Below are positions 1 to 64,000 of a stretch of 64,000 bases of DNA, piece after piece. The stretch comes from Scleroderma bovista (taxonomy: Eukaryota > Basidiomycota > Agaricomycetes > Boletales > Sclerodermataceae): NCBI GenBank assembly GCA_037178675.1, contig JAYMGJ010000380.1, positions 141,169-205,168 of the forward strand, given 5' to 3'. The position numbers and the translations under genes are program-made. Each line of letters begins with the position of its first letter. Positions within the stretch are counted from its first letter, which is position 1. The notes under the pieces are model-generated. The model saw only the letters and a program-made list of their open reading frames with translations. It was not told where the DNA came from and ran no database searches.

Positions 1-670
1 CGCATAATATCGGCTTCCTGAGCATTCTGGGGGCTCTGAGTGCGAGAGAGACGAAGGCCAGGTTCCATGGGAGTGGAGATGGGCTTATAGTTAGCCATAC
101 CAAATCTGTCCAGGACATCAAGGCAATACTGCCTTTGGGAGAGTGAGATAGAGCACTTGGCATGATCCCTGTCGATTTTGATACCTAGAAGCTGAGTGGT
201 AGGCCCCAGATCACAGATTTTGAAGTGCTGGCTCAGTTGGGTGATGAAAGACTTGATGGCAGATTCAGATTGCGAGGCTAGAGTCATATCATTGACAAAG
301 ACAGGGAGAATAATAGTTACACCATCCTTGGAGTAGATATAGATGCTGGCATCAGAGTAGGTCTGCCTGAAGTCAAGAGACTCGAGCACAGAGCGCATCT
401 CCTTGTTCCAGCGAATTCCACCCTGTTTACTGCCATAGATAGCCTTCTGGAGCAGACACACCTTAGTGTTGAGATCTCCCTCCACAAATCATTCTGGTTG
501 AGCCATATAGACCTCACAGTCCATTTCCCCATTGAGGTAGGCATGCGGGACGTCAAGGGAGTGCAGATGGAGGTCCTGGAGTGCAGCAAGAGCGAGAATA
601 ACCCGGATGGACGAAAGGCGAACAGTAGGAGCGAAGACTTCAAGGTAATCGAATCCAGGACGCTGGTTGT

Positions 671-1244
671 TGTTAAAAGTAATGTGACCAGACAGGGAAT
701 TGAACCCTAGACCTCCTAGGTCTATACCAGGTGCTCTAACCACTGAGCTATATGGTCAAGGGTACATGGCCCCTTGATGGGGGGTTTACTCCCAAGTACT
801 AGCTTGGGAACTAGTGAGGTGATCGGTCCCTGACGACTATGTATCCATCTCAACAGCCTCCCCTAATCCAGCACATCACTATTAGTAAAAGTGCAGGTGT
901 GGGAATCCATTGCCTAATCTGCTTCTGGTCCATTCCCTTGATGGTAGGGATTACTAACCCATAGGGGTTCCCTTCCTTTTGAAAGGGCTTACTAGGACAC
1001 TGTGGACTTATCAGGAACATCAGACTCCACTTTATGTCTCTCTCCGCTTCTCGGCTCATAACCTGTAAAGTAAAGTGACCAGATGCTGAGGGAATTGAAC
1101 CCTAGACCTCATCTTGGTCTATACCAGGTGCTCTAACCACTGTCTCCTATGGTCTGGGTACATCCGGCTTACTTGGGGACCTCCATCTCCAAGGACTAGC
1201 TTGGGAACTAGTGAGGTGAGGTGCTGAGACTACACCACTCAACA
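671..1244 (-). mobile_element. TRIM-1: miniature LTR element with tRNA-bearing LTRs (diverged copy)
   Basis: Inserted in the reverse-transcriptase part of Cop-1 and flanked by the TSD GTTGT (666-670 and 1245-1249). On the minus strand the 5' LTR is 1244-1064, the primer binding site (GGTTATGAGCC) is at 1063-1053, and the 3' LTR is 855-671. It is more diverged than TRIM-3 and TRIM-4: it has several small insertions and the tRNA-like part of its 5' LTR has lost a good A box. No coding capacity. Confidence 0.9.
686..757 (-). ncRNA. tRNA-like domain in TRIM-1 3' LTR
   Basis: Same 72-nt cloverleaf-like block as in TRIM-4 (see 18644-18716), with A-box and B-box promoter motifs conserved. Expression is not shown; this is a sequence call only. 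Confidence 0.7.
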
Positions 1245-2018
1245 GTTGTAGCCCTTGGCCACCAATCGAGCCTTGTAGCGGTCTACAGAGCCATCTGCAT
1301 TGCGCTTTACCTTGAATACCCACTTTGAACCGATGACCTTACTCCCAGCAGGTCTAGGAACAAGGGTCCAAGTACCATTTGACTGGTGAGCAGCCAGCTC
1401 CTCCAAAGCAGCCTGTCTCCACTTTTCCGCATCAGGACGAGTCAGAGCCTCTGCAAATGTGAGTGGCTCATCAGGGAGAGATGCAGACATAGCCAATTCA
1501 TCATCACTGTCCTCCATCTCATCTGGTTCATCGAGCTGCGCAGGGGAGAGCTTCCACCACTCCCTAGGCTTCTGTCTGTTGTGCATAGGCAGTCTGGCAC
1601 CGATTCCAATGGGACTAGGAGGTCTGGGACGTGGTTCTGGGGATGGAGTGCACACAGGGGGTGCAGGGGCTTCATATGGAACAGCAGGAGGTTCTGGATT
1701 AGCAGGTAAATGTATAGGCTCCCCCCCATGATCCAGTACCTCATTGCAATCGCTCTCAGAGTCCAGAGTTGCACCAGGGTTGTAGTATTTAACAGGGGGC
1801 AAAGGTGGGACAACAGCAGGAGCAGTAGGGGGAGGCTGGGATGGTAAGGGCAATCTTTTGGACATAGGGAAGTACACTTTCGTCGAAATCAGCCCTTTCA
1901 GAGATCAGAGATTGAGAGAACGCTTGGAGGTGGGATTATAGAACTTCCAGCCTTTGTAACCCTCAGGATAGCCTAGAAAGACGCATTTCTCCAATGTGGG
2001 ACTCCAGAGGGCGCCTCT

Positions 2019-2157
2019 TGTCCTTCTGCACATGCACATAGGCAGTACATCCCCAAACTCGAAGGTGGGAGACATCATGGCTTGCACCTCATGTCCTTCT
2101 GCACAGTTCATAGTACAGCCCCAAACTCGAAGGTGGGACACATCAGGCTTGCACCCA
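2019..2157 (-). repeat. local tandem duplication in Cop-1 integrase
   Basis: Two imperfect copies (about 2019-2091 and 2093-2157) of the segment containing CCCCAAACTCGAAGGTGGGA. Cop-2 has a single copy at the matching place, so this is a duplication private to Cop-1. It keeps the frame but adds residues between the integrase core and the sequence KCVFLGYPEG. Confidence 0.85.
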
Positions 2158-4358
2158 TGCCACAGTTCATAGGGAGTAGCATCCTTGACAGCCTCAGTAG
2201 GACACCTGTTCCAAACATGGACTAGAGAAGCAAGGCAGTCGCCCCAGAAACCTTTGGCAAGGCCAGACTCGTCCAACATCGCAGTCATCCGCTTGGATAG
2301 AACCCTATTAGCATGCTCTGCAACTCCATTCTGCTGGGGTTGATTCCTGACAGTATGCTGGCGAAGAATGTCACATTGGGTGGTGAAATCAATGAAGGCA
2401 TTGCTCATATACTCCCCTCCCTTGTCATCGTGCAGAATCTTGATTTTTCGCTTGCTCTGGTTCTCAGCAAAGGCCTTGAACATCTTGAAAGCCTCAAAAG
2501 CTTGGGACTTGACCTTGAGAGGCATAACAAAGTGAAATCTCGAGTAGTCATCGATGAAAGTGATCCAGTATCGATACCCAGACATGGAGAGGTGGCCTAC
2601 ATCGTGGACATCGCTATGGACAAGTTCCAGGGGTCTGGATGCGTGCCATGAAGAGGTAGGGAAGGGGTTGGCATGCATCTTACCAGTCAGGCAGGGTTCA
2701 CAGATAGGATCAGGGGCAGTCTTCGAGTCTATGGCCATCCCAGTGACCAGATTGTGATGCAGCAGGGCCTTCACATCGGCCAGGTGGTGGTGAGCTAGTC
2801 TCCTATGCCACAAGTTGAGATCTAGAGGAGTAGTGGTAGCTGCAGACGCAAATTCGACCAGAGGGGCAGTTTCTCCATCCAGAAAAGCGCAGTTGCTTGT
2901 CCCTATGTTTGCAACGAAGAGAACAGGGCCAGGGTGACGTCTGAAGGCCATCTGCGTCGCATCAATGCTTACAAGGAAGCCCTTACTTCGACACAAGTAT
3001 AGCACAGAGAGTAAATTATTCCTGAGGTCAGGGACATGCAGGACGTTGGTAAACTCGACGGGACGCTGCTTCCTTCCTCCAATAACCGGTACAAACACCA
3101 CAGACCCCACCCCAGCAGAATAGACCACTTTATTGTCTGCCAACTTCACTGGAACACATTTGGAGGTATAGTTGCGCATCCAGTGGCGATGGGGGGTCAT
3201 ATGAGCAGTGGCCCCAGTGTCTGCATTCCAATGGACGTCAGCATCGAGTTGGAGTGGATAGAGTGGGGAGGAGGGGTCAAAGGAACGAAGACTTGCATTT
3301 CCAGCGAACTCCATGGCCTGGGAAGCGGACTGGGAGCCAGAGGATGCATCTGCAGGGGTCTGAGAGGAGCTGGACGCGTCAGAGGCTTGATTTGCGGCGT
3401 TACCACCCTTCTTAGTGCGCTTGGACTTCTGGGATAAGTAGTTGGTCTTGGCCTTGACAAGATTCTGGCACTTGTGGACACAGTGGTTCGAGTACTCGCA
3501 GAAAGTGCAGGACACAGAAGGGGGACACTTGCAGGTGCTGCCAGAGGCGAACAGGACTGCCTCAGACCCAGTGGTAGCCTCAGGGCGACGCTTGCGCTGT
3601 AACTCCTCCGCTAGGAAAGCCTCCTTGAGCCTGTCTTTCTCCAAAGACTGGAAGAGAAGTAGAGAAGAAGCAAAGTGGGAGTAGTCATCGCCCAGGGATC
3701 GCACCATAGCCATACAAATAAGCTCATTATCGAGGTCCTTGATGGTATAAGGGGTGGAGGCGTCCTTGGGGCGGAGCTGCTGGATCTTGGACATAGAGTC
3801 CTCAATCCTGGCGATGAGAGAGGTCAGGGACTCGTCCTCCTTCTTCCTAATCGAGAAAAAGTCGTCCCAGGCATTGAAACGAGCTCCTGGACGCTGTTGG
3901 AGGTGGATAGACTCCAGGGTCGACCAGATCTTGGCAGGGTGGTCTTGGACAGCCTCTATATGCGTCCTCTGTTCAGCAGAGAGGGAGAGATACAGCTGAC
4001 CTGCAGCCTTGTCCGCTCTAAGGTCCCATTTAGCCTGGAGGTCGGAGTGGGAGTCATCAGGGCGCTTCTCAGCACCACTAACAATGGTCCAGAGGCCCTT
4101 GGTGCGCAGGAAGGCCTTCATCTCCCCCTTCCAGGTGGAGTAGTTGGAAGAGGCGAGTTTTTCGAAGGAAGGAGTGGAAGAGCTGGTGGAATCGTCGGCC
4201 ATGGGGATGGGAATGCGATGGGGGCATGAAGGAGGGCTGGGGAGCGAGTTTTGAGGCTGGGGCAGAGAGGCAAAGAGTGGAAATCGATGTAGTAGGCGAA
4301 AAAAGTTGCGCAGCAGCAGGAGGGTGGTCTAAAGCATAGTCCTAAAGTTCCTGGAGCG

Positions 4359-4372
4359 CAGGGCTCATAACC
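4359..4372 (-). other. Cop-1 primer binding site (initiator tRNA-Met anticodon arm)
   Basis: Minus strand reads GGTTATGAGCCCTG. Its complement CAGGGCTCATAACC is the 5' side and loop of an initiator tRNA-Met anticodon arm. Here it follows a TRIM LTR rather than a copia LTR. Confidence 0.8.
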
Positions 4373-4731
4373 TGTTAAAAGTAATGTGACCAGACAGGGA
4401 ATTGAACCCTAGACCTCCTAGGTCTATATCAGGTGCTCTAACCACTGAGCTATATGGTCAAGGGTACATGGCTTACTTGGGGGGGTTTAACCCAAGTACT
4501 AGCTTGAGAACTAGTGAGGTGAGGTGCTGAGACTACACCATTCAACAGCCTCCCCTAATCCAGCACATCACTATTACAAAGTGCAGGCGTGTGAATCCAT
4601 TGCCTAATCGGGTCCATTGCCTTGATGGTAGGTCTTACTAACCCCATGGGGGATGCCTTCCTTTAAAGGGCTTACTAGGACACTAGGACTTATCAGGAAC
4701 ATCACCACTTTAGCACACAGGGCTCATAACC
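4373..4731 (-). mobile_element. TRIM-2: TRIM internal region plus one LTR, fused into Cop-1 at the primer binding site
   Basis: On the minus strand the copia LTR ends at 4732 and is followed directly by the TRIM primer binding site and internal region (4731-4548), then a 175-bp TRIM LTR (4547-4373), then directly by the copia primer binding site (4372). No TSD separates the parts and both junctions fall exactly where an LTR meets the shared motif GGTTATGAGCCCTG. This is not an ordinary insertion; it looks like recombination or template switching between TRIM and copia at their common site. Confidence 0.9.
4388..4459 (-). ncRNA. tRNA-like domain in TRIM-2 LTR
   Basis: Equivalent to the block described at 18644-18716, with one visible base change in the anticodon-loop region (TATCAGG versus TACCAGG on the plus strand). 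Confidence 0.68.
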
Positions 4732-4969
4732 TGTTCAAATAATCCACAAAAGAGCACTCTAGTGCCCAGTGTCAGAGACTAAATTGAGAGGATAGCTACA
4801 GGATACAGACCTAGTGCCCAGTGTCAGAGACTGAAGAGAAGAGACTGTGGGCACGAAAATTTCAACTATACAAACAAAGCAAACACAGAAAAACAATGTA
4901 ACACAAAAGCCACAAATCACCTGATCAACCTGGAAAGGAAACAGCTGAAGTAATTGTTAAAAGTAATGT

Positions 4970-5041
4970 GACCAGACAGGGAATTGAACCCTAGACCTCC
5001 TAGGTCTATACCAGGTGCTCTAACCACTGAGCTATATGGTC
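4970..5041 (-). ncRNA. tRNA-like domain in TRIM-3 3' LTR
   Basis: Identical in layout to 18644-18716: acceptor, D, anticodon and T arms can all pair, and A and B boxes are intact. Confidence 0.75.
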
Positions 5042-5330
5042 AAGGGTACATGGCTTACTTGGGGGGGTTTAACCCAAGTACTAGCTTGAGAACTAGTGAG
5101 GTGAGGTGCTGAGATTACACCACTCAACAGCCTCCCCTAATCCAGCACATCACTATTACAAAGTGCAGGCGTGGGAATCCATTGCCTAATCGGGTCCATT
5201 GCCTTGATGGTAGGGCTTACTAACCCCATGGGGGTTGCCTTCCTTTTTAAAGGGCTTACTAGGACACTGGGACTTATCAGGAACATCACCACTTTAGCAC
5301 ACAGGGCTCATAACCTGTTAAAAGTAATGT

Positions 5331-5402
5331 GACCAGACAGGGAATTGAACCCTAGACCTCCTAGGTCTATACCAGGTGCTCTAACCACTGAGCTATATGG
5401 TC
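5331..5402 (-). ncRNA. tRNA-like domain in TRIM-3 5' LTR
   Basis: Second tRNA-like copy of TRIM-3, 361 bp from the first, with intact A and B boxes. Confidence 0.75.
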
Positions 5403-6057
5403 AAGGGTACATGGCTTACTTGGGGGGGTTTAACCCAAGTACTAGCTTGAGAACTAGTGAGGTGAGGTGCTGAGATTACACCACTCAACAGTAATCACAG
5501 GAAATGCGCAACAACAACACAACAAGAGTGCACAAACACTCAATATCAACAGAGGTAGACCTGTGATCTGCAGCCACTAGCCGTTTGATCTTTGCATAGC
5601 TGTGCCACTGCCCTGACCCGGCGAGCACGACAGGCGAACAAAGTCTTACGCTTAGTTTAGTGGAACACCTGTGGGGATCTAGTCCCAAAGTAGCCTTACT
5701 TCTATGTCACCCCTTACATTAGTCACCATACCATACCAGTTTCCCCACCACCTCGTCGGAGCACAACAGGAGCGCTTGGCGATCATCTACAGCCCTCACC
5801 CTGACGCTGTCCCCGAACCACAGGAAAGGGAATCAGCAATTGAAGAAGAGTTTCAGTTCACCAACGCAGTTGCCGCCTACAGTTGCCTTGTTAGCGACTT
5901 TGAATTGCAAGTCCTCCTTGGCTTCCACCGTTCCCTTCCTGTCCCACCCCTGCCAGACCTCCCACTCGTGCGCCGCTGCACATTCCGTTCCTCTCGTTTC
6001 CATCCGGTCCAAAAGCGACCAACCTCTTATTCCCGTCTCTGCCCCTACTAGTTTGTC

Positions 6058-7060
6058 ATGGCGGACCTCAACCAGCTCCTTGCCCAGCTCATCCAGGGGC
6101 AAGTTAACCTCCAGGTGCATATCACGGCCCTTGCGGCTGCACAGCCTCAGCCTGCACCGCTGCCACGCAGGAAGGTGGTTGCGGATCCCAGGAGTTATGA
6201 TGGCTCCCTGCAGAAGTTTCACGAGTGGTGGTCCAAGATCAAGATCTGGCTTCAGATCTCAATGGATGGGGCAACCGATGCCCAGGTCACCGCCACTGTA
6301 CTCTCTCGGCTCACTGGCCTGAAGGCTGGTCGGTGGGCTCAGGTCCGTTTGGACAGCTGCATGGCGGCAGCCCAGGCCCTCGCCAATGCCCCGCCTGTAC
6401 CAGCAGGCCAACCTGCACCCCCACCAGCTTGGCCCGCTTGGGATGACTTCTTGGAGGAGATAGAAAGGTTCTTTCTCCCCGGAAACAATGCTGAGTGGGC
6501 ACGTGCCCAGCTTCTCCACCTTAGGCAGGGCCCAAGGCAGAGGATCAATGACTTCTTAGTGCAGTTCGAGGCGCTCAAGAACCAAGGTGGGTGTGTAGAC
6601 AAGTATGCTCATGACCTGCTCGAACCCGCGCTCCAGAGGAAACTCGTGGAGCAAATTTATATACAAGGCATGCATCGGGACACATATGTCCACCTTGCAA
6701 ATTCAGCTCGCACGATGGGAAGAGCCCAGGAACTCCTTCTCATCAACGTCCAGAGCCAAGGGTCGGCCCGATACTACCAGGGCCAAAACTATTCGTCTTC
6801 AGCTGCATCTGGGAGTGGTACCCCCATGGATATAGGTGCCGCTGAGACAAACCAGCAAAGGGTTACGTAAAGGGCCCCAATGCTACAATTGCCAATTATT
6901 TGGCCACATTGCACGTGAGTGCACAAAGCCGCGCCGCCCTCGTCGTGGGCAACCACAAGCATGGGCAATGCAAGCCCAGCCGGAGGATGACCGGCTAAAT
7001 GCAGTAAGAGGAATGACGTTTGCAGAGATGCAGGCGTTTTTCAAGGATTTAAAAGATTAG
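6058..7060 (+). pseudogene. GyC-1 gag
   Basis: Capsid/nucleocapsid protein of the retrotransposon. The ATG at 6058 starts MADLNQLLAQL. The capsid-like middle includes WDDFLEEIERFF and QGPRQRINDFL, both shared with GyC-2 and GyC-3. A zinc knuckle CX2CX4HX4C (CYNCQLFGHIARE plus C) lies near 6880-6920. One extra base near 6866 (GGGTTACG where GyC-2 has GGGGTA) shifts the frame just before the zinc knuckle. Ends FFKDLKD then TAG at 7058-7060. RNA-packaging role is inferred from the family. Confidence 0.9.
7048..7054 (+). other. putative -1 frameshift site TTTAAAA (GyC-1)
   Basis: T TTA AAA in the gag frame, two codons before the gag stop. Slipping back one base puts ribosomes into the pol frame. 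The heptamer and GATTAG are the same in GyC-2 (43990) and GyC-3 (62006-62000). Confidence 0.6.
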
Positions 7061-10000
7061 TGAGTGAGGACACATCGGGCATCCTCGCTCTCGAATCTTC
7101 TTTGGACTTAGCTGTACGTATACTGGACTATAGACTTTCTCACGCTACTACTCCTGCTGTGCAGGAAATATTTAAATACTGCATTGCTTTGCTACATACA
7201 AAAATAGCGAAAACCCATAAGAAAGTGTCTACAGTAGTTTCCCCTGTCTCGGTTTCTCCTTCCCACTTCTCTGTTTTGTCAGTTGATAGTATGGACTGTG
7301 ACTCGGACTGTTCTGTACCTTCTAAGGGGGTCCCTGCAAAGGGCTCGGTGCCAGAAGTAAAATCGAGCGTGCTTAATTCCTGATTGAATAAAAATATTAT
7401 TTCTCCTTCTTTGGCATCTAAGGAACCGGAAAGTCCTGCCAGCAACTTGGAAGTTCCTATGGACTTACAAAGGTCCTTCACAATAGAACGTGAAGTGACG
7501 GTACCGGTCTGCATCCGCGGACCACTTAATACTATTAAAGTAGACGCTCTGCTAGACAGTGGCACTACTGGTTGCTTTGTTGACAAGAGCTGGGCTCTTG
7601 ATCGACGGCTTCAGTTATCTAAGCTGGTAAAGCCCATCCCTGTGCTTAATGTAGATGGCACTAGGAATCAGGAGGACGATATCATGCATTATGTATTGTT
7701 GACAGTCAGTATTGGGAAACACGCTGAAAAGCTGTGGTGTGCCATCACATGCCTTGGAAAAGTGCTGCTTATCCTGGGCCACACCTGGCTGCAGAAGCAT
7801 AATCCCGATATAGATTGGGTCACCGGCAAAGTTAATTTAACTAGGTGCCCTCCAGAGTGCAAGTCACTTCTAGAGACACGCTTTGCTAAAATATTACGAG
7901 AGAACGAATCTCAGGAAACTTGGGTGCAAGCTTTGAAAGCTCATGAGTCGAAGGTCACTATCGATGAGTCGACCCTAGAAGAAGCTCAGAAGCAGGTACC
8001 TAAAGAGTACTGGGAGTGCCTAGACATATTTAGTAAAAAGTCATCAGAGCGCATGCTGCTAAGGAAACCTTGGGATCATGGAATTGATCTAAAAGAAGAC
8101 TTCCCGCCAAAAAAAGGAAGACTTATCCTGCTCTCTGTTGATGAGCAAAAAGAAGTTGAATCGTTCCTTGATGACCAACTCGCTAAAGGGTACATTTGGC
8201 CTTCTATTAGTCAACAGACATCCTCCGGTCTTCTTTATCCCAAAAAAGGACGGCAAGAAGCGCATGGTACAGGATTACCGATATGTAAACAACTGGACAA
8301 TTAAGAATAACTATCCACTGCCGCTTATCTCTCAGCTTGTTGACAAGCTTAAGGGTTGCAAACTCTTTACGAAAATGGATCTTCGGTTACAACAATGTGA
8401 GGATTCACGAAGGCGATGAGTGGAAAGCTGCATTTGTAACGCATAAAGGGGCCTTTGAGCCGTTAGTTATGTATTTCGGTCTCTGTAATTCACCTGCGAC
8501 ATTCCAGAAGATGATGAATGAGATATTCCACGATATGTCGGATGTCTGCGTGGTGTACATTGATGACCTTATGATATTTACGGATACGGATGATCAGGAA
8601 AAGCATGATAGAATCGTGCTAGAAGTTTTGAAATGTTTACGTGATAATGATCTTTATGTTAAACCCGAGAAGTGTCACTTCAGAGTCACTGAAGTTGACT
8701 TCCTCGGTATGATCGTTTCACGGGATGGTATCAAAATGGACCCTGAAAAAGTTAATGCTATTTTGAAATGGCCAGAGCCGACGAATGTGAAGCAGGTTCG
8801 CGCATTCTTAGGTCTCGGCAATTTCTATAGACGCTTTATTAAAGATTATGCAATCATGGCTAGGCCCATGACGGACCTTACGTGTAAGGATACGGTATTT
8901 ACCTTCGGAGAGAAGGAACGTGCTGCATTTGAGGCTTTGAAAGCTGCCTTTACTCATGCTCCGGTACTCCAGTACCCTGATCAGGATCGCGAATTCCGTC
9001 TGGAAACAGATGCGTCTGAGTTCGCCGTCGGGGGAGTGATATCCGTGAAGTGTGAAGACAGCGAATTCAGACCTGTCGCATACATGTCACATTCCATGAC
9101 ACCTCCCGAACGAAATTATCCTATTCACGATAAAGAAATGCTTGCCATCATAAAAGCAACTGAGGCCTGGCGCCATTATCTCAAAGCCACTCCTTACGCT
9201 TTTGAGATATATACGGACCACCATAATTTAACGTACTTTACCAAGTCACAGAACCTGTCTAAGCGCCAAGCACGCTGGCAAATGTGAATGACACGGTTTA
9301 ACTACTCGTTAATTTATAAAAAGGGAACTCGGATGCATGTTGCAGATCCGCTTAGCAGGCGATCGGACCATTACGTATCTAGTTCAGAAGACAACAAGGA
9401 CCAGGTCCTGTTGAACCCGGTATCTATTAAACTGGTCGATGTCACTGATCAGTCTTACGAAGAGTGACAGTCGCTCATTATGAACTTTCATGACACTCCT
9501 GTTGCTGGGCATAAAGGAGTAAAAGCTATGTATAATGCGCTCAGGAAGCACTATTCTTGGAAAGGGATGAAAGAACAGATTCAAACCTACGTGAAGCACT
9601 GTCAAAAGTGCCAACAGTCTAAGGTGTTGAATCAAAAGACTTCTGGAAGTCTTGTTCCTCTCCCTACCCCTAGTTGCCCGTGGCTTGATGTCACTATGGA
9701 CTTTACCGAGATGCCGGAATCCCTCAGTTACAATTATATATTAGTTGTAGTTGATCGGTTCTCCAAGGAGGTCGTGTTTGTGCCTTGTACAAAGGAGGAA
9801 ACCGCCTTGTCAACCGCTGAGTTATTTAGAGACCATGTCTGGTGTCAACATGGACTCCTGTCTTCCATTGTGTCTGACCGTGGATCAGTCTTTGCGAGCA
9901 ACTTCCTGGGGGAGTTGTATAGACTTTTAGGCATAAAAAGGAAAATGTCTACGGCATTTCACCCTCAAACCGATGGTCAAACGGAGCGGTTGAACCGTGA

Positions 10001-10757
10001 AATTAATCAGTATCTCCGAACCTACGTACACGATCGACAGAGTGAATGGGCTAAGTGGATCAAGATTGCCCAGTTCGTTTGGAACAACACGGTCTCAGAA
10101 GTAACTACTGATTCACCATTCGGAATTACCCGGAGTTATTCCCCTCGCATGGGTGTTGAGCCTGTGGATACAGTAGCCCCAGTGGCTAAGGACTTCGCCG
10201 TTATATTTAATAAAGTCGTTGAGTCTTCTGAGAAGGCAAAACATAATATGAAGCTTCAGGCGGATAAGCATAGAAATCCCACTTCGGACTATGTTGTAGG
10301 CCAACATGTTTGGCTTTCTACGGACAACCTTCATATGCTAAATCATGTTTCTAAGAAGCTTACAGAGAAGTGGATTGGCCCCTATGAAGTCACTCATGTA
10401 ACCCCGAATGCGGTCGAGCTTAAGCTCCTGAAAACTCTTTGGATCCACCCGGTTGTGAATGTTTCACGAGTAAAACCTTATTTAGGTCCTCTTCCCAGTC
10501 AGCCTGTGTCCCGGCCCGGTCCAGTACATGTTTCTGAAGAACGCGATGAAGAGTATGAAGTAGACTATATAGTAGCTTCCCATATTTATAAAAGGCAGCT
10601 CCAGTACCTGGTACACTGGAAAGGATACGAAGAACACAAGAGAACGTGGGAACCCTCATCTAATTTGAAGAATTCTCCTCTGGTAGTCGAGCACTTTTAC
10701 CATGAGAATCCCTCTGCCCCTCAAAAGCTTCATATGACCCGAGTGGACTTTGACTGA
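7050..10757 (+). pseudogene. GyC-1 pol (protease, RT, RNase H, integrase, chromodomain)
   Basis: Pol lies in the -1 frame relative to gag. Domains in order: aspartic protease (LLDSGTTG, about 7550); reverse transcriptase ([21 protein letters not shown] near 8556); RNase H (LETDASEFAVGG, about 9000); integrase zinc finger (HDTPVAGHKG..HCQKCQ, about 9490-9620) and DDE core (MDFTEMPE, SDRGSVFASNF, HPQTDGQTERLN); chromodomain near 10550-10700 (YLVHWKGYEEHKRTWEP). Breaks: TGA at 7381-7383, frameshifts near 8219 and 8386, TGA at 9285-9287 and 9465-9467. The last two sit where arginine or cysteine is found in relatives. The chromodomain class is known to target heterochromatin. Confidence 0.93.
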
Positions 10758-10827
10758 TTATTTAGTTGTATCCCTGAAAACCTGACAGTTTGCGACACTC
10801 AGTTCTGCAGTCTGGAATCCTGCACCT

Positions 10828-10840
10828 GAGGGGGGAGTAG
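10828..10840 (+). other. GyC-1 polypurine tract
   Basis: GAGGGGGGAGTAG directly before the 3' LTR; the same tract precedes the 3' LTRs of GyC-2 and GyC-3. Confidence 0.8.
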
Positions 10841-11211
10841 TGTTATGGACCAACTTTTTATCTTATCTAATTTGCGATTAGATAGTGTTTATCTTATCTT
10901 AGTGTACAGCCTCTATCTTATCTACCTAGTCTAGACCTGTACCTCATGCTGAACACGCTGCCACCCTTGACATCATTACGCATAGCCTTAGCTCCACAGT
11001 GATGTCATTACATAGCCTTCTCCCTGCACGTAGCCTCATGGATAGCCTCACGTAGCCCTCGTGTATAGTAGTATATATACAGTGCAATCCAGCACCCAGA
11101 GGCTCTCCATTTGAGCTCATCTTGGGTCTTTGCTGTAGATACTCGCATCCTATTCCTCCTCAGAGTCTCACGTGTTAGGGTCCTTGGTGTTCTTTGCCTA
11201 GGGTCTTCTCA
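10841..11211 (+). repeat. GyC-1 3' LTR
   Basis: 371 bp, from TGTTATGGACC to GTCTTCTCA. U3 begins with a cluster of TTATCT motifs; a TATA-like TATATATA lies about 120 bp before the end of the LTR. Aligns along its length with the GyC-2, GyC-3 and 30008-30390 LTRs. Confidence 0.92.
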
Positions 11212-11343
11212 TTTCTTCTCCTCTGCCTCCCAGCACTGCCTCTCCTCCCTCTTCACCTGCTTGCAGCAACAATGTTCCTTTGCCTTGGTGTCGAGAACAC
11301 TTGACTTGTCCTTGCTACCAGACACTAGCTCCGGTGTAGGGGC
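11212..11343. other. host sequence between GyC-1 and Cop-2
   Basis: Pyrimidine-rich, no gene seen. Without Cop-2 it runs on into 16073 and beyond. Confidence 0.5.
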
Positions 11344-11348
11344 CTTCA

Positions 11349-11626
11349 TGTTGATATTGAGTGTTTGTGCACTCTTGTGGTGTTGTGTGGCGCATTTGCA
11401 GTGATTACTTGAGGTGTTTCCTATCCAGGTTGATCAGGTGATTTGTGGCTTTTGTGTTACACTGTTTTTCCTTGTTTGCTTTGTTTGTGTAGTTGAAATT
11501 TTCGTGCCCAGAGTCCTTTCTCTTCAGTCTCTGACACTGGGCACAAGGTCTGTAATCTGTAGCTCTCCTCATAATTTAGTCTCTGACACTGGGCACAAGA
11601 GTGCTATTTTGTGGATTATTTGAACA
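11349..11626 (+). repeat. Cop-2 5' LTR
   Basis: TGTTGATATTG to TTTGAACA, 278 bp. Includes a repeated motif GTCTCTGACACTGGGCACAA (two copies, about 60 bp apart). Confidence 0.95.
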
Positions 11627-11640
11627 GGTTATGAGCCCTG
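11627..11640 (+). other. Cop-2 primer binding site
   Basis: GGTTATGAGCCCTG, continuing CGCT. The complement AGCGCAGGGCTCATAACC matches the stem and loop of an initiator tRNA-Met anticodon arm, including the CAT anticodon, rather than a tRNA 3' end. Half-tRNA priming of this kind is known for Drosophila copia and yeast Ty5. Confidence 0.82.
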
Positions 11641-11797
11641 CGCTCCAGGAACTTTAGGACTACGCTTTAGACCACCCTCCTGCTGCTGCGCAACTTTTTT
11701 CGCCTACTACATCGATTTCCACTCTTTGCCTCTCTGCCCCAGCCTCAAAACTCGCTCCCCAGCCCTCCTTTGCTGCCCCCATCGCATTCCCATCCCC

Positions 11798-14700
11798 ATG
11801 GCCGACGATTCCACCAGCTCTTCCACTCCTTCCTTCGAAAAACTCGCCTCTTCCAACTACTCCACCTGGAAGGGGGAGATGAAGGCCTTCCTGCGCACCA
11901 AGGGCCTCTGGACCATTGTTAGTGGTGCTGAGAAGCGCCCTGATGACTCCCACTCCGACCTCCAGGCTAAATGGGACCTTAGAGCGGACAAGGCTGCAGG
12001 TCAGCTGTATCTCTCCCTCTCTGCTGAACAGAGGACGCATATAGAGGCTGTCCAAGACCACCCTGCCAAGATCTGGTCGACCCTGGAGTCTATCCACCTC
12101 CAACAGCGTCCAGGAGCTCGTTTCAATGCCTGGGACGACTTTTTCTCGATTAGGAAGAAGGAGGACGAGTCCCTGACCTCTCTCATCGCCAGGATTGAGG
12201 ACTCTATGTCCAAGATCCAGCAGCTCCGCCCCAAGGACGCCTCCACCCCTTATACCATCAAGGACCTCGATAATGAGCTTATTTGTATGGCTATGGTGCG
12301 ATCCCTGGGCGATGACTACTCCCACTTTGCTTCTTCTCTACTTCTCTTCCAGTCTTTGGAGAAAGACAGGCTCAAGGAGGCTTTCCTAGCGGAGGAGTTA
12401 CAGCGCAAGCGTCGCCCTGAGGCTACCACTGGGTCTGAGGCAGTCCTGTTCGCCTCTGGCAGCACCTGCAAGTGTCCCCCTTCTGTGTCCTGCACTTTCT
12501 GCGAGTACTCGAACCACTGTGTCCACAAGTGCCAGAATCTTGTCAAGGCCAAGACCAACTACTTATCCCAGAAGTCCAAGCGCACTAAGAAGGGTGGTAA
12601 CGCCGCAAATCAAGCCTCTGACGCGTCCAGCTCCTCTCAGACCCCTGCAGATGCATCCTCTGGCTCCCAGTCCGCTTCCCAGGCCATGGAGTTCGCTGGA
12701 AATGCAAGTCTTCGTTCCTTTGACCCCTCCTCCCCACTCTATCCACTCCAACTCGATGCTGACGTCCATTGGAATGCAGACACTGGGGCCACTGCTCATA
12801 TGACCCCCCATCGCCACTGGATGCGCAACTATACCTCCAAATGTGTTCCAGTGAAGTTGGCAGACAATAAAGTGGTCTATTCTGCTGGGGTGGGGTCTGT
12901 GGTGTTTGTACCGGTTATTGGAGGAAGGAAGCAGCGTCCCGTCGAGTTTACCAACGTCCTGCATGTCCCTGACCTCAGGAATAATTTACTCTCTGTGCTA
13001 TACTTGTGTCGAAGTAAGGGCTTCCTTGTAAGCATTGATGCGACGCAGATGGCCTTCAGACGTCACCCTGGACCTGTTCTCTTCGTTGCAAACATAGGGA
13101 CAAGCAACTGCGCTTTTCTGGATGGAGAAACCGCCCCTCTGGTCGAATTTGCGTCTGCAGCCACCACTACTCCTCTAGATCTTGACTTGTGGCATAGGAG
13201 ACTAGCTCACCACCACCTGGCCGATGTGAAGACCTTGCTGCATCACAATCTGGTCACTGGGATGGCCATAGACTCGAAGACTGCCCCAGATCCTATCTGT
13301 GAAACCTGCCTGGCTGGTAAGATGCATGCCAATCCCTTCCCTAGCTCTTCATGGCGCGCCTCCAAACCTCTGGAACTCGTCCATAGCGATGTCCACGATG
13401 TAGGCCACCTTTCCATGTCTGGGTATCGATACTGGATCACTTTCATCGACGACTACTCGAGATTTTGCTTTGTTATCCCTCTGAAGGCCAAGTCACAAGC
13501 TTTTGAGGCCTTTAAGACGTTCAAGGCCTTTGCTGAGAACCAGAGCGAGCGAAAGATCAAGATCCTGCGCGATGACAAGGGAGGGGAGTATATGAGCAAC
13601 GCTTTCATCGATTTCACGACCCAATGTGGCATTCTTCGCCAGCATACTGTCAGGAATCGACCCCAGCAGAATGGAGTTGCAGAGCGTGCTAATAGGGTTC
13701 TATCCGAGCGGATTACTGCGATGTTGGACGAGTCTGGCCTTGCCAAAGGTTTCTGGGGCGACTGTCTTGCCTCTTTAGTCCATGTCTGGAACAGGTGTCC
13801 TACTGAGGCCATCAAGAATGCTACTCCCTATGAACTGTGGCATGGGTGCAAGCCTGATGTCTCCCACCTTCGAGTTTGGGGATGTACTGCCTATGTGCAT
13901 GTGCAGAAGGACAAGAGGCGCCCTCTGGAGTCCCACATGGAGAAATGCGTCTTTCTAGGCTATCCTGAGGGTTACAAAGGCTGGAAGTTCTATAATCCCA
14001 CCTCCAAGCGTACTCTCATCTCTGAAAGGGCTGATTTCGACGAAAGGTACTTCCCTATGTCCAAAAGATCGCCCTTACCATCCCAGCCTCCCCCTACTGC
14101 TCCTGCTGTTGTCCCACCTTCGCCCCCAGTTGAATACTACAACCCTGGTGCGACTCTGGACTCTGAGAGCGAATGCAATGAGGTACTGGATCATGGGGGG
14201 GCGCCTATACCTTTACCTGCTAATCCAGAACCTCCTGCTGTTCCAGATGAAGCTCCTGCGCCTCCTGTGCGCACTCCATCCCCAGAACCACGTCCCAGAC
14301 CTCCTAGTCCCGTCGGAATCGGTGCCAGACTGCCTATGCGCAACAGACAGAAACCCAGAGAGTGGTGGAAGCTCTCCCCTGCGCAGCTTGATGAACCTGA
14401 TGAGATGGAGGACAGTGATGACGAGTTGGCTATGTCTGCATCTCTCCCTGATGAGCCACTCACATTTGCAGAGGCTCTGACTCGCCCTGATGCGGAAAAG
14501 TGGAGACAAGCTGCTTTGGAGGAGCTGGCTGCTCACCAGTCAAATGGTACTTGGACCCTTGTTCCTAGGCCTGCTGGGAGTAAGGTGATCGGTTCAAAGT
14601 GGGTATTTAAGGTGAAGCGCAACGCAGATGGCTCTGTAGACCGCTACAAGGCTCGATTGGTGGCCAAGGGCTACAACCAGCGTCCTGGATTCGATTACCT

Positions 14701-15758
14701 TGAAGTCTTCGCTCCTACTGTTCGCCTTTCGTCCATCCGGGTTATTCTCGCGCTTGCTGCACTCCAGGACCTCCACCTGCACTCCCTTGACGTCTCTCAT
14801 GCCTACCTCAATGGGGAAATGGACTGTGAGGTGTATATGGCGCAACCTGAAGGCTTTGTGGAGGGAGATCCAAAAGCAAAGGTGTGTCTGCTTCAGAAGG
14901 CTATCTATGGCAGCAAACAGGGCGGAAACCGCTGGAACAAGAAGATGCGCTCTGTGCTTGAGTCTCTTAACTTCAGGCAGACCTACTCCGATGCCAGCAT
15001 CTACATCTACTCCAAGGATGGTGTAACTATCATTCTCCCTGTCTTTGTCGATGATATGACTCTAGCCTCGAAATCTGAACCAGCCATCCAGTCTTTCATC
15101 GCCCAACTCAGCCAGCACTTCAAATCGTCCAGATATCGCCTACACTGTCGGAGTATTGGCCAGATTCAACTCCAATCCTGGCTGGACCCACTGGCTCGCT
15201 GTCAAACACCTCCTGCGCTATATTAAGGGTACCCTTGACTACTCTATCACCTATTCTCCTGATCCCTCGCAACCTGAGACCTTTATCACCTTCTCTGATG
15301 CAGACCATGGTGGATGCAAGGATACTGGCCGCTCTACTGGTGGATATGTGGTCAAGATGGGTACTGGTGCGGTTTCCTGGTCTTCTAAGCTGCAAAACGT
15401 CGTTGCTCTGTCTACTACTGAAGCTGAGTATATGGCAGCTGTCCAAGCAGGCAAGGAAATCAAATGGATGCGCAATCTGATGCATGAGCTTGGTATTCCC
15501 CTTCCTGGCGCCTCCTCTCTGCTCATTGACAACCAATCTGCGATTTCTGTGGCTAAGAACCCAGAACACCATGGCAGGATGAAGCAGCTGGACCTTTGCT
15601 ACTACTGGCTTCGAGATGCGGTCCAGGAACAGGCTATCACACCTTCATTCGTCCCTACCACTCAACAGGCTGCTGATCTGCTCACCAAACCATTGACTAC
15701 ACCCAAGGTGAGGGAGTTTTGTCAGATGCTGGGACTTGGTGGATCTGGGGGGAGTTAG
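11798..15758 (+). pseudogene. Cop-2 gag-pol polyprotein with deletion in reverse transcriptase
   Basis: I take the ATG at 11798 (MADDSTSSS), matching Cop-1; an in-frame extension upstream lacks support. Order: gag; zinc knuckle near 12491; protease DTGA near 12777; integrase HHCC near 13190-13310 and DDE core (HSDVHD, LRDDKGGEY, QQNGVAERANR); reverse transcriptase (KWVFKVKRNADGSV; FVDD near 15046 in place of the usual YVDD); RNase H (TFSDADHGG, STTEAEYM). At about 15126, after QHFK, the sequence jumps to PDIAYTVGVLARF in another frame. Cop-1 retains over 220 bp of what is missing. The frame ending at 15226 is the resulting false end; RNase H continues in the other frame to the stop at 15756-15758. 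Insertion is young, so the deletion was probably present in the copied RNA or arose during reverse transcription. Confidence 0.93.
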
Positions 15759-15780
15759 TGATTTGCAGAAATGCACAATC

Positions 15781-15789
15781 AGGGGGAAG
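15781..15789 (+). other. Cop-2 polypurine tract
   Basis: AGGGGGAAG immediately before the 3' LTR. Confidence 0.8.
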
Positions 15790-16067
15790 TGTTGATATTG
15801 AGTGTTTGTGCACTCTTGTGGTGTTGTGTGGCGCATTTGCAGTGATTACTTGAGGTGTTTCCTTTCCAGGTTGATCAGGTGATTTGTGGCTTTTGTGTTA
15901 CACTGTTTTTCCTTGTTTGCTTTGTTTGTGTAGTTGAAATTTTCGTGCCCAGAGTCCTTTCTCTTCAGTCTCTGACACTGGGCACAAGGTCTGTAATCTG
16001 TAGCTCTCCTCATAATTTAGTCTCTGACACTGGGCACAAGAGTGCTATTTTGTGGATTATTTGAACA
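15790..16067 (+). repeat. Cop-2 3' LTR
   Basis: 278 bp, one base different from the 5' LTR. Confidence 0.95.
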
Positions 16068-16072
16068 CTTCA

Positions 16073-16376
16073 ACCAGTCTTTGGACTCAGTGGCAGCTGG
16101 GGTGATGAGGCTGGTGGACATAGTGGACATGTTGTTAGATGACAGGAAATTGGGGGTAAAGGCAAAACTGGTCTGATATTTATAGATCCAAATTTTGTAC
16201 TCAGACAACCACTCCGGACTCCACATTGTTCTAGGTGACCACACAACTGCCTCATTGCAGCCTCATGGGTTTGGCCCCTAAAAGGGGGATACTGTTACAA
16301 CCATGTCCAACTCTGAGTCTCATCCAGTCACTCCAGTCACATCCCAGCACTCTAGCCCAACTCTGGTTGCTCACAT
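16073..16376 (+). mobile_element. remnant of another LTR element: purine tract and LTR start
   Basis: A purine tract AAAAGGGGGATAC (16276-16288) is followed by TGTTACAACCATGTCC, which aligns with the start of the solo LTR at 33999 (TGTCAAGATCATGTCC) for about 90 bp before breaking off. The tract also resembles the GyB tract. No coding part remains visible upstream. Confidence 0.55.
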
Positions 16377-16956
16377 CCATAGCTTCTTCTGCACCCCCAA
16401 ACCTGCTTGAAGATGGTGGGTTCCAGTCTTTAGGTATGTATGCATCAAGGGTGCCATGCTGTGAATTTACAACTTCAACTTCATCAATTTCAGAAAAACA
16501 AACCAGATTGTTGACCCAGCGATGGCAATGAGATGTGGGTTGGTTCATGTGTCACTGAATAGCTTCGTCCAATGGCAATATCTTTCCACAGCTTGGGCAT
16601 CGTGGCATGGCAATATGGTAGTGGAGTATCTCATGTGAAAGAGCACAAGCAAGTGACGATCTGCTACAACTATGTTGCTTTTCACTTACCATGTCATCCC
16701 TACCCCCTTCTTCCTTTCCTCCAACTACCCCAATGACTACAAAAATGGACTTAAGCAGTGCCATTTCAGATCACACTGGTATCACAGAAATTTTTGCAAT
16801 CAGTTCAAGGCCTGTGGTGCAGATGAACAAGTTCGAACATACCTCCCCACCTCTATCTCAATCCCTATCCCCTTTGATGCATACCAGCTCTCTCTCCTTG
16901 CACAATGAATTGCTCAGCTCAACTGCCATTGACCCCTCCACTCTATTATCTGAGTC
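16377..16956. other. no gene recognised
   Basis: Contains a minus-strand ORF (16552-16764) ending in MPRCPSCGKILPLDEAIQ and overlapping plus-strand ORFs. None shows a family I recognise. Confidence 0.4.
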
Positions 16957-17264
16957 TGTCAAGACTGGTTCTTCACTGACCTGATCTCTATGGAGGGTCT
17001 GTAGGGAATGGCATGGGTGTACCCATGGGTGTCCACCTGCATACCCACACCCAGATCCATGCTAATTAAACACCCAGACCCATGGGTCCAGGTGTCTTGT
17101 CGGATCACAGATTTTGCCACCCAAAAAGACACCCACATGGGTGGGACCTTTGGGTGTAGTAATACTATATACTGAAGTCAATATATGTATTAATTTGTAG
17201 CTACTACATGATATGGTACATTATCACACTAGAAGTTGTTGTGTGATCATGCTGGATGGAAGGA

Positions 17265-17455
17265 TCATTGCCTCTGTTGTCCTGGTGCTGGTGTGCATGC
17301 ACTGGCATCATTGTTGTTGTCTCACCTTGCCACAGGTGTCTCATTGTCTTGTGAGGCTGGGTGTAGGGGTGGTCACCTCTGTTGTCCTGGTGCTGGCATG
17401 CATGCACTGGTGTCATCATTGTCATCTTGCTGTGGGCATCTTAATAGTGGTGCTC
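17265..17455. repeat. imperfect tandem repeat near left end of Harbinger
   Basis: Two copies of a segment containing CTCTGTTGTCCTGGTGCTGG followed by GCATGCACTGG. Related GT-rich sequence occurs near the other end at 22180-22290, so it may be a subterminal transposase-binding region. Confidence 0.5.
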
Positions 17456-18643
17456 AAGGTGCCTCTGGAAGGGTTCTGGAAGTGCTCTGGAAGTGCTCTG
17501 GAGGTGCTCTGGATGCAGGCCATTTTTAAACCCTGGGGCTTGTGCTAATTTCACTATCGTAGCATATCAAATATGATGCTGATTTATTTGAGTACCATAC
17601 TCCCATCGTTCGGGAGCTACCAACATGCCCCGAAATTCTGTGCGCAAGAATATCTTGAACCAACTCGACAACACAACCCTTACTATTGTAACTGCAAGGC
17701 TAGAAAATGTGTCGTGGAATGGAGGATAGTAGCCCGAGTTCAGCCTCCAGTTGGGGCGAGTCCAGTCTCTCCCAGACCCCCCTCTTCACTCTGTCGTCAC
17801 CGATCTCACTGATCTCATCAGATCTTGAGTCCAGCTCCTCTGATGACTCTACGGTTGAACGAGATGCTCGATATGCCCGGCTCCTAAATGGAATCAGTGC
17901 GCTTAGAGACGAAATCGAGTATGCCCGCGTACTTGAAAAACCAGATGTGCCGATGATGCGTGCACCCCAGCTATGCCTCCTTGAACACTTTGCGGATCAT
18001 AGACCCCACTTATTTATCAAGCGCCTTCGTGTGTGGCCATCGATTTTTGATCGCATCCTCAATCAAATCAGTGACCACCCTATTTTTCACAGCCGCTCTG
18101 AAAACCGCCAGTTGCCTGTTGCCATTCAATTGGCGATTTTCCTCTTCCGTGCAGGGCATTATGGGAATGCGGTGTCGCCTGAGGATGTCGCCCAATGGGC
18201 TGGGGTGAGCGTTGGGTCGGTTGTCAATTGTACCAATCGTGTCATGATTGCTGTTCTGGACGAACACGACCAATTTGTCAGAATTCCATCCGAGGACTCG
18301 GAGGATATGGAGAAAGCCTGGGTCTTTACTGAATCACGCACCTGTCCAGCCTGGAAAAATGGCATTTTTGCCGCTGATGGTTCAAGTATCCCCCTGTTTG
18401 AAAAGCCTCATATGTTTGGAGAATCATATTATGACAGAAAGTCAAGATACTCCCTCAACTGTCAGGTGGGTACTTAAACAAGCATATAAAGTAGTAGGAC
18501 TTACATGTCATATAGCTTGTTATCATGCCACATAATTTACTTGTTGTGGACTATGTGTTGAGTGGTGTAATCTCAGCACCTCACCTCACTAGTTCTCAAG
18601 CTAGTACTTGGGTTAAACCCCCCCAAGTAAGCCATGTACCCTT

Positions 18644-18716
18644 GACCATATAGCTCAGTGGTTAGAGCACCTGGTATAGACCTAGGAGGTCTAGGGTTCA
18701 ATTCCCTGTCTGGTCA
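18644..18716 (+). ncRNA. tRNA-like Pol III domain in TRIM-4 5' LTR
   Basis: 72 nt plus a discriminator-like A. Acceptor arms GACCATA and TCTGGTC (six of seven pair); D arm GCTC-AGTGGTTA-GAGC; anticodon arm CCTGG-TATAGAC-CTAGG; 5-nt variable loop; T arm TAGGG-TTCAATT-CCCTG. A box TAGCTCAGTGG at 18651-18661 and B box GTTCAATTC at 18696-18704 fit the Pol III consensus. The anticodon loop lacks U33, so it is unlikely to decode. An overlapping hairpin TAGACC/GGTCTA is an alternative fold. Confidence 0.8.
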
Positions 18717-19004
18717 CATTACTTTTAACAGGTTATGAGCCCTGTGTGCTAAAGTGGTGATGTTCCTGATAAGTCCCAGTGTCCTAGTAAGCCCTTTAAA
18801 AAGGAAGGCAACCCCCATGGGGTTAGTAAGCCCTACCATCAAGGCAATGGACCCGATTAGGCAATGGATTCCCACGCCTGCACTTTGTAATAGTGATGTG
18901 CTGGATTAGGGGAGGCTGTTGAGTGGTGTAATCTCAGCACCTCACCTCACTAGTTCTCAAGCTAGTACTTGGGTTAAACCCCCCCAAGTAAGCCATGTAC
19001 CCTT

Positions 19005-19077
19005 GACCATATAGCTCAGTGGTTAGAGCACCTGGTATAGACCTAGGAGGTCTAGGGTTCAATTCCCTGTCTGGTCA
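19005..19077 (+). ncRNA. tRNA-like Pol III domain in TRIM-4 3' LTR
   Basis: Exact counterpart of 18644-18716, 361 bp downstream in the second LTR. Confidence 0.8.
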
Positions 19078-19693
19078 CATTACTTTTAACACTATGGGCT
19101 CGGACACCCAGGAAGCATTCATGATGCATGGGCATTTCGGGGCACCTGTATCGCATCAGATCCTGCAGAATTTATCCCACAGGGTCACTGGATGTGGGCA
19201 GACAGCACATATCCAACAGAGACTTGGTGCGCTGTCCCCTTCAAAAAGCCTAGGGGAGGGGGATTATCTCGAGATCAAAATGTGTATAACAAACATCTTT
19301 CCAAGGTACATACCTTACTATCCCACAGGGATCGCATATTGATCGGATAAACAGATTCGCGTGCGTGTTGAACACGCATTTGCTGCCTTGAAAGGTCGAT
19401 TCCAAAGTCTTTGTGAAGTGCGCATGAAGATTCGGACAGAAAAGGATACAAAGGTGGCAATATTCTGGGTCCTTTGCTGCATCATTTTGCACAATATGAT
19501 TGTATGCTTTGAGGAAGAAATGGGGGAGAATGTCATGCCCTCGACTGACTGGGCAATTAATGAAGGAAGTGGCTTGCACGATGAAGACGTGGTGGAGGTT
19601 GCAGAGGCTGTAGGAACTCCTGGTCAGCAATTTCGCATGGGGCTGCTAGATAAACTGTTTCAGCATCTCGGACGGGAGCGTACCCATACATAA

Positions 19694-20097
19694 ACACATT
19701 CCAGCCAACAGCGGATGTTGGGGGTTCTTGAGGTCTTTGATGGAGTAGATGTCACAGTAAGGGGGTCCCAAGCGAGTTCAGACCTTTGTTCATGAAATAA
19801 AATCCTATGCCTGACACGCATACACGTTGGTGTGAGATGGGCAACGCAAACAAGAACACAAGATACACAAGTACATACACGAATTTCCCACCAAGGAAGG
19901 ATACTGGGCCCTATAACAGTGGTACAATGTCAGATGTGAGCAATGAAGTGGATGTGACGAGCTGGGAGATGGGGTGAGCAACAAGACAGGACAAGCAACA
20001 AGATGAGATGAAACAACTTGATCAAATGCACCCGGCACAAGATAAAATGAGATGAGAAACTAAGGGACACAGTAATGAAGAAGCGAGGGTCTTGAGT
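19694..20097. other. spacer between the two Harbinger genes
   Basis: The genes converge here; no further gene seen. Confidence 0.5.
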
Positions 20098-21944
20098 CTA
20101 AGCAGGAGGAGTGGGCTGCGAGGAGCCACCATTGGCCTTCATGAGTTGGGCGAGCTGAATTTTGAGTTGAAGTGTTTCAGCCTCACTGAGGAAGGCACTT
20201 TTCTCAGCGTTCTTCAGCTCGATGTCAAGCTTCTTCATCTCTTGCTCTTTCCGATGCCTTTCCTCCATATCCTGCTGCTGTACCTTGATCTCCTCCTTCA
20301 TCAAGTCTGGCTCCCGACCCTTGATAACATACTCCATTTTTGCAAGGTAGCGTGTAGTTTTATTAGAGGATGAGGATGCTAACATTGCCTCGACTTCCTG
20401 ATTCAAATCGCTGACCTGGTTTTGAAGTTGAGACTTGCCACGGTTGGCAGCTTGGACAGAACTTGCCTTTGTTGAGCTTGTCTTTGGGTCGGAGGATGAG
20501 GGCAAAGACAATCTCCCACCAGTTTTCCGCGAAGAAGATGAAGTTGATGAAGATGTTGTAGACACAGTTGAGTGGGGGGGATGGTGGTATGGCAAGGACT
20601 GACGGAATACAGAGTGGCTGTTAGTCAAGGGTGTACGAGCCTTGCGAAACATTGAGAATTGAGAGCGTGGACCACCACTACTTGGTGTCAAAGGGTGATG
20701 TGGATACGGCTATCAATTTATCAGTGATTTTCATTAATTCAGTTCAAGGGAAATATACCTGATCTCCTTGAGCTGATATGGAGTCCATGTCAATATCTTG
20801 CTCATTGTTGCCCATATCCATCTGCTCCTGCTCCCAGTTGAAGTCTGGTGTTGGCCATTCATCGTATGTGGCTTCTTCTTCACCCTTGTTCATTGTTGGG
20901 CACAATGGCACTGTGGCCTCCTCACATCCACCACCCTCAACAGCCACCTGATCTTCATCTGCTTCGTTGGGCATCTCCATCGCATTAGGACCCATCAAGT
21001 TCCCATCAGCTTCTGTAGGGGGAACATCAGCAGAGGTCCCTGCTCTAGTACTCAATGTCTTCTTCGGGCCAGCCGTCCTGCCATCCTGGAAAATCCCATA
21101 AAGCTCCTCTCCATAATTTTTATCCGGGGTGGAGTTGATACCATCAGGGTCAAACAATGGGTTGCCCTGCCAGATGGAGTGTAAGTCATCATACCAAGGG
21201 AAACTATTGAGAACATCCTCTGCATGTATACGTTGTAAGCACCTCTGTTCTCGATCATCAATCATGCAACGTACGCTGAAGATTTGCAAATTTTGGGTGG
21301 CCAGGTATGATACCTTCCCCTGATTGATTGAATCACCCACGATGTTTGCAATAGAGTCCCTTCAGCCTAACCAATTAAAAGTAAATTTCATGGACTGGTG
21401 CAAGGGGGGAACTCACGTGGCAATTCAGTTGCCCACACTGGTCTGAAACTTGGCTGGGCTCGCCGCATACATCTCCTGGTATTCAGTATCATTCGCGAAA
21501 ATGGCCTGGGAAACAATGGCCTGGACATCCTTTTTGTTGTGGCCCAATGGCTGCTCGGTTGGTAGGGGTGGTAGATCAGCAGCGTTTTTATTGCTGAAGA
21601 GAATGCGGGAATTAGCAGGATGGGTAAGAAGCCAGTTAACAAGTTTATTGGTTACGAGAATTATCCCATTGAATATTTTTGGGATGGGTGCTTCCTGATG
21701 AACCCTCAGTAGCAACTGCTGGACCCTTGCCTTTTGCACCAGTGAGATTCGTAGCAGGGGTTTGCAAGTTTGATCCACCACTAGTGCTTGCATTTGCAGC
21801 GGGTCGTTTGGGTCCCCCTCGATGGGGTGGTCCACTTGTGGAAGCCATGGGTCCTACTAAGATGGCCTGCAGGCGGGCAGACCGTCGAGGGCGTGGTCGT
21901 AGGGGAGGCATCACTATTCGAACTCCGCCTGGCCTCATTGCCAA
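20098..21944 (-). pseudogene. Harbinger second gene (Myb/SANT-like DNA-binding partner), broken
   Basis: Minus-strand gene of at least three exons. N-terminal part (from 21944) is basic and ends NIQWDNSRN; one extra base near 21650 breaks the frame before TNKLVNWLLTHPANSRILF, which reads like the trihelix/Myb-type domain of fungal Harbinger partner proteins. A TGA follows SVGN near 21423, where arginine (CGA) would fit. The next exon holds FPWYDDLHSIWQGNPLFDP and acidic sequence to about 20750; a short intron follows; the last exon (about 20700-20098) is Ser-rich, then a charged coiled-coil-like stretch (EEIKVQQQDMEERHRKEQEM). Known role in the superfamily: DNA binding and nuclear import of the transposase. 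Exon borders are my estimate. Confidence 0.72.
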
Positions 21945-21989
21945 CAGTGAGTCAGCATTCTGTGTTTGTCAGAGCATTTCCAGAGGCAC

Positions 21990-22500
21990 CTTGAGCACCA
22001 CTAATGTCTTTGTGCTGGTATGGACATGTTGCCGACTCGCCATGATCATCTTCATTGTTATGGTGTGGACGTGCTGCCACTGTCACCATTGTTGTCATCA
22101 CCATGTCATGGTGGCATTTGCCATGCATGCCTCATTGTCGTTGACTTTGTTGTGGTGGTGGCTGTGCCATTGACACTGGTTTTTGTCATTGTTGTTGTCA
22201 TTCTGGTGTGTATGCACTGCCATTGTCATCATTGTTGTTCTGGCATGCATGCACTGCTGTCATCATTGTCGTTGTCTCACCATGGCATTTTCCATCAGCA
22301 TCTCAACATTGTCATCTTTGTCATGCTCATGTGAAAATGCTGCCATTGTTGTCATTGTCATTGTTGTCATCCAGAGGGACATGATGGCCATGATGCTGAT
22401 GGTTGTGCAGATCGTCATGATCATGGGTGCATCGTTGTGGTGGTCATGGTGGTGGCTGCACTGTCAATGCTGGTCATTGCTGTCATCCATGTGACCATGG
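21990..22500. repeat. GT/CA-rich low-complexity tract in Harbinger right end
   Basis: Dense TTGTCAT, CATCATTGTTGT and GCATGCATGCACTG motifs. ORFs here are composition artefacts. Similar sequence fills the core of 48616-50106. Confidence 0.6.
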
Positions 22501-23276
22501 GTGCATAGTAAACCAAGCGACGGCGAGCAGAAGGTAGACAGAGAAGGACTGGGGAGCAATGTTGAAAGGTTAGTAGTCAAGGTGATCAGAGTAGGAGAGG
22601 GCTTACATTGGTACAGTATGTAGTTGAATACTATGATATGCGAGAGTACTATGTTATGTAATCAACTTCTGTGTGTGGCTGTACCCATGCCCATGGGTGA
22701 GGGTTTTGGTGTGGGTGCCCCAGTGCTGACCCACACCTGCACCCGTGTGGTACTCACACCTGGGACCTGCATGGGTACACTTGTACCCCTGTTTTTTCCT
22801 AGGGGTCTGGTTGGTCTAGCAGTAAGACCAAGGTGCTACATAGTGTAGTCATACTTCCTGAGTATTAGGAAGGCCGACCAAGGGTTATACAGAGAGTCCA
22901 AGGGTAAACAGTCAGCAACCAAGTACTTGTAAAAGGACAGAGATGGAGAGTACGAAGGGTGAACAGATGAGAAGTATCTTATTTGATATTTAAACTGGAA
23001 CTACAACAGACTGAGTATATAGGTATTTATTCTGAGTAGAATGGAAGAGGCGATGTATGGGAAGGTGGGATTACTGATGAATGATGAGTGCAGTCGCACT
23101 GAGTAAGTATGGTAAGTGTGAGAGTATTGTATTAGTAATGAAATGGGATGGGAACATATAGTAACCAGGAACAAGAAAGGAAACATATTAAGCAATTATA
23201 CAGAGAGACAGAGCAGACAATGAACTCACTGATTGGTGGTGATACAGGACAGATAGACAGAAATGGAAAAGGGAGT

Positions 23277-23902
23277 TGTCACGACCATGACATCCGATCA
23301 CCCTGTACCCTATTGTCCGATTGCGTCCACGTGTTTGCCGTCCGTTTTATTGTATGTACTCCCTTTTCTGTTTCTCTCTATCTGTCCTGTATTGCCACCA
23401 ATCAGTGAGCGTGTTGTCCGATCTGTCTCTCTGTACAATTACCTAATATGTTTCCTTTCTCGTTTCCGGTTACTATACGTTCCCATCCCATTGCATTACT
23501 AATATAATACCTATTGGTAATCCGGTTATTGCACTTACCGTACTTACTCAGCGCACAGTGCGACTGCGCTCGTCGTTCGTCGGTAATCCCGACTTCCCGT
23601 ACATCGCCTCATCTGTTCCACTCAGTATAAATACCTAGATACTCGGTCTGTTGTAGTCTCAGTTCGAATATTGAATAAGATACTTCTCATCTGTTCTCCC
23701 TTCGTACTCTCTGTCTCTGCCCTCATGCAAGTACTCGGTCGTTGACCGTTTACCCTTGGACTCTCCATCACACCCTCGGTCGGCCTTCCTAATACTCGGG
23801 AAGCGCGACTACGCTATGTAGCATCTCGGTCTTACTGCTAGGCCAACCTCTGACCCCCAGACCCCTTGTAGAGATCAGATCGGTGAAGAACCGGTCTTGA
23901 CA
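23277..23902 (+). repeat. GyB-2 left LTR (plus orientation)
   Basis: 626 bp, TGTCACGACC to CGGTCTTGACA. TATAAATA at 23626-23633; the candidate transcript-start motif AGTTCGAATAT is at 23661-23671. Confidence 0.88.
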
Positions 23903-26900
23903 GTCGGCCACAAGTTCTGATGCGTGTCTGAGCTCGGTCGCGATCAACCAGGATGTTTCTTCATTGGTACCTTTGTAACCAGCCCATTTAACTAGGTAGA
24001 GGAGTGGGCATTGACGTCGACATTGGTCAAACTTTGAATCGAGGATCTTGGTGATCTCGAATTCGGCTTCGCCGTCGACTTCAATGGGAGGTGGTGGAGG
24101 TTGAGACCGATTCGGTATTGTGTTCGGTGTCAATGGTTCGAGCTGTGAGACGTGGAAGACAGGGTGGACAGCACGCATAGAGTCAGGGAGACAGATTGTG
24201 AATGATAGGGTGCCAACTTGGGCAACGATTGGGTAGGGGCCAAGATTCTTTGATGGTCGGGTAGACCTAAAGTACTTGGCTTTGACGAATACTTGATCAC
24301 CGACTTTGAAATCGGGTGCAGGTGATCTTCTGGCGTCAGCGGGGCCTTGGTACCTTTTCTGGGCAGCAGCCATCTCTTCACATAGGTACTCATGCAATGA
24401 CTCTAAGTCAACTGCATATTCCCTTGCCCAAGCTGATGAGAGATTGCACTCGGGATGCACAGCAAGGTTCAGGTGGTATCCTTTGTTTGCAAAGAACAGT
24501 GATACACCAGTCATAGTGCTAGGGGCATTGTTGTAGGCAAACTCAGCGAGAGGTAGTAGGTCCGACCAATTGTCCTGCTGGTAGTTGCAGTACATCCTAA
24601 GGTATTGTTCGAGGGTTTGATTAGCTTGCTCGGTCTGTCCATCACCTTCTGGGTGATAGCCCGAAGTGAAATGTAATTTCATATCTAAGGCCTTACTGAG
24701 TGATCAGAAGAAATGGGAGATGAACTCTGAGCCTTGGTCAGATGTTACATGTGCAGGGACGCCATGCTTAGCAAAGACATGGAGTAGGAAGAGCTGTGCG
24801 AGCTCGGGGGAAGTTATTGTGTTGTGAGTCAGGATGAATATGGCTTGCTTTGATAGTCAGTCTATGACTACCAGTATGGCTGTGAAGCCAGATGAGGATG
24901 GGAGTTGCTCGATGAAATCCATCGAGATGGACTTCCATGGTCGGTCGGGGACCAGTAATTGCTTGAGCATCCCATAGGGTCAGTGACGTGGCGTCTTAGC
25001 TCGGGCGCAGGCCATGCAGGACTTAACGTAGTCCTTTATGTAGGTATGAATTCCTGGCCATGTGTATTCGTGACGGATGAGCTCTAGAGTGCAATTCTGA
25101 CCAAAGTGTCCCAATAGGGGATGGTCATGCTTGTATCTGAGGACACGAAGACGTATGTCATCGGCCTTGGGGACGTACATGCAACCATCAAGACATTGGT
25201 AACCAGTCTCATTGGTCAACCATTGGGGATTCAATGTGTCCAAGAGGTGGGCTTTAGCAATGGGATCGGTCGGGAGATTAGCTAGGATATCGGCATGGAG
25301 ATGCTCAACGTCCATGAGTACACTAGCTCTGAGTACTGGGGTGTGTAGGTATGTCACGCGAAGGGAATCGGTGAGCTGTTCAGCCGTGAACACTGGTCGG
25401 AGGTTCTGTGGATTGACTCGGGCGAAGCCCCTATCCCCCTCTTTGGGGTAGACGTCCCAGCGTCTAGTCAAGGTGTCGGGCTTTGCACCAAGTTTACCAG
25501 GTTGGAAACGAATGATCAGGTTGAAAGATGAGAGATATTCTGACCATCGGGCTTGCTGATGGGTGAGAACCTTAGAGGTGGAGAAATACTCCAAGTTTTT
25601 GTGGTCAGTCACGACGTCAATCGGGAAGGCAGGGCCCTCCAGATAATGACACCAGGTTTTGAAGGCCTTGAAGATAGCGAGGAGCTCCTTGTCGTGGGTA
25701 TCCTAATTTAGCTCAGGTGTGATCAGAGTGCAAGAGTAGAATGCAATCGGTTGGATCTCGTCATCCGAACCGGTGATGGACAAGATACCGGCGATCACGT
25801 AGTCTGACATGTTGGTCTTGACCGTCAGTTGGGCGCCTGGCTGGAAGTGGGTGAGGATGGGAGCTGTGGTGAAGGCCCTCTTGAGTTGGTTGAATGACCG
25901 TTGGCAGACGTCGGAGAAATCCCAAGGGGCATCTTTCCATGTCAACCAAGTTAATGGAACCACTATATCAGAGTAATTGAAGATAAATTGACGGTAAAAG
26001 TTCGCGAAGCCGAGGAAGGACTGAATGTCCTTCACCTTGCAAGGTTCAGGCCAATCACAGATTGTCTTGACTTTGTCTTGCAACATCGTCAAACCATCGG
26101 GGGAGAGGAAGTACCCGAGGTACTCCACTGAGTCCGAATGGAACTCACACTTTTTGGGTTTGGCATAGAGCTTGTGCTTGTGGAGTCGCCGAAGCACTTC
26201 CCAAATGTGTTTGGTATGGTCCTCCATGTTGTCTGAGTAGACTAATATGTCGTCGAGGTAGACTACGATGCAGACATCGAGCATGTCCACGAAGACCGAG
26301 TTGACAAACTGCTGAAAGGCTGCAGGGGTGTTGGTGAGACCGAAGGGCATCACCTGCCACTCATATGAGCCATAGCGAGTCCTGAAAGCAGTTTTCCACT
26401 CATCACCTTCAGCAATGTGAACCAGGTGGTAAGCATGTTGAAGATCAATTTTAGTATAGACCTTTGCCCGACTCGGAGAGTCGAGTAGGTCGGAGATGAG
26501 GGTTAGAGGATACCAATCCTTCTTTGATATCTTATTGAGTCCTCGGTAGTTGACGCAAAGTCGTAGGAAGCCATCCTTCTTGACAAAGAGGACAGGGGCT
26601 GCATGGGAGGATGAGGTCGGACGGATGAAACCAAAGCAAAGGTTTTCGTCGATGAATGCCGGAAGGGTTTCGAGCTCGACGGGGGAGAGAGAGTAGAGTC
26701 TACCGGGCAGTAATGGCACTCCTTCTTCTAGTTCTATCTTGAGGTCGTATTCCCGATGAGGCACGAGTACCGATGCTTTCGCCTTGCTAAAGACGTCAGC
26801 AAAGTTGTGATATACCTCAGGGATGGAGGGGAGGTCAGGAGTAGTGTTAACTGATGCAGCACGAAAGCTACCGTCAGGCTTCAGCTGAATAGAGAACTGT

Positions 26901-27487
26901 TGAGAACCATCGAGCTGGCAGGCCTTTAGAAAGGCTGCAGCGTTGATGAGAGCAATAGGAGGTGCCCGAAGACCGGGAGCCTGAGGCGAGTCGGTCAGGG
27001 AAGGAGACGAGACTGACATAGCGTCAAGTCTCGGCGTGCTCGGTGAGTGCACTACTGGGTCAGGGAGTGAGCTCGGGGTTGGCACTTGCTGCATGGATGT
27101 TCTGAACTTGATACTGCTCAGTACCCAGTCAATCGACGGATTGTATCGGGTGAGCCAGTTGTGTCCGAGAACAATCTTACAGTCAGAGTCCAATGGGGTG
27201 ACATAAAATGTCATTGGGGTGACGTCGCCAGAGGGAAAACGGATAGGTAGATCAGTTGCTTTGGTAATTATGGTGGTGGTGGTACTGTCGAATAGACGGA
27301 GAACGATTGGGGATACCGAGTAGCGTGAAAGAGTGTTCATATTGGCAAATGATGGATCTACAAAATAATGGGTGGAACCCGAATCTACTAACATGGGGAA
27401 AGATTGTATATCGCGGTCACTGATAGTAACCTGAGGTCGGAGAGAGTTTGGATAGGAAAGAGTGGCTGCATTGAGTTGGGCCTCCAT
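23903..27487 (-). pseudogene. GyB-2 pol (protease, RT, RNase H, integrase, chromodomain)
   Basis: Tf1/sushi-like chromovirus pol. Protease LVDSGST near 27385; reverse transcriptase with YLDDILVYSDN near 26240; RNase H region broken by TAG at 25703-25705 (TAT in GyB-4); integrase zinc finger (HDHPLLGHFG..CMACARAK) and core ([30 protein letters not shown]); chromodomain (YLVKWAGYKGTNEETSW) near 23960-24080. Further stops, all TGA, occur after RH (near 24980), after VVID (near 24857) and after HFF (near 24702); each fits a former CGA arginine codon, and GyB-4 has TGA at the same three places. Lacks the antisense gene found downstream of pol in GyB-1 and GyB-4. Confidence 0.9.
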
Positions 27488-27546
27488 AGGTGCACAGTCG
27501 GGAACAACGCAACTCCCACTCTGTGTGGAGTCTCAGGAGTTGCTAT

Positions 27547-28896
27547 CTATTTTTTTGCCTCGGTGGAGGCCGTCGGTTTGGCTTCCGACATGTTTGTGGT
27601 AGCGGCAGTAGCTGCCATAGCCTTGGCTGCTCGAGAGCCAGACTTGGGGCAGTCCTTGGCCTTGTGGCCAGTTGCACCACAGAACATGCACAGATTCATG
27701 TCGAACCTGCGCTTATGTTCCTCAGAGGTCAGCTTGCCGTCCTTGCCGAGCTTGTCTGAGAGCTCAGCAGTCTTGCCTGACTTGTTAGTTTTCTGAGTCG
27801 GGGTTGATGACAAAGAGGACTGGGCAGCATTGCCCGAGGATTTACCCTTGTCGGTCTTACCTGACTTGGTGTTGGGGGTGTTGGTACTAGTGCTGGTAGA
27901 GGTCTTGTTCTGACGAGTGACCTCTTCCTTGCGTTCCCAATATTAGGCATCGATCTCCTGGGTGAGAACGCAGAGACCGTTCAGAGTGCGCAGTTTACTG
28001 ATGCGGCTTATCTCGTCCTTGATTCAGTTGGGGAGTCCTGTGTAGAAGTGATGACACAGGGTGCCATCACCGTAGCCCCGAACCTGGGACGTGATGCGGT
28101 TGAAGTCAACCATGTATCAGTTGGCACGATGGTTTTCCTTCATACAGAGGTGGTCGAGCTGATGCTTGGCGTCGGCAACAGGGTCGTGGGGACTGAAGGT
28201 TGTTTGGAGTTCGATAATGAACTCTTCCCAGTCGGTCATCCAGATTGGACGATTGTGGGGGTCTCCTGCACCCAGTAGGTCTGGCTCAAACCATTTGGGA
28301 GCCATTCCTTTGAGGTACGATTGCGTGAACGTGACCTTGGTTCGGTCAGTACGAAACACCTTTGGTCAGTCCTGGAAGTTGAGCTTGCACTGGACTAGAA
28401 ATGTGCGCAACTTCTTTGGATCGGTCCCATCAAAGGTGTTGGGTTTGCGCACCTTGGTGTGAGATGAAGACTCAGATGAGTGCAAAGATCATGCGAGTCT
28501 GTTGATAGCGATGGAGAGGTTATTGAAAATGACTAGACCGGCCTCTTCTTGGTCGGGGATGCACTCAATGGGGTCTTCACCGCCATCATCAGGGTTTGGG
28601 TCATTGGGGTCATCAGGACCATCACCGCTGGGACCACCGTCACCGGGGCCATTGTCATTGGGATGGTCATCACCTAGGTCATTGCTGAGATCTGGGATGA
28701 AGGCCCCAGGTGGGCGACGCTGAGCAGGGGAGGAGGCTCTCCAAGCAGAGAAGCCTTGGAATTGGGAGACAGAGTCGGGTGAGTGCCTGAGGCTAGTCAG
28801 AGCACTCAAAGCAGCCGCCTGACAAGTGTCAGACACTGAGGGTTCTGGGTTGTTTGCGCGAGCAGTGCGCAAGCGGGTTTGGATTGTCCTGGACAT
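27547..28896 (-). pseudogene. GyB-2 gag
   Basis: Starts at the ATG at 28896 (MSRTIQTRLRTARANN), 41 bp inside the LTR end. An acidic, Gly/Asp/Pro-rich N-terminal part is followed by a capsid-like region (WMTDWEEFIIELQTTFSP) and a zinc knuckle CX2CX4HX4C (CMFCGATGHKAKDC) near 27690. In-frame TGA stops follow NRLA, QD, RAN and PN, each where CGA arginine fits, plus a TAA near 27943. Ends with TEAKK and TAG at 27547-27549 next to a run of seven A. Confidence 0.85.
27550..27556 (-). other. putative -1 frameshift site AAAAAAA (GyB-2)
   Basis: A AAA AAA in the gag frame directly before the gag TAG; a -1 slip enters the frame leading to pol, which has one TGA (possible former CGA) before the ATG at 27487. 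Only one copy is available here. Confidence 0.5.
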
Positions 28897-28924
28897 AGGT
28901 GATTGTGAACTCGTACAAGACTAG

Positions 28925-28935
28925 AGTTTGAATAT
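28925..28935 (-). other. GyB-2 putative self-primer binding site
   Basis: The minus strand reads ATATTCAAACT, two bases past the LTR end. It complements AGTTCGAATAT, about 35 bp downstream of the LTR TATA box, with one mismatch explained by CG to CA decay. Confidence 0.65.
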
Positions 28936-28937
28936 AC

Positions 28938-29563
28938 TGTCAAGACCGGTTCTTCACCGATCTGATCTCTATGAGGGGTCAGGGGGTCAGGGGTTGGTCT
29001 AGCAGTAAGACCGAGATGCTATGTAGCATAGTTGCGCTTCCCAAGTATTAGGAAGGCCGACAGAGGGTCTGACGGAGAGTCCGAGGGTAAACGGTCAATG
29101 ACCGAGTACTTGCACGAGGGCAGAGACGGAGGGTTCGAAGGGAGAGCAGATGAGAAGTATCTTATTCAATATTCGAACTGCAACTACAACAGACCAAGTA
29201 TCTAAGTATTTATACTGAGTAGAATGGATGAGGCGATGTACAGGAAGTCGGGATCACCAACAAACGACGAGCGCAGTCACACTGCGCACTGAGTAAGTAC
29301 GGTAAATGCGATAACTGGATTACTGATAGGTATTATATTAGTAATGCAGTGGGACGGGAACATATAGTAACCGGAAACAAGAAAGGAAACATATTAGGTA
29401 ATTGTACAGAGAGACAGATCAGACAACGCGCTCACCGATCGGTGGCGATACAGGACAGATAGAGAGAAACGGAAAAGGGAGTACATACAATAAAACGGAC
29501 AGTGAACGCGTGGACGTGATCAAACAATAGGGTACAGGGTGATCGGATGTCACAGTCATGACA
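28938..29563 (-). repeat. GyB-2 inner LTR (5' LTR of the minus-strand gag-pol)
   Basis: 626 bp, minus strand TGTCATGACTG to GTCTTGACA. Correctly placed 5' of gag. TATAAATA and AGTTCGAATAT (plus-strand 29169-29179) conserved. Confidence 0.88.
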
Positions 29564-30496
29564 GTACTCCCTTTTCCATTTCTCTCTATCTGTCCTGTAT
29601 CGCCACTGATCGGTGAGCGTGTTGTCCGTCTGTCCCTCTGTACAATTACCTAATGTGTTTCCTTTCTTGTTTCTGGTTACGATATGCTCCCATCCCGTTG
29701 CTTTACTAATACAATACCTATCGGTAATCCGGTTATTGCACTTACCGTACTTACTCAGCACGTAGTGCAACTGCGCTCGTCATTCGTCAGTAATCCCGAC
29801 TTCCCATACATCACCTCATCCATTCCACTCAGTATAAATACCTAGATACTCGGTCTGTTGTAGTTTCAGTTCGAATATCAAATAAGATACTTTTCATCTG
29901 TTCTCCTTTCACACTCCCTGTCTCTGCCCTCATACAAGTACTCGGTCGTTGACTGTTCACCCTCGGACTCTCCATCCAACCCTCGGTCGGCCTTCCTACT
30001 ACTTGGATGTAACGGTCTGACTTTTTATCTTATCTAATCTGTGATTAGATGACATCTTATCTTATTGTAGCATAGTATCTTATCTAGTGCATCTTATCTG
30101 TATGTCTGTCTGGATCACAGCCTCGTGCTGTGCATGCTGTATCCCTTGATGTCATTAGCATAGCCTTACCACAGGATGGCAGCTGTGTTCACTGCCTTGT
30201 ACAGCATACAGCCTCATGGGTAGCCTCACACAGGACACGTGTAGTACAGTATATATACCGCTGCAATCCAGCACCCAGAGGCTCCCCATTCAAGCTCTCT
30301 TTGGGTCTTTGCTCTAAGATGCTTGCATCCTTTCCTCCTCAGAGTCCCTTGTGTGGTAGTTCTTTGGGTTTTTTCCTTAGGGTTGTCTCATTGGAAGCAC
30401 GACTATGCTACATAGCATCTCGGTCTTACTGCTAGACCAACCCCTGACCCCCAGACCCTTCGTAGAGATCAGATCGGTGAAGAACCGGTCTTGACA
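29564..30496 (+). repeat. GyB-2 right LTR (plus orientation, 5' truncated, split)
   Basis: Begins at GTACTCCC, 80-90 bp into a full LTR, and ends GGTCTTGACA. Split by the solo GyC LTR at 30008-30390. Confidence 0.82.
30008..30390 (+). repeat. solo GyC LTR
   Basis: 383 bp, TGTAACGG to GTTGTCTCA, with TSD TTGGA (30003-30007, 30391-30395). Has the TTATCT cluster and TATA box of the family. A solo LTR forms by recombination between the two LTRs of a full element. Confidence 0.93.
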
Positions 30497-30745
30497 GGAG
30501 TACATACAAGCAATGGATGCAAACACATGGACGTGATCAGACAATAGGGTGAAGGTTTATTGGGTGTCACGGTTATGACAGTATCCCCCTCTTAGGGCCA
30601 AGCCCACAAGGCTGCAATGTGTATTCCACACCAATTGTGTGTGACCATTGTCTGGGTTTGAAAATTGGTTAGGGCATATATAAGACTGGCCTTTGGTGAT
30701 GGTAACCCAACAAATCTCTTCTTTCATAACTACTTTGATTTAATC

Positions 30746-31788
30746 ATGTCTGCTCGCAACACTGACAATGGCAACAACATTGACAGGATGTGTGCCCCCT
30801 TGCCTGAGTTGGAAGGAAAACTGACCAACTCAATACAGGTACAAATCACCAAGTTTGACAAGCAATCATGAAGACATTGGGAGCAATTGATGAAACAGGC
30901 AGCCAAGCAAGAGGCAAGGAGAATAGCTGAGGAGGCAGTGAAGAAGAAAGCTGAGGAGGAGGTGAGGAGAGTCACCAAAGAGAAACAGAGGGTCAAGGAG
31001 CAGGCGAAGAAGGCCACCAAAGAAAAGGTGTGAGCTGATTTTGAGGCAAAGCACAAGGCCAAGGCAGAGGTGAGAGTGAGGGAGAAGGCCACATCACTGG
31101 TGGCTGGAGAGGCAATGTGGGAGTGTTTGGGGCTGGGGCTGAAGCCCAAGGTGCATGTTAACTCTTTATTTGACTTTTGCTGACTTATTATTTGATTAGC
31201 CTTATCAGGTCACTGCTCATTCCAGACCAATGCTGGTGAAGCAGCAACAGTGGTGGGTGCAAGCTGGCTGATGGTGCACACACACCAACATGTGGTCGGT
31301 GTCAGCACTTGAAGGTCAAATGTATCTTCAGCATATCGACAGCCATGATGGAGAGGTTGGTGAGTGGGGAGAAGAGGAAGCAGAGCGAGAAGACAGTGGA
31401 GGTAGACACTTTGCCAAGAGGGGAAAAAAAGAGGAAACAGATGAGGAAGGTGATTGCCAATGCTGCAAGCATGGAGGAGATTAAGGTGATGATGGGGGGG
31501 TTCTCGGTGGCTGGGCCATTGAGTTGGCCAGACCCAGTCATGCTGGTCTTGGACCGCCGACTGGGGGAGATCATGGAGGCCATTGACTACAACACAAGGG
31601 AGCTGGCCAAGCTGGGTCAACAGGTGGAAGGGATCGCCTGGGAGATGAAGAGGGCAGCTGACACAAGGGATCTGAAGGGCAAGGGCAAGGTGATACCTGA
31701 GTGGAGCAAAGAGCAGGAGGAGTTGGACAATATGAACAGGGAGAACAAGGAGTCAGGGGACAAAGATGGAGAAGGTGAGTCTGAGTAA
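30746..31788 (+). pseudogene. opposite-strand accessory gene of GyB-1 (coiled-coil protein)
   Basis: Aligned copy of the gene at 53039-54087. TATA-like TATATAAG at 30677-30684, ATG at 30746. Exon 1 encodes PLPELEGKL and a Lys/Glu/Ala-rich coiled coil but has TGA codons near 30869 and 31032. A 49-bp intron (31151-31199) with GT..AG and branch-like TGCTGAC is conserved. Exon 2 carries CGRCQHLKVKC and ends GEGESE. Broken by stops; several are CG-decay type relative to the other copy. Confidence 0.75.
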
Positions 31789-31934
31789 TTAGTTGGACAG
31801 GACTTGTGATTGTGTTTAGTTTGCTTTTTACTTTGTTTTGTGCAATGTCAATAGACTCTCATTCAGTGATTTAGACAACTCAGCATGAAAGGCTTTCTAA
31901 GGGGCCTAGTTTAGTTGGATAGGACTTATGATAG

Positions 31935-32401
31935 TCGGCCACAAGTTCTGATGCATGTCTGAGCTCGGTCGTGATCAACCAAGAGGTTTCTTCATTGGTA
32001 CCTTCGTAACCAGCCCATCTAACAAGGTAGAGGAGTGGGCATTGGTGTCAATGTCAGTCGAACTTTGAGTTGAGGATCTCCATGATCTCGAACTTGGGTT
32101 CACTGTTGACTTCAATGGGAGGTGGTGGAGGTTGTGGCCAATTTGGTATTGTGTTCAGTGTTGCTGGCTCAAGCTGTGAGACATGGAAGATGGGGTGGAC
32201 AGTACACATAGAGTTGAGGAGACAGATTGTGAATGATAGAGAGCCGGCTTGGGTGATGATTGGGTAGGGGCTGAGATTCTTCTTGGAGAGATTCTTTGAT
32301 GGTAGGGTAGACCTAAAGTACTTAGCTTTGACAAATACTTGATCACCAACTTTGAAATCGGGTGCAGGTGATCTTTTGGCATCAGCAGGGCCTTGGTACC
32401 T
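31935..32401 (-). pseudogene. GyB-1 pol C-terminal fragment
   Basis: Encodes the integrase tail (SPAPDFKVGDQVFVKAKYFR) and linker to the chromodomain start (EFEIMEIL equivalent). Truncated at 32401; degraded relative to GyB-2 and GyB-4. Confidence 0.82.
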
Positions 32402-32917
32402 TAATGACAATGTAACTTTTCTCATAGCAAGTATTTCAGTATGTTTTATTAGAAATAAAGCATCATATTATTGTTGAAAACATGTTAAGAGAAAACAATA
32501 AATTTTTCTTCAAGAAACATGATTGGTCCTGGATACTGATTGGCTGGCTAGAGTGTTATGACCAAAAATATATAGCACATTTTCTAAACATTTATTCTTG
32601 TGGAAAAGAGTATCTTTTGATTCAAATTTTCACTGCAGGAAATTGAAAATGTCTACTGTGAGAAAAGTTACATTGTATTTTCTTTATTTGTTTTGCATGG
32701 AACAGGCAGAAGAAAAATGTTAAATTTTTTATAGTTCTAACATAAGAAATGATCTCAAATCATGTCTTGGCAAAAGAAAGACAAAAAAGATTCTGTATGA
32801 TATTTGTCTTTTTTGTGTAACAAAATTGTAAATAAAAGAGTATCTCTTTCTTTTATTTTTTTACAATGTTTTGTCATGAAACATTGAGAAATGCTTGCAG
32901 TGTGTGAAGGTGTTGCA
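32402..32917. mobile_element. AT-rich long-inverted-repeat element, truncated copy
   Basis: Aligns with about three quarters of 37246-37966 and ends GCTTGCAGTG like it. The left inverted repeat is mostly missing. No ORF; looks like a non-autonomous DNA element. Confidence 0.72.
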
Positions 32918-33833
32918 CAACACAACTTGCCAGATAAGGAAATTTGGTCCAATCTCAACAGCCAATCACAAACCAAATAAACATCCTACTGAAACTCAAA
33001 CATATGAAAAACATGAAATAACACAGCACACACACCATCTGGTGATCTGGTGATGGTAGTACAGAGGTTCTCATGGCCATTAGAGCTCATATGAATAATA
33101 TTACAGGTACAATGCCCTACATAGTGCATGATCATTGAAACTTCACCCAAGTTCAACTTGTCTAATTGTGCAAGGTTTCATGCTTTGTAGTTTTGATGGT
33201 CATAACAAATAGGATTTTATATGAGCATGGCACAGTGCTTCAGAGGGGCCAGCTGGTCAGAGCCTTTTGGGCTGTTAACAAAGTATTCATTTATGGCCCT
33301 ACATACAGACATTATACATAAATTAGCATGTATGGGAGGGGAAACAGGTCACAGGAGGGTAGGAAATTCCCCAAACAAAAGTGGGAACATTGCAACTAAA
33401 GAAATGTCCAAATGCAGACATGTTTTGGGAGTATTGATGCCTTTCATCACTTATGTAATACTGCAAGAAGTGCTGATGAAGTGACACTCATGCCCCACAG
33501 CCCAAGTGACTTGGCTGCAGAAGAGTGCCCCCTTCTTTTGAGAGCAATTACAGTTTCCAAAGATTATCAATGCCATAGGCATATTCAACTACAAGGATGG
33601 TACTACATGTATGATCTCTGCTCTTATCTGAAGGTGAGAACAAGGAGGTGATGCTGATGCTGGTTAATTATTTGAAAAATCTTGTGAAATTGTGGCCTGT
33701 CATGTATCTTGACTTGTTTTGCACACTCTTCATAATAGTAGATTCAATTGATGTTGACCTCACCTTTGCAACAGTGGCCATAGTGCCACTGGTCACATCA
33801 CCCCAGCACTAACATGCACACATGCTGCACTAC
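32918..33833. other. no gene recognised
   Basis: Two overlapping ORFs (33221-33484, 33412-33651) have no motif I know; VLMPFITYVILQEVLMK and LAAEECPLLLRAITVSKDY may be decayed coding sequence. Confidence 0.35.
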
Positions 33834-35081
33834 TGTCAAGACCGGTTCTTCATTAATCTGATCTCTATGAGGGGTCAGGGGGTCAGGGGTTGGTCTAGTG
33901 GTAAGACCGAGATGCTACGTAGTGTAGTCGTGCTTCCCGAGTATTGGGAAGGCCAACTGAGGGTTTGACGGAGAGTCTGAGGGTAAATGGTCAATGACTG
34001 TCAAGATCATGTCCAACTCCGGACTCTGATCCGGTTACTCCGGTCGCGTCGCAGTACTACAGCTCAACTCTGGACCTCTGCGCATAACTCCGGCTCCGGA
34101 CGTGCACATATCCTTCCGCTAAGTGCAACCCTTTGCATTAGCCTCAATCCAGTCATTACCACACTTCCCCGTCCACCCTGTTGTACCATGAGTTCTCCGT
34201 GTCCCGTTTATATCTTCTACCTTGTAGTATTTTCTCCGGACCTTACTTATTTTCGTCGGACCTGACCTAGTCCCAACTCCGGTTGTTCCTTGTCTGCCCT
34301 TTGGGCTGTTTACTTGTCACTGTAAATACTCGACCCTAGTTCTCCTTAGTATAAGTACCCTGTACTCCGTCCTGTACTCCTCAGTCTGAAATCAACTATA
34401 GTCACTACTCCTGTTCCTGCTTGTCTCTGTCTCTGCCTCCGTCTCCTCTTGACCGGAACCTATGCAAGGGATCAACGCTCGATCCCCTTGTCGTTGAATC
34501 CAATCGGTCTCAACTCCAGCCGGACTAACTCCTTGTCCAGCCTCTGTTCTTCTCCTTCGTCTGTTTCCATCCGGACTTGACCGGACCTCTTACCGGAGTA
34601 GACCCAGACTTGACAATGACCAAGTGCTTGCATGAGGGCAGAGATGGAGAGTACAAAGGGAGAACAGATGAGAAGTATCTTATTCAATATTTGAACTGAA
34701 ACTACAACAGACTGAGTATCTAAGTATTTATACTGAGTGGAATGGATGAGGTGATGTATGGGAAGTCGGGATTACCAACGAACGACGAGCGCAGTTGCAC
34801 TGCGTGCTGAGTAAGTACGGTAAGTGCGATAACCGGATTACTGATAGGTATTGTATTAGTAAAGCAATGGGATGGGAACATATAGTAACCGGAAACAAGA
34901 AAGGAAACATATTAGGTAATTGTACAGAGGGACAGAATGGACAACATGCTCACCGATTGGTGGCGATACAGGACAGATAGCGAGAGATGGAAAAGGAAGT
35001 ACATACAGTAAAACAGACGGCGAATGCATGGACGTGATTGGACAATATGGTACAGGGTGATCAGATGTCACAGTCATGACA
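33834..35081 (-). repeat. GyB-3 LTR with polypurine tract, split by a solo LTR
   Basis: 626 bp without the insert. Followed at 35082 by the GyB purine tract (plus strand GTATCCCCCTCTTAGGGCC), so it is a 3' LTR of a minus-strand element, whose body is gone after about 20 bp. Confidence 0.88.
33999..34615 (+). repeat. solo LTR rich in CCGG
   Basis: 617 bp, TGTCAAGATC to GACTTGACA, TSD ATGAC (33994-33998, 34616-34620). Contains 12 CCGG sites. Related at its start to the remnant at 16289. A young solo LTR to judge by its preserved CpGs. Confidence 0.92.
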
Positions 35082-35101
35082 GTATCCCCCTCTTAGGGCC
35101 A

Positions 35102-36060
35102 AGAGGTCTCTGGTGACAGCGATGAGGAAACCTCGGACAATCTAAAGGTCCCCCATGCAGGTGATCTTGAGATTTTGGTCCAGAGCAACAGCTCTGGACA
35201 CAGTGAATAGTACGTCATTTTCCTTGCCTCATGGACTGATTGTGATTTGATACAGAGATATGAGTGCCCGGAATGTATTTTCGTTGTGTTTGATAGAAAC
35301 TATGTACTACTCTCACCCTTGATTGTAACCCTTCTGTACTGGTTATCGGTTATCGGTCATCGATTTAAACATGCAGTGCGCATCGTGGCCAACACCCTCT
35401 GTCATATATCCCAACACTTGTCCACTGGCCCTGACCTTCGTCCATCATGGATCTGTCCAAAGTGAAGCACAGAGGGAAAAAGGTACGGGCTCCCATACTC
35501 GACCCATACTACTTGACCAAATGATGATACACCATCTGACTACAGCAAATGAGCAAACCAGGCTCATGAAGCGGCCTCAATCCATCTCACATCTCTGATG
35601 CGATGCAAGTTGGTGTGGCCGCAGAATTTCCACTGGATCCAGCATGAATCATATATCTGCCACTTGTTGCTACTGGGACCAAACCCTATGGTGGAGATAC
35701 ACACGCCACGGTCCCCACACTCCCCTGCCAGTCCCAGTCTGGATTCAAGGAATTACTATATGTTGGACCCAGCGGCTTTGTTGCTGCGGAAACTCAGACC
35801 AGCAGTGAATCTTATGGCCCTCCAGGTCCCTCTGGGTTTTCCCAGTGGGGCTATGCAACGAATCTCACCATCACAACACCCACCTCCAACCCATTGATTT
35901 CAACACCATCAACCCAAGTTTTGCCAACTCTTTGGGCTTTGAGCTGCCCCCAACCATATCCTCTCAGTCAAGTCCAGGAGGTGTTCGCATTCTCACCAGT
36001 ATGTTGCGATGACACGGGATGTAACACAGCAGCAAGGGTTGGAGTTATCAGAGTCAGTGT
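35102..36060. other. no gene recognised; possible decayed exons
   Basis: An ATG at 35449 gives MDLSKVKHRGKK followed by a GT, and around 35830-36010 one frame reads FNTINPSFANSLGFELPP. These could be remnants of a spliced gene, but I see no family and no complete model. Confidence 0.3.
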
Positions 36061-36137
36061 CATGTTTTGTGTGATGACATGATTTGAGATCATTTCTTAT
36101 GTTGGGACTATAAAAAATTTAACCTTTTTCTTCTTGA
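36061..36137. repeat. fragment of the AT-rich inverted-repeat element
   Basis: About 75 bp (GATTTGAGATCATTTCTTATG onward) matching its inverted repeat. Confidence 0.6.
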
Positions 36138-36204
36138 GAAGGGGGTAGACCTGGTGGTGGCAGTGGTTGCTTGGGAACTGATGTCTCTGCTGCCAAGGGT
36201 GGGC

Positions 36205-36390
36205 AATGGTGGAGAAAGACAGGGGTTAGTCCTGAGGTGGAGATGGATGCAGTGACCAGAGTTGAGCTGGAATGCAGCTATGGGGCTGGAGATGACCAGA
36301 CTAGATCCAGAGTAGCATCTATGGCTAAGGAGAGGTCAGGCAGGCCAAGGTTAGACCAGAGTTGTGACTGGGAAAAGCATGGATATGACA
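36205..36390 (-). repeat. LTR-E fragment
   Basis: Matches the first 190 bp of LTR-E (minus strand TGTCATATCCATG onward), as at 37967 and 42902. 36391-36658 holds nothing I recognise. Confidence 0.75.
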
Positions 36391-36658
36391 AGTTGATGAC
36401 ATTAGTGGGCCAATATCTGTCAGATATTTATGTGCCATGGTCAAGCACAATTGCTGCCCACAGGATAGCAATGTCATGACCAGCCACAAGCCTGTTCTGT
36501 TGTGATACATTTAGTGTTTGATCCATGGCAATTATTTACATACTATAATGAAAACTGATGAATGCACATACTACATCCTTTTTGTCCTGGGTGTTCATAT
36601 TCAAGATGATTGGAGATGCCATCTGCATCTGTTGGAAGGTTGAATCATGGGTGCTTTT

Positions 36659-36881
36659 TATTCAAAGAATCCACAAGGGTTCACTCTTGTTTCCAGTGTC
36701 AGAGATTGAAGAGAAAAGACTCTGGGCATGAAAATTTCATGTCTACAAACAAAGCAAACAAGAAGAAACAAAGATAAACACAGGCCACAAATCATGTGAT
36801 GAACCTTGAAAGGAAATTGCTGGAGTAATCATTAAAAACGTGTTCATAAGCCAACAAGTGCACAAACACCCAATATCAACA
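36659..36881 (-). repeat. decayed solo copia LTR
   Basis: Aligns with the Cop LTR along its length, including GTGTCAGAGATTGAAGAGA and CACAAACACCCAATATCAACA. Possible TSD CTTTT with one extra base. Much older than Cop-2. Confidence 0.75.
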
Positions 36882-37245
36882 CCTTTTACCTTTGACAACC
36901 TTTCTTGGAACCACATCCTCAGTACCTTCACCACTTTCCTTCTCCACACCAAAAACCTAGTGAGCATACTACTCCCACTTATTCTCCACCCTGTCCCAGC
37001 CCTCAAAGAGTTTATCATCATCCAATTCATTATTAATGTTGTGCCTATGTGTTTCAGTAATAATATATGCAGCCACTAATCACACTTACAGGCCATACAT
37101 AACATCACCTGCAGCACCTTTCCAAGTGGCCATCACCACCACTCTAGCACCATATTGTTTTCACATTTCCTTTGAAACTTCACAGGCAAACTTTCAAACT
37201 TTTCCTTCCATGGTTCTATTTGTAATTCAGTATCACACCACCTGT
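36882..37245. other. nothing recognised
   Basis: AT-rich sequence without a motif I can name. Confidence 0.4.
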
Positions 37246-37966
37246 CACTGCAAGCATTTCTCAATGTTTCATGACAAAACATTGTAAAAAAATAGAAGAA
37301 AGAGATACACTTTTATTTACAATTTTGTTCAACAAAAAAGACAAATATGATACAGCATTATTTTTGTCATTTTTGTATCAAGACATGATTTGAGATCATT
37401 TGTTATGTTGGAACTATAAAATATTTAACCTTTTTCTTCTGCCTGTTCCTTGCAAAACAAATAAAGAAATGACAATGTAACTTTTCTCACAGTAAGCATT
37501 TTCAATTTTCTGCAGTGCAAAATTGAATCAAAAGACACTTTATTCCACAAAAATAAATGTTTAGGAAATATGCTATATGTTTTCAGTCATAACACTCTGG
37601 CCAGCCAATCAGCATCCAGGAACAATGATGTTTCTTGAAGGAAAATTTATTGTTTCTTTTAACATGTTTTCAAGAATAATTTGATATCTTATTTTTAATA
37701 ACACATGCTGAAATACTTGCTATGAGAAAAGTTACATTGTCATTTCTTTATTTGTTTTGCAAGGAACAGGCAGAAGAAAAAGGTTAAATATTTTATAGTC
37801 CCAACATAACAAATGATCTCAAATCATGTCTTGATACAAAAATGACAAAAATAATGCTGTATCATATTTGTCTTTTTTGTTGAACAAAATTGTAAATAAA
37901 AGTGTATCTCTTTCTTCTATTTTTTTACAATGTTTTGTCATGAAACATTAGAAAATGCTTGCAGTG
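37246..37966. mobile_element. AT-rich MITE-like element with very long inverted repeats
   Basis: 721 bp, starts CACTGCAAGC and ends GCTTGCAGTG. About 250 bp at each end are inverted copies with few differences (for instance ATTTACAATTTTGTTCAACA in both). TGT flanks both sides, a possible 3-bp TSD. No ORF. Other copies: 32402-32917, 36061-36137, 52187-52902. Confidence 0.85.
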
Positions 37967-38515
37967 TGTCATATCCATACTTTTCCCAGTTGCAACTCTG
38001 GTCTAACCTTAGCCTGCCTGACCTCTCCTTAGTTATAGATGCAACTCTGGATCTAGTCTGACCATCTCCAGCCCCATAGCTGCACTCCAGCTCAACTCTA
38101 ATCACTGTGTCCATCTCCACCTCAGGACTAACCCCTGTCTTCCTCCAGACAGATCTGCAGTCTAACTTTGCCATGTCAAACCTATACCCACCACTAGTTG
38201 CTACTCCAGTCTCAGTCTGGCCACTCCCTTTGCCTGGTCCACAACCTAGCCCAACTTCAGATGGTACACCCATCTTCAGCTTAGGTCTGCTCCTGTTCCA
38301 CTCCGCTTTCTCTGACAGGTCCACCAATAGCTTAGGATATTTCCATGTTAAACTCTAAACCTTCCTCCAACTACTCCACTCCTCCTCCACCTGCACACTC
38401 CCTTCACTCATGCATTCCCTCCACTCATGCACTCCCTCTGCTCTTGCACTTCTTCTAGTCTCACTTCCTCTGGTCCTGGACATTGCTCTGGACTTCACTA
38501 ATTTAAGTCCACCTC

Positions 38516-38864
38516 TGTAATGGACCAACTTTTTATCTTATCTAATCTGCAATTAGATAGCATTTATCTTATCTACCTAGTCTAGACCTGTACCTCATGC
38601 TGTACATGCTGCCACCCTTGACATCATTACCCATAGCCTTAGCTCCACAGTGATGTCATTACATAGCCTTTTACCTGCATGTAGCCTCATGGATAGCCTC
38701 ACATAGCCCTCATGTATAGTAGTATATATATGCTGCTGCAATCCAGCACCCAGAGGCTCTCCATTTGAGCTCATCTTGGGTTTCTTGCTCTAGATACTCA
38801 CATCCTGCTCCTCTCAGAGTCTTGCATGTTAGGGTCCTTGGTTCTTTTGCCTAGGGTCATCTCA
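38516..38864 (+). repeat. GyC-2 5' LTR
   Basis: TGTAATGGACC to GTCATCTCA. TATATATATG box about 120 bp from its end. Confidence 0.92.
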
Positions 38865-39598
38865 CCTCGGCTCGAATCTAACCATCTCACTTTGCTCTAT
38901 CACACGCTGTTCCCCAGCCTTATAAAGGGAAACTATACCCGGACTCCAGGGTTAAGGAGCTTCTCTTTCACAACTTGCGTTTCATACATGGACAGCCTTT
39001 AGCACTGTTCCCGTAGTGCTTTTGCATTGGGAGTTTTTAGCACTGCTTCCTTTACATACTGTACACCAGCCCAGGGTCATGCCTGGTGTCTGAAGGTCAG
39101 TGCCCGTTCAGGAGTGGTTCGCAACCACAAGGCGATTGAGACATAGTTACCCCATAGTTCCTGCATCCATGCAGAGGTAGACCTATGATCTGCAGCCACT
39201 AGCCATTTATATTCTGCATAGCTGTGCCACTGCCCTGACCCGGTGAGAGCGACAGGCAAACAGAGTTTTATGCTGAGTTTAGTGGAACACCTGTGGGGAT
39301 CTAGTCCCATATAGTCATACCCCTATGTTACCCCTTACCATTACCACCATACCTTACCAGTTTCCCTGCCATCTCATCAAAGCGCAACAGCAGTGCTTGG
39401 TGATCATTTATGGTCCCCGCCCTGTCACTGCCACTGAGGCACAAACAAGGGAGTCGGCAGTTGAGGAAGAATACCAGTTTATCCACACCGTTGCCACCTA
39501 CGGTCACCTTGTCAGCGACTTTGAAGTCCAAGTCCTCCTCAGCCTCCACCGTTCCCTTCCTGTCCCGCCCCTGCCAGACCTCCCTCTTGCTCGCTGCC
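38865..39598 (+). other. GyC-2 leader, first part
   Basis: Non-coding leader matching GyC-1 (5552 onward) and GyC-3 (minus, 63808 to 62981). The PBS-like TCGGCTCGAAT starts two bases past the LTR. Confidence 0.75.
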
Positions 39599-40370
39599 TG
39601 TCAAGACCAGTTCTCCTCGATGATCTTACTAGGAGGTCCAGAGGTGCAGGGGACTAATGAGGAGGTAAGTCCAGACACTAGTAGGTGCTAGTTAGTGTGG
39701 AGAGTCAAGTCTGGGTCAAACGAACAAAGTCCGGGCACTAGAGAAGCACAGGGAGTAAGTCCGGGTTTTTGTGGAGTAAGTCCAGACCGCAGAAAAATGG
39801 TCCAGAGTTGAGTGCAGCTTGTCTGGAGTGAAGGATATCCCAGAGGTGGGATAAGTCCTGAGAGGTCTAGCATCAAGTCCGGGACAGAAATGGCTTTTGC
39901 CCTTGTGCAAGTGGGAGACTTGCTAGGATCAGACATAGGACCAAGGGGACGAGATAGGACAGAGGCCACAGTTGGCCAGAGTTCAGGAGTTCAGGTGAAC
40001 AGATGGATTAGAAGAGCATAGTGGGTAGTACAGAGTGGGGAGTATCTTAGTCGAGATTTGATCTAAGGATCTACTAGGCCGGAGTAAAGTAGTTTATATA
40101 GTAATGAGAACTAGGGTGAGTATATACGGTGACAAGTAAACACCTTAGTTGGGACAAGGGATGGAGCAGAAACAGACAGGAAAATGTACAGGAAAATAAA
40201 CCGGAGTGGGAGCAGACACAGGGAACTAGGATTACAGGGATGACGGAGCAGATGCAGGGACAAGTAGGTAAAGGGAACTAGGTCGGAAGAGGACAAGTAA
40301 GGGTTGGAGATGTTAAGTCCGGAGTGATGTCCAGGACCGGAGGAAGTGGAACCAGAGGAAGTGGGACCAG

Positions 40371-42410
40371 TGTCACGCACCAAACAGGTTTGGTACAGTG
40401 AACATGGAAGATAACGCCTATATCGAATGATCCTTATGCGAAGGATAAGCACGACGGACCCTCATCGTAGCCATCTATTGCACGAGAACCGCCAAGAAGC
40501 AGAAGAAACTGAAGGAATAACGTCAATTGTGGTATGAGAAAGGAATGCACACGTCTGCAGTCCAACTCCCATACCAGAACGATCAAAGAAGCCGAAGAAT
40601 TGATGGAGAAACGAAGGAGAAAGAGAAGAAATGATTTTTAGTGCCCAAATGTCATTTTTAGGCGCCCAGTGCCGGCATTCCGATATTTTGAATAGCTCCA
40701 TCGTTTCTGAAGCTATCAGGCATGTGACTATACCGTCAGAGAGCCTAGAACGTGGTCTATCTGCCTGTCAAGTTTCGACGCAAATCCATTCATTTCCCAC
40801 GGAGATATTCCCCCCGCAATCCAGACGTTCGCTTCATTGCTCACTATGGAGTCCGTATTTTCTCTGGATCATTTCTCTGCTATTGCTGCAGATCTCCACT
40901 ATGTCCTGCTCTTAGGACAGCCTCTCCCAGAGTTCCCGTGCACTCCCTGGCACATATCTTCCCAGCCTGCTCCCTCAGTCCCTCTCGTTCTCGGTCAGTG
41001 CATTCTCCTTGTCAGTCCTGCGTCAAGGACATACTTTGGTCATCTTAGGTCTATTGTCAAGCTTGAGAAGTCTTCTCTGGTCGTCTCTGTGTCCCCTGAG
41101 CCCTCAGCCTATGGTCCCTTCCTCCCAGATACTTGCCATGTCCATCTTCCTCTGTCGTTCGTCTCACTTCCCTGGATGCGTCGAATTCAGTACTCTATCC
41201 GCTTCCCTACTTTCAGATGACGTCCCCCAGCACCATAACAGTTATTCCCCCACTTTATAGTACTATTAGGAAGAAGAACCCTCTCTCGTTCTTTCCCAGA
41301 AGAGAGCTCATCAAGGGAGCCCATGGTTGCGCTTCAGCGGCACTAGAACACATGCACTATACCTTAGTGTATGCTGACCCCCCAAAAGACCTCTGGACCC
41401 CTGGTACCCTTCTTGTGGCTGTTTTGTCTCGGATCAATCCTCCTATTAATCTCAGATCTTCCCCATTGTTGTCCCATCAAATTCCTGATGGTACACAGCC
41501 CCCCATCAAACTTCTTAGGCTGTGCATCAATGACTCCTTCTGCTGTGCAGTGACTCATCCCTTGCTTACTGATGCTCTCTTGTCATCAGTATTACTCTAT
41601 CCCTTTCGCATTTTTGGTATATTACTCAGCTGATGACTCACTCCCTTACCAATCAATCTTGTCATGCAGCTTACTCATTCCTTTACTCAGCAGCTTATTC
41701 ATGCTTCCTATGCTTACTCATTCCTGCTTATCCCTTGCTTACTGATCACTTACAAACCCCTTACAAAGCTCTTACCAATCCCTTACCAATCCTTGACACA
41801 TTCTGCTTACTCCCTTCTCTTTTTGTACTTTAATGCTGTGCCCCCCCATGTATTTAAACCCCTGGGCTCAGCCCAGTGAAAAGACCCAATTGCACGAAAT
41901 TATCCCTCTCTCAGACTCTCTCAATCAGTATCCCTTCAGTCTTTGAGTCCTTGTAGGCTTCAGTGAAGGTCTAAAGGCTCAATATTGTCAAGTTTATTCA
42001 AGTTATTCAAGATCTATTCTTTATACTAGGCTCAAGTGGAGTCTAGGCTTCATACCAGTCAATCTTCCTCGCCTCTGGACATCAGAGGCATTCCTGCCCC
42101 TTTGCTGCACCAACCTCTAGGTGTAGTATCACTACTTCAGTCTCTGTCAGCCCAATCCCCACTTTGACACTTCCTAGGCTTTAGGAAGAGTCCAGACCCC
42201 TGACCCCTTCATCATCTATTGCTCCTGTACCCCAGGAGTATCCTGCATCATCGTCTGCTTCACCCTGTTGGTGTAGATCCCCTTCCCCCCTCCTCAGCAC
42301 ATCCTCTCTGGACACCGCAGAGGTAAACCACCACTTGCACTTTTTCGTAGTCCTTTGTTGGTGTTGTGTTTGGGTTATCACTCCGACCCAAATCCACACT
42401 TTGACTCACA
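40371..42410. other. 2-kb insertion in LTR-E copy 2, unidentified
   Basis: Begins TGTCACGCACC and ends TTTGACTCACA. ORFs have no domain I recognise. A TATTTAAA box with CT-rich start region near 41850-41930, and a repeated CCCACTTTGACAC-like motif at 42160 and 42395, make a large solo LTR of an unseen family the best guess. 41560-41800 repeats TGCTTACTCATTCC-like units. No clear TSD. Confidence 0.4.
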
Positions 42411-42490
42411 CTGGAGGAAGTGCAAGAGTGGAGGGAGTGTACAAGTGGAGGGAGTGTACAAGCAGAGGGAGTGTACAGCTGGAGGAAGGG
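42411..42490. repeat. 18-bp minisatellite in LTR-E
   Basis: Four to five variant units of GTGGAGGGAGTGTACAA. The reverse occurs in LTR-E copy 1 at about 38370-38460, so it belongs to the LTR. Confidence 0.75.
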
Positions 42491-42987
42491 TGGAGTAGCC
42501 GGAGGAAGGTCCAGAGTTGGACATGGAAATGTCCAAGGTCATTGGTGGACCTGACAGAGGGAGTGGAGCAGAACAGGAGCAGACCTGAGCCAGAGTTGGA
42601 TGTACCATCTGGAGTTGGGCTATGTTGCAGACAAGACCAAGGGAGTGGCCAGACTGAAACCAGAGTAGCAACTAATGGTAAGTACAGGTCCAACATGGAG
42701 GAGTTAGACTGCGGATCTGTCTGCAGGAAGACAGGGGTTAGTCCTGCGGTGGAGATGGATGTAGTGACCAGAGTTGAGCTGGAGTGCAGCTATGGGGCTG
42801 GAGATGGCCGGACTAGATCCAGAGTTGTGTCTATGCCTAAGGAGAGGTCAGCTGGGCCAGGGTTAGACTGGAGTTGTGACTGGGAAAAGTATGGATATGA
42901 CACCGCTGCACATTCCGTTCCTCACACCTCCGACCAGTTCAGAAGAGGCCCACCCCCTACTCTAGTCTCTGCACCTATTAGTTCGTC

Positions 42988-44002
42988 ATAGCAGACCTCA
43001 ACCAGCTCCTTGCCCAACTTGTCCAAAGGGCAAATCAATCTCCAGGCCCATATTGCGGCCCTTGCAGCTGCACAGCCTCAGCCTGCACTGCCGCCACACA
43101 AGAAGGGGGTCATGCATCCCAGGAGTTACAATGGCTCCCCGCAGAAGTTCCAAGAATGGTGGTCCAAGATCAAGGTCTGGATGCAGATTTCCATGGAGGG
43201 TGCGATGGATGCACAGGTCACTGCAGCAGTTCTGTCTAGGCTCAGTGGCCCAAAGGCTGGTCAGTGGGCTCAGGTCCGCCTGGACGGCTGCATGGCAGCA
43301 GTGCACACCCTCACCAGCGCCCTGCCCATTCTGGCAGGGCAACCTCCGCATCCGCCAGCCTGGCCTGCTTGGGATGACTTTGTCGAGAAAATAGAAAGGT
43401 TCTTTCTCCCTGGAAACAACACCGAGTGGGCACATGCCCAACTTCTCTGCCTTCAGCAGGGCCCTAGGCAGCGAATCAACGACTTCTTGGCGCAGTTCGA
43501 GGCGCTCAAGAATCAAAGTGGGTGTGTGGACCAGTATGCCCATGACCTCCTCGAACACCCACTCCAGAGGAAACTCTTGGAGCAAATTTACTTGCAGAAC
43601 ATGAACCAGGACACCTACGTCCAACTTGCGGCCTCCACTCGTGAAATGGGAAGAGCACAGGAGCTCTTCTTAATAAACACACAGTCTCAAGGTTCAGCCT
43701 GCTATTACCAGGGCCAAAATTATTTGTCTTTGGCTGCATCAGGGAGTGGTACCCCTATGGATGGTACCCCTATGGATATAGGTGCCATCAAGACAAACCA
43801 GCAAAGGGGTAAAGGGCCCCAATGCTACAACTGCCAATTATTTGGCCACATCGCACGTGAGTGCACAAAGCAACACCACCCTCGTCATGGGCCACGGCAA
43901 GCACGGGCAGCACAGGCCCAGCCAGAGGATGACTGGCTAAACGCAGTGTGGGGAATGATGTTTGCAGAAATGCAGGTGTTTTTCAGAGATTTAAAAGATT
44001 AG
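42988..44002 (+). pseudogene. GyC-2 gag
   Basis: The start codon has become ATA (42988) and one extra base near 43020 shifts the frame, so an open frame only begins at 43010. Capsid-like WDDFVEKIERFF and QGPRQRINDFL; zinc knuckle CYNCQLFGHIARE plus C near 43830. Contains a small direct repeat (GGTACCCCTATGGAT twice, about 43749-43778). Ends FFRDLKD, TAG at 44000-44002. Confidence 0.88.
43990..43996 (+). other. putative -1 frameshift site TTTAAAA (GyC-2)
   Basis: Same heptamer and spacing to the gag stop as in GyC-1 and GyC-3. Confidence 0.6.
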
Positions 44003-47000
44003 AGAGTGAGGACATGTCGGGCACCCTCACTCTTGAGTCTTCTTTGGACTTAGCAGTATGCATTCTGGACTACAGACTATCTCGTGCTACTACTCCTGTT
44101 GTACAGGAAATATTTAAATATTGCATTGCTTTGTTACATACTAAAATTTGTAAAACACACAAAAAAGTGTCTTCTGTGGTTTCTCCCATTTCTGTTTCTC
44201 CTTCTCACTACTTGGTTTTGTCTGTTGATACTGTGGACTGCAATTTGAACTGTTCAGTACCTTCTAAGGGGGTCCCTGCAAAGGGTTCAGTGCTGGAAGT
44301 AAAATCAAGCGTGCTTAATTCCTGGTTGAATAAAAATATTCTTTCTCCTTCTTTGGCATCTAAGGAACCAGAAAGTCCCACCAGTAACTTGGAAGTTTCT
44401 ATGGACTTATGAAGGTCCTTCACAATGGAACGTGAAGTGACAGTACCAGTCCACATCCACAGGCCCCTTAAAACTATTGAAGTAGACGCCTTGCTAGACA
44501 GTGGCGCTACTGGTTGCTTTTTTGACAAGAGCTGGGCTCTTGGTAGACGTTTGCAGTTATCTAAGCTGGTGAAACCCATCCCTGTGCTTAACGTAGATGG
44601 CACTAGGAATCAGGAGGGTGACATCACCCATTATGTATTGCTTACAGTCAGTATTGGGAGACACACTGAAAAGCTGTGGGGTGCCATAACATGCCTTGGA
44701 AAAGTTCCACTTATCCTTGGCCACACCTGGCTTCAGAAGCATAACCCCAATATACATTGGGTTTCCGGCAAAGTTAATTTAACTTGGTGTCCTCCAGAGT
44801 GCAAGTCACTCTTAGAAACACGCTTTGCTAAGTTATTACAGGAGAATGAGTCCCAGAAAACTTGGGTGCAAGCTTTGAAAGCTCATGAATCGAGGGTCAC
44901 TATCGATGAGTTGACCCTAGAAGAAGCCCAGAAGCAGGTGCCTAAAGAATACTGGGAGTTCTTAGACATATTTAGTAAAAGGTTGTCAGAGCGCATGTCG
45001 CTAAGGAAACCTTGGGATCATGGAATTGATCTGACAAGCTCAAGGGTTGTAAGCTCTTCACGAAGATGGATCTTCATTGGGGCTATAACAATGTGAGGAT
45101 TTGCAAAGGCAATGAGTGGAAAGCAGCGTTTGTAATGCACAAGGGGGCTTTCAAGCCATTAGTTATGTATTTTGGTCTCTGTAACTCACCCACAACATTC
45201 CAAAAGATGATGAATGAGATATTCCATGATATGTTGGATGTCTGCGTGGTGTACATTGATGACCTTATGATATTTACGAACACAGACAATCACGAAAAGC
45301 ATGATAGGATCGTGCTGGAAGTTTTGAAACGTTTATGTGATAATGATCTTTACGTTAAACCCAAGAAGTGTTGCTTCAGAGTCACCGAAGTCAATTTCCT
45401 CGGTATGATTATTTCACATGATGGGATCAAAATGGACCCTGAAAAAGTTAATGCTATTTTGAAGTGGCCAGAGCCAACGAATGTAAAGCAGGTTTGCATG
45501 TTTTTAGGTCTTGACAACTTCTATAGACGCTTCATTAAAGATTATGCAATCATGGCTAGGCCCATGATGGACCTTACGTGTAAAGACACTGTATTTAACT
45601 TCAGAAAAAAGGAACACACTGGGTTTGAAGCTTTGAAAGCCGCATTTACTCGTGCTCTGGTACTTCAGTACCCTGATCAAGATCGCAAATTCTGCCTGGA
45701 AACAGATGCATCTGAGTTCACCATCAGGGGAGTGATATCCGTGAAGTGTGAAGATGGTGAATTCAGACACGTCGCGTACATGTCACATTCCATGACACCT
45801 CCCGAACAAAATTATCCTATTCATGACAAAGAGATGCTGGCCATCATAAAAGCAACTGAGGCCTGGTGCCATTATCTTGAGGCCACTCCTTATGTCTTTG
45901 AGATATATATGGACCATCATAATTTAATGTACTTTACGAAGTCGCAGAACCTCTCTAAGCGCCAAGCACACTGGCAGATGTGCATGATGCACTTTAACTA
46001 CTCGTTAATTTATAAAAAGGGAACCCAGATGCACATTGCAGATCCGCTTAGTAGGCGATCAGACCATTATGTATCTAGTTCCGAAGACAACAAGGATCAG
46101 GTCCTGTTGAATCCAGTATCTATTAAGCTGATCAACGTCACTGATCAGACTTACAAAGAGTGACAGTCGCTCATTACGAACTTTCACGACAGTCCTGTTG
46201 CTGGGCATAAAGGATTAAAAGCTCCATATAATGTGCTCAGGAAGCATTATTCTTGAAAAGGGATGAAAGAGCAGATTCAGACCTACGTAAAGCACTGTCA
46301 AAAGTGCCAACAGTCCAAGGTGTTGAATCAAAAGACTTCTGGAAGTCTTGTTCCCCTCCCTACCCCTAGTGGCCCACGGCTTGACATCACAATGGACTCC
46401 CATCTTCTGTTGTGTCTGACCATGGATCAGTCTTTGCGAGCAACTTCCTGGGGGAGTTGTATAGACTTTTAGGCATAAAAAGGAAGATGTCTATGACATT
46501 TCATCCTCAAACCGATGGTCAAACGGAGCAGTTGAACTGCGAAATTAATCAGTATCTCCGAACCTATGTAAACGATTGTCAGAACGAATGGGCTAAATGG
46601 ATCAAGATTGCTCAGTTCATTTGGAACAACACGGTTTCGGAAGTCACTACTGATTCCCCGTTTGGAATTACCTGGAGTTACTCCTCTAGGATGGGTGTTG
46701 ACCCTGTAGAGACAGTAGCCCCAACAGCTAAGGACTTTGCCACCATATTTAATAAAGTTGTTGAGTCTTCTGAGAAGGCTAAACATAATATGAAGCTTCA
46801 GGCGGATAAGCACAGAAATCCTGCCTCAGACTATGTTGTGGGCCAACAAGTTTGGCTTTCTATGGACAATCTTCATATGCTGAATTGTGCTTCCAAGAAG
46901 CTTACAGAAAGGTGGATTGGCCCTATGAGGTCACTCGTGTAACCCCAAATGCGGTTGAGCTTAAGCTCCTCAAAACTCTTCGGATTCACCCGGTTGTGAA

Positions 47001-47370
47001 TGTTTCTCAAGTCAAACCTTATTTAGGTTCTCTCCCTGGTCAACCTGTTTCCCAGCCCAGTCCGGTACATGTCTCTGAGGAACACGATGAAGAATACAAA
47101 GTGGACTGTATAGTAGCTTCTTGTATTTATAAAAGGCAACTCCAGTACCTAGTGCACTGGAAAGGGTATGAGGAGCATGAGAGAACTTGGGAACCTTTGT
47201 CGAACTTGAAGAATTCTCCTCTGGTAGTTGAGCGCTTCTATTACGAGAACCCCTCTGCTCCTTGGAAGCTTTGTATGGCCCAAGCAGACTTTAACTTGTT
47301 ATTTAGTCGTATCCCCGAAAACCTCACAGTTTGCAATGCTCAGTTCTGCAGTCTGGAATCCTGCACCTGA
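43997..47370 (+). pseudogene. GyC-2 pol
   Basis: Same domain order as GyC-1: protease LLDSGATG near 44495; reverse transcriptase YIDD near 45256; RNase H; integrase; chromodomain (YLVHWKGYEEHERTWEP) near 47150. Damage: TGA at 44410-44412 (former arginine in GyC-3); about 260 bp lost near 45035, taking the reverse-transcriptase fingers; TGA at 46161-46163; TGA near 46255; about 165 bp lost near 46396 between short ATGGACT-like repeats, taking part of the integrase core; frame change near 46925. Many substitutions against GyC-1 are CG to TG or CA. Confidence 0.92.
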
Positions 47371-47381
47371 GGGGGGAGTAG

Positions 47382-47696
47382 TGTAATGGACCGACTTTTT
47401 ATCTTATCTACCTAGTCTAGACCTGTACCTCGTGCTGTACATGCTGCCACCCTTGACATCATTATGCATAGCCTTAGCTCCACAGTGATGTCATTACATA
47501 GCCTTTTACCTGCACGTAGCCTCATGGATAGCCTTGCATAGCCCTCATGTATAGTAGTATATATATGCTGCAATCCAGCACCCAGAGACTCTCCATTCAA
47601 GCTCATCTTGGATTTCTTGCTCTAGATACTCATTTCCTGCTCCTCTCAGAGTCTTGCATGTTAGGATCCTTGGTTTTTTTGCCTAGGGTCGTCTCA
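47382..47696 (+). repeat. GyC-2 3' LTR with 34-bp deletion
   Basis: 315 bp. Compared with the 5' LTR it lacks one unit between two TTTATCTTATCTA repeats, a replication-slippage type loss. Confidence 0.92.
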
Positions 47697-48352
47697 ACCT
47701 CCAACCCTTACTTGTCCTGTTTCAACCTAGTTCCTCTTACCTACTTCTTCCTGCTTTTCCTCCATCATCCTTGTAATCCTAGTTCTCCATTTCTGCTTCT
47801 GCTCTGGATTGTTTTCCTGTACCTGCTTTATTTTCCTGTCTGCTTCTGCTCTATCCCTTGTTCTAACTAAGGTGTTTACTTGTCATCATATATACTCACC
47901 TCTAGTTTCATTGCTATATAAACTACCATACTCTAGCCTAGTAGTCCTTAGATCAAATCTCAACTAAGATACTCCTCACCTCTGTACTACCCCATGCTCT
48001 TCTAATCCATCTTGTTCGCAACTCTGGTCAACTCTGGCCTCCATCCTATCACATTCTCTTGGTTCTATGTCTACTCCTAGCAAGTCTCCTACTCTCACAA
48101 GGGCAAAAGCCACCTCTGGGATGTCCTTTGCTCTGAACAAGCTGTGCTAAACCCCAGATTACTTTCCCATGCTCCAGACTTACTCTGCATGACCTGGACT
48201 TTGCTCCCAGTGCTCCTCTAGTGCCCAGATTTACTTTGTATGACCTGGAATTGACTCTTCATACTAACTAGCACCTACTAGTGTCTGGACTTACCTCCTC
48301 ATTAGTCCCCTGCACCCCTGGACCTTCTAGTAAGATTATTGAGGAGAACTGA

Positions 48353-48615
48353 TCCTAAGCAAGCCTATCATCTATTTTTGTCTTCTCTTGGTCTGCTATT
48401 ACTATGTTGGCAGTCCACCTGCAGCCATATTTGATGAACTGTTTTTTCTTTTGAGTGCAAGAGTGATTATACAGCCAATTTTGAATGGCCTATGAAAATA
48501 CAAAATAAGACAACCTCTCTATAAGTGGGGGATCACTTGTTTTCTTCTTTATCACTCATTGGTGACTCTTGAGTGTCCTGTTGGCCTCCAGCCTTTGAAC
48601 ACAGCTTACAATGTC
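48353..48615. other. nothing recognised
   Basis: AT-rich spacer, no gene seen. Confidence 0.4.
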
Positions 48616-50106
48616 CATCAGCAAAACTACAGGCATCTTAAAATGTACTTGATTCAACTTATTTACTTGGGCTTTGCAATTAAGTCACTTAGTGAAGTAA
48701 TATAGCAAGTAAATTTTATTAAGACATGTAAGTAATACAAAGTGTGCTGAGTACAGTGGGGGGTCACCACCATGGCTGAGCTCATCATTGTTGTCATCAT
48801 TGTTGTTGCCATTGCTGTCACTGCTGCTGCTGGTTGACATTGTCACTGGAGCTGGGGGTGATTGTCATAGTCTTGGATGATGCTTGGGGTTGTTGTTGTT
48901 GTCTTGGATGATACTGGAGCTGGGGGTCTGGGGGTCATTATTGTCATCACTGTGGACAATGCTGGAGCTGGGGATGGTCATTGTTGCCACTGATGCTGGT
49001 GCTAGAGGTTGTCATCATTGTCTCCACCAGTGCCAGTGCTGGGGGGCATTGAATAATGCTGGAGCTGGAGCTGAAGAAACTGCAGAGGTGATCATTATCA
49101 CTGTTGATGCTGGTGTGGCAGGTCATTGTCATTGTTCTTGCTGCTGCTGGTCATCATTGTTAATGCTGATGGTGTGAGGGATTGTCATCATCATCAGACA
49201 ATACCAGTTATGAAGTTGGAAGTGGTCCATGTCATTGTTGACAGTGACAGTGAGGGCAGAGGACTTAGGAACAATTGAACAATTTTAAAGTGTTGTGATT
49301 TATAAACATTGTTCCCAAGTCCTGTGTGCTCTACAATGACACTGATGGTGATGTCAGGTAAGCAGCACCCCATCAGCAACAATGCTCACCAGTGACAATG
49401 ACAGCAATGGTCACCTCCCTCGCTCTAGCATCAACAATGGCACTGTCCAACAATGACAACAATGACAGCTTTGAAAGGTAAGTACCACCCTACCAGCACT
49501 GATGCTCACCACTGACAATGATGGCCCTCAGCTCCTAGTGTCATTTGATGACAATGTTGATGATCCCCAGCACCAGTGTCATTCATAATAATGACCCCCA
49601 TCCCCAGTATCATATGAGATGATGATGACAATGACCAGCAGCAACAACAACAGTGATGGCAGCAAGAATGAGAATGAGAATGGCAACCTCCAGCACTAGT
49701 GTTGATGGCAACACCAACAACAACTCCCAGTCCCCCAGCTCCAGCATAGTCTGATGCCCCCCAGCTCCAGCATCAACAACCCCTAGTCCCCCCAGCTCCA
49801 GCATCATTAGAGGACAACAATGACAACCCCCCACACCACCTCAACAATGAGGACAATGACCCCCCTGCTCCAGTGACATCCATGATGATGATGTTGATCA
49901 GCAGCAGTGGTAATGGCAATGGCAGCAAGGATGTGATGAGGGAGGGGTAGTGGCAGGGACCCTTCACCAACTCAGCACACTTTGTATTACTTACATGTCT
50001 TAATAAAATTTACTTGCTATCTTACTTCACTAAGTGACTTAATTGCAAAGCCCAAGTAAATAAGTTGGATCAAGTACATTTTAAGATGCCTGTAGTTTTG
50101 CTGATG
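48616..50106. mobile_element. inverted-repeat element with repetitive core
   Basis: 1491 bp. The first and last 136 bp (48616-48751, 49971-50106) are near-perfect inverted copies, starting CATCAGCAAAACTACAGG. The core is ATTGTTGTCAT-like on the left and its complement style on the right, making a loose palindrome. ORFs inside are composition artefacts. Probably a non-autonomous DNA transposon; no TSD could be fixed. Confidence 0.75.
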
Positions 50107-51217
50107 TCCTTGAAAATGGACTTTCTTTTTATTGCATCAGCTGCCACCCACTGTTCCAGTTTCTCCTGGACAATGATAATCTCATCTTTGTGAAGGGGGG
50201 TCTTGCCTTGCCCAGTGGCATCAGACCTCTCATCACTATTGCTCTTACTGTACTCAGATCCTGACATGGGTGAGGTGGAATCTTTGCAGCAAGTCCCAAC
50301 TTCCAGCACACATACCACATCAAGAAATTGACCAGATCTAAGTGAGGATACATCCACTGTCAAAAAAGGCATAGGATGGCAGATCTCATTCCAGTCACAT
50401 AATCTCAACTAAACTCTCACTTCACCACTTCCAACCACTAAGTTAGGATTAGTGCCTCACTTTTTTTTAGGGAAGGTGGAAGTCCAGCATACCCTTGCAT
50501 CATTAGGGATTGCTGCAATGCCATGAGCCAATCCCTTGCAATGGGGTCAGCTCACATGAAGGAGATTGATCTAAGGATACTCAGTTCATCATCCTGCCAT
50601 TTACCAGCACTACAATCTGATAATGTACAGTAGTAGCCCTGTATAAAATCCTTGACAGCTGAGGCAAGTGCTGCACCACTGAGCCCAAAGACCTTATACA
50701 ATTGGTTGTTGGGTAGAATATAACCCCACAAGGTCATTGAGGAAAGAAATAACATATCAATCATGTAAGTTTGAAAAAAGGATAATGAAAAATATTTGGT
50801 CTCTGGGTGGAGTGGGTCTCAAAGGAAGTTAAACTGTTTAAGAGATGGATGTCCCACTCTTGCTGCCTGATGCTAAATCTGAGAGCCCTCCTCACCTGGT
50901 TCCAGACAGAGCCCAAACTGCTTGTGAATGTGACAAAATGCATACTGCTTGAAAGCCCATTGCATCGTAGCCATAGTACCAATAGTATTTTTCATGAGTG
51001 ACTGTAGTTGCACAATTGTTGTTTCACCAACAACCAACTGTATTGCTTCCTGCTCTTCATCTTCTGGCATGGCATCCTCTACCATCATATGGCAGAGGAT
51101 TTCTCTGTTAGCCTGCTGTTGCACCTGCTTGATTTTCATTTTTGACAATGCAGCTAAAATAACAGCAGGGACAGTGGGGATGGATGATGCAGAGGAAGGC
51201 CCAGGGGTAGGATCCAA
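50107..51217 (-). pseudogene. unrecognised multi-exon gene remnant
   Basis: Minus-strand coding-like blocks: from 51217 MDPTPGPSSASSIPTVPAV with a Gln/Glu-rich helix-like stretch ending KQFGLCLEPGE; 50764-50552 with NNQLYKVFGLSGAALASAVKDF, continuing past one TGA as ADPIARDWLMALQQSLM; and 50408-50107 ending WVAADAIKRKSIFKDISK. Together they may be one gene with introns, its 3' end adjoining the inverted-repeat element. I do not recognise a family. Confidence 0.4.
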
Positions 51218-51260
51218 GGGAGTGGTGACAGGAGAACTGGTGGGGAGTGTACTAGAGTGA

Positions 51261-52186
51261 GGTACAGACAGTGGTACTTCAGGTGTCAGAGGGAAGGTTA
51301 CATGCAGTTTGCATTGAGGGTGTCAAATTTGAGATGTCTTGCCACCCTGTTTAAACCAATTAAAAATCCCCTGATTGGATTCACAGATATTACATTCATG
51401 CTGGGATTGCCAAATCACTGAATATTCTGAACATACAAATAGCATGGTTGGATGGTATTCCAGGGCAGATGTGATGCTACTAAAACATCATGATGATAGT
51501 CAATTTGCATGCCATGAGCAAGCTGCCTTGTGCATGAGGGGAATAGTTGTTCAGAGAATGTTCAAGGATCTTCTGCTCTTTCACTGGTCAAACTAAAATA
51601 TTCTTCAATTCACTCTGGTCAAGGGTAACTCTATGTGCATGCATTTATCAGCAATAATTGGTAACCTACTCATAATGGGAACTCACCCAAGGCATTGTGC
51701 AGATTTAAAATCGAAGAATGTCTAGGTGGTTAATGAGTGCTGGGAGGTGGGGATCAGATGACAGAATGTCAAACACACAAGTAATCCAACAGATATCAAG
51801 TGATGGATACAGGGTTCATACATGAAGATCAGTCCATGATATGTGACATTCAACTTGCTCCTGATCATCATGCCAGATCATCACTCCTGATCCTAAATAA
51901 ATAGCTTCAACAAGAAACAAAGCATCCACATCAGCAAAGTGGCAAAATCTTGTAAGGCCTTGCAAGGCTATATTAGACTGACTGGGTCCAACAAATCTTG
52001 TGACACCTTGCATGGAAATACTTCTTCTGGTCATGTGCCACTAGATCCTGTTAGAAACACATCATCCTGACCAGATTGTGAAGTCCCTGTATTTGGCAAG
52101 GCTATGTAAGGCCTTGTAAGATCTTGTAGGTGTAGGCATTGTCAACCACAGCAGCACAGCTTGCCAGGTCTTATTAGATCTTGTAA
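51261..52186. other. no gene seen; repeated short motifs
   Basis: 51945-52186 contains several CTTGTAAGGCCTTGCAAGGCT-like and AGATCTTGTA repeats. Confidence 0.4.
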
Positions 52187-52902
52187 CACTGCAAGCATTT
52201 GTGAATGTTTCATGACGAAACTATTGAGAAAGTAGGTGCTTAGTCATCACTAGCACATGACTTTCCTAGAGACTTGACACATGATGTGTCTGGACTTGAC
52301 AACTTCCATGTGATAGTTTATGTCACATGACTGGTTAAGAAAGTGCTGACTAACCGGAGTCCTATCGCTTATCTATGACATCATAGAGATAAACAGAGAT
52401 AATGTTCTTTCTAGAATGTTCTTATGGGTCATCTAGACTGTTTCCTTATCTTCTTATCTTACCTATGATGTACTGTGGTGTTCTATGAGATTCTATGAGT
52501 TTTCACAGGACTACTATGTTAGGAAGGTACTTATCTACTTGTCCTGTTATGGACTTACAGACACTCCATACTTTACATGGTCTGTGCGCAGCTCAGATGT
52601 ATAAATACCCTTATGATTCTTAGTATAGAGTAGGATTCTACCCACTGTTTTATCCTCTACTCTTATACAAGAGACTCTCAACCTACCTTTGGTATCCACT
52701 TCAAGTTTGAACCATCTAACAAGAGTGAGTTAGTAACTTCATTATCATTCTTGTTAGGCCCGCTGTGCTTGCCCAGTGTCTACACTTGGGCAGTGCTTCC
52801 TGTTAGAAACATTGTAAAAAAATAGAAGAAAGAGATACTCTTTTATTTACAATTTTGTTTAACCAAAAAAAACAAATATCATACAGCATTATTTTTGTCA
52901 TT
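52187..52902. mobile_element. AT-rich inverted-repeat element, left end, split by solo LTR
   Basis: 52187-52221 and 52811-52902 join to match the left end of 37246-37966 (CACTGCAAGCATTT onward). The rest is cut off by GyB-4. Confidence 0.78.
52222..52805 (+). repeat. solo LTR of a copia-type family
   Basis: 584 bp with TSD GAAAC (52217-52221, 52806-52810). Termini TATTGAG and CTGTTA; TG..CA would need one transition at each end. TATAAATA near 52600. Not related to Cop by eye. Confidence 0.82.
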
Positions 52903-53038
52903 GGCTGCAATGCGTATTCCACACCAAGTGTGTGTGACCATTGTCTGGGTTTGAAAATTGGTTAGGGTGTATATAAGACTGGCCTTTGGTGATGGTAACC
53001 CAACAAATCCTTTCCTTCATAACATCTTTGATTTAAAC

Positions 53039-54087
53039 ATGTATGCTAGCAACACCAACAATGTCGACTGGATGTGCGCCCCCTTGCCTGAGTTGGAAGG
53101 GAAGCTGACTGATTCAATCCAAGTCCAAATCGCCAAGTTTGACGAGCAGTTGTGTCAGCAACGGGAGCAATTGATGAAACAGGTGGCCGAGCAAGAGGCG
53201 AGGAGGTTGGCGGAGGAGGCTGCCAGGAAGAAGGCTGAGGAAGAGGCGAGAAGGGTCGCCGAAGAGAAGCGGAAGGCTGAGAAGCAGGCGAAGAAGCTCG
53301 CTGAGGTGAAGGCGTGGGCCGATTTCGAGGCGAGGCATAAGGTCGAAGCAGAGGTGAGGGCGAGGGAGAAGGCAGAGTCGCTGGCATCTGATGAGGCAAT
53401 GCGGGAGTGTTTGGGGCTGGGGCCAAAGCCAAAGGTGTGTGGTTGATTGATATTTTTTATTTGATTTTGCTGACTTATTGCTTGATTAGCCTCGTCAGGT
53501 CACTGCCCGATCCAACACGGGCATAATGTGGTTCAGGCCCCCTTGTGACTGATGCAGGTGAAGCAGTCACAGCAACGAGTGCGAGTTGGCCGACATGCGG
53601 TTGGTGCCAACGATCCAAGATCAAGTGCACCTTTGGTGTGTTGTTGGCGGCAATGGAACGAGCAGCGAGCAGTGAGAAATGGAAGGAGAGCGAGATTGCC
53701 ATGGTGACGATGCCGCCGAGGGGGGGCAAGAAGTGGAAACGGACAAAGAAGGTGATCGCCAACACCACAAGTACGGAGGAGATCAAGGCAGCAATGGGGG
53801 GGGTTCTCGGTGGCTGGGCCATCGAGTCAGCCAGACCCAGTTGCACTGGTCTTGGACCGCCGACTCAGGGAGATCATGGCAGCCATTGACCACAACACAA
53901 GGGAGCTGGCCAAGCTGGGTTGACAGGTGGAAGGAATCGCCTGGGAGACGAATAGGGCAGCAGACCCAAAGGACCCAAAGGGCAAGGGCAAGGCAATGCC
54001 CAAGGGGAGCGAAGAACAGGAGGAGTCAGACAAGTCGGATGGGGAGGAGGAGTCGGGAGATGAAGACGGAGAGGGCAAGTCCGAGTA
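53039..54087 (+). pseudogene. opposite-strand accessory gene of GyB-4 (coiled-coil protein with cysteine motif)
   Basis: Lies antisense between pol and the 3' LTR position. TATATAAG at 52970-52977, ATG at 53039 (MYASNTNNVDW). Exon 1 (132 codons, to 53434) holds PLPELEGKL, then a long Lys/Glu/Ala coiled coil (AEEAARKKAEEEARRVAEEK). Intron 53435-53489, 55 bp, GT..AG with branch-like TGCTGAC. Downstream exon sequence has CGWCQRSKIKC, like the first half of a fungal Zn2Cys6 cluster, then an acidic tail ending EDGEGKSE (stop 54085-54087). Frame continuity after the intron is uncertain and one TGA interrupts LG-QVEG, where GyB-1 has CAA. The function is unknown. An intron in this orientation could not survive in the retrotransposon's own RNA unless it is spliced only from antisense transcripts. 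Confidence 0.75.
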
Positions 54088-54234
54088 GTCAGACTGTACA
54101 TGTAATTGTATTTAGTTTTCTTGTTCTTTTTTCTTGTTTTGTACACTATCAATAGACTTTTTGTCCAGTGATTTGAATGACTTAGCATGAGAGGCTTTCT
54201 AAGGGGCCTGGCTTAGTCAGGTAGGCCTTGTGGT

Positions 54235-57200
54235 AGTCGGCCACAAGTTCTGATGCGTGTCCTAGCTTGGTCGCGATCAACCAAGATGTTTCTTTGTCGG
54301 TACCTTCGTAACCAGCCCATCTAACTAGATAGAGGAGTGGGCATTGGCGTCAATGTTGGTCGAACGTTGAGTTGAGGATCTCCATGATCTCGAACTCGGG
54401 TTTGCCATTGACTTTGATGGGAGGTGGTGGAGGTTGTGACTGATTTGGTATTGTGTTCAGTGTCGCTGGTTCGAGCTGTGAGATGTGGAAGATGGGATGG
54501 ACAGCATGCATAGAGTCAGGGAGGCAGATTGTGAATGATAAGGTGCTGACTTGGGTGATGATTGGGTAGGGACCGAGATTCTTCTTGGAGAGTTTCTTTG
54601 ATGGTCAGGTAGACCTAAAGTACTTGGCCTTGACGAATACTTGATCACCGACTTTGAAATTGGGTGTGGGTGATCTTCTGGTGTCAGCAGGGCCTTGGTA
54701 CTTTTTCTGGGCAGCAGCCATTTCTTCACGTAGGTACTCATGCAGAGAATCTAGGTCAACTGCATATTCCCATGCCTGAGCCGATGAGAGATCGCACTCG
54801 GGGTGCACAGCAAGGTTCGGGTGGTATCCTTTGTTCACAAAGAACGGTGATACGCCAGTAGTAGCGCTAGGGGCATTGTTGTAGGCGAACTTGGCGAGAG
54901 GTAGTAAATCTGACCAATTGTCCTGCTGGTAGTTGCAGTACATCCTGAGGTATTGCTCGAGTGTTTGATTAGCTCACTTGGTCTGTCCATCACCTTCTGG
55001 GTGATAGCCCGAAGTGAAATGTAATTTCATATCTAAGGCCTTACTGAGTGATCAGAAGAAATGGGAGATGAACTCTGAGCCTCGGTCAGACGTTACATGC
55101 GTGGGGACGCCATGCTTAGCGAAGACATGGAGTAGGAAGAGGTGTGCAAGCTCAGGGGAGGTTATTGTATCGTGAGTTGGGATGAATATGGCTTGCTTTG
55201 ATAGTCAGTCAATGACTACTAGTATGGCTGTGAAGCCAGATGAGGATGGGAGTTGCTCGATGAAATCCATCAAGATGGAATTCCATGGTCAGTTGGGGAC
55301 CAGTAGTTGCTTGAACATTCCGTAGGGTCAGTGATGTGGTGTCTTAGCTTGGGCACAGGCCATGCAAGACTTAATGTAGTCCTTTACATAGGTACAAATG
55401 CCTGGCCATGTATATTCACAATGGATGAGCTCTAGAGTGCAGTTCTGACTGAAGTGTCCCAATAGGGGATGGTCATGCTTGTATCTGAGGACACAAAGAT
55501 GTAGGTCATCGTCATCGGCCTCGGGGACATACATACAACCATCGAGACATAGATAACCAGTCTCATCGGTCGACCATCGGGAATTTGATGTGTCCGAGAG
55601 GTGGGCTTTAGCAATGGGATCGGTCAGGAGGTTGGCTAGGATATCAGTGTGGAGATGCTTGATGTCCATGAGTGCACTTGCTCTGAGTACTGGAGTGTGT
55701 AGGTATGTCGCGCGAAGGGAATCAGTGAGCTGTTCAGCCATGAACACTGGTCAGAGGTTCTGTGGATTGACTTGGGCAAAGCCCTTATCCCCCTCTTTGG
55801 GGTAGACGTCCCAGTGTCTAGTCAAGGCATCAGGCTTTGCACCAAGTTTATCAGGCCGGAAACAAATGATCAGATTGAATGAGGAGAGATATTCTAACCA
55901 TCAGGCTTGCTGAGGGGTGAGAACCTTAGAGGTGGAGAAATACTCCAAGTTTTTGTGGTCGGTCATGACATTGATCAGAAAGGCAGGGCCCTCCAGATAA
56001 TGACACCAGGTCTTGAAGGCCTTGAAAATAGTAAGGAGCTCCTTGTTGTGCATATCATAGTTCAGCTCAGGCGCAGTCAGGATGCGAGAGTAGAACACAA
56101 TTGGTTGTATCTCGTCATCTGAAGCTGTGATGGATAGGATACCGGTGATCACGTAGTCTGAAGTGTCGGTCTCAACCATCAGTTGGGCGCCTGGCTGGAA
56201 GTGGGTGAGGATGGGAGCAGTAGTGAAGGCCTCCTTGAGTTGATTGAATGACCATCGGCAGATGTCAGAGAAATCCCAAGGGGCATCTTTCTGTGTCAAC
56301 CAAGTTAGTGGGACCACTATATCGGAGTAATTGAAGATGAATTGATGGTAAAAGTTTGTGAAGCCGAGGAAGGACTGAATGTCCTTCACTTTGCAAGGTT
56401 CGGGCCAATTGCAGATTGTCTTGACTTTGTCTTGTGACATTGTCAAACCATCGGGGGAAAGGAAGTACCCAAGGTACTCCACCGAGTCCAAATGGAACTC
56501 ACACTTTTCGGGTTTGGCATAAAGCTTGTGCTGGCATAGTCGCCGAAGCACTTCCCGAACATGTTTGGTATGGTCCTCCATGTTGTCCAAGTAGACTAAT
56601 ATGTTGTCAAGGTAGACTATGATGCAGACATTGAGCATGTCCACAAAGACCGAGTTGACAAACCACTGAAAGGCTGCAGGGGCGTTGGTGAGACTGAAGG
56701 GCATCACCTGCCACTCATACAAGCCATAGCGAGTCCTGAAGGCAGTTTTCCACTCATCACCTTCAGCAATACGAACCAGGTGGTAAGCATGTCTTAGGTC
56801 GATCTTAGTATAGACCTTTGCCCAACTCGGAGAGTCGAGTAGGTCAGAGATGAGAGGTAGAGGGTACTGATCCTTCTTTGATATTTTGTTGAGTCCTCGG
56901 TAATCGATGCAAAGTCGGAGAGAGCCATCCTTCTTCTTGACGAAGAGGACAGGGGCTGCATGGCAGGATGAGGTCGGACAAATGAAACCAAAGCGTAGGT
57001 TTTCATTGATAAATGCCTGAAGGGTTTTGAGTTTGATGGGGGAGAGAGAGTAGAGTCTACCGGGCGGTAATGGCGCTCCTTCCAGTTCTATCTTGAGGTC
57101 GTGTTCCCAATGAGGCGTGAGTACCGATGCTTTCACCTTGCTAAAGACGTTGGCAAAGTTGTGGTATGCCTTGGGGACAGAGGAGAGGTCAGGAGTAGTG

Positions 57201-57821
57201 TCGACCGACACAGCACAAAAGCTGCCATCAGGCTTCAGCTGAATAGAGAACTGTTGAGAGCCATCAAGCTGGCAAGCCTTCAAAAAGGCTGCAGCGTTGA
57301 TGAGAGTGACAGGAGGTGCACGAAGACTGGGAGCCTGAGGCGAGTCAGTCGGGGAAGGAGACGAGACTGACGTAGCATCGAGTCTCAGCATGCTCGGTGA
57401 GTGCACTACAGGATCGGGGAGTGAGCTCGGGGTTGGCACTTGCTGCGTAGATGTTCTGAACTCAATACTGCTCAATACCCAGTCAATCGACAAATTGTAT
57501 CGGGTGAGCCAGTTATGTCCAAGAACCATCTTACAGTCAGAGTCCAATGGTGTGACATAAAATGTCATCAGGGTGACATTGCCAGAGGGAAAGTGGATGG
57601 GTAGATCGGTCGCTTCGGTGATTATGGTGGTGGTGGTGGTACCATCAAATAGACGGAGAACAATCAGGGATACTGAGTAGCATGAAAGAGTGTTCATATT
57701 GGCAAAAGATGGATCTATGAAACAATGGGTAGACCCCAAATCTACTAATGCAGGAAAGGAAGGCATAGTATGGTCAATGATTGTTACAGAGGGTTGGAGA
57801 GAATTTGGATCGGAAAGAGCG
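54235..57821 (-). pseudogene. GyB-4 pol
   Basis: Domains as in GyB-2: protease LVDLGST (Gly of DSG replaced context) near 57750; reverse transcriptase VYLDNILVYLDN near 56600, so the catalytic YLDD has become YLDN; RNase H; integrase; chromodomain to 54235. Same-position TGA codons as GyB-2 after HH (near 55328), after VID (near 55205) and after HFF (near 55050). The open frame continues into GyC-3 LTR by chance up to 57850. Confidence 0.9.
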
Positions 57822-58200
57822 TGAGACAACCCTAAGGGCAAACAACCCAAAGAACTACCACATGGGACTCTGAGGAGGAATAGGACTAGAGTTCTTAGAG
57901 CGAAAACCCAAAGAGAGCTTGAATGGAGAGCCTGTGCTGGATTGCAATGGTATATATACTATACTACACGTGTCCTGTGCAAGGCTATCCATGAGGCTGT
58001 ATGCTGTACGAGGCAGTGAACACAGCTGCCATCCTGTGATAAGGCTATGCTAATGACATCAAGGGATACAGCATGCACAGCACGAAGCTGTGGTCCAGAC
58101 AGTTCTACAGATAAGATGCACTAGATAAGATACTACCGTACGATAAGATAAGACATCACCTAATCGCAGATTAGATAAGATAAAAAGTTAGACCGTTACA
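57822..58200 (-). repeat. GyC-3 3' LTR
   Basis: 379 bp, minus strand TGTAACGGTC to GTTGTCTCA. At least six TTATC (GATAA) motifs in the first 110 bp, TATATATA box, and ATTTGAGC-like start motif (here ATTCAAGC). Confidence 0.93.
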
Positions 58201-58214
58201 CTACTCCCCCCTTA
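58201..58214 (-). other. GyC-3 polypurine tract
   Basis: Minus strand TAAGGGGGGAGTAG directly before the 3' LTR. Confidence 0.8.
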
Positions 58215-61200
58215 GGTGCAGGATTCCAGACTGCAAAAGGTAGGTTCGCATATGGTAAGATTCTCGGGGATCCAAGTAAATAACAAGTCAAAGTCTGACT
58301 GCACCATACGAAGCTTTTGAGGGGCAAAACAATTTTCCCTATAAAAATGCTCAACTACCAGAGGAGAATTCTTCAAGTTTGACGAGGGTTCCCATGTTCT
58401 TTCATGTTCTTCGTACCCTTTCCAATGTACCAAGTACTGGAGCTGTCATCTATAAATACGAGATGCTACAATATAGTCTACTTCGTATTCTTCATCGCGT
58501 TCTTCGGAAACATGTACCGGTCCAGGCCGGGAAACGGGTTGTCCGGGGAGTGGACCTAAATAAGGTTTGACTCGGGAAACATTCACTACCAGGTGAATCC
58601 GAAGAGTTTTCGGGAGCTTAAGCTTGACCGCATTCAAGGTTACTCAAGTGACCTCATAGGGGCCAATCCATTTTTCCGTAAGCTTCTTGGAAGCACGATT
58701 TAACATACAAAGATTGTCTGTTGAAAGCCAGACTTGCTGACTGACAGTATAATCTGGGGTGGGATTTCTATGCTTATCCGCCTGAAGCTTCATGTTGTGT
58801 TTAGCCTTCTCAGAAGATTCAACAACTTTGTTAAATATGGCAGCAAAGTCCTTAGCCACTGGGGCTATTGTCTGCACTGGCTCTACACCCATGCGCGGGG
58901 AATAACTCCAGGTAATTCCAAATGGGGAATCAGTAGTAACCTCTGAGACTGTGTTGTTCCAGACAAACTGGGAAATCTTGATCCACTTAGCCCAATCGCC
59001 TTGTCGATTGCTAACATAGGTTCAAAGGTACTGGTTGATTTCGCAGTACAACCGCTCCGTTTGTCCATCAGTCTGAGGGTGAAACACCATAGACATCTTG
59101 CGCTTTATGCCTAAGAGTCTGTACAACTCCCCCAGGAAGTTGCTTGCAAAGACCGATCCATGATCAGATATTACGGTGCTGGGAAGTCCATGCTGGCACC
59201 AAATGTGATCTCTAAATAATTCAGCAGTCGAGAGGGCGGTCTCTTCCTTAGTGCATGGCACAAAGACTACCTCCTTGGAGAACCAATCAATGACCACTAG
59301 TATATAGTTATAACCGAGGGATTCTGGCATCTCGGTAAAGTCCATTGTGATGTCAAGCCACAGTCCTTCTGGGACAGGGAGAGGAAGGAGACTTCCAGAA
59401 GTCTTCTGGTTTGAAACCTTTGACTGTTGGCACTTTTGGCAGTGCTTCACATAGGTCTGGATTTGCTCCTTCATCCCTTTCCAGGTATAGTGCTTCCTGA
59501 GCGCATTAAACGTAGCTTTGACACCCTTATGTCCAGCGACAGGTGTGTCATGAAAGTCCGTGATTAGTGACTGGCACTCTTTGTAAGTCTGATCCATAAC
59601 ATTGATCAACTTAATAGATACCGGGTTTAACAAGGTTTGATCCTTGTTATCATCGGAGCTCAAGACGTAATAGTCCGATCACCTACTAAGTGGATCTGCA
59701 ACGTGGATCTGGGTTCCTTTCTTATAAATTAATGAGTAGTTAAAGCACATCATTCACATTTGCCAGCGCACTTGGCGCTTGGAGAGGTTCTGCAACTTTG
59801 TGAAGTATGTTAAGTTATGGTGGTCCATGTAAATCTCAAAGGCATAAGGAGTGGCCTTGAGATAATGGTGCCAGGCTTCTGTTGCTTTTATAATGGCCAG
59901 CATTTCTTTATCGTGAATAGGATAGTTGCGTTCCGGCAGAGTCATAGAGTGCGACATGTACGCTACTGGTCTGAATTTGCCGTCCTCGCACTTAATGGAT
60001 ATCACTCCCCCAACGGCGAACTCAGACGCATCGGTTTTGAGGTGGAATTCATGGTCCTGGTCAGGGTACTGAAGTACTGGTGCACGAGTAAAAGCAGCCT
60101 TCAAGGCTTCAAACGCAGCACGTTCCTTATCACCGAAGTGGAACACAACATCTTTACACGTTAAGTCCGTCAATGGCCTAGCCATGATCGCATGGTCTTT
60201 AATAAAACATCGATAGAAGTTGCCGAGACCTAGGAATGCTCGAACCTGTTTGACATTTGTTGGCTCAGGCCACTTTAAAATATTATTAACCTTTTCAGGG
60301 TCCACCTTTATTCCATCACGTGAGACTATCATTCTGAGGAAGTTGACTTCAGTAACGCGGAAGCGACACTTCTCAGGTTTGACGAATAAGTCATTATCAC
60401 ATAGATGTTTTAAGACCTCAAGCACGATCCTGTCATGCTTGTCCTGATCGTCTGTGTTTGTAAATATCATAAGGTCGTCAATATACACCACGCAGACACC
60501 TGACATATCGTGGAAGATTTCGTTCATCATCTTCTGGAATGTCGCGGGTGAATTACATAGACCGAAATACATAACAACGGGCTCAAAAGCCCCTTTGTAC
60601 GTTACAAACACAGCTTTCCACTCATCGCCTTCCTTGATACAGACATTATTATATCCCCACCGAAGATCCATCTTCGTGAAGAGTTTACATCCTTTCAGCT
60701 TGTCGACAAGCTGGCTGATCAAGGGCAGCGGGTAGTTATTTTTAATGGTCCACTCATTTAAATGACGATAGTCTTGAACCATGCACTTTTTGCCGTCTTT
60801 TTTGGGGACAAAGAAGACAGGGGAAGTCTGAGGGGAGATGGATGGGCAAATATATCCTTTCGCAAGCTGATCGTCAACGAAGTCCTCAACTTCCTTCTGT
60901 TCATCCACCGACAGGGGTATCAAATGCCCTTTCTTAGGTGGGAAGTCTTCCCTGAGATCTATGCCATGATCCCACGGCTTCCTAAGCGGCATGCGTTCAG
61001 ATGACTTCTTCAAGAAGACATCTAAATACTCCCAGTATTCTCGGGGTACAAGCTTCTGGGCCTCCTCGAGGGTTGTCTCATTGATAGCAACCTTTGACTC
61101 GTGAGCCTTTAAAGCCTGAATCTAAGTTTCCTGAGATTCGTTCTGATGTAATAATTTAGCGAAGCGTGTTTCCAAGAGAGACTTGCACTCAGGGGGACAC

Positions 61201-61996
61201 CTAGTTAAATTAACTTGTCCGGTTACCCAATCAATATCGGGGTTATGCTTTCTAAGCCAGGTGTGGCCGAGGATAAGGGGAACCTTTCCAAGGCAAGTGA
61301 CTGCACACCAAAGCTTTTCAGTGTGTTTCCCAATACCGACTGTAAGTAATACATAGTGCATGATATCGCCTTCCTGGTTCCTGGTGCCATCTATGTTAAG
61401 CACTGGAACAGGCTTTACCAGCTTAGATAACTGCAAGTGTCTATCAAGAGCCCAGCTCTTGTCAACAAAGCATCCAGTAGCGCCACTGTCTAGCAGAGCG
61501 TCTACTTCTATAACGTTAAGGGGTCCGCGAATGCGGATGGGTACTGTCACTTCATGTTCCAAGGTGAAGGACCTCCGTAAGTCCAAGAAAGAAACTTCTT
61601 CGGTTCCGGCAGGGCTTTCCGGTTCCTCAGATGCCAAAGGAGAAGAAACAGTAGTATTCAATAGGGAATTAAGCACACTTGATTTATCCTCCAGTGCCGA
61701 GCCCTTTGCAGGGACTCCCTTAGAGGGTTCAGTAATAAATACAGGAGAGTCACTACAGTCCATACTATCTACCGACAAGACAGAGTACTTGTTGAAGGAG
61801 ACAGAAACCGGGGAAACTACAGAAGGTAATTTTTTATGGGTTTTCTGTATTTTACGAGAAAGAAGCGAGATGCGGTATTTATAAATATCCTGTGCTTCAG
61901 GAGACTTAGCACAAGAAAGACAATAGTCCAAAACTCTTACTGCAGCGTCCAGCTCAGACTCAAGAGCGAGGGTGCCCGCTGTGTCCTCACTCTCTA
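58212..61996 (-). pseudogene. GyC-3 pol
   Basis: One continuous frame apart from stops. Protease LLDSGATG near 61490; reverse transcriptase FFVPKKDGKKCMVQDYR and YIDD near 60480; RNase H LKTDASEFAVGG; integrase zinc finger and core (MDFTEMPES, SDHGSVFASNF, HPQTDGQTERL); chromodomain (HWKGYEEHERTWEP) near 58400. Stops: TAG 61122-61124 (tryptophan TGG in GyC-1), then TGA at 59754-59756, 59679-59681, 59022-59024, about 58641 and 58446-58448. The TGA codons fall where relatives have arginine or CGN-derived residues, for example QYL-TY, which is QYLRTY in GyC-1. Confidence 0.93.
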
Positions 61997-62980
61997 ATCT
62001 TTTAAATTCTTGAAATAATCCCTCATTTCAGAGAAGGACATGCCGCGAACAGCGTTGACGCGTTCGTTGTCAGGTTGGGGCTGTACAGCCTGGGTTTGTT
62101 GGGGTTGCCCTCGACATGGGCGACGCGGTTGACAACACTCGCAAGCGATGTGTCCGAACCACTGACAGTTGTAGCATTGGAGCCCTTTACTCCGTTGCTG
62201 GTTTTGCTGCTGAGCAGCGCCGATATCCATTGGGGCGCCAGCGCCCGGCATAACTCCATAAGAGGAGGTCCCACTCCCTTGCTGATAATAGTGGGCGCTG
62301 CCCTGCATATTAATCAGGAAGAGCTCCTGAGCTCTTCCGACAGTTCTGACCGAGGTGGCCAGCTCAGCATAAGTGGTGTGGTCCTTCGCCAGGAGGTACA
62401 CCTGCTGGAGGACCTGCCTCTGTACTGCTCTTTCGAGCAAGTCCCTAGTGTAGGCATTGGGACAGCCACTCTCGATCTTGAGCAACTCAAAAGTTGCGAG
62501 GAAGTCGTCCACTCGCTGACGGGGGCCCTGGCGCAACATTAGCAACTGGGACCTAGCCCAGTCGGCGTTGTTGCCAGGCACAAAAAAGGCAGTTATTTCG
62601 GCCTGCAGAGCGTCCCACGTCGGGTACTCGACTCCTGGACTAAGGTAGTAGTCCAACTTTACCTGGGCCCAATGCCCAGCTTTAGGTCCCTCGAACCTGG
62701 AGAGAATGGCCACCATCATTTCACTATTCCTGGTGAGGAGGCCGCTCCTCTGGTTCATCATGACCCACAACTTCATCTTGCTCCACCAAACTCTGAAGGC
62801 CTGGGGGGAGCCATCATAATTCCCAGGTTCAGCGACAATCTTTTTAGGGGCGCGAGGCGGCGCCGTGGGTGCCCCGGGGGCTTCGGGAGCAAGGCCCTGC
62901 TGTGCATCGGCAAGGGCCTGGATACTGTTTTGCAGGTCGATTTGCCCCTGCGCGAGCTGAAGGAAAATTTTGGAGGGCAT
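61994..62980 (-). pseudogene. GyC-3 gag (open reading frame intact)
   Basis: The start is probably the ATG at 62980 (MPSKIFLQLAQ), matching the gag start region of GyC-1; the frame is open further upstream to 63277. Capsid-like region WDALQAEITAFF and QGPRQRVDDFL; zinc knuckle CYNCQWFGHIACEC near 62150. 328 codons from that start, ending YFKNLKD and TAG at 61994-61996. This is the only gag here without a frame break. I class it with the dead element, but the protein itself could still be made. Confidence 0.88.
62000..62006 (-). other. putative -1 frameshift site TTTAAAA (GyC-3)
   Basis: Conserved heptamer upstream of the gag stop; pol lies in the -1 frame. Confidence 0.6.
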
Positions 62981-63808
62981 CCTGGTGGTGACCCTGCTGT
63001 TGATCCATCGTTTAATATGGGTGATAGCGGGAGTAGGGAGCGCCTCGGGGACGTGCGGGGCAGAGGCAGGAAGTGTGAAACGTATGGCGGCATGTGAGCA
63101 GGAGGGCAGGTTCAGCCTCGATGTAGAAGTGGGGATTGTCGAGGAAGAGGTCTGCAAGATCTTCAATGACGAGACTGTACCAGCGGAAGGAGGTGTTGGT
63201 CTGCTCAATCCTTTTGAAGTCTGCTTCTCTGGCAGCTTCTTGAGCGGGCGTGAGAGGAAGGGGGTAACGGGTATCATAGAAGACTGTCAGGCATCCTGCC
63301 TGATCAAAGGAGTACTCATAGGGATGTATCGTGACTAACTGGTAAGGGTAACATAGACATAAGGTTATATCGGGACTAGATCCCCACAGGTGTTCCAATG
63401 AACTAAGCATAAGATTCTGTTCGCCTGTTGCGCTCGCCAGGTCAGGGCAGTGGCACAGCTATGCAGAGTACAAACGGTCACTGGCTGCAGATCACAGGTC
63501 TACCTCTCCACCGACAGAGGAACTACAGGTAACTATGGCTCAATCTCCTTGCGGGTACAAACCGCGCTTGAACGGGAGCCGCCCTATAGACACCAGGCAC
63601 GACCCTGGGCTGGTGTATGTATGTATGGGAACTAAGTAACATTGAGAGCACAGAGCTACTCGGTGTGACACAAAGTCAATGCTGGCACGAAGCCAAGAGG
63701 GTACTGCTTAATGCTACAGTTCACATTTGTTCTCCTTAAGCCTGGAGTCTGGCTATAGTTGCTCTACTAGGCTGAGCAAGCGCGTGGTAGACAAAGTAAG
63801 ATGGGTAG
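62981..63808 (-). other. GyC-3 leader
   Basis: Matches the leaders of GyC-1 and GyC-2 (for example GATCTGCAGCCA near 63490). No gene seen apart from the upstream extension of the gag frame. Confidence 0.7.
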
Positions 63809-63819
63809 ATTCGAGCTCT
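63809..63819 (-). other. GyC-3 putative self-primer binding site
   Basis: Minus strand AGAGCTCGAAT, two bases past the LTR end. It is the exact complement of ATTCGAGCTCT, which lies in the LTR (plus-strand 63914-63924), about 38 bp after the start of the TATA box. Confidence 0.68.
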
Positions 63820-63821
63820 AG

Positions 63822-64000
63822 TGAGACAACCCTAAGGGCAAACAACCCAAAGAACTACCACATGGGACTCTGAGGAGGAATAGGACTAGAGTTCTTAGAG
63901 CGAAAACCCAAAGAGAGCTCGAATGGAGAGCCTCTGGGTGCTGGATTGCAACGGTATATATACTATACTACACGTGTCCTGTGCAATGCTATCCATGAGG
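63822..64000 (-). repeat. GyC-3 5' LTR (partial)
   Basis: The last 179 bp of the LTR; nearly identical to the corresponding part of 57822-58200 apart from a short CTGGG difference, so the insertion is fairly recent. Confidence 0.92.

Follow-up and report, generated by a model that had tools for sequence, protein, structure and literature searches.

The stretch of DNA analysed here, referred to as the window, covers 64,000 bp of Scleroderma bovista (contig JAYMGJ010000380.1, positions 141,169 to 205,168 of the forward strand). At 18556-19091 it contains a 536-bp miniature LTR retrotransposon (TRIM) that is flanked by target site duplications (TSDs) and carries no genes. No difference was found between its LTRs (18556-18730 and 18917-19091) over 175 bp, and its longest ATG-initiated ORF encodes 49 aa, indicating that the element has no coding capacity, as expected of a TRIM. 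The original prediction of a primer binding site (PBS), a purine tract and no ORF was confirmed on all three points. The features of the element are as follows.

18551-18555, + strand: TSD CTATG, left copy (TSD comparison)
18556-18730, + strand: 5' LTR, 175 bp, TGTTGA...TTTTAACA
18644-18716, + strand: tRNA-like unit of the 5' LTR (Rfam RF00005, 55.9 bits)
18651-18661, + strand: presumed box A, TAGCTCAGTGG
18695-18705, + strand: presumed box B, GGTTCAATTCC
18723-18726, + strand: TTTT, candidate weak Pol III terminator, directly 3' of the tRNA-like unit
18731-18750, + strand: PBS, pairing with nt 20-39 of the host tRNA-iMet (18 Watson-Crick and 2 G-U pairs)
18731-18916, + strand: non-coding internal region (tINT), 186 bp
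18903-18916, + strand: purine-rich tract (GGATTAGGGGAGGC) preceding the 3' LTR
18917-19091, + strand: 3' LTR, same sequence as the 5' LTR
19005-19077, + strand: tRNA-like unit of the 3' LTR (ARAGORN, Rfam)
19084-19087, + strand: TTTT of the 3' LTR; besides this run and 18723-18726, the element has no T4
19092-19096, + strand: TSD CTATG, right copy (TSD comparison)

We take the motifs at 18651-18661 and 18695-18705 to be box A and box B, in agreement with the box motif as quoted in Kojima 2024 (PMC10886601). The insertion interrupts an apparent DDE_Tnp_4 transposase gene (window 17704-18477 and 19092 onwards), in which the exon around and after the TRIM matches Pfam PF13359 with an E value of 7.5e-10 and the upstream ORF gives a weak match (E 0.16).

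Copies in the window and in the genome

Two further copies were found in the window, both on the minus strand.

4955-5490, - strand: second copy, 536 bp, 100% identical to 18556-19091; TSD GTAAT (+ strand); located in a Copia LTR
671-1244, - strand: third copy, indel-rich, 574 bp; TSD GTTGT (+ strand); located in a Copia coding region

All three TSDs given in the original prediction (CTATG, GTAAT and GTTGT) were recovered, the last two as read on the + strand, whereas the predicted length of 536 bp applied to 18556-19091 and 4955-5490 but not to 671-1244. The target of 671-1244 is present as an empty site in other Copia copies. The LTRs of this copy differ at 25 positions and 28 gap columns; short insertions and other indels are scattered over it except in the last ~100 nt, which include the tRNA block and match perfectly. 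Either an unusual mutation process or an artefact of assembly may account for this pattern. The original prediction did not list a fourth TRIM unit, which lies at 4373-4731 within a Copia hybrid.

The 51.8-Mb draft genome (850 contigs) contained 55 LTR stretches of the TRIM family in the loci that were fetched. At least eight copies have two LTRs, with an exact 5-bp TSD in seven of the eight, and at least 27 are solo LTRs, with an exact TSD in 18 of the 27; these copy numbers are lower bounds, 40 of 58 and 40 of 67 candidates having been scored. The solo class includes two truncated LTRs (L013 and L031). Beyond these, one copy with a truncated 3' LTR (L010) and several hybrids were detected; L010 and two loci in which a TRIM LTR is joined to a diverged Copia (L036 and L048) were assigned to neither class, and smaller LTR pieces at L031, L035 and L042 were excluded from the copy count. 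An absence of further TSD-flanked copies would have counted against the original prediction, but the genome contains many of them. Both LTRs are identical in several copies and, judged by this identity, the TRIM has recently been active. Two loci have unusual structures: L045 (1492-2385; C717), one of the eight two-LTR elements, is a tandem three-LTR TRIM array inside one TSD, GACCA, and at L080 (C102) an internal region is accompanied by a 3' LTR that is cut short.

The tRNA-like block and a second LTR family

ARAGORN detected six tRNA-like units in the window, every one of them inside the LTRs of the TRIM family to which 18556-19091 belongs (family 1). With the Rfam tRNA model (gathering score 29), five units scored 55.9 bits (E 2.4e-9) and the sixth scored 51.3 bits (E 4.3e-8); the covariance-model check that had been advised for 18644-18716 thus gave 55.9 bits, above the gathering score. 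Only tRNA was returned by Rfam at gathering scores within the window, and no 5S rRNA was found in the LTR. A tRNA block of 72 nt had been predicted in each LTR; the block itself was recovered, its length is 73 nt (18644-18716), and only one LTR of 671-1244 was called. The predicted full cloverleaf held as a covariance-model fit but not as a minimum-energy fold, since the block folded alone forms another hairpin in the middle, and equally good folds arise in 33 of 200 shuffles. The cloverleaf is, in these predictions, a fit to a model that energy folding does not favour.

Conservation was assessed in the LTR matches that were long enough to count (50 of 55). Each of the two boxes has one variable position in a set of 46 copies from which the L009/L010 subfamily and the indel-rich copy of the window are omitted. 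Adding these copies (50 in total) raises the number to 8 of the 11 positions of box A and 2 positions of box B. Neutral decay of the boxes in other copies, named in the original prediction as evidence against it, was therefore not seen in 46 of the 50 measured copies, in which the boxes are nearly invariant, but this does not extend to the four left out. Within family 1, variable positions make up 21 of 73 in the tRNA block and 36 of 88 in U3 (P = 0.14), indicating that the block is only weakly better conserved; a raw substitution count gives P = 1.4e-4, but counts inherited changes many times.

A search with the A-box/B-box pattern gave 52 places, which were sorted by eye into family 1 (45) and a second family, family 2 (7). 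Family 2 occupies 12 LTR places in the genome and has LTRs of 203 or 238-242 bp. Its tRNA block is 84.5% identical to that of family 1 over 71 nt, whereas the remaining LTR barely aligns: the U3 similarity is slightly above that of shuffles (5 of 500 reach the score) and that of the tail is unremarkable (34 of 500). Eight family-2 loci were checked, both LTR ends were recognised in seven, and five of these seven have exact TSDs. A chance insertion of the block into one ancestral LTR, which the original prediction had named as a further ground for rejecting it, does not fit this recurrence of a related block in a second LTR family. Derivation of the block from a tRNA gene that the host now has was also considered and rejected: among the host tRNA genes sampled, which were the best-scoring candidates of a search that scored 63 of 1605, the best match was tRNA-Ile, with 54 of 76 columns.

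A T4 run directly follows the block in both families, with T5 in one family-2 copy. Among 17 host tRNA calls, taken from outside both TRIM families and outside the apparently mitochondrial contig C387, 16 have T5 or longer within 40 nt. Because host tRNAs mostly have T5 or more, the T4 after the block may be a leaky Pol III stop, as would be needed for read-through from the 5' LTR. The idea that the element avoids internal Pol III terminators was rejected: the LTR plus internal region has one T4 run where 1.3 are expected, which is no more than chance.

Copia, the primer site and insertions with unlike LTRs

A Copia element is located 2.5 kb from the TRIM.

11349-16067, + strand: Copia element with 278-bp LTRs (1 difference), TSD CTTCA, and gag, BBD, integrase and RT in Copia order

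Its frame is shifted in the 3' part, and neither ARAGORN nor Rfam called a tRNA in it. Its first internal bases are the primer site of the TRIM. Host initiator tRNA-Met genes were found and used as the basis of the pairing, and the Copia PBS forms 17 consecutive Watson-Crick pairs with nt 23-39 of the host tRNA-iMet. As the TRIM PBS fits nt 20-39 of the same tRNA, one Copia particle could prime both RNAs with the same half-tRNA. In Drosophila copia, too, nt 39 of tRNA-iMet is the end of the primer. Drosophila copia and Ty5 are cited in Kojima 2024 (PMC10886601) as elements primed at the anticodon loop; the S. bovista elements are alike in this respect and differ in that a non-coding TRIM would also use such priming in trans. 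The TRIM and Copia have LTR tips (TGTTGA...AACA) and 5-bp TSDs in common, and the 16-nt string formed by the LTR end and the PBS (one mismatch at most) occurs 452 times in the genome, against one occurrence of a reversed-pattern control. No packaging leader common to both was detectable past the PBS in the first 300 nt of the Copia internal region (326 of 500 shuffles reach the score).

The PBS of family 2 is complementary to the 3' end of the host tRNA-iMet (14 pairs), so the helper of family 2 is probably an element other than the family-1 Copia. A genome-wide search for a Copia partner with the corresponding LTR-end and PBS string (two mismatches at most) gave one occurrence, in family 2 itself, and three matches of the reversed control.

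Several other structures were observed. L014 (6428-7004; C33) consists of a Copia LTR, a 115-bp leader and a second Copia LTR, and is possibly a Copia-derived TRIM without a tRNA block. At L034 (1649-1721; C498:146248-146320), a tRNA-like block is fused to a Copia LTR end near the primer site and looks rearranged. The window also has Gypsy-like elements at 6052-10757 and 59022-63286, both with RT and RNase H (8289-9284 and 59754-61121); the former has an integrase and a chromodomain as well (9468-10754), which places it in the chromovirus type.

Sequence patterns spanning both ends of tINT were used to take a census of its junctions, and 17 left ends and 16 right ends were obtained. The left ends carry a TRIM LTR in 9 of 17 cases and a Copia LTR in 8 of 17, whereas all 16 right ends carry a TRIM LTR (Fisher P = 0.0027). 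The eight cases with Copia on the left are L012, L018, L027, L028, L042, L046, L047 and a hybrid in the window; the Copia LTR of L042 is from a different Copia family. L012, L027 and L046 consist plainly of a Copia LTR, the TRIM internal region and a TRIM LTR between exact 5-bp TSDs.

L012, C27:21899-22536: TSD GGATA; empty site at 2 places
L027, C373:48713-49351: TSD GCTGA
L046, C748:9560-10198: TSD GAGGC; empty site at 5 places (90-93% identity)
Window hybrid, 4373-4954, - strand: Copia LTR (4732-4954), TRIM internal region (4548-4731) and TRIM LTR (4373-4547)

When the flanks of L012 and L046 were joined with one TSD copy, they aligned to further copies of the target repeat with no gap at the point of joining; no empty site for L027 was found among the fetched loci. 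The empirical chance that two 5-mers match is 0.0012, which makes three or more exact pairs among eight a chance of about 1e-7. A usable TSD is absent from the other five cases (the window hybrid, L018, L028, L042 and L047): the right end of L047 is truncated, L042 carries an internal deletion, and the structures of L028 and of the window hybrid are complex. For the window hybrid, which continues at the PBS into Copia internal sequence (from 4372 downwards), no TSD was found. All five may have arisen in another way, for example as post-integration recombinants. The converse junction, in which a TRIM LTR precedes a Copia internal region and a Copia LTR, was detected at L028 and L048, both without a TSD, and the window hybrid is a third such place.

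The eight Copia LTRs are 76-96% identical to one another, so the mixed cases look like separate events, and there was no sign among them that any mixed insertion had multiplied as such. LTR-LTR recombination cannot reduce a mixed copy to a solo LTR, and an excess of mixed copies among the long ones would therefore be expected. The original prediction that a Copia machinery copies the TRIM is supported by the mixed-LTR insertions, of which three of eight have TSDs and two have empty sites, and which point to Copia as the mobiliser.

Proposed replication, alternatives and relation to Helenus

We interpret 18556-19091 as a Helenus-type TRIM with a tRNA-like Pol III unit, copied by Copia machinery, and assign this reading a probability of about 0.8. 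Transcription by Pol III from within the LTR is likely in view of the A and B boxes, the T4 after the block in both families and the precedent of Cassandra. Transcription would start directly before the tRNA-like unit of the 5' LTR, read through the weak T4 of that LTR and stop at or after the T4 of the 3' LTR, giving an RNA with the tRNA-like unit (the R region) at both ends. As the insertions suggest, Copia reverse transcriptase and integrase would finish the TRIM cDNA and insert it with 5-bp TSDs.

In LTR elements, minus-strand transfer needs a matching R, and plus-strand transfer needs a matching PBS. Because the PBS is common to Copia and the TRIM whereas the LTR body (R) is not, minus-strand transfer would stay within the TRIM. 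Copia plus-strand strong-stop DNA could anneal to the TRIM minus strand at plus-strand transfer, and this cross-annealing would produce a left Copia LTR and a right TRIM LTR, as observed. Both nucleic acids would have to be present in a single particle and be processed by a single RT and a single integrase, and the pattern would need only a common primer site between co-packaged Copia and TRIM cDNAs. We give even odds to a broader proposal, in which LTRs are exchanged frequently and in a single direction at plus-strand transfer between a TRIM launched by Pol III and its Copia helper, driven by Pol II. The parasite RNA would thus need only the common tRNA primer site and LTR tips, not similarity of LTR or leader, and the resulting insertions, with one LTR of the Pol II and one of the Pol III kind, could not collapse to solo LTRs.

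The tRNA-like block could also be explained without a Pol III promoter. If Pol II transcribed the TRIM as in an ordinary LTR element, the block would be an old SINE- or tRNA-derived passenger, which would agree with its weak conservation within the family by variable positions, the variation of box A outside the 46-copy set and an RNA fold no better than that of shuffles. This is unlikely, however, given the single variable position per box in the 46 copies and the retention of the block and of a T run at the same spot in family 2, where U3 and tail are largely unrelated; A and B boxes are likewise conserved across Helenus families according to Kojima 2024 (PMC10886601). A role of the fold as RNA, in packaging or priming, was suggested in the original prediction and is compatible with the covariance-model fit. 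We consider it quite improbable and found no support for it, as the PBS pairs with the host tRNA-iMet, the minimum-energy fold is not a cloverleaf and is no better than shuffles, and the Copia element of the window has no tRNA call. That the LTRs spread working tRNA genes serving translation is very improbable indeed. ARAGORN does read the family-1 block as tRNA-Leu(tag), but by eye the anticodon is preceded in its loop by A instead of U and one pair of the acceptor stem is mismatched, and the family-2 block is read as tRNA-Tyr(ata), which is not known as a normal type. Isotype disagreement is also described for many Helenus families in Kojima 2024 (PMC10886601).

The mixed-LTR copies themselves could instead have formed after integration, by gene conversion or ectopic recombination, or be products of misassembly, and would then be uninformative on co-packaging. 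The five of eight cases without a usable TSD, the complexity of L028 and the window hybrid, and the draft state of a genome in 850 contigs are all in keeping with such an origin. We nevertheless regard it as improbable for the set as a whole: exact 5-bp TSDs flank three cases, two of which have empty sites; the two flanks would differ after a crossover between two loci; the stretch common to both at the junction is only ~18 nt; and the switch to Copia lies at the left end in 8 of 8 cases and at the right in 0 of 16.

The TRIM copied by Copia that we favour belongs to a known class. In the original prediction no fungal TRIM with a tRNA in its LTR was known, but such elements have been published as Helenus (Kojima 2024, PMC10886601), in fungi including Agaricomycetes. 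In that paper, Helenus (TRIMp3) is listed for Pucciniales and Agaricales among the fungi of Table 1, and Amylostereum is named in the text. The S. bovista TRIM is a new Helenus family from the order Boletales, which is absent from that table; it is assigned by features rather than by a match to published family sequences, namely a tRNA-like sequence with box A and box B in each LTR, 5-bp TSDs, and a PBS and a purine tract (PPT) at the ends of the internal region. The host is close to Pisolithus, a genus of Boletales (PMC5689174): mitochondrial NAD4 from its assembly shares 95% identity with Pisolithus proteins and 99% with unnamed proteins. Helenus is also alike in having no genes, a PBS to the iMet anticodon loop, several families per genome and Copia as the inferred mobiliser in fungi. 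In most fungal Helenus families, according to the same paper, the PBS corresponds to a tRNA anticodon loop, chiefly that of iMet; the two S. bovista families use two parts of the same host tRNA-iMet, and both primer uses are reported among fungal Helenus (PMC10886601).

The case made there for Copia as the mobiliser of fungal Helenus is based on primer sites, the length of the TSDs and a single match between internal regions, and we found no mention of mixed-LTR insertions in the parts consulted. The S. bovista insertions go beyond this in giving unusually direct sequence evidence for the helper of a TRIM. Cassandra is likewise a TRIM with a Pol III gene promoter in its LTR, but that promoter is a 5S rRNA rather than a tRNA and its hosts are plants; Kojima 2024 (PMC10886601) states that its mobilising element is not indicated, whereas a helper is indicated for the S. 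bovista TRIM. A SINE was rejected as a description of the element, because a SINE would lack LTRs and be moved by a LINE, whereas the TRIM has LTRs, a PBS, a PPT and 5-bp TSDs. Sabot and Schulman 2007 (PMC1950507) describe template-switching complexes in LTR elements of Triticeae that are also chimeras of co-packaged elements recognised by their flanking TSDs; they have three LTRs, of which the outer ones are closely similar, and a switch at R is the explanation given, whereas the insertions described here have two unlike LTRs, for which a switch at the PBS would account. A search confined to the open-access literature found no report of insertions with two LTRs of which one is from a TRIM and the other from its helper, so their absence from print is unproven.

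Mixed-LTR insertions would provide a readout, from the genome alone, of which helper shared a particle with which parasite. They bear on what moves TRIMs with Pol III promoters and on what a non-coding RNA must share with its helper. The junction search can be applied to any genome with Helenus, Cassandra or Ajax, and would yield concrete pairs of helper and TRIM.
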